A stretch of 21,384 nucleotides of DNA, from IMG/VR virus record IMGVR_UViG_3300025874_000119, positions 1 to 21,384 of that record, one strand, 5' to 3'. The number at the start of each line of letters is the position of its first letter. Position 1 is the first letter of the stretch. This document shows, piece by piece, positions 1 to 21,384 of the stretch. The stretch is from a virus. The position numbers and the translations under genes are program-made. The notes under the pieces are model-generated. The model saw only the letters and a program-made list of their open reading frames with translations. It was not told where the DNA came from and ran no database searches.

Positions 1-213
1 ATCAATTTTGTTCTGCCAGTCTTCGCACGTATTGAGTTCGTGTTTTGAAATGGTGTAACAGTAATGGTTGTCCTGCCACGCCTCTTCGATCTCACCAGCA
101 GTAATTGCTTGGGACAGACTATCAAAGACACCAGAGATGTATGCCTTATCAGTAGTTCTAGCGTAACCAGTACTACCACCACGTTCTAACATTGTTACTA
201 CATGAATATCCAT
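1..213 (-). CDS. Hypothetical protein, 3' end outside window
   Basis: The first 71 codons are open from an ATG at 213 to the window edge, so the gene is partial at its C-terminus. The start overlaps the gp44 stop codon by one base (TAATG), which suggests translational coupling to the clamp loader gene. The visible protein starts MDIHVVTMLERGGSTGYART and contains an acidic stretch (EIEEAW) and two cysteines; no membrane segment or known motif is recognised. In T4 the gene after 44 is 62, the small clamp loader subunit, but this N-terminus does not resemble gp62 as I know it. Function unknown. The reading frame is well supported by its coupling and lack of stops. Confidence 0.7.
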   Translation of the reverse strand, partial: MDIHVVTMLERGGSTGYARTTDKAYISGVFDSLSQAITAGEIEEAWQDNHYCYTISKHELNTCEDWQNKID

Positions 214-1148
214 TATAAGTACTCCACGTTTGCCATGCATTCTGTGAGACACGCAACCAGATTGACTTCATGGTCTGCAACAAATGCATTCTTGTATTGA
301 TAATCAGCGAGGATCAATACCAGTTGCGGTATTGAGTTAGGGGCCACTCGACCTTCCATAGAGTCATAGACACCACGAAATACTTGAGCGGGTTCCACAT
401 CCATATTGTTTACTACCCAAGATCGCATCTTCTTGAAGTCTTTACCCTTGAGATGGGTGAAGAGATCATTGTAATTATTAGAAGTTTCGATCAGGACATT
501 GGATTCCAATGCACCACCAATAGAGTGGCGTTGCGCCTCATTAAGTACACGTCTCCAATCGGGGGCATACTTCATAATCAGTTCTGCGATAACGTTGTCG
601 GTATATGTCACACCTTCCGTATCAAGAACATTCTGTAGACGGGGCATGAACTGTTGACAAAGACCAGCGAGGATCTTCTTACTGTTGTTGAACTCATACA
701 CACTACATCGACTATGGAGAGGTTCGATAATCTTGTTCTTGAAGTTACATGTAAGTATGAATCGACAGTTGTCAGAGAACTCTTCGATGAAACCACGGAG
801 TGCGGGTTGCGTAGAGTTCGCGTTAAGGTAGTCCGCCTCATCTAGGATTACAACTTTGTAACCACCAGAGAGAGATACAGATGAGGCGAACTGTTTGATC
901 TTACCACGTAGAGTATCGATATTACGATCATCAGAACCGTTGATGATGATATAGTCGAGACCTAGTTCATTACACATTGCCTTTGCGACAGTGGTTTTAC
1001 CTGTACCAGCTCCGCCCGCGAACATCATGTTCGGGACATCTCCGGTCTCTACGATTTTCTGAAATACTTTTTTGAGGGGTGCAGATAAGATAGTATCTGC
1101 GATAGTTGCGGGACGATATTTCTCGACCCAAAGAAAGTCATTAGACAT
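213..1148 (-). CDS. 44: Sliding clamp loader ATPase subunit, gp44-like
   Basis: This AAA+ ATPase is the large subunit of the T4-type clamp loader, which opens gp45 and places it on primer-template DNA. From the chosen start (MSNDFLWVEKYRP) there is the RFC-type N-terminal WVEKYRP motif, a Walker A GGAGTGKT at about residues 45-52, Walker B VVILDEAD ending near 106, a sensor-1 LTCNF near 132-136, and the SRC arginine-finger motif near 146-148. Length (311 aa) matches T4 gp44 (about 319). An in-frame ATG lies 12 bases upstream, but the internal ATG at 1148 has GGAG six bases before it and is preferred. It lies downstream of its own sigma70-like promoter (1173-1202). The partner gp62 is not seen in the window. 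Confidence 0.95.
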   Translation of the reverse strand: MSNDFLWVEKYRPATIADTILSAPLKKVFQKIVETGDVPNMMFAGGAGTGKTTVAKAMCNELGLDYIIINGSDDRNIDTLRGKIKQFASSVSLSGGYKVVILDEADYLNANSTQPALRGFIEEFSDNCRFILTCNFKNKIIEPLHSRCSVYEFNNSKKILAGLCQQFMPRLQNVLDTEGVTYTDNVIAELIMKYAPDWRRVLNEAQRHSIGGALESNVLIETSNNYNDLFTHLKGKDFKKMRSWVVNNMDVEPAQVFRGVYDSMEGRVAPNSIPQLVLILADYQYKNAFVADHEVNLVACLTECMANVEYL

Positions 1149-1172
1149 TCGATTCTCCATAATAAAAAAGGT

Positions 1173-1202
1173 ATTATATCACAGTTGATATAATCAAGTC
1201 AA
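1173..1202 (-). promoter_or_regulatory. Sigma70-like promoter for gp44
   Basis: On the minus strand, -35 TTGACT (1197-1202) and -10 TATAAT (1173-1178) are separated by 18 bases, with TGTGA just before the -10. It sits directly upstream of the clamp loader gene, and the same layout precedes gp45 and gp46. Confidence 0.75.
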
Positions 1203-1236
1203 GCTAAGAGGGACTTTTTATTAAGGAAAAAAATCC

Positions 1237-1261
1237 ATAAAAACCTTAACCGATCAAGGTT
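1237..1261 (-). terminator. Rho-independent terminator after the gp45 operon
   Basis: Read on the minus strand, AACCTT and AAGGTT (1256-1261 and 1242-1247) form a 6-bp stem with an 8-base loop, followed by TTTTTAT. It overlaps the stop codon of the membrane protein gene and precedes the gp44 promoter, so it would separate the two transcription units. The stem is AT-rich, so strength is modest. Confidence 0.5.
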
Positions 1262-1560
1262 TACTTCTGGCGTAGGAGTACCAGTAGTTGAACTTTGGTC
1301 ATGCGGGTATTAGTTTTAATCCCACGTTTTTCGGCAATGACACGCAACTTAGCTTTAGTAAGTCCGTCAAACTCTTCCGTGCGATTCGCATCTAGACTAC
1401 TATGCAACTCTTCGATCGACTTTAGTGCAGATTCTATTCGATCTTCCGCTTCCCGACTATTCTCTATAAAATCACGGTTAAACGCTTTTGTAAGAAACCA
1501 TGCGACTAAAGATAGTCCTATCAGGATGTAAACTCCTACTGCAATATCAGTTGCCTCCAT
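1261..1560 (-). CDS. Small membrane-anchored protein with SAP/Rho-N-like C-terminus
   Basis: 99 aa. Residues about 4-26 form one hydrophobic segment (IAVGVYILIGLSLVAWFL) that should span the inner membrane, followed by an acidic, probably coiled linker (SREAEDRIESALKSIEEL). The last 33 residues (LTKAKLRVIAEKRGI, then MTKVQLLVLL) have the helix-turn-helix spacing of SAP, HeH or Rho N-terminal domains, which often bind nucleic acid; that is an inference from pattern only. The start has GAGGAG seven bases upstream, overlapping the end of the preceding gene. It is the third gene after gp45 and shares its transcript, ended by the terminator at 1237-1261. No specific function is known to me. Confidence 0.7.
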   Translation of the reverse strand: MEATDIAVGVYILIGLSLVAWFLTKAFNRDFIENSREAEDRIESALKSIEELHSSLDANRTEEFDGLTKAKLRVIAEKRGIKTNTRMTKVQLLVLLRQK

Positions 1561-1564
1561 TGTA

Positions 1565-1759
1565 CTACTCCTCTACTTCTTCCGCACCCTGTGCAGCTTC
1601 AACCATATTAATCACCTGTACCGCTTGATCACGTAATTGACCAATGGTGGTGAGTTCTTCACCTTTGAAACCGCCACGTTGTACTACGGTGTCGATTACC
1701 GCAACACAAGATCGTGCTACACGGTTTGCTAAATCATTCAATTGTTCTTGGTCTGACAT
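1565..1759 (-). CDS. Small hypothetical protein downstream of the sliding clamp
   Basis: 64 aa from the ATG at 1759 (MSDQEQLNDLANRVARS). The frame is open further upstream into the gp45 gene, but this ATG has GGAG six bases before it, within the gp45 stop region (GGAGCATAAAATG), so the shorter form is chosen. The protein looks wholly helical, with no membrane segment, and ends in an acidic tail (EAAQGAEEVEE). It lies between gp45 and the membrane protein gene in a tight operon, the position of RpbA (RNA polymerase-binding protein) in T4, but it shows no similarity to RpbA that I can recognise. Function unknown. Confidence 0.7.
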   Translation of the reverse strand: MSDQEQLNDLANRVARSCVAVIDTVVQRGGFKGEELTTIGQLRDQAVQVINMVEAAQGAEEVEE

Positions 1760-1760
1760 T

Positions 1761-2438
1761 TTATGCTCCATACTTAGAAGTTTTTTCGAGTGCAATGAAG
1801 TACTCAATTTCTGATTGTTGTGACTTGAACTGCGAGATAAGTTTCTTACTCATTCTTACGGTAAAGTCTTCGTTTACTACTTTAAGGTTATTCACATTCA
1901 TAATGAAGTTGAACGGTGTTTCACTATCATACGTACCTTCCACGTCAATGGAAAATGCGTTGGATGTGGCATCTTTACTATCAATAACAGATAGTCGAAC
2001 CGCACCACTTGCAGGCGTAATCGAAATCTCACTGTGACCCAACACAGATGCCGCACGTTTGACTTTTGATAACGTGTCTATATCTAGTGTAAACGTAACG
2101 TCTGCTTCAGGCATGATGATATCCTTGGTAGGAGTGGTCAACATGTCTCGGTCAGTATAGTAGTACTTGATCTTACTACGACCAGTAGAGTCACCTACGT
2201 TCACATAGTGTTCAGCGAAAGATAGATTAGGTTTGTCAACCAATGCCAGTACAGACAAGAATTCGTTGAGGTCGTAGATACCAAAGTTATTTGGCATGAT
2301 CTCTTCGATAGATGTCTGCGACATTACGTTGCGGGCAACAGAGATAGTCTTGAGGTTTTGTCCCTCAGAGAATACGATGTTGGGGTTGATACTCGCATAG
2401 TTCTTGAGTACTGTAAGAGTTTTATCAGATAGTTCCAT
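1761..2438 (-). CDS. 45: DNA polymerase sliding clamp, gp45-like
   Basis: 225 aa, against 228 for T4 gp45, the trimeric processivity ring that tethers the replicative polymerase and in T4 also activates late transcription through gp55 and gp33. The N-terminus (MELSDKTLTVLKNYASINP) parallels T4 gp45 (MKLSKDTTALLKNFATINS). IYDLNEFLSVLALV near residue 54 matches the T4 IYDLNGFLGILSLV block, and FNFIMNVNNLKV near 177-188 matches FNFIINMANMKM. The start has AGGA seven bases upstream and a strong sigma70-like promoter at 2475-2503. It heads a three-gene unit with two small unknown genes. The T4 role in late transcription fits the presence of gp55 and TATAAATA promoters here. Confidence 0.95.
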   Translation of the reverse strand: MELSDKTLTVLKNYASINPNIVFSEGQNLKTISVARNVMSQTSIEEIMPNNFGIYDLNEFLSVLALVDKPNLSFAEHYVNVGDSTGRSKIKYYYTDRDMLTTPTKDIIMPEADVTFTLDIDTLSKVKRAASVLGHSEISITPASGAVRLSVIDSKDATSNAFSIDVEGTYDSETPFNFIMNVNNLKVVNEDFTVRMSKKLISQFKSQQSEIEYFIALEKTSKYGA

Positions 2439-2474
2439 AATTAATTCCTAGATTGATCGGTTGTTAAGTTTCAT

Positions 2475-2503
2475 ATTATACCACAGTCGGCTGTCAGAGT
2501 CAA
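2475..2503 (-). promoter_or_regulatory. Sigma70-like promoter for gp45
   Basis: Minus strand -35 TTGACT (2498-2503), 17-base spacer, -10 TATAAT (2475-2480) preceded by TGTGG. The -35 overlaps the stop codon of the gp46 gene. Confidence 0.8.
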
Positions 2504-4224
2504 GCCGCCTCTTTCATTTTCGAGAAGTTTTTTTCTTTGACAAATTCGATACGTCTCTCGAACGCCGCATCTTCTAGTTCGCCTTTGTGCGAGATCACAA
2601 ACACATGGGTATCTTCACCCAGACTATTAATAATCTTCATCAGATTGTCTACACCATCATCATCCAGAGACGAATCAAATGTCTCGTCCAGAATCAATAG
2701 ATTAGTCGCAACTGAATTCTTCATCTTCGCAATCTGTCTCCACGTAAATAGTAGGGACAAATCGATACGTTGTTTCTCACCCTCAGAGAATGAGTCATAC
2801 GTAAATGCATCACGGTGACGTGAACGGATAGTCTCTTGGAAACTCTCGTCCAGATCAAAGTGTACAAAGAAGTCTAGAATCTGTAGATACTGGTTGGTCA
2901 ACTGATTGATCACCGGAATGTACTGTTTGATGATCTTAGTTTTGATACCTGTATCTTTAAGCAGTTCTGCATTAACTTGGTTATACGAGAACTGTTCATT
3001 TAACTTATACTTGTCTTCGGTCAACGTCAGTTCTTCTTCACGAAGACCATCCAACTCTTTGTTAGCCGTTTCCAGATCACCAGTGTCATCGTGAATCTTA
3101 GACAACTCTGACTGTATAGTTGAAATGTTCTTTTGTAAACGAGAAATGGTCTGGTTGTTATTGTTCAACTCGTTAGAGTAATTACGTATCGACTCCATCA
3201 TGGCATCATAGGATTCTTGGAGAGACTGTTGGTCTGCCTCCTTCTCCTTTGCCATGACCATAGTATCGTTCAGACCCTTCGCCTTACGCTTTGCCTTGGT
3301 GACTTTCTCATCACGGATCTCCTGAGAAATATCCTGATCGCACGAAGGACACACTTCGTTCTCTTCAAAGAACTTAGACTCCTTTACAAGAGACTTGATC
3401 TGTGACTTGAACGTGGACATATATTCGGTCAGTTCTTTACTCTTCTTAGCAAGACTCGCAATGTTATCCAAGAGAGGTGGCTGACGTTCCGTAATGATCT
3501 GTGATAACTCGATGTTGCGTTCCTGTATCTGTTCGATCTCAGAACTTATCTCTTCGATCTTTTCTTCCTTCTCATTACGGTATGCGGTATTCACTGCATT
3601 CAGATCACGTAGGTATTTCTTCTGTGCATTGACCTTAGTCTTACACATCTCTATGTTGTGATTACACTCACGAATCTGATCCTTGAGTAGACCCGTCTTC
3701 TCTTTGAGGATACTGTTCATCTTAGAGAATACACCAATGTCAAGTAGATCCTCGATCACCTCACGTCTTGCACCCCCAGTCAACTGCATGAACGGGACAA
3801 AAGAACTTGATCCGAGAACAACAATCTGGTGAAAACTCTTGTGAGTCAACTTCAGAATGTTCTTCTCTAGAACCTGTTGATATTCTTTTGCATGTGAGTT
3901 CTGATTGATCATGTTACCGTTCTGCCAGATCTCGAAGATATTAGGCTTGATACCACGTACAATCTTGTACTGTTGCGCCCCAACCATGAACTCCACTTCG
4001 ACCATTGTTCCCTTGCCGTTGATTGAGTTTACCAGTTGCGGTTTAGAAATCTTGCGGTGTGGTTTCCCAAAGAGACCGAACGATAGGGCGTCTAACATAG
4101 TAGACTTACCCGCACCGTTATGTCCCACCACAAGAGTAGTAGGTGAATTAATAAAGTCTATCTCTGTGAAAGTATTCCCAGTAGACAGAAAGTTCTTGAA
4201 TCGGAGTTTTTGAAATTTAATCAT
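2500..4224 (-). CDS. 46: Recombination endonuclease subunit gp46, SbcC/Rad50-like ATPase
   Basis: 574 aa, against 560 for T4 gp46. With gp47 it forms the Mre11/Rad50-type complex that resects DNA ends for recombination-dependent replication and takes part in host DNA breakdown. Visible parts in order: Walker A GHNGAGKST at 34-42; KSFHQIVVLGSSSFVPFMQL near 129-148, which parallels the T4 block; long coiled-coil arms at about 170-420; a zinc hook CPSC at 292-295; ABC signature FSEGEKQRIDLS at 479-490; Walker B LLILDETFD near 509-517; and the H-loop ISH at 544-546. The start MIKFQKLRFKNF has no clear Shine-Dalgarno sequence and lies about nine bases after a consensus -10, so a leaderless transcript is possible. 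gp47 is encoded upstream, separated by three genes. Confidence 0.96.
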   Translation of the reverse strand: MIKFQKLRFKNFLSTGNTFTEIDFINSPTTLVVGHNGAGKSTMLDALSFGLFGKPHRKISKPQLVNSINGKGTMVEVEFMVGAQQYKIVRGIKPNIFEIWQNGNMINQNSHAKEYQQVLEKNILKLTHKSFHQIVVLGSSSFVPFMQLTGGARREVIEDLLDIGVFSKMNSILKEKTGLLKDQIRECNHNIEMCKTKVNAQKKYLRDLNAVNTAYRNEKEEKIEEISSEIEQIQERNIELSQIITERQPPLLDNIASLAKKSKELTEYMSTFKSQIKSLVKESKFFEENEVCPSCDQDISQEIRDEKVTKAKRKAKGLNDTMVMAKEKEADQQSLQESYDAMMESIRNYSNELNNNNQTISRLQKNISTIQSELSKIHDDTGDLETANKELDGLREEELTLTEDKYKLNEQFSYNQVNAELLKDTGIKTKIIKQYIPVINQLTNQYLQILDFFVHFDLDESFQETIRSRHRDAFTYDSFSEGEKQRIDLSLLFTWRQIAKMKNSVATNLLILDETFDSSLDDDGVDNLMKIINSLGEDTHVFVISHKGELEDAAFERRIEFVKEKNFSKMKEAA

Positions 4225-4232
4225 AGGTACGT

Positions 4233-4261
4233 ATTATACAGGCCTGTGAGTGTATTGTCAA
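4233..4261 (-). promoter_or_regulatory. Consensus sigma70 promoter for gp46
   Basis: Minus strand TTGACA (4256-4261), 17 bases, TATAAT (4233-4238): both hexamers match the bacterial consensus exactly. The -35 covers the stop codon of the upstream 60-aa gene. The predicted transcription start falls within a few bases of the gp46 ATG at 4224. Confidence 0.85.
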
Positions 4262-4440
4262 GCGTTTTCTTCATCGGGTGCGTCTTCATGACCATCATGA
4301 TTCAGATCCGTTACTTCACGTTGGACGGACTTCTGATCCTTCTTCTTCTTACCAAAGATCGAATCATAGTTATCCATGTACTTCTTGCTGGGGCCCTTTG
4401 ACTGAATAGTGTCCCCAGTTACATCGTTCCTAGTTGGCAT
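4258..4440 (-). CDS. Small hydrophilic hypothetical protein with an EF-hand-like loop
   Basis: 60 aa, very rich in charged residues: MPTRNDVTGDTIQSKGPSKK, then a KKKK patch, then an acidic tail. DLNHDGHED near residues 46-54 resembles the DxNxDGxxD calcium loop of EF-hands and dockerins; in so short a protein this may be chance. There is no hydrophobic core or membrane segment, so the chain may be disordered. The ATG overlaps the stop of the preceding small gene (ATGCCAACTAG), indicating coupling. Function unknown. Confidence 0.65.
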   Translation of the reverse strand: MPTRNDVTGDTIQSKGPSKKYMDNYDSIFGKKKKDQKSVQREVTDLNHDGHEDAPDEENA

Positions 4441-4588
4441 TGACTAACTTTCCACCCTTAGATGATACTTCAGCAACCACGTCTCCAAACATACCTTTAT
4501 TCTGGTGACTCATTGACTGATAATTTCTCTTGTCTTTCTTTTTCGAAATCCCAGCTTTCCTCATTAGTTTCGCTTTCTTTCCGTTCAT
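4430..4588 (-). CDS. Small basic protein, gene overlapping the oxygenase 3' end
   Basis: A 52-aa frame runs from an ATG at 4588 to TAG at 4430. It starts MNGKKAKLMRKAGISKKKDK and is strongly basic in its first half, with a GMFGDVVAEVSSKGGKLVNAN end. GAGG lies seven bases upstream of the ATG. Its first 92 bases overlap the last part of the oxygenase gene in another frame, and its stop overlaps the start of the next gene, so it fills what would otherwise be a gap between 4441 and 4496. The basic N-terminus could bind nucleic acid, but that is inference. The good ribosome site and the coupling on the 3' side make this a likely real gene. Confidence 0.65.
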   Translation of the reverse strand: MNGKKAKLMRKAGISKKKDKRNYQSMSHQNKGMFGDVVAEVSSKGGKLVNAN

Positions 4589-5207
4589 CGTAAAACCTCG
4601 TTATATAATATCGGTCTCTTTCGACCATGTTATCAGCATATACACAAGCATATGCTCCCCTTACCGAACCTGACGTGTTTACGCCAGATGCATGATACGT
4701 GTTACCATCTATACACACAACATCCCCAGACTTCGGAAACAACGTTACCTCTTTATGGTTGTCCTTATTCATTAGGGTCAAACCACCGTTGTCTTCTGTA
4801 ACGTCATGTGCAAATATCAAACAATTTACTGTTTTGTCTCGAATAGGGTTATCTCTAAACCCAGTGTGGTTATCGGTATGCCATTCAAACCCGAACTCAT
4901 CATTAGAATACTTCCACACCAACTGATCGTTGAACAAGTAAGGTTCGTCTGTCTCTAACAATGTAGTAGCGAGATCGTGCATAAATGGTGACGTATATAG
5001 ACCCCAAAGAACTCGACCATACATCGATGCACATCCGACACCAGACCAATGAGTAGGTGAACCATATACACACGGAGACCCGATATCTTTAGTATCACGG
5101 ATAAGACCGGCTATCTGACCACCGTGATACCTAAGACCTGACACATCGCGAGGCATCAGAAAGTTCTCTATATGAACCCAACCCTTACTCCGATAATGAT
5201 TAAGCAA
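4497..5207 (-). CDS. 2OG-Fe(II) oxygenase, phytanoyl-CoA dioxygenase-like
   Basis: 236 aa. The double-stranded beta-helix signature is visible: H110-x-D112 in FEWHTDNHTGF, distal H172 in GNTYHASGVN, and R183 for 2-oxoglutarate in SVRGAYACVY. Such enzymes use Fe(II), O2 and 2-oxoglutarate to hydroxylate a substrate; the substrate cannot be told. Oxygenases of this class are common in T4-like marine phages. The start is a TTG at 5207, the only start upstream of the conserved GWVHIENFL N-terminus because TGA closes the frame just above it; GGAG lies ten bases before. It overlaps the gp47 3' end by eight bases. The last 30 residues are highly charged and overlap the next small gene, so that tail may be poorly constrained. 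Confidence 0.85.
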   Translation of the reverse strand: MLNHYRSKGWVHIENFLMPRDVSGLRYHGGQIAGLIRDTKDIGSPCVYGSPTHWSGVGCASMYGRVLWGLYTSPFMHDLATTLLETDEPYLFNDQLVWKYSNDEFGFEWHTDNHTGFRDNPIRDKTVNCLIFAHDVTEDNGGLTLMNKDNHKEVTLFPKSGDVVCIDGNTYHASGVNTSGSVRGAYACVYADNMVERDRYYITRFYDERKESETNEESWDFEKERQEKLSVNESPE

Positions 5208-6264
5208 CTTCGATGTTCTCCGCTTCTTTCATCAACGAAGTAATCTCCTTCTTAATCCTATCTTTGTTTAGATCTGTATTGATATTGTCAACATATGAGT
5301 TTACCAAAGTAGCTGTATCGTCAACCTCTAGGTTGTCATCGTCTACTGCCATGCCACCAAACTCAGAGAAGTCTTCGGCAATCTTCAGTTCATGAATCTT
5401 CTGAGATTGTACACGATCCACAAAACGTTCGAACGTATACGGATCACCCTTATTGGTAACGATTATCTTAACAAACTTCTCATCAAGATAACGCATATCC
5501 TTGAACTTGAACTCGTCCATCTTCTCATGATCGTAGTAAATCTTCTCGTGGATCGTGACCGGATTGTGTACCGGAGTCAGTTCTCTTGTTTCGGTATCAA
5601 GAACATGGAAGTATTTCCTGTCATCACAATCAGACCAGAAGAACTCCATCTGCGACCCAAGATAATGAATGTTGCCCTGTGACGAACGAGTATGGAAGTG
5701 TCCAGATAGAACCATGTCGAATCGTTGGAAGTGAGACATACTCATACCACCGTGACACGGAATACCCTTAGACATCTCAAAACCATCTAACTCTAAGTGT
5801 GCGCCCACAACAGTTGCTTTGGTATTCTTTAGAAACTCTAATGTTTCTTTTTCGTTCTCTGGATTGATCCAAGGTATCAAAGCGATATCCAAGTCACCGT
5901 ACTTCATGACAGTATTGTCAAGGATAACGTTCACTTCATTCATGTAGTGACCCTGTAGTTCCTTGAGGGCATTCAGTTCGTTGGTGTTCTTGAAGTAAAC
6001 GTCATGATTACCGACAATGATATCCATCGTGATACCATACTCCCGCAACTTCTCTAGAAAGATCTTACGGTTGTGTTTTAGGGCCTTGAAGTTAATCGTC
6101 TTACGGTTATCGTAGTAATCACCCAGATGTAGAATCTGAGTAATACCGTTCTCACGTAGGTAAGGGAAAAAGACATCTCGATAGAACTTCTCTTGATAGT
6201 CCATAAAGATGTCAGACGAATTACGGATGCCACAGTGGGTGTCATTTAGTATTGCGATTTTCAT
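5200..6264 (-). CDS. 47: Recombination endonuclease subunit gp47, SbcD/Mre11-like
   Basis: 354 aa, against 339 for T4 gp47. It is the metallophosphoesterase partner of gp46, giving the nuclease activity of the complex. The phosphodiesterase motifs are all present in order: D8-x-H10 (NDTHCG), GD49YYDNR, GNH87D, GAH156LELDG, and GHFH at 188-191. The C-terminal part (after about residue 260) would carry the gp46-binding region. The ATG follows the stop of the preceding small gene within a few bases. Between gp47 and gp46 lie an oxygenase and two small genes. Confidence 0.95.
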   Translation of the reverse strand: MKIAILNDTHCGIRNSSDIFMDYQEKFYRDVFFPYLRENGITQILHLGDYYDNRKTINFKALKHNRKIFLEKLREYGITMDIIVGNHDVYFKNTNELNALKELQGHYMNEVNVILDNTVMKYGDLDIALIPWINPENEKETLEFLKNTKATVVGAHLELDGFEMSKGIPCHGGMSMSHFQRFDMVLSGHFHTRSSQGNIHYLGSQMEFFWSDCDDRKYFHVLDTETRELTPVHNPVTIHEKIYYDHEKMDEFKFKDMRYLDEKFVKIIVTNKGDPYTFERFVDRVQSQKIHELKIAEDFSEFGGMAVDDDNLEVDDTATLVNSYVDNINTDLNKDRIKKEITSLMKEAENIEVA

Positions 6265-6268
6265 TTAA

Positions 6269-6496
6269 TCATTCACCATCGACCAGAATACCGAGAGATT
6301 CATTTGAATTAAAGTGGTAACCCATCGACTTCATAAAAGTTTCGAACACTTCACATAGATCATCACGTGATAGATCCTTCTGCATGATATCTATACTGAC
6401 ACGTGTATTAACAGATGTTTCGTGTTCGTAGGGATGACACACTAACGAAATGTAGGGTTTGTCTGTTGACGGATTGTTATAACCCATGATACTCAT
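6269..6496 (-). CDS. Hypothetical protein upstream of gp47
   Basis: 75 aa from the ATG at 6496 (MSIMGYNNPSTDKPYISLVC). A longer form from 6526 is possible in frame, but that ATG overlaps the -10 hexamer of the promoter (TATAATG) and could not be in the transcript; the downstream ATG has AAAGG eight bases before it. The protein contains an IDIMQKDLSRDDLCEVFETFMKSMGY-type helical segment and ends ILVDGE; it has no membrane segment. It is the first gene of the unit that continues into gp47. Not recognised. Confidence 0.7.
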   Translation of the reverse strand: MSIMGYNNPSTDKPYISLVCHPYEHETSVNTRVSIDIMQKDLSRDDLCEVFETFMKSMGYHFNSNESLGILVDGE

Positions 6497-6524
6497 AATA
6501 TATACCTTTGTTAATATAATCGAC

Positions 6525-6554
6525 ATTATACCACAGATCGCAGTACAATGTCAA
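6525..6554 (-). promoter_or_regulatory. Sigma70-like promoter for the gp47 unit
   Basis: Minus strand TTGACA (6549-6554), 18 bases, TATAAT (6525-6530) preceded by TGTGG. It begins 13 bases after the 3' end of the tRNA-Arg gene and serves the 75-aa gene and gp47. Confidence 0.8.
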
Positions 6555-6566
6555 GCATTATTCGAT

Positions 6567-6642
6567 TGGTCGGTCTACAAGGACTCGAACCTTGAACACA
6601 AGTTTAGAAGACTCGGATGATATCCAGTTTCACCATAGACCG
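6567..6642 (-). tRNA. tRNA-Arg(UCU)
   Basis: A 76-nt cloverleaf on the minus strand. The acceptor stem CGGTCTA/TAGACCG pairs in all 7 positions. The anticodon stem CGAGT/ACTTG encloses loop CTTCTAA, with U33 present and anticodon TCT. The T stem CAAGG/CCTTG closes the standard loop TTCGAGT. The discriminator is A and CCA is encoded. It reads AGA codons. T4 also carries a tRNA-Arg(UCU). It lies just after the gp55 gene, so it is probably cut from that transcript. Confidence 0.95.
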
Positions 6643-6653
6643 TATTCAACCGC

Positions 6654-7277
6654 CTATACCATATGATCACTGAGATCAGAATCAACATTGACTGCACGTC
6701 TCTTACGTTGTTTCTTCTCTTCTTTCGCATATTCTTTAAAGTCGGCATCTGCGTTCTTTACTACATCAATACGTTGTCTGAGTTGATCAACAAATGGGAG
6801 TACATTACTATAGTCAGTGAATCCGTTGTCATCATTCAAATCTAGGAACTGCTCGATACCCGCCTCTGCGATATACTTCATCTTGATATCTTGTTGACGT
6901 TTCTCACGTTGGATTCTGCGGAGGAAGGCGTACCACGTAATCTGTGTGAAGTATGCGAATGCATTTGGTTTACCAGATCGTGTTGCAGCCTCTAGGTTGT
7001 AGTTCTCGATCGCCTTTAGACAGTTCTCTACCGCATCCATTACCATCTCTTCACGGTAAGTGTATCGGACAAAGTTCGCCTTGTGGGACAATCCTTCACT
7101 AATCTTTAGGAAACAACTGGCAATGTAATCCGGAACAATGGGTTTCGGTTTCCCTGCTTCCTTACACATTCGTGCATGACTAACATAAGTCACGACTGCC
7201 TGAGAGAACTCAGCGTTGTTTACGTAATGCGGTTTTTCTTTAGGTTTAACTTTTTTCATATCAGGTTTAACTTTCAT
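6654..7277 (-). CDS. 55: Late-transcription sigma factor, gp55-like
   Basis: 207 aa, against 185 for T4 gp55, the highly diverged sigma70-family factor that directs host RNA polymerase to TATAAATA late promoters together with gp33 and the gp45 clamp. HYVNNAEFSQAVVTY matches T4 YNYVNNKELLQAIIDW. The region-2-like block then follows: KISEGLSHKANFVRYTYREE, MVMDAVENCLKAIENYN, PNAFAYFTQITWYAFLRRIQREK, parallel to T4 [20 protein letters not shown] and [20 protein letters not shown]. The C-terminus is very basic (KEEKKQRKRR). It has its own sigma70-like promoter. Three TATAAATA sites within the window are its expected targets. Confidence 0.93.
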   Translation of the reverse strand: MKVKPDMKKVKPKEKPHYVNNAEFSQAVVTYVSHARMCKEAGKPKPIVPDYIASCFLKISEGLSHKANFVRYTYREEMVMDAVENCLKAIENYNLEAATRSGKPNAFAYFTQITWYAFLRRIQREKRQQDIKMKYIAEAGIEQFLDLNDDNGFTDYSNVLPFVDQLRQRIDVVKNADADFKEYAKEEKKQRKRRAVNVDSDLSDHMV

Positions 7278-7302
7278 ATCATCGTTCTCGTTTATTTTGC
7301 AT

Positions 7303-7331
7303 ATTATAACACACTTCCGCTGAGAAGTCCA
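7303..7331 (-). promoter_or_regulatory. Sigma70-like promoter for gp55
   Basis: Minus strand TGGACT (7326-7331), 17 bases, TATAAT (7303-7308) preceded by TGTGT. The -10 is perfect and the -35 matches TTGACA at four of six positions. Confidence 0.7.
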
Positions 7332-7334
7332 GCG

Positions 7335-7742
7335 CTAAATTTCACACACTCGTCTTCGTAGATCACTAGAACTAAATCGATGGTCTCTACGGTTGAAGTG
7401 CAAGTCTATATCACGTTTACGACATATGTCCTTACCAGTGAAATCTTGATCCCTATACTCGTCACCAAGTATTCTGACATCAATACTGTACATATTAAGA
7501 ATGTCCTCTAGATCTTCTTCACCCCCATATGGAATAATCTCATCAACGTAACCAACTGCCTTGAGTTGTGCGTACCGTTCGACTACCGTCTGGATAGGTT
7601 TGTTTTTGCCTTTACGGCCAGAAGGATCCACTTGCAACCCACAGATAAGGTAGTCACAGTGATCTTTTGCTTCTCTCAACATCGACACATGACCAGCATG
7701 TAATAAATCAAATGCGGAACATGTAAATCCAATCTTTTTCAT
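7335..7742 (-). CDS. Cytidylyltransferase-like nucleotidyltransferase
   Basis: 135 aa, the length of TagD-type glycerol-3-phosphate cytidylyltransferases. The nucleotide-binding motif HAGH is at residues 15-18 in GFTCSAFDLLHAGH, and the second family motif is at 124-131 (SSSDLRRR, in place of the RTxGISTT type). The family joins a nucleotide (usually CMP) to a phosphorylated alcohol or sugar; the substrate here is unknown. RILGDEYRDQDFTGK fits the core sheet of the fold. It precedes gp55 on the same strand. A weak promoter (CTGACT-N17-TATTAT on the minus strand) may lie upstream, overlapping an opposite consensus promoter. Confidence 0.85.
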   Translation of the reverse strand: MKKIGFTCSAFDLLHAGHVSMLREAKDHCDYLICGLQVDPSGRKGKNKPIQTVVERYAQLKAVGYVDEIIPYGGEEDLEDILNMYSIDVRILGDEYRDQDFTGKDICRKRDIDLHFNRRDHRFSSSDLRRRVCEI

Positions 7743-7760
7743 AATTATCTCATTAATCGC

Positions 7761-7789
7761 TTGACAGAAGTTGCGGGCATCTGTATAAT
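7761..7789 (+). promoter_or_regulatory. Perfect-consensus sigma70 promoter with no downstream gene
   Basis: Plus strand TTGACA (7761-7766), 17 bases, TATAAT (7784-7789), preceded by TG. It lies in the 83-base gap between two minus-strand genes and points into the antisense strand of the 7826-8254 gene. No plus-strand frame with a ribosome site follows; the first ATG is immediately closed by TAA. Confidence 0.7.
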
Positions 7790-7825
7790 AGAAGCACTTC
7801 TTCTGCCAGTCAGTATATGTAAAAT

Positions 7826-8254
7826 TCAGTGAACTGTTTTCTCTGGATCTGGAAACTGTAATACATTACTATTATTAGAGTCTCTACCCATACTATTCAG
7901 TACTCTATCGTAAATGTCCTCTGAAGTCATACCTTCTTCTTCATCAGCCATCATCCTATTTTTTTCGACTGCACTGATTGAGTATAGGTACTGTTTCATC
8001 ATTGTAGGACTTGGGTAAGTAACGGATACCACATGTATTGATTTCAAGATAACATAAACTTCCGGATCATCTTGATACGTCATGTAGGTTCGAAACGAAT
8101 GGTACCGTGTACCCTCTTCGTCAATATCCGTTTGAAGCTTCAACGCACGTCTTATCACTAGATCATATTCATCTTCCTCGATGATCTCACACAAGACTTC
8201 TTCTCCTGTAGACAACTTAATATGTTTAATGTCATACGGATTCAATTCACTCAT
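7826..8254 (-). CDS. Hypothetical protein, possible Sm-like N-terminal fold
   Basis: 142 aa from the ATG at 8254; a GTG codon directly upstream is in frame, but the GGGA ribosome site fits the ATG. The N-terminal block (HIKLSTGEEVLCEIIEEDEY, then DLVIRRALKL) has the strand-G-E-strand pattern of Sm/LSm-type beta barrels, and VYVILKSIHVVSVTYPS could complete the barrel. The C-terminal half is acidic and ends NVLQFPDPEKTVH. I know such proteins only as conserved unknowns in T4-like marine phages. It overlaps the end of uvsW by eight bases, so translation is probably coupled. An antisense consensus promoter lies just past its 3' end. RNA binding would be an inference from the fold only. Confidence 0.75.
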   Translation of the reverse strand: MSELNPYDIKHIKLSTGEEVLCEIIEEDEYDLVIRRALKLQTDIDEEGTRYHSFRTYMTYQDDPEVYVILKSIHVVSVTYPSPTMMKQYLYSISAVEKNRMMADEEEGMTSEDIYDRVLNSMGRDSNNSNVLQFPDPEKTVH

Positions 8255-9743
8255 CACTTTTCCCTTTCAAGTTTATAGGATAAATCTTATGTCTAAACTT
8301 CTCTTTATTATATATCTTTATTCTTTCTGCACTGTGGCGCAACGTGAAATTCTTATACGTTGTTGTGTGTAGGTCATCAGCAATGTCAAACAACTTGGTC
8401 GTTGCATTGTTGTCAGACTTTCTCAGTCCTCGTCCGATCGATTGGAGAACTTTGACTTGAGACTTTGAAGGACTTGCAAACACAATATTGTGTAGGTTGC
8501 GAATATTAATCCCAGTGCTAAAAGTCCCCATACTAGCGATAATAATTCCATCATCTTGACTCTCCACGATGCCTCTAATTTGTTCCCGATCGGCGGCATC
8601 GACCTCACCAGAAACGTAAAATACCTTACGGTCTTCTTTTGCTTTGTTGCGTACCGCCTCGAATAAGACCTTACCGTGTTTCTCGACAAACTGGAATAAC
8701 ACCAGAGTATTCCCTTTTTGGGATAATGCGAGATTTGTTACAAAGCGAACTCTGTCTTCATTAGTTACTATATAGTCGATCTCTTCCTGATAGGTTTTGC
8801 CTTCCATCATTGCACAGATGTCGTTATGGTACCGCAGTAACAGGACTGATATATCCAGATCCGCCAAGGTTTGACTTTCCATTAGTTTTACGGTGGTAGT
8901 CACCGTGAATACGGGGCCGAATAAACCTTCCAGTACTAATTTGTTTGTCTCAGTACCATCTAGTGTACCAGTCGTACCCCATCTATATTCAGCATTGACA
9001 CACTTGTCCATCATCGTAGATAGAGACTTTGCCTTAAATAGATGTACCTCATCCCCAAACACAGAGTCGAACTGCGTAAACCACTCTGGGGGGAATCTGT
9101 AGATAGATTGCCATGTAGATACGATGATTCTCTTATCTGTTACCTTCTCCTTACCGGAGTAGATACGATGTACATTATTCTGTACATCATAACCATAGTC
9201 TTCAAAGTCTTTGTACATCTGTTCCACTAGACTTGTAGTGGGAACAATAATGAGTGTCTTACCTTCGGTTCGTTCTTGAACCCATCGCATCAGATTATAG
9301 ATGATGAATGACTTACCTGATCCTGTCGGAGATAACAGTAACGCTCTCTTCTCTTCTATACCGTGGACGATTGCGTCATACTGATAACCCCGTGGTTCGA
9401 ATGGTGGTTCGTAGTCTTTGAGTTCTTTCATCAAAGATGGGTGGTCAACCTTGTTCTTAATCTCTGGATGACCAAACTCATCACTGTCCATCAACTGTAA
9501 CGGGTAGTACCTATCTGCACAGAATTTCTTCAGATGTTTGTACAGTCCAACAGGCAACGTCTTAGTCACCATGTTGAATAGTTTAATCTTCCCGTCCCAC
9601 CGTCTTGCCTTAAACGCTGGCATAAACTTGTGGCCAGGCACAAAGAACGAGAAGTAATCTCGTAACTCTTGCGCTTGATGTGCATTACACTGCACCATTA
9701 ATAGTGAGTGACTCTGCAATCCTATGGTAATGTTGTTATCCAT
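8247..9743 (-). CDS. uvsW: Recombination DNA-RNA helicase UvsW
   Basis: 498 aa, against 503 for T4 UvsW, an SF2 helicase that unwinds R-loops and branched DNA and drives the switch from origin to recombination-dependent replication. After an N-terminal domain of about 110 residues (PGHKFMPAFKARRWDGKIKL), the helicase motifs follow: the Q-motif region RGYQYDAI near 118-125, Walker A SPTGSGKS at 138-145, DEVH at 231-234, TGTLDG near 259-263, GTFSTGINI near 406-414, and QSIGRGLRKS at 434-443. The start overlaps the end of the glutaredoxin gene by eight bases. T4 uvsW is expressed late; no TATAAATA is seen directly before this gene. Confidence 0.95.
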   Translation of the reverse strand: MDNNITIGLQSHSLLMVQCNAHQAQELRDYFSFFVPGHKFMPAFKARRWDGKIKLFNMVTKTLPVGLYKHLKKFCADRYYPLQLMDSDEFGHPEIKNKVDHPSLMKELKDYEPPFEPRGYQYDAIVHGIEEKRALLLSPTGSGKSFIIYNLMRWVQERTEGKTLIIVPTTSLVEQMYKDFEDYGYDVQNNVHRIYSGKEKVTDKRIIVSTWQSIYRFPPEWFTQFDSVFGDEVHLFKAKSLSTMMDKCVNAEYRWGTTGTLDGTETNKLVLEGLFGPVFTVTTTVKLMESQTLADLDISVLLLRYHNDICAMMEGKTYQEEIDYIVTNEDRVRFVTNLALSQKGNTLVLFQFVEKHGKVLFEAVRNKAKEDRKVFYVSGEVDAADREQIRGIVESQDDGIIIASMGTFSTGINIRNLHNIVFASPSKSQVKVLQSIGRGLRKSDNNATTKLFDIADDLHTTTYKNFTLRHSAERIKIYNKEKFRHKIYPINLKGKSDE

Positions 9744-9981
9744 TGAGGGACTTATTCAACTCCGTGTATCCACCAATGTGGTTCCACTCTTCACCCTCTA
9801 CGGTAAAGATCTGAGGAACAGTGCGGAATACTTGACCAGCCACCGACATCAACCGTTCCTGTTCGGACAATGCGATTTGCGTCAGATCACGGTAATCGTA
9901 CTCTAGTCCTTTACGTTCCAGTAGATCCTTCGCTTGTCTGCAATATCCACAGACGGGTGTTCCTACTACTATATACTTCAT
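9736..9981 (-). CDS. Glutaredoxin
   Basis: 81 aa. The redox site is CGYC at residues 11-14 after a beta strand (YIVVGTPV). The cis-proline motif TVPQIF is near 54-59, and GGYTEL near 69-74 is the usual glutathione-binding loop. It would reduce disulfides, most likely feeding a ribonucleotide reductase, as T4 NrdC does; no reductase is in the window. AGGAG lies seven bases before the ATG. It sits between uvsY and uvsW with overlaps or near-overlaps on both sides. Confidence 0.92.
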   Translation of the reverse strand: MKYIVVGTPVCGYCRQAKDLLERKGLEYDYRDLTQIALSEQERLMSVAGQVFRTVPQIFTVEGEEWNHIGGYTELNKSLNG

Positions 9982-9982
9982 C

Positions 9983-10432
9983 TTATGCTCCTGCCTCGAA
10001 TTGTTTCCATCTGATCATATTTCCGATCGTCTGATGTCTCCAGTTAAGGTTATTTACTATTTCATTAAGTGTCTCAATTACAGTCTTTAGGTACGCAATC
10101 TTTTCTTCACTACGTTGAATTTCCGGATCGGAGTCGTAGTAATGTTCCATTTCGCCCTTCAGTATCTTCAAACCGTTGAACGGGTCTGGTTCCCACCCTT
10201 TATGTTTGAGGGTGTTCTCGTCCATCTTGCCATTGTAGTACAACCACTTATCTTTCAACAGAATCTTCTGTACGTGATCGGCACGTTTTAAGGACAACTT
10301 GGCTGTGGACAGGTATTGTAAATATTTTGCGTGTAACATCGGAGTGTTACGGGACGTTTCGTCCAGTTGATGTGTAGGGATTTGACAGTCTGTCTTCCAC
10401 TCACTCAATATCAATTCTAAATCTAACTTCAT
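9983..10432 (-). CDS. uvsY: Recombination mediator UvsY
   Basis: 149 aa, against 137 for T4 UvsY, which loads the UvsX recombinase onto gp32-coated single-stranded DNA. The match is by pattern: an N-terminal helix with acidic pairs (LDLELILSEWKTDCQI), a MLHAKYLQYLSTAKLSLKRA block parallel to T4 VMLYSKWLNKHSSIKKEML, a YYNGKMDENTL block parallel to YYSGRGDGDEF, and the closing IRWKQFEAGA parallel to T4 DMRAFEAGK. It lies beside uvsW, as in cyanophage-type genomes. The start has AGGA seven bases upstream. Confidence 0.88.
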   Translation of the reverse strand: MKLDLELILSEWKTDCQIPTHQLDETSRNTPMLHAKYLQYLSTAKLSLKRADHVQKILLKDKWLYYNGKMDENTLKHKGWEPDPFNGLKILKGEMEHYYDSDPEIQRSEEKIAYLKTVIETLNEIVNNLNWRHQTIGNMIRWKQFEAGA

Positions 10433-10435
10433 AAT

Positions 10436-11083
10436 TTATTCCTCATTCTTTATATAGTCTATCATATCTAACCAATAGTCTTGATCATACCCTAATGTAA
10501 AACTCAATGTAATTCTATAACAGTCAGTGTACGCACAATGGTATATGACTGGTCTTTCTTCTTCGTAACTTGCAAAGTATCCTACCTTACACGACCAACC
10601 TTTCTTGTCATGCATAGTATTTATCTTTCCGTTATCTACCCATTTGAACCAACCATCTCCGGTCTCACTCCATGTAAATATGACATTGAACGATGACGCA
10701 TTTGCGTTATTGTGCCAGTCTATAAATCCTTTAGGTGGATACAACTGAGACAATGCGGAAGAATGTAGACCCAATTCTGTCTTGAGTCGATCGTTGATTT
10801 CATTGAAGTCTTTCTCGTACAACGCCTTCGCTTCAGCATCCGGTTGATTATAGTGTTGAGGTTTTATTGGATGCGAGTACGCAGCTGCGGGCAGACCGTC
10901 ATGGTCTGATCCCTTCTTCATTAATTCGTCTAGGTATTGTTCGGATGTGAAGTGATCGCCTTTGTCAATATGACTTGTCATGCAATCACTTGTTTTTGTA
11001 ACATCATATTTCTCACGATACAAATAACGAAATCTTTCTAATATATCAAGAACACGATGGTTCTTCACTTCAATAAATTTCAT
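10436..11083 (-). CDS. 2OG-Fe(II) oxygenase-like protein with variant metal motif
   Basis: 215 aa. The C-terminal half has the order of a 2OG-Fe(II) oxygenase core: H124-N-N126 in FIDWHNNANASSFNVIFTWS, GDGWFKWVDNGK, then H182 and R190 in VIYHCAYTDCYRITLSF. The usual HxD is HxN here, as I recall for some phage homologues, so iron binding and activity are uncertain. Residues 1-110 are helical and unlike other proteins I know. It lies between the late-promoter-driven tail gene and uvsY; its ribosome site (GAGG) overlaps the previous stop, so it is probably transcribed late with that gene. The target could be a virion protein or a nucleic acid; the sequence does not say. Confidence 0.65.
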   Translation of the reverse strand: MKFIEVKNHRVLDILERFRYLYREKYDVTKTSDCMTSHIDKGDHFTSEQYLDELMKKGSDHDGLPAAAYSHPIKPQHYNQPDAEAKALYEKDFNEINDRLKTELGLHSSALSQLYPPKGFIDWHNNANASSFNVIFTWSETGDGWFKWVDNGKINTMHDKKGWSCKVGYFASYEEERPVIYHCAYTDCYRITLSFTLGYDQDYWLDMIDYIKNEE

Positions 11084-11084
11084 A

Positions 11085-11576
11085 CTACCTCAGTTCAAAT
11101 GACGAAAATCTAAACTCCACGTTGAAGGTTAAGAATTGTACAGTCGATGTATTCGCCTGCAACTGTATAGAACTAATGTTTGTTGGTATACAGTCTTTAT
11201 ATAGGATCTGCGTATTGGAGTTGTTATGACTCGTTAAGATACTTACCACGATATCCTGATACGGATTAAATTGGGCATCAGTGTTAGATGTCTGAGGGGA
11301 GTTGATCGTTCCCTCTAACCAAGACTGCATCTCTTTATATGATGTCATGTTCTCGTCCAGTATAATATCCAAGGCAAGACTACCGTATGTGATCTTGTCA
11401 CCCGCTAATGGAATAGACGTTATGCGTGGCGTACCAAGTTCTAACGGAGAAACGGTAGAGCCCGGATGCGTCACACCCTGTGCAAAGTACTCAAGGTTCG
11501 GGTAATTTTGCCTACTAATTATAACACGAAACCCAGTAGGTTGCAAGTAGTTTTTGTTTGTTGTTAGTTCTGCCAT
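11085..11576 (-). CDS. Tail tube-fold protein, gp19/gp54-like
   Basis: 163 aa. It shares the fold pattern of the tail tube protein encoded at 19685-20212: GFRVIISR start, an EMQSWLEG helix near 85-92, then YKDCIPTNISSIQL and TFNVEFRF at the end, parallel to FRGCFPTNVSEIAL and TVEFAIQY in gp19. T4 gp54, the tube initiator on the baseplate, has a similar block (FTGCIPISVSAPEL). It may be a tube initiator, a terminator or a baseplate component; position after gp23 and before uvsY is where cyanophages have a tail completion gene. Exact late promoter TATAAATA lies 22-29 bases before the ATG, and GGAG seven bases before it. Confidence 0.75.
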   Translation of the reverse strand: MAELTTNKNYLQPTGFRVIISRQNYPNLEYFAQGVTHPGSTVSPLELGTPRITSIPLAGDKITYGSLALDIILDENMTSYKEMQSWLEGTINSPQTSNTDAQFNPYQDIVVSILTSHNNSNTQILYKDCIPTNISSIQLQANTSTVQFLTFNVEFRFSSFELR

Positions 11577-11597
11577 TAATGTTCTCCTGTATCCTTC

Positions 11598-11605
11598 TAT
11601 TTATA
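11598..11605 (-). promoter_or_regulatory. T4-type late promoter
   Basis: Exact TATAAATA on the minus strand, in the gap before the gp19-like tail gene. It is the octamer recognised by the gp55 form of RNA polymerase. Confidence 0.85.
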
Positions 11606-11638
11606 CGATAACTAACTCAAAGATCGTTTAAATATCGC

Positions 11639-11667
11639 TTGACTTAATTTGCTACATACTGTATAAT
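11639..11667 (+). promoter_or_regulatory. Sigma70-like promoter for the plus-strand island
   Basis: Plus strand TTGACT (11639-11644), 17 bases, TATAAT (11662-11667), preceded by CTG. It lies 26 bases before the ATG of the DruA-like gene and is divergent from the late promoter at 11598-11605. Confidence 0.85.
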
Positions 11668-11692
11668 GTGTAACAGATGATGAGGAAAGTAA

Positions 11693-12823
11693 ATGATTTT
11701 AGAACATAAAGATGCGTTATACGCAGCAAATGCTTTTGATGAGTTCTTTGGAAACATAGAACGCATCGATGAATACATGAGACAGATCAAGATGGAACGT
11801 ATGGAATCCTTTCCGTACTCTCTGCCTGGCATGGGGCCAGAAGAAGATCTGTTCAGCAACTTCGATATCCATCCGTCCGAGATGGAGTTTGTAATACAAG
11901 AATCGCCCGCACAACAGTTCATGTCCTACATGGAGATTGTCACGTCCGCACCTGTGGAAGCATCAATTCCTGGCAAGGGACTGAAGTGGGTTATCAAGGA
12001 AAAGAATACTAACAGTGTTGTTGGTATGATTCGTTTCGGTTCTCCTACTATTAATAGTAGACCACGGAACGAATGGTTAGGACGACCACTAGACAGTATG
12101 AATCCAGACGTAATGAAACGGTTCAATGACTCCGCAATCATGGGGTTCAACATTGTACCGACTCAACCGTTTGGTTACAACTATCTTGGTGGTAAGTTAC
12201 TGGCCGCAATTTGTTGTTCCCACCACACACGTGAGGCATTGAACAAGAAGTACAATTCAAACTTCTGCATGTTCGAGACTACTTCGTTATATGGGTCAAC
12301 AAAGTCTGCATCGCAGTATGATGGTATGAAACCATTTCTGCGGTTCAATGGTTTGACAGACTCAAACTTCTTACCACTAATCAATGACGACACCTACCGC
12401 AGACTAAGTGCATGGTTCATTGAAAAGAATGGTGGTGAACCCTTGGTTCCTGTGGACGCCTCATCTCGTAAACTAAAAACACAGACCAAGATGGCATCTA
12501 TTATCAAAGCCTCTCTCAAGGTACATGATGAGAATGCCTATAAGAAGTTCTGTCAAACTTATTCGGATGCAAAGGGACTGACGGAACGTAAACGTTCTTT
12601 CGTGTCTACCTATGGGTATGACAATGTCCCTGCGTATTTGAATCTAGAAACAGATACATTGATCAAGAAAGAGAACTTTGACAGATTCTCTCTTGAGGGT
12701 GTTACCGCATGGTGGAGAAAGAATGCCGTCAAGCGTTATGACAAACTCAAGGGTGATGGTCGTTTGCGTAGACAAGTAGAGACTTGGAACGTCAATGCAG
12801 ACGATATCGATATTATAAGATAA
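11693..12823 (+). CDS. DUF4338/DruA-like protein, possible GNAT-like fold
   Basis: 376 aa. Not firmly identified. The middle part shows an order of motifs that I associate with DUF4338, the DruA family of the Druantia defence system: SVVGMIRFGSP (108-118), NEWLGRPL (126-133), FNIVPTQPFGYNYLGGKLLA (152-171), EALNKKYN (181-188), FCMFETTSLYG (191-201), and FLRFNG (215-220). The strand-P-loop-helix pattern at 152-175 followed by a strand ending ETT also recalls GNAT acyltransferases. Residues 1-90 are acidic and unique; 250-376 are basic (WWRKNAVKRYDKLKG), suggesting nucleic acid contact. AGGA lies six bases before the ATG. First gene of the plus-strand island, followed by a ParB-like gene. Function unknown; DNA modification or counter-defence are guesses. 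Confidence 0.55.
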   Translation: MILEHKDALYAANAFDEFFGNIERIDEYMRQIKMERMESFPYSLPGMGPEEDLFSNFDIHPSEMEFVIQESPAQQFMSYMEIVTSAPVEASIPGKGLKWVIKEKNTNSVVGMIRFGSPTINSRPRNEWLGRPLDSMNPDVMKRFNDSAIMGFNIVPTQPFGYNYLGGKLLAAICCSHHTREALNKKYNSNFCMFETTSLYGSTKSASQYDGMKPFLRFNGLTDSNFLPLINDDTYRRLSAWFIEKNGGEPLVPVDASSRKLKTQTKMASIIKASLKVHDENAYKKFCQTYSDAKGLTERKRSFVSTYGYDNVPAYLNLETDTLIKKENFDRFSLEGVTAWWRKNAVKRYDKLKGDGRLRRQVETWNVNADDIDIIR

Positions 12824-12904
12824 TATTCTTATATATACTATTGTGTTTTAGGATTCTCAATGAGTCTTCTACTTCACTTAATTTAATCCAATAGGAGAAA
12901 TACC

Positions 12905-13891
12905 ATGGCTATTATAACATTAGCTGATTATATCAACACAAATCTAGACAATATCGCGTTACCCGACTACACTGAACTTGGTGTAGAATCCGTACAAAAC
13001 ATTGTACTATCTTTTGACCAGATTCATATTGATGATATCACTGGCAATGTAGGTAAGGTAGACACCCACACTGGAGCTGAGATCGAACAACTTAGGTTGT
13101 CTTTCGCTGACGGTGTCGATTCCCAAGAGTTTCCACCCGCAGTTTATTATCGTGGTGCGGCCTTCAATAAACCATACGTCCTTGTATATGGTTACGGTAG
13201 ATCCGAAGCGATTCGTGCTTTGGGACAAACAGAGTGGATCTTTACTTTGTTCTCTGGTACACCAGAACAGATGGAAGACGTACAGGCACAAGAGAACGAG
13301 GGATATCCCAAGCGACTAAACAAAGAAGTCGATATGCGTAAACACCTGAGTCGCAAAGTTGCAAATGGTCGCATCAAGAATACAGAGAAGGCGATTACCG
13401 CAGAGTTCATTAGAATCTACGGTAAGACACGAGATAAGACCTGTCGTAACCGTGTAGTGAAAATGGTTATGGAAGAGGCAGATACGCCACAACCGTATAT
13501 CCTATATACCTCTGTCCCTAAAGTACAGGATTGGGTATCTAACCACTCTGCGGTAGAACATGTTATCGGTGGTGAGTTTAGTGAGGAAACCAACGCATAC
13601 GGTGTATGTATCGGTGAAGGTTATCAGTATCGTGTTATCATGCAGGCTGTTAATCGTTACATGGAGACGGGTAAGTTTACCAACCTTATTGGTCATGTAG
13701 GCGCACCGACTTCAAAGGCGACACTAGAGATCAAACGAAAGAGATTTGTTGATCAGTTAAGCACGCACAGACAGGCATTGGAGTATTGTGGGTTGACTAC
13801 ATTCCCCGTGAGACTTCTTGGTTTCTTACCACAAGAACAGGGTAAAGAAAGTTTAAAACAATTAGTAAAATATTCCTTGCCAAACAACTAG
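12905..13891 (+). CDS. ParB/sulfiredoxin-fold protein with HTH
   Basis: 328 aa. The N-terminal half resembles a ParB N-terminal (ParB/Srx) domain: AVYYRGAAFNKPYVLVYGYG then RSEAIRALG (96-107), matching the strand plus GHRRxxA box of that family, and QAQENEGYPKRLNKEVDM (127-144), matching the AxxEN...L...E box. A helix-turn-helix-like stretch follows at about 160-190 (TEKAITAEFIRIYGKTRDKT). The C-terminal 130 residues are not recognised. ParB-fold proteins bind or hydrolyse nucleotides and bind DNA; some act as nucleases. AGGAG lies seven bases before the ATG. It is 81 bases after the DruA-like gene on the same strand, with no terminator between, so the two are probably one transcript and may work together. 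Confidence 0.65.
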   Translation: MAIITLADYINTNLDNIALPDYTELGVESVQNIVLSFDQIHIDDITGNVGKVDTHTGAEIEQLRLSFADGVDSQEFPPAVYYRGAAFNKPYVLVYGYGRSEAIRALGQTEWIFTLFSGTPEQMEDVQAQENEGYPKRLNKEVDMRKHLSRKVANGRIKNTEKAITAEFIRIYGKTRDKTCRNRVVKMVMEEADTPQPYILYTSVPKVQDWVSNHSAVEHVIGGEFSEETNAYGVCIGEGYQYRVIMQAVNRYMETGKFTNLIGHVGAPTSKATLEIKRKRFVDQLSTHRQALEYCGLTTFPVRLLGFLPQEQGKESLKQLVKYSLPNN

Positions 13892-13906
13892 AGTTTGTGT
13901 TATAAT
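13877..13906 (+). promoter_or_regulatory. Sigma70-like promoter for tRNA-Gly
   Basis: TTGCCA (13877-13882), 18 bases, TATAAT (13901-13906) preceded by TGTGT. It overlaps the 3' end of the ParB-like gene; the expected start is a few bases before the mature tRNA 5' end. Confidence 0.65.
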
Positions 13907-13919
13907 ATACACATATTAT

Positions 13920-13991
13920 GCGGAGTTAGTATAATGATTACGTTAGGTGTCCAACCTAAAGATGGAGGTTCAAGTCCTCTGCTCCGCTCCA
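13920..13991 (+). tRNA. tRNA-Gly(UCC), atypical
   Basis: A 72-nt cloverleaf. The acceptor stem GCGGAGT/GCTCCGC pairs in 7 positions with one G-U. The D arm is short (GTA/TAC stem). The anticodon stem TTAGG/CCTAA is perfect with loop TGTCCAA. The T stem GGAGG/CCTCT encloses TTCAAGT. The discriminator is T and CCA is encoded; U73 and the GCGG start are normal for tRNA-Gly, and T4 has a tRNA-Gly(UCC) that starts the same way. By this folding, position 33 is G rather than the near-invariant U, and the D loop has GA in place of GG. It has its own promoter and terminator. Confidence 0.8.
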
Positions 13992-14000
13992 ATCTCTCTA

Positions 14001-14024
14001 CCCCTCTTCGGAGGGGTTTTCTTT
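14001..14024 (+). terminator. Rho-independent terminator after tRNA-Gly
   Basis: A 6-bp GC-rich stem CCCCTC/GAGGGG with a TTCG tetraloop is followed by TTTTCTTT. It closes the plus-strand island nine bases after the tRNA CCA end. No T tract exists on the other strand, so it acts in the plus direction only. Confidence 0.9.
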
Positions 14025-14087
14025 AAGTGCCGTCCTTGGCCGGTATAACATTACTCTTGTGCGTTTTCAGCGCACCACTCTCCTTAC

Positions 14088-14294
14088 TTATTCCCCTTCG
14101 GGTGCTGTAGCAGCAGTTCCAGTCTTTTCTGCAACATCTTTAATAAGATTTGATGTCACATCCAATACACCAGCGGTTACACCAAAGACATCTGAACCGA
14201 CACCTTTGATAATACCACCAGTACCGTCAATGGTTGCATCAACGGTGGAACAAGCAGACAAAACTAATGCGAATGCAATTGCAATGATACGCAT
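14088..14294 (-). CDS. Small lipoprotein, late-expressed
   Basis: 68 aa. A type II signal peptide is clear: MRIIAIAFALVLSAC with lipobox LSAC and the lipidated cysteine at residue 15. The mature part is about 54 residues, rich in Gly, Thr and Val, with an amphipathic repeat-like stretch (TIDGTGGIIKGVGSDVFGVT) and an acidic end. GGAG lies six bases before the ATG, and an exact TATAAATA late promoter is 87-94 bases upstream. It is the last minus-strand gene before the plus-strand island, following the capsid terminator. Roles could include superinfection exclusion, lysis (outer-membrane spanin) or host-envelope change; it is not Pro-rich as many o-spanins are, and no inner-membrane spanin partner is seen. 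Confidence 0.8.
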   Translation of the reverse strand: MRIIAIAFALVLSACSTVDATIDGTGGIIKGVGSDVFGVTAGVLDVTSNLIKDVAEKTGTAATAPEGE

Positions 14295-14380
14295 AACTAT
14301 CTCCTGTTTTTAGATTACTGGGTAACCAGACACAACGGTAATACCGTCTCATACTTCGACATTCAGTTCGTGAACAGAGT

Positions 14381-14388
14381 TATTTATA
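14381..14388 (-). promoter_or_regulatory. T4-type late promoter for the lipoprotein gene
   Basis: Exact TATAAATA on the minus strand, placed just after the capsid-gene terminator, so the lipoprotein has late transcription independent of gp23. Confidence 0.8.
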
Positions 14389-14393
14389 CGCAT

Positions 14394-14418
14394 AAAAAAA
14401 GGGACTCCGAAGAGTCCC
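14394..14418 (-). terminator. Rho-independent terminator after gp23
   Basis: On the minus strand a 7-bp stem GGGACTC/GAGTCCC with a TTCG tetraloop is followed by seven or more Ts (14394-14400 as A on the plus strand). Tetraloop and stem are the same type as the tRNA-Gly terminator. It ends the capsid transcript about 43 bases after the gp23 stop. Confidence 0.92.
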
Positions 14419-14460
14419 TTAAAATGTGGTGAGTTAACCTCACTCTTATTTTTATACTTC

Positions 14461-15801
14461 TTATGTGAGGATGTTGTCCACACGGAAGATACGGTAGTAT
14501 TGGTTGCTCTTTGCAGCAGCAAGACCATTACTAGTTGGAGTACCACCAACATATGGGTTAGAAGCCATGCCGTAGCGAGTCTTGAAACCGATTTTTGGTT
14601 GGAAAGTATCTTCACCAACAGCCTTAACCATCTGTAAAGGAACATATGGGCAGTAGAATACACCACTGTCATATGCGTTTTGACCTTTATAACCTACAGT
14701 ACAGTAGTCAGTCTGGGCATATGGATCGATGTATACTTTGATACGACCGTTAAGTATACCAGCGAAAGTGTTACCAGTGTCATCAACCTGAAGGTTGTTA
14801 GACATAGCAGGACTATAGTCCAAAGTACCAGCAGCAGCAAGTGCAGTAGCAACATCTGAAGAACAGATAAGTACGTTACCTTTACCACGGCGAGTTTCTT
14901 TAGCGATCACGTTACATTCGCGATCGATCTGAACAGTCAGACCTTTGAACTTCTCAGCAGACCAACGACCGTCAGCATCTGAAGACAGATCGAAGACACC
15001 GCTCTTAGTAACGTTAGCTTGCAACGCACCAGTTTTTGCTTGAGAGTTGATAGTACGAATTACTTCGCGGTTGATTTCAGCAAGGATCTCAGTTGACAAG
15101 ATGTTCGCCAACTCAGTTTCTGCGTCTAGACCGTGGATTGCTTTCAAGTCTTGAGCAAGTTCTAAACTGTACTCAGCTTTCAACGCACGAGATACAGCAG
15201 TAACACTTTGCTTCTCGATAGTGAAACCCATTTCTTTGAAAGTAGAACCACCACTTGAACCAAGTGCTTCTGCGTCAGCAGTAGGCATACCAGATGCACC
15301 AAGTGCAGTTAGACGGTTGTCGTCTAAAGTACCGTCTGGAGTAGCAGAGTCAGAGATGCCATTGAAACCAGAAACGTTGTCACTGTCGTGAGTACCAGCA
15401 GAGTCGCCAGAGAACTGAGTCTCAGCTTCACCGAATAGTGCTTCACGTGAACCAGTAGCACCAGCACCATAACGTGCCTTCATCGCGAAGATGAGACCAG
15501 TTGGGCCATTCATAGGTTGTACACCACATACATCGTATGCGATAAGGTTAGGCATCGCACGGCGAACCAAAGAGATCAAGATTGGATCCCAAGTGCCGAT
15601 TGAACCAGTGTTAGCACCAGCAGGTGCAGCTTCGGTCATGAAACCCATCTCAGCAGAACGTGACTCGGCCATTGCGCGTTCTTGGTTTTCCAAGATTGCA
15701 GCAGTTACCGCTTTACGGTGGTGATCGGTGATTGCGCCAGCAGAACTTTCGTTCAGTACTGGAGACCATTTTTCGATAAGAGTATCGTAAGATTGTTGCA
15801 T
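14461..15801 (-). CDS. 23: Major capsid protein gp23
   Basis: 446 aa, shorter than T4 gp23 (521) and of the size seen in marine T4-like phages. It forms the hexamers of the head shell. Residues 60-110 carry the family signature: LVRRAMPNLIAYDVCGVQPM and GPTGLIFAMKARYG, almost as in T4. The N-terminal part before FMTE at 54-57 is probably the propeptide removed by the gp21 protease, which cuts after (L/I/M)xE; cleavage would fall after E57. A Gly/Ser/Asp-rich stretch at about 120-190 corresponds to a surface-exposed region. The C-terminal half includes FQPKIGFKTRYGMASNPYV, another family block. The ribosome site AAGGA overlaps the gp22 stop region, and a strong terminator follows. Confidence 0.97.
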   Translation of the reverse strand: MQQSYDTLIEKWSPVLNESSAGAITDHHRKAVTAAILENQERAMAESRSAEMGFMTEAAPAGANTGSIGTWDPILISLVRRAMPNLIAYDVCGVQPMNGPTGLIFAMKARYGAGATGSREALFGEAETQFSGDSAGTHDSDNVSGFNGISDSATPDGTLDDNRLTALGASGMPTADAEALGSSGGSTFKEMGFTIEKQSVTAVSRALKAEYSLELAQDLKAIHGLDAETELANILSTEILAEINREVIRTINSQAKTGALQANVTKSGVFDLSSDADGRWSAEKFKGLTVQIDRECNVIAKETRRGKGNVLICSSDVATALAAAGTLDYSPAMSNNLQVDDTGNTFAGILNGRIKVYIDPYAQTDYCTVGYKGQNAYDSGVFYCPYVPLQMVKAVGEDTFQPKIGFKTRYGMASNPYVGGTPTSNGLAAAKSNQYYRIFRVDNILT

Positions 15802-15812
15802 TTTAATAATCC

Positions 15813-16838
15813 TTACTTAATAGTTTTTTTGATAGCGTTAACGTATGCATCCATTGAACTTGAGGTTTCTACGGTTGTGTCCGCATCTTCTACAATTTGT
15901 TCAACTTCTGCGTTATCAACAGGTTCTTTAGCGAAGTGTGACTCGATTACGATACCTACTTTAGACGCGAATGTTTCTTCGTCAAAGTCGATTCCTTCGA
16001 TAAGTCCTTTTAACTTCTCTACTTGGGTGTCAGCAAGTCCACGAGATGCTTCAGCGATGATTGCATCACGCTTCAGTACTTCGAGTTCTTCGCTTAACTT
16101 GATTGCGTCACCAGTAGTTGAGTTAAGTTTTTCTTCTAACTCAGTTACTTGTTCTGCAAGTTCGTCAACTAGGTCAACTTTTGCTTCAGGGACATCGATG
16201 TAAGATTCTACGAATAGATCTTTCATTTTACCCATGAATGATTCAGCGATTTCAGTACGGAGACCGTTCTGTACCGCAACCTTGTTATCTTCCATCCAAG
16301 ATTCGACAACGTAATTCATGTAAGAATCTACTTTCTCAACAAGATCAGCTTTAACAGCAGATACTTCTTCAGACAGTTCTTCTTTGTACTGTTCTTCTAA
16401 ACGATCAACTTCTTCGCTTAACTTAGAACGGACAGCAGCTTCAAAAATTACAGCAGTCTTCTCTTTAAACTCTTCTGAAAGAGTGGCTTCAGATTCTACC
16501 AACGCATCCAACTCGGAAGTTGTATCGATAGATTCTGCAACAGACTCGTCTACCTTACCGCCCATCATTTTGTCGTATGCAGCTTGTAGTTCACCTTTCT
16601 TCATTTTAGAAGCGGTGACATACATTGCATTCAACAGACCGGCTTTGGTCTTAGGTGCTTGTGCCTGTTTTGTTGCGCCAGCAGCTTTATCCACAGATGC
16701 GACAGATTCTGGTTCCGTTACCGGAGTATCATCCGTAGCTTCTACGACTTCTGCTTGTGCTTCTTCGAGAGTTTCCTCCACAATGTCGTTAATTTCTTCA
16801 TCGTGAAGTTCAACTTCGACTTTATTTTCTTCAGTCAT
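15813..16838 (-). CDS. 22: Prohead core scaffolding protein gp22
   Basis: 341 aa, longer than T4 gp22 (269). It is the main scaffold around which the prohead assembles and is later digested by gp21. The sequence is very acidic and helical, with long predicted coiled coils (EEVDRLEEQYKEELSEEVSA and LAEQVTELEEKLNS), and many xxE sites suited to gp21. The first 60 residues are Glu/Thr/Val-rich and look disordered. The end (DAYVNAIKKTIK) resembles the C-termini I recall from cyanophage gp22. AAGGAG lies six bases before the ATG, in the gap after the gp21 stop. Long plus-strand frames opposite this gene are shadows of its biased composition. Confidence 0.9.
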   Translation of the reverse strand: MTEENKVEVELHDEEINDIVEETLEEAQAEVVEATDDTPVTEPESVASVDKAAGATKQAQAPKTKAGLLNAMYVTASKMKKGELQAAYDKMMGGKVDESVAESIDTTSELDALVESEATLSEEFKEKTAVIFEAAVRSKLSEEVDRLEEQYKEELSEEVSAVKADLVEKVDSYMNYVVESWMEDNKVAVQNGLRTEIAESFMGKMKDLFVESYIDVPEAKVDLVDELAEQVTELEEKLNSTTGDAIKLSEELEVLKRDAIIAEASRGLADTQVEKLKGLIEGIDFDEETFASKVGIVIESHFAKEPVDNAEVEQIVEDADTTVETSSSMDAYVNAIKKTIK

Positions 16839-16848
16839 TATTGACTCC

Positions 16849-17508
16849 TTACATATTAGATTTGATTAACGAGAGGAAATTCTTAAACTCCCGAATCTGC
16901 ACTTCGGATTGAAATGCTTTCGGTGCGGTTTTAATTTCTGTCTCCATATCTTCAATAATCTGGGGTTCCAAAATGCCGTTATTCCAGACCCAATCTACAC
17001 CTTCCATAATTCCATTGACAAAAGCGTCAGGTGCTGAGGGGTCTTGTACGATATCTACCGTACTAAGAATAAAGTCGTCTTTGACATACATTGCGCCATT
17101 TCTTTGTTCCAGACTTCCCATTCCACGAGTTGACACACCCAATTGTACACCACCATCAAGGAGACCTTTAACAATCTTACCCATTGGAGTATCCAATATT
17201 TGTGCCTTTCCTACCACATCATTACCTTCGAAACGAAGATCAGTGATGAGGTGAGAAACTTTATCCAAGTTAACCGTAGGGCCTTCAGGGTGATTCAATT
17301 CACCTACCGCACGTTTCTTACTAACTTGGGATTCAACGTATGCGTTTACTGCCTTCTCCATAATTGGTTTAGGGTAAATACGTCCGTTTCTATTCTTTGA
17401 TTCTGTTTGAATGAAGATTCCTTCAATGACGTAATTCTTATCGCCATTTTCTTTCTTCTCTACGATACATTCAAGATCGTTTTCTTTAAATTCGCTAATT
17501 AACTTCAT
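16849..17508 (-). CDS. 21: Prohead core protein protease gp21
   Basis: 219 aa, similar to T4 gp21 (212). This serine protease of the herpesvirus-assemblin-like class matures the head by cutting gp22, gp23, gp67 and others. The catalytic histidine is probably H73 in GELNHPEGPTVN, and the serine S126 in QLGVSTRGMGS; the N-terminal block IEGIFIQTESKNRNGRIYP (29-46) is typical of the family. The start overlaps the preceding stop by one base (TAATG). The C-terminal 40 residues are charged and may be removed by self-cleavage. It lies directly upstream of its main substrate, gp22. Confidence 0.94.
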   Translation of the reverse strand: MKLISEFKENDLECIVEKKENGDKNYVIEGIFIQTESKNRNGRIYPKPIMEKAVNAYVESQVSKKRAVGELNHPEGPTVNLDKVSHLITDLRFEGNDVVGKAQILDTPMGKIVKGLLDGGVQLGVSTRGMGSLEQRNGAMYVKDDFILSTVDIVQDPSAPDAFVNGIMEGVDWVWNNGILEPQIIEDMETEIKTAPKAFQSEVQIREFKNFLSLIKSNM

Positions 17509-17729
17509 TAGAGTTTACCACCTAGTGCTTTGACAGTTGAGACCAAAGTCTTCATTGCTTCAGACTCAGTCTTGAATACATCTAACTTGTCACCGTCTAT
17601 ATACACGCAGTAACCTTTAGGTTCTTTTACAATAACTACAGGAACCTTTACAGACCCTTTAGTCTTCGCGGAGTACACGGTTTCACCCTTATACTTCTTT
17701 GCTTCGCGGATCTGTTTAAATGTTTTCAC
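17508..17729 (-). CDS. Small basic protein in the gp68 position
   Basis: 73 aa, lysine-rich (MKTFKQIREAKKYKGETVYS). Alternating strands (KVPVVIVKEPKGYCVYIDGDKL) followed by a helix (TESEAMKTLVSTVKALGG) suggest a small compact fold. In T4 the order is 20-67-68-21, so the gene holds the slot of the prohead core protein gp68, but it is much shorter (T4 gp68 is about 141 aa) and no sequence match is recognised. A late promoter TATAAATA lies 27-34 bases before the ATG, with AGGA in between, and the stop overlaps the gp21 start, so it heads the gp21-gp22-gp23 unit. A minor head component is plausible. Confidence 0.75.
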   Translation of the reverse strand: MKTFKQIREAKKYKGETVYSAKTKGSVKVPVVIVKEPKGYCVYIDGDKLDVFKTESEAMKTLVSTVKALGGKL

Positions 17730-17755
17730 TATAAGTTTTTTCCTGTTTGTACATT

Positions 17756-17763
17756 TATTTATA
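17756..17763 (-). promoter_or_regulatory. T4-type late promoter for the gp21-gp22-gp23 unit
   Basis: Exact TATAAATA on the minus strand in the gap between the gp67-like gene and the gp68-slot gene. It allows head protease, scaffold and capsid genes to be transcribed separately from the tail and portal genes. Confidence 0.88.
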
Positions 17764-17792
17764 CAAAAAAAGTTTTTTAGATCGAATTATTA

Positions 17793-18095
17793 TTAAGAAA
17801 GTTCGTCTTCTTCAGATTCTTCTTCAGATTCTTCTACACCAAACTCATATTCATCGAGTTCTAGTTCAAGATCTTCGATCTCTTCTTCTTCTTCTGGTGC
17901 GTTATTGAAGATGGTATCGGCTACCGCAACTACTTTCTCGGCATCCATAGCATCTTGCATCTTACTACCCAACATGTCGTTGAATAGATCTCCAGCGTTA
18001 TTAAAGTTGGACGCCTGAATTGCATCTACAAACTGGTTTAGGTTCAGTTCCATCTGCGTAGGTTCTTGTACTTCAGTTGTTTCTGTATCACTCAT
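17793..18095 (-). CDS. 67: Prohead core protein gp67-like
   Basis: 100 aa from the ATG at 18095, which has GGAG six bases upstream; a TTG four codons earlier is in frame but lacks support. A central block (LNQFVDAIQASNFNNAGDLF, then MLGSKMQDAMDAEKVVAVAD) parallels T4 gp67 AIKSNDLVAARKLFAEAM, and the C-terminus is a long Glu/Asp tail as in T4 gp67. In T4 this small core protein affects head shape and is digested by gp21. It follows the portal gene directly, as in T4. The tail is encoded by repeated TCTTCTTCAGAT-type triplets on the plus strand, which is codon repetition rather than a separate element. Confidence 0.82.
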   Translation of the reverse strand: MSDTETTEVQEPTQMELNLNQFVDAIQASNFNNAGDLFNDMLGSKMQDAMDAEKVVAVADTIFNNAPEEEEEIEDLELELDEYEFGVEESEEESEEDELS

Positions 18096-18107
18096 GATTT
18101 TCTCCAA

Positions 18108-19610
18108 TTAAAATTCGTCTTCATTTCCTGTCTCTGCATTAGATTCGGTTGCGATCTGTTTCAAGATAGTCTCAACTTCATCTTCTTGCATTTGTAACAC
18201 GTTCTTCCAAACCCACTCTTTAGAGAAGTATTCCCCTACATACTGAGATACTTGATCCATAGTTTGTAGACGTTCTCTGAGTACTTCTGCATCCTTCAGT
18301 TCAGTGAAGTGGTTATCACGTATATAGTCAACCGTGATGTCGTTCTTCCAATTTTCCCAATCCAACTCAGTGATAATACCTTTAAGTATTAACTGTTTAC
18401 GAAGGATATTTAGGAACAACGTTGCGAAGCGTTTTCTCAGACGATCAATGAACTTCTGGAACTTAACTTCATCTCTGTTGATCTCTGTCGCACGACCTAG
18501 AGAGAACTGGGCCTCTTGTTCCAAACGCGACAGTGGAACATTCAAAGATCTATATAGACGTTTCTGGAAGTATACAATGTCATCGATCTGACCAAGATTC
18601 TCACCGCCAGGCAGTGTAGAGATCTCAGTACCACGACCACCCTCTTTACGTGGTAACCAGAAGTCTTCCAACATAGACATATGTTTACGATCATCTTTCA
18701 ATTGACCTGTGTTCGCATCGTATACTAACTTGTTACGATAACGAGACATGATGTCTTTCATGTGTTTCTCTGCCTTCTGTGGAGGCAAGTTACCAACATC
18801 TATATAAAAGATTCTGCGTTCAGGCGCACGTGCGAGACGGTAGATTACCAATGAATCTTCCATCATACGCAATTGGTTAATCGGTTTGATTGCCTTATGT
18901 AGGAAAGATACTACACGTTTTCTAGAAGGATCTAGTAGACCAGACGTAACATAGGATACTGAATCTGGACTTAACTTAACACCGGACTGCGTACCAGATT
19001 TCTCTTGGTAGATGTAAAACTCTTCGGTCTTCTCTACAATCTTTGCGTTAGTCGTGGGATCTTTCTTATATTTTACTTCACGAACTTTACGTACCTTTGC
19101 AGCATCAATGGGACGGATCTCTTGGATACCCGCCTTCAGGTTAGATTCGTTTACCACCAAGTGGTGATACAGACGACCATCTACATACCACGAACGGAAC
19201 ATGTCGTGACCTAACTCATTGAAGTTCAACATCGCGCAGATGCCTTCAAACTCTTCAATGATGTTCTTCTTAATCTTATCTGATGCTTTTACCTTATCGA
19301 GATCCAGACCAACCGGAGATTCCATTTCTGAACCAGAGATAGACTCGTTGATAATATCTTCGATAGCAGCATCGACTTCAGGATGTTGTGCAACACCCCT
19401 GTATTTCTGAATTTGTTGTGTGTTGTCCTTAGAGTCCGCACCGTCCATATCAATGTATGCACCGAAGTGTGAACCACTGGCAGTAACGTACCCTGCACCA
19501 TCGGGATCAGCCGTTGGTACGATAGAAGGTAGTTTTTCTTTGTCCTTGTCCTTGGTCGCTCTCTTTATTTCAAAACCAAAGAGTTTTAGACCATTATTGT
19601 CTTCTGCCAT
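18108..19610 (-). CDS. 20: Portal vertex protein gp20
   Basis: 500 aa, against 524 for T4 gp20. It forms the dodecameric portal through which DNA is packaged and to which the neck binds. Family blocks include HPEVDAAIEDIINESI near 77-92, RSWYVDGRLYHHLVV, RIFYIDVGNLPPQKAEKHMK near 266-285, a YRNKLVYDANTGQ stretch, MLEDFWLPRKEGGRGTEI near 314-331, and LPGGENLGQIDDIVYFQKRL; these match the conserved gp20 regions used for marine phage surveys. GAGG lies six bases before the ATG. Downstream is gp67; upstream is gp19 with a hairpin between. Confidence 0.97.
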   Translation of the reverse strand: MAEDNNGLKLFGFEIKRATKDKDKEKLPSIVPTADPDGAGYVTASGSHFGAYIDMDGADSKDNTQQIQKYRGVAQHPEVDAAIEDIINESISGSEMESPVGLDLDKVKASDKIKKNIIEEFEGICAMLNFNELGHDMFRSWYVDGRLYHHLVVNESNLKAGIQEIRPIDAAKVRKVREVKYKKDPTTNAKIVEKTEEFYIYQEKSGTQSGVKLSPDSVSYVTSGLLDPSRKRVVSFLHKAIKPINQLRMMEDSLVIYRLARAPERRIFYIDVGNLPPQKAEKHMKDIMSRYRNKLVYDANTGQLKDDRKHMSMLEDFWLPRKEGGRGTEISTLPGGENLGQIDDIVYFQKRLYRSLNVPLSRLEQEAQFSLGRATEINRDEVKFQKFIDRLRKRFATLFLNILRKQLILKGIITELDWENWKNDITVDYIRDNHFTELKDAEVLRERLQTMDQVSQYVGEYFSKEWVWKNVLQMQEDEVETILKQIATESNAETGNEDEF

Positions 19611-19636
19611 TTAAAACCTCAAAACTTAATAGTAAA

Positions 19637-19666
19637 ATGGAAGGGGAGACAATTCCCCCCTTCCAT
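19637..19666 (-). terminator. Hairpin, possible terminator after gp19
   Basis: ATGGAAGGGG and CCCCTTCCAT form a 10-bp stem with a 10-base loop in the gap after the tail tube gene. On the minus strand it is followed by TTTACTATT, a weak T tract, so it may stop part of the transcripts or stabilise the gp19 mRNA end. Confidence 0.6.
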
Positions 19667-19684
19667 TCATTACTTATACCAGAA

Positions 19685-20212
19685 TTAACTAGTAGTATTT
19701 GATTCCCAATATTGGATAGCAAATTCTACAGTAAACTCTTCGATCGCATCATTAGTCTCGTAAGACAATGCAATCTCCGACACATTAGTCGGGAAACAAC
19801 CACGGAAGTTGTATGTTTTCAATACATCTCCATTGCGGTCTAGTTGATCAACTGACAGATCAGCTTCGTAATCTACAGGGTTAGACAAACCAGTATTTGC
19901 AGCGTGTGCATTAATACCATTCATCCAACGCTCCATAGCGTCACGAACACTGAAGTCTGTGTCGTTGATTACAGTTACAGTCCAGTTAGCGAAAGTACGA
20001 TCGCCCGCAATCTTCAATTGGCGTCCACGGAACGGAACAGTTACCAGTGCCATTTCTGACACAGGTAATGCCGCTGTCTTACATAGGAAAGATGCAAGTT
20101 CTACATCTCCACCAGCGTAAGCAGGGAAGTTCAATGTTGCCTTGAAGAGATTGGGACGAGCACCGCCACCACGGAGTTTTGACTTAAAGTCATCTACACC
20201 TAATACAGCCAT
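19685..20212 (-). CDS. 19: Tail tube protein gp19
   Basis: 175 aa, against 163 for T4 gp19. Stacked hexamers form the inner tube of the contractile tail. The pattern fits the family: RPNLFKATLNFPAYAGG near 20-36, KTAALPVSEMALVTVPFRGR near 46-65, an FANWTVTVINDTDFSVRDAM block, the ERWMNGIN helix, FRGCFPTNVSEIALSY near 137-152 and FTVEFAIQYWES at the end. GGGGAG lies seven bases before the ATG. It follows the sheath gene with a 13-base gap. The protein at 11085-11576 is a shorter relative with the same closing blocks. Confidence 0.93.
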   Translation of the reverse strand: MAVLGVDDFKSKLRGGGARPNLFKATLNFPAYAGGDVELASFLCKTAALPVSEMALVTVPFRGRQLKIAGDRTFANWTVTVINDTDFSVRDAMERWMNGINAHAANTGLSNPVDYEADLSVDQLDRNGDVLKTYNFRGCFPTNVSEIALSYETNDAIEEFTVEFAIQYWESNTTS

Positions 20213-20225
20213 TTCTTATCTCCCC

Positions 20226-21384
20226 TTATACCGTGCCAACTACTTCGTCAAACTCAACACCAGTTCTAACTGCAACGAAATTCAACGTTACGAAGTTAAT
20301 AGAACGGGCGGGTTTGATGAAGATTGAAGCGATAAATTCATTTCTATCAATGACTGCTGGTGTGTTGTTTGTTTCGTCACAAACGACACGGAAGTCAGTG
20401 ATACCTCTTCGACCCTGTACTTCACGAAGTAAAGGTTCTACGATGTTTGTAAACTCTGCACGAGTAAACTCGTCATTGAATTCAAACATTACGTTCTTGG
20501 CAGCAAGAGCAATTTGACGTTCAAGAACAAGGAACAATCTACGAACGTTAATTCGATCGAATGCACTTGGACGTGATTCAAAGGTCTTGTCACCGAACAG
20601 GATAACACCAGCGCCAGGAATGTTGGCGATTGGGTTAACACCTGCTTTATACAGAGTATCTCTCTGAGTCTTGTTAGGGTTAGATAGAATGTCTGTTACA
20701 CCCAAGTAGTTACCACGTCTCTGTCCAGCAGGAGAGAACCATGGCGCAGCTACTGCGTCAGTACCAGCGAATAGACCGGCGGTACCAGCGTTAGCTGGGA
20801 TTTGGATGTATTGGTCGTTATACTTGTCATATACCTTGAACCAGTTGTTATCAACAACTAGGTATGATGATCGGGTACAACCACTCGCAAACGAAGTAGT
20901 GCTAGTTACAGGAGTAGTACCTGTAATCGAAGCCTTATCGGGGGAAGTAGTTACAACACAATCTTTACGTCCTTTAGCAATTCCAACAAGATCATTTACA
21001 ACAGTGTTACCGTCAGTCTTGTTAGCGTGAGCAGGAGCAATCAACATGTCAACTTGTACAGTTTCAACGTCTTCGAACAGATCAAAACCAGTAGCGTATT
21101 CGCCAGTACCGATATCAGAACCATCTGTTCCTCGACCCAAACTAACAACGCTTTTTGCGTTTGTCCAACCGGCCAATGGGGTACCGTAGTCTTGAGCAGA
21201 ATCGACAGAAGCGGTCTCTCCGATCAGATCTCCGAAGTTATCGTGTGCTACACCAAACGCAGAATCGTCACCGAAGTAACCGTTCCAAATGTAGTTAGAC
21301 TTATTGTTGATAACGTCTGAGATGTAGTTCGGGGTTCCATCTGGAGTCGAAGCACCTTTCAGTGTAGATACGTGTGGGAATGTT
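20226..21384 (-). CDS. 18: Tail sheath protein gp18, 5' end outside window
   Basis: 385 codons of the C-terminal part are present, and the frame stays open to the window edge, so the start lies beyond it. The visible part begins TFPHVSTLKGAS and contains the sheath core blocks: VDMLIAPAH, a CVVTTSPDK stretch, NWFKVYDKYNDQYIQIPANA, APWFSPAGQRRGNY, NPIANIPGAGVILFGDKTFE, FDRINVRRLFLVLERQI and the closing RSINFVTLNFVAVRTGVEF. The strands at the very end are those that interlock neighbouring subunits in contractile sheaths. T4 gp18 has 659 residues. It lies upstream of gp19 in the usual order. Confidence 0.95.
   Translation of the reverse strand, partial: TFPHVSTLKGASTPDGTPNYISDVINNKSNYIWNGYFGDDSAFGVAHDNFGDLIGETASVDSAQDYGTPLAGWTNAKSVVSLGRGTDGSDIGTGEYATGFDLFEDVETVQVDMLIAPAHANKTDGNTVVNDLVGIAKGRKDCVVTTSPDKASITGTTPVTSTTSFASGCTRSSYLVVDNNWFKVYDKYNDQYIQIPANAGTAGLFAGTDAVAAPWFSPAGQRRGNYLGVTDILSNPNKTQRDTLYKAGVNPIANIPGAGVILFGDKTFESRPSAFDRINVRRLFLVLERQIALAAKNVMFEFNDEFTRAEFTNIVEPLLREVQGRRGITDFRVVCDETNNTPAVIDRNEFIASIFIKPARSINFVTLNFVAVRTGVEFDEVVGTV

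What the first reader, a model, noticed from the sequence alone, without database searches (positions are those of the whole stretch)
7761..7825. Perfect sigma70 promoter pointing antisense into late-side genes
TTGACA-N17-TATAAT with an upstream TG is the strongest promoter in the window together with that of gp46, but on the plus strand it faces no gene: the next features are the minus-strand Sm-like gene and uvsW. It could make an antisense RNA that holds down those genes early, or a short non-coding RNA, or mark a lost plus-strand gene. Its neighbour may be an Sm-like protein, which makes an RNA link tempting.
Basis: partly seen in the sequence, partly recalled or inferred. Interest (0 to 1): 0.58.

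Follow-up and report, generated by a model that had tools for sequence, protein, structure and literature searches.

The report
Conserved antisense promoter behind uvsW block
Marine relatives of phage T4 keep a near-perfect promoter just past the end of their uvsW gene block that points backwards into it and serves no gene, so they probably make a non-coding antisense transcript that helps to time their late genes.

Summary
The promoter is real: TTGACA-N17-TATAAT at 7761-7789 (+), one of three 12/12 matches in the window (0.01 expected). The TG abuts the -10, so it is not an extended -10. It serves no plus-strand gene, and it is no accident: among 223 uvsW-anchored loci of marine T4-like phages (107 representatives), 93 of 107 have an antisense promoter of at least 11/12 there, against 14 of 2140 shuffles and 0 of 107 control stretches inside uvsW. 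Cultured cyanophages (Syn9, S-RIM2, S-RIM8, S-T4) and pelagiphages (HTVC008M, Mosig) have it. It persists when an inserted gene separates it from gp55's promoter (19 of 22; sense promoter 0 of 22). No plus-strand ORF is conserved. A Watson-Crick inverted repeat centred on the predicted start follows the -10 in 47 of 102 (shuffles 5%; gp55-direction promoters 2 of 51), with 23 different arms. Best reading: a host-sigma70 early promoter whose antisense transcription restrains the late uvsW block in cis. That it fires, and what it does, are inferred; no RNA data were available. A T4-type R-loop origin is disfavoured.

The parts
7761..7789 (+). antisense sigma70-type promoter, TTGACA-17-TATAAT
   Evidence: conserved in relatives
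7790..7804 (+). inverted repeat AGAAG-CACTT-CTTCT directly behind the -10, centred on the predicted start (about 7796)
   Evidence: sequence; repeat and its 23 arms across relatives; start inferred from the usual 7-base distance
7826..8257 (-). Sm-like protein gene (143 aa), last gene of the uvsW block, first gene overlapped by the antisense transcript
8247..9743 (-). uvsW helicase gene, antisense to the promoter
7335..7742 (-). nucleotidyltransferase-like gene inserted between the antisense promoter and gp55; absent in C48C1
7303..7331 (-). promoter-like site before gp55, TGGACT-17-TATAAT with TGn (10/12)
6654..7277 (-). gp55 late sigma factor gene
11598..11604 (-). ATAAATA, late-promoter-like site upstream of the ORF at 11085-11576, a possible start of the block that runs to uvsW
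   Evidence: the number in the window is what chance gives (4 against 4.3)

Best explanation
The site is a host-sigma70 early promoter kept at the 3' end of the uvsW gene block and pointing back into it. Early in infection the unmodified host polymerase would start at about 7796 and make an untranslated antisense transcript across the Sm-like gene and uvsW. That convergent transcription would hold down, in cis, leaky expression of the late block, which includes the R-loop helicase UvsW. When gp55 takes over the polymerase, the antisense start falls silent and the late block, with any gene added behind it such as the nucleotidyltransferase, is expressed. Shown here: the promoter sequence, its conservation and position, the lack of a gene, the start-centred repeat, and its persistence after the gene insertion. 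Inferred: that it fires, when it fires, and that it represses. I put about 0.9 on a working antisense promoter and about 0.45 on early repression in cis as its purpose.
For: 93 of 107 representatives with at least 11/12 in the fixed stretch, against 14 of 2140 shuffles and 0 of 107 antisense stretches inside uvsW; 96 of 107 in the whole interval to gp55. More often near consensus than the gp55-direction promoter in the same stretch (93 against 53 of 107). Kept after insertion of the nucleotidyltransferase gene: antisense 19 of 22, sense 0 of 22. Position mostly 25-46 bases past the last stop codon of the block, also where other genes end the block. No conserved plus-strand ORF. Cyanomyoviruses lack T4's alt, modA and modB and are thought to use unmodified sigma70 polymerase early (PMC2984593, passages); T4 UvsW comes from a late promoter and removes origin R-loops (PMC3016281, passages). 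In L349, L353 and L372 the same module sits antisense 22 bases past the stop of another block with a structural-type ORF.
Against: No transcript data. The late status of this block in this phage is by analogy; ATAAATA sites in the window are at chance number. The promoter tracks the block end, which suits a boundary role equally well. The same promoter-plus-leader module also drives ordinary sense genes such as Syn9 gp88, so it is not specific to antisense use. Three of 107 representatives lack it (L154, L279, L330), so it is not indispensable. The start-centred repeat is not explained by this model.
Confidence: 0.5

Rival explanations
1. Boundary or roadblock element: polymerase loaded on the antisense promoter stops late transcription at the end of the uvsW block, or keeps the late block and the gp55-gp47-gp46 block apart. 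The antisense RNA is a by-product.
For: The promoter sits at the end of the block whichever gene comes last and often lies back to back with the gp55 promoter. No intrinsic terminator-like site was reported in this gap of the window on the minus strand.
Against: Genes are inserted behind it with no consensus sense promoter of their own in the scanned stretch (0 of 22), so sense read-through past the site seems to be needed for them.
Confidence: 0.2
2. Replication origin of T4 type: the transcript primes DNA synthesis as an R-loop, as at oriF and oriG (middle promoter plus AT-rich unwinding element) or oriE (early promoter), next to the gene for the helicase that removes such R-loops.
For: Orphan, consensus, early-type promoter beside uvsW and uvsY; T4 origins depend on promoters and UvsW removes their R-loops (PMC3016281, passages). 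A start-centred repeat could hold strands apart.
Against: Downstream DNA is not AT-enriched (0.62-0.67 against 0.644 in uvsW); from +50 to +100 the RNA would be G-poor (skew -0.45) and purine-poor (0.37), the opposite of R-loop-prone RNA. No GC-skew switch at the locus in C48C1 or Syn9.
Confidence: 0.1
3. The antisense RNA pairs with the 3' end of the late mRNA and protects or processes it (RNase E shielding, as proposed for another cyanophage).
For: The transcript would overlap the end of the mRNA; antisense protection from RNase E is cited for cyanophages (PMC10976474, passages; the primary paper is not held).
Against: It would have to be made together with the late mRNA, while the promoter is of host type; no conserved RNA structure or sequence was found.
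Confidence: 0.1
4. Chance or relic: a consensus match without function, or the promoter of a lost plus-strand gene.
For: No plus-strand gene follows today.
Against: Conserved in marine T4-like phages with UvsW identity down to about 50%, with no plus-strand ORF conserved anywhere.
Confidence: 0.03

Closest known systems
CfrI, antisense RNA of cyanophage S-PM2 at psbA
   Same: Antisense transcription in a T4-like cyanophage (PMC2984593, passages; PMC5931967, passages).
   Different: CfrI links psbA and a homing endonuclease gene in S-PM2; the present promoter is at the uvsW/gp55 boundary of a whole phage group, and no transcript has been shown for it.
T4 replication origins oriF, oriG and oriE
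   Same: A promoter whose transcript matters for something other than its protein, in the same functional neighbourhood as uvsW and uvsY (PMC3016281, passages).
   Different: No AT-rich unwinding element, G-poor transcript, no GC-skew switch.
Convergent promoters and transcriptional interference in temperate phages (for example P22 sar, lambda paQ, phage 186; recalled, from no call)
   Same: An antisense start lowers expression of an opposing unit in cis.
   Different: Here it sits at the far 3' end of a late block in a lytic T4-like phage, and interference is inferred only.
N4 virion RNA polymerase hairpin promoters (recalled, from no call)
   Same: A short variable-sequence inverted repeat tied to a start site.
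   Different: Here the repeat lies behind a full sigma70 -35/-10 and is centred on the predicted start; no N4-type polymerase was looked for.

Membership tests
Sigma70 (housekeeping) promoter | -35 TTGACA and -10 TATAAT 16-18 bases apart | tested here: met
   12/12 with spacer 17; conserved in relatives
Sigma70 (housekeeping) promoter | mapped transcription start | not testable with these tools
   no RNA data held
Extended -10 promoter | TGn directly before the -10 | tested here: not met
   TG abuts TATAAT without the n
cis-antisense RNA | promoter facing the opposite strand of an annotated gene, with no gene of its own | tested here: met
cis-antisense RNA | detected transcript overlapping the target | not testable with these tools
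   no RNA data held
T4-type R-loop origin | promoter followed by an AT-rich unwinding element | tested here: not met
   AT 0.62-0.67 in 50-base steps downstream against 0.644 in uvsW, 102 representatives
T4-type R-loop origin | nucleotide-skew switch at the origin | tested here: not met
   C48C1 and Syn9 show no extreme at the locus; skew is dominated by gene direction
T4-type R-loop origin | early DNA synthesis starting at the site | not testable with these tools
   needs nascent-DNA mapping
Sm/LSm-like protein (neighbour gene) | Sm fold | tested here: met
   model pLDDT 74, best PDB match 3by7 (Sm/LSm-like), TM 0.85 over the target, rmsd 1.9; Pfam Sm_like hits the cyanophage homologue (2.7e-45), not the window protein; profile comparison 95%
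Sm/LSm-like protein (neighbour gene) | RNA binding | not tested
   no assay; ring surface not analysed

The most novel reading that the evidence does not exclude
Marine T4-like phages carry an undescribed kind of block-end switch: a consensus sigma70 promoter aimed backwards into the late block, with a DNA-level inverted repeat centred on its start that keeps Watson-Crick pairing while its letters change freely. The repeat (possibly a hairpin in the melted strands) tunes this start, and the same module is used at other late-block ends, so these phages time late genes by antisense transcription at block ends as well as by late promoters.
Probability: 0.25. Interest if true: 0.82.

Novelty: new variant of a known kind. 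Interest (0 to 1): 0.62.

Why it matters
T4 delays UvsW with a late promoter. If its abundant marine relatives also use a built-in antisense start, closer to consensus more often than the promoter of their own late sigma factor, then antisense transcription is a core part of their programme and not a curiosity of one phage. It gives a fixed place to look in strand-specific RNA data of Syn9-type infections, and a compact element (promoter plus start-centred repeat) that can be tested in a reporter plasmid.

Tried and rejected
Plus-strand gene: no conserved ORF starting 8-60 bases behind the start (median of the longest 25 codons, scattered lengths). Structured RNA: plus-strand RNAs of the window and C48C1 fold no better than shuffles (z 0.60, 0.25, -0.11); Rfam gives only two tRNAs at gathering threshold and chance-level matches with lax thresholds. 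Sense-strand terminator made of the repeat: allowing G-U pairs on either strand adds no excess over Watson-Crick and no U-run follows. Origin: skew in C48C1 and Syn9, composition. By-product of a divergent pair: rejected because the antisense promoter stays when the nucleotidyltransferase gene separates the pair. Literature searches found no report of this promoter; most subscription papers are not held, including those asked for by identifier, so absence from print is not established.

Rows dropped before counts: of 251 uvsW loci, 15 without a detectable Sm gene, 11 with the Sm gene running off the contig, 2 with under 75 bases behind it; 107 representatives were kept of 223, and 102 of these 107 (promoter of at least 10/12 with the -10 ending 5-50 bases past the stop) entered the repeat and composition tests.

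Full report
What is there. The plus-strand sequence 7761-7789 is TTGACA-N17-TATAAT. Three perfect sigma70 matches occur in the 21,384-base record (4261 and 6554 on the minus strand, 7761 on the plus strand); shuffles give 0.01. The record is a whole virus record of a T4-like phage; its nearest named relative in the phage collection is Phage C48C1 (Kyanoviridae; 69% identity over 35% of a 7-kb query). The promoter lies in the 83-base gap between a nucleotidyltransferase-like gene (7335-7742, minus) and the Sm-like gene (7826-8257, minus), upstream of which come uvsW and uvsY. It points against them. The next substantial plus-strand ORF is 3.9 kb away and has its own promoter-like site.

It is conserved. 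In C48C1, which lacks the nucleotidyltransferase gene, the same place holds TTGACG-17-TATAAT towards the Sm-like gene and, back to back, a perfect promoter towards gp55. I collected uvsW-anchored loci with three UvsW queries (C48C1, S-RIM2, HTVC008M; best 80 each) and added named phages: 251 loci, of which 223 could be examined and 107 remain after removing similar regions. In a fixed stretch (the last 30 bases of the Sm gene and up to 160 bases behind it), 93 of 107 have an antisense promoter of at least 11/12 (47 of them 12/12). Controls: 14 of 2140 shuffled stretches and 0 of 107 equal stretches antisense inside uvsW; over all 223 loci 196, against 1 of 223 in that control. Scanning the whole interval to gp55 gives 96 of 107. 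Of the other 11, eight have 10/12 matches near the right place (L135, L249, L253, L257, L259, L260, L315, L336) and three (L154, L279, L330) do not. Cultured phages with it include S-RIM2, S-RIM8, ACG-2014d, ACG-2014f and S-T4, Syn9, HTVC008M (12/12) and Mosig (12/12, spacer 16). It is absent from Stenotrophomonas phage Marzo, where only 11 bases separate the Sm-like gene and gp55. A T4-type phage and Vibrio phage K571 have another gene order there and were not scanned.

Position. The -10 ends mostly 25-46 bases past the last stop codon. A natural experiment separates its two neighbours: with gp55 next, 71 of 81 representatives have the antisense and 51 of 81 a sense promoter of at least 11/12; with the nucleotidyltransferase gene next, 19 of 22 have the antisense and 0 of 22 the sense promoter in that stretch. 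The antisense promoter is thus kept for its own sake and not as half of a divergent pair. Where further genes follow the Sm-like gene (L158 and L164, L160, L170), it sits 28, 27 and 5 bases past the last of those (L159 carries the same promoter but its last ORF ends earlier), so it marks the end of the block and not the Sm-like gene.

The start. The predicted start is about 7796. Directly behind the -10 lies an inverted repeat, in the window AGAAG-CACTT-CTTCT (7790-7804), with the predicted start in the loop. Of 102 representatives with a promoter of at least 10/12, 47 have Watson-Crick arms of at least 4 bases starting 0-2 bases behind the -10 (37 exactly at 0), against 5% of shuffles; gp55-direction promoters in the same gaps show 2 of 51, and offsets outside 0-2 give 0-5 of 102 (with a wider start range 48 of 102 against 11% of shuffles, and control stretches elsewhere gave 7-23%). 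There are 23 different arms, and all four Watson-Crick pairs occur at each of the first four positions, for instance AACGG/CCGTT and AGCGG/CCGCT, or GGACT/AGTCC and AGACT/AGTCT, within one clade. Letters change while pairing stays. Because the left arm lies upstream of the expected start, the plus-strand RNA cannot fold this hairpin; G-U pairs on either strand add no excess. I read it as a DNA-level feature tied to initiation. Template-switch repair of near-palindromes is another possible cause (recalled, from no call).

What it does not make. No conserved plus-strand ORF; no better fold than shuffles; no Rfam family. From +50 to +100 the transcript would be G-poor (skew -0.45) and purine-poor (0.37). 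That disfavours a stable R-loop and would suit Rho-dependent termination where the host has Rho (inference). The composition may simply mirror the acidic tail of the Sm-like protein.

Other copies of the module. The exact cyanophage form (promoter plus AACACTGYCAGGGTTGA) occurs in 30 IMG/VR stretches: 18 at the uvsW/gp55 boundary and 12 elsewhere. Of the 12, three (L349, L353, L372) are again antisense, 22 bases past the stop of a 109-codon ORF that follows a long structural-type ORF (582 codons or more); nine lie before small sense ORFs, among them Syn9 gp88. So the start region is a promoter module that is also used for genes. C48C1 has 11 minus-strand promoters of at least 11/12 against about 2 expected, eight of them in or beside the structural and packaging clusters; Syn9 has 5 against 2-3.

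Mechanism. The best reading is early antisense transcription by host sigma70 polymerase into a late block that ends with uvsW and the Sm-like gene, switched off when gp55 takes the polymerase. T4 practice supports the logic: UvsW comes from a late promoter and removes origin R-loops (PMC3016281, passages seen). Cyanomyoviruses lack T4's polymerase-modifying alt, modA and modB, so early genes are thought to use unmodified sigma70 polymerase (PMC2984593, passages seen). Firing, timing and repression are inferences. A boundary or roadblock role fits the position as well and is the main rival. An R-loop origin is disfavoured but not excluded.

Known or new. Antisense RNA in T4-like cyanophages is known from CfrI at psbA (PMC2984593; PMC5931967, passages), and antisense transcription in Kyanoviridae is mentioned in PMC10976474 (passages). 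My searches of the held library (listings and the passages named) found no report of this promoter or of the start-centred repeat; many relevant papers are not held. I class it as a new variant of a known kind.

Limits. The counts come from related genomes chosen by similarity to three UvsW proteins, and representatives are not independent. The start is predicted, not mapped. The late status of the block in this phage is by analogy; ATAAATA sites are at chance number (4 against 4.3), though all four lie on the minus strand and one lies just upstream of the ORF at 11085-11576.

Noticed in passing
L173-L176 (C48C1, OQ984149): 11 minus-strand promoters of at least 11/12 against about 2 expected, eight in or beside structural and packaging genes; one (12459) lies in the gp19/gp20 gap pointing back into gp19. 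Conservation in relatives was not tested.
   Followed up: partly
L349, L353, L372: The same promoter-plus-leader module lies antisense 22 bases past the stop of a 109-codon ORF behind a long structural-type ORF: a second block end with the same layout.
   Followed up: partly
Syn9 123733 (minus, L344) and 52741 (plus, L347): Two promoters of one phage share the first transcribed bases (AACACTGYCAGGGTTGA); one is antisense at uvsW/gp55, the other drives gp88.
   Followed up: partly
window 6520-6554: The perfect minus-strand promoter at 6554-6525 sits in an inverted repeat that also reads as a 10/12 promoter on the plus strand (TCGACA-18-TACAAT).
   Followed up: no
window 7335-7742: Nucleotidyltransferase-like gene comes and goes between the antisense promoter and gp55 in relatives, without a consensus sense promoter of its own in the scanned stretch; about 70% DNA identity to genes of Vibrio phages.
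   Followed up: partly
L275-L343 (relatives of Pelagibacter phages Mosig and HTVC008M): Many of the Mosig-like loci use a 16-base spacer, often with TTGACT, for the antisense promoter where the others use 17, and several show direct rather than inverted repeats around the start.
   Followed up: no
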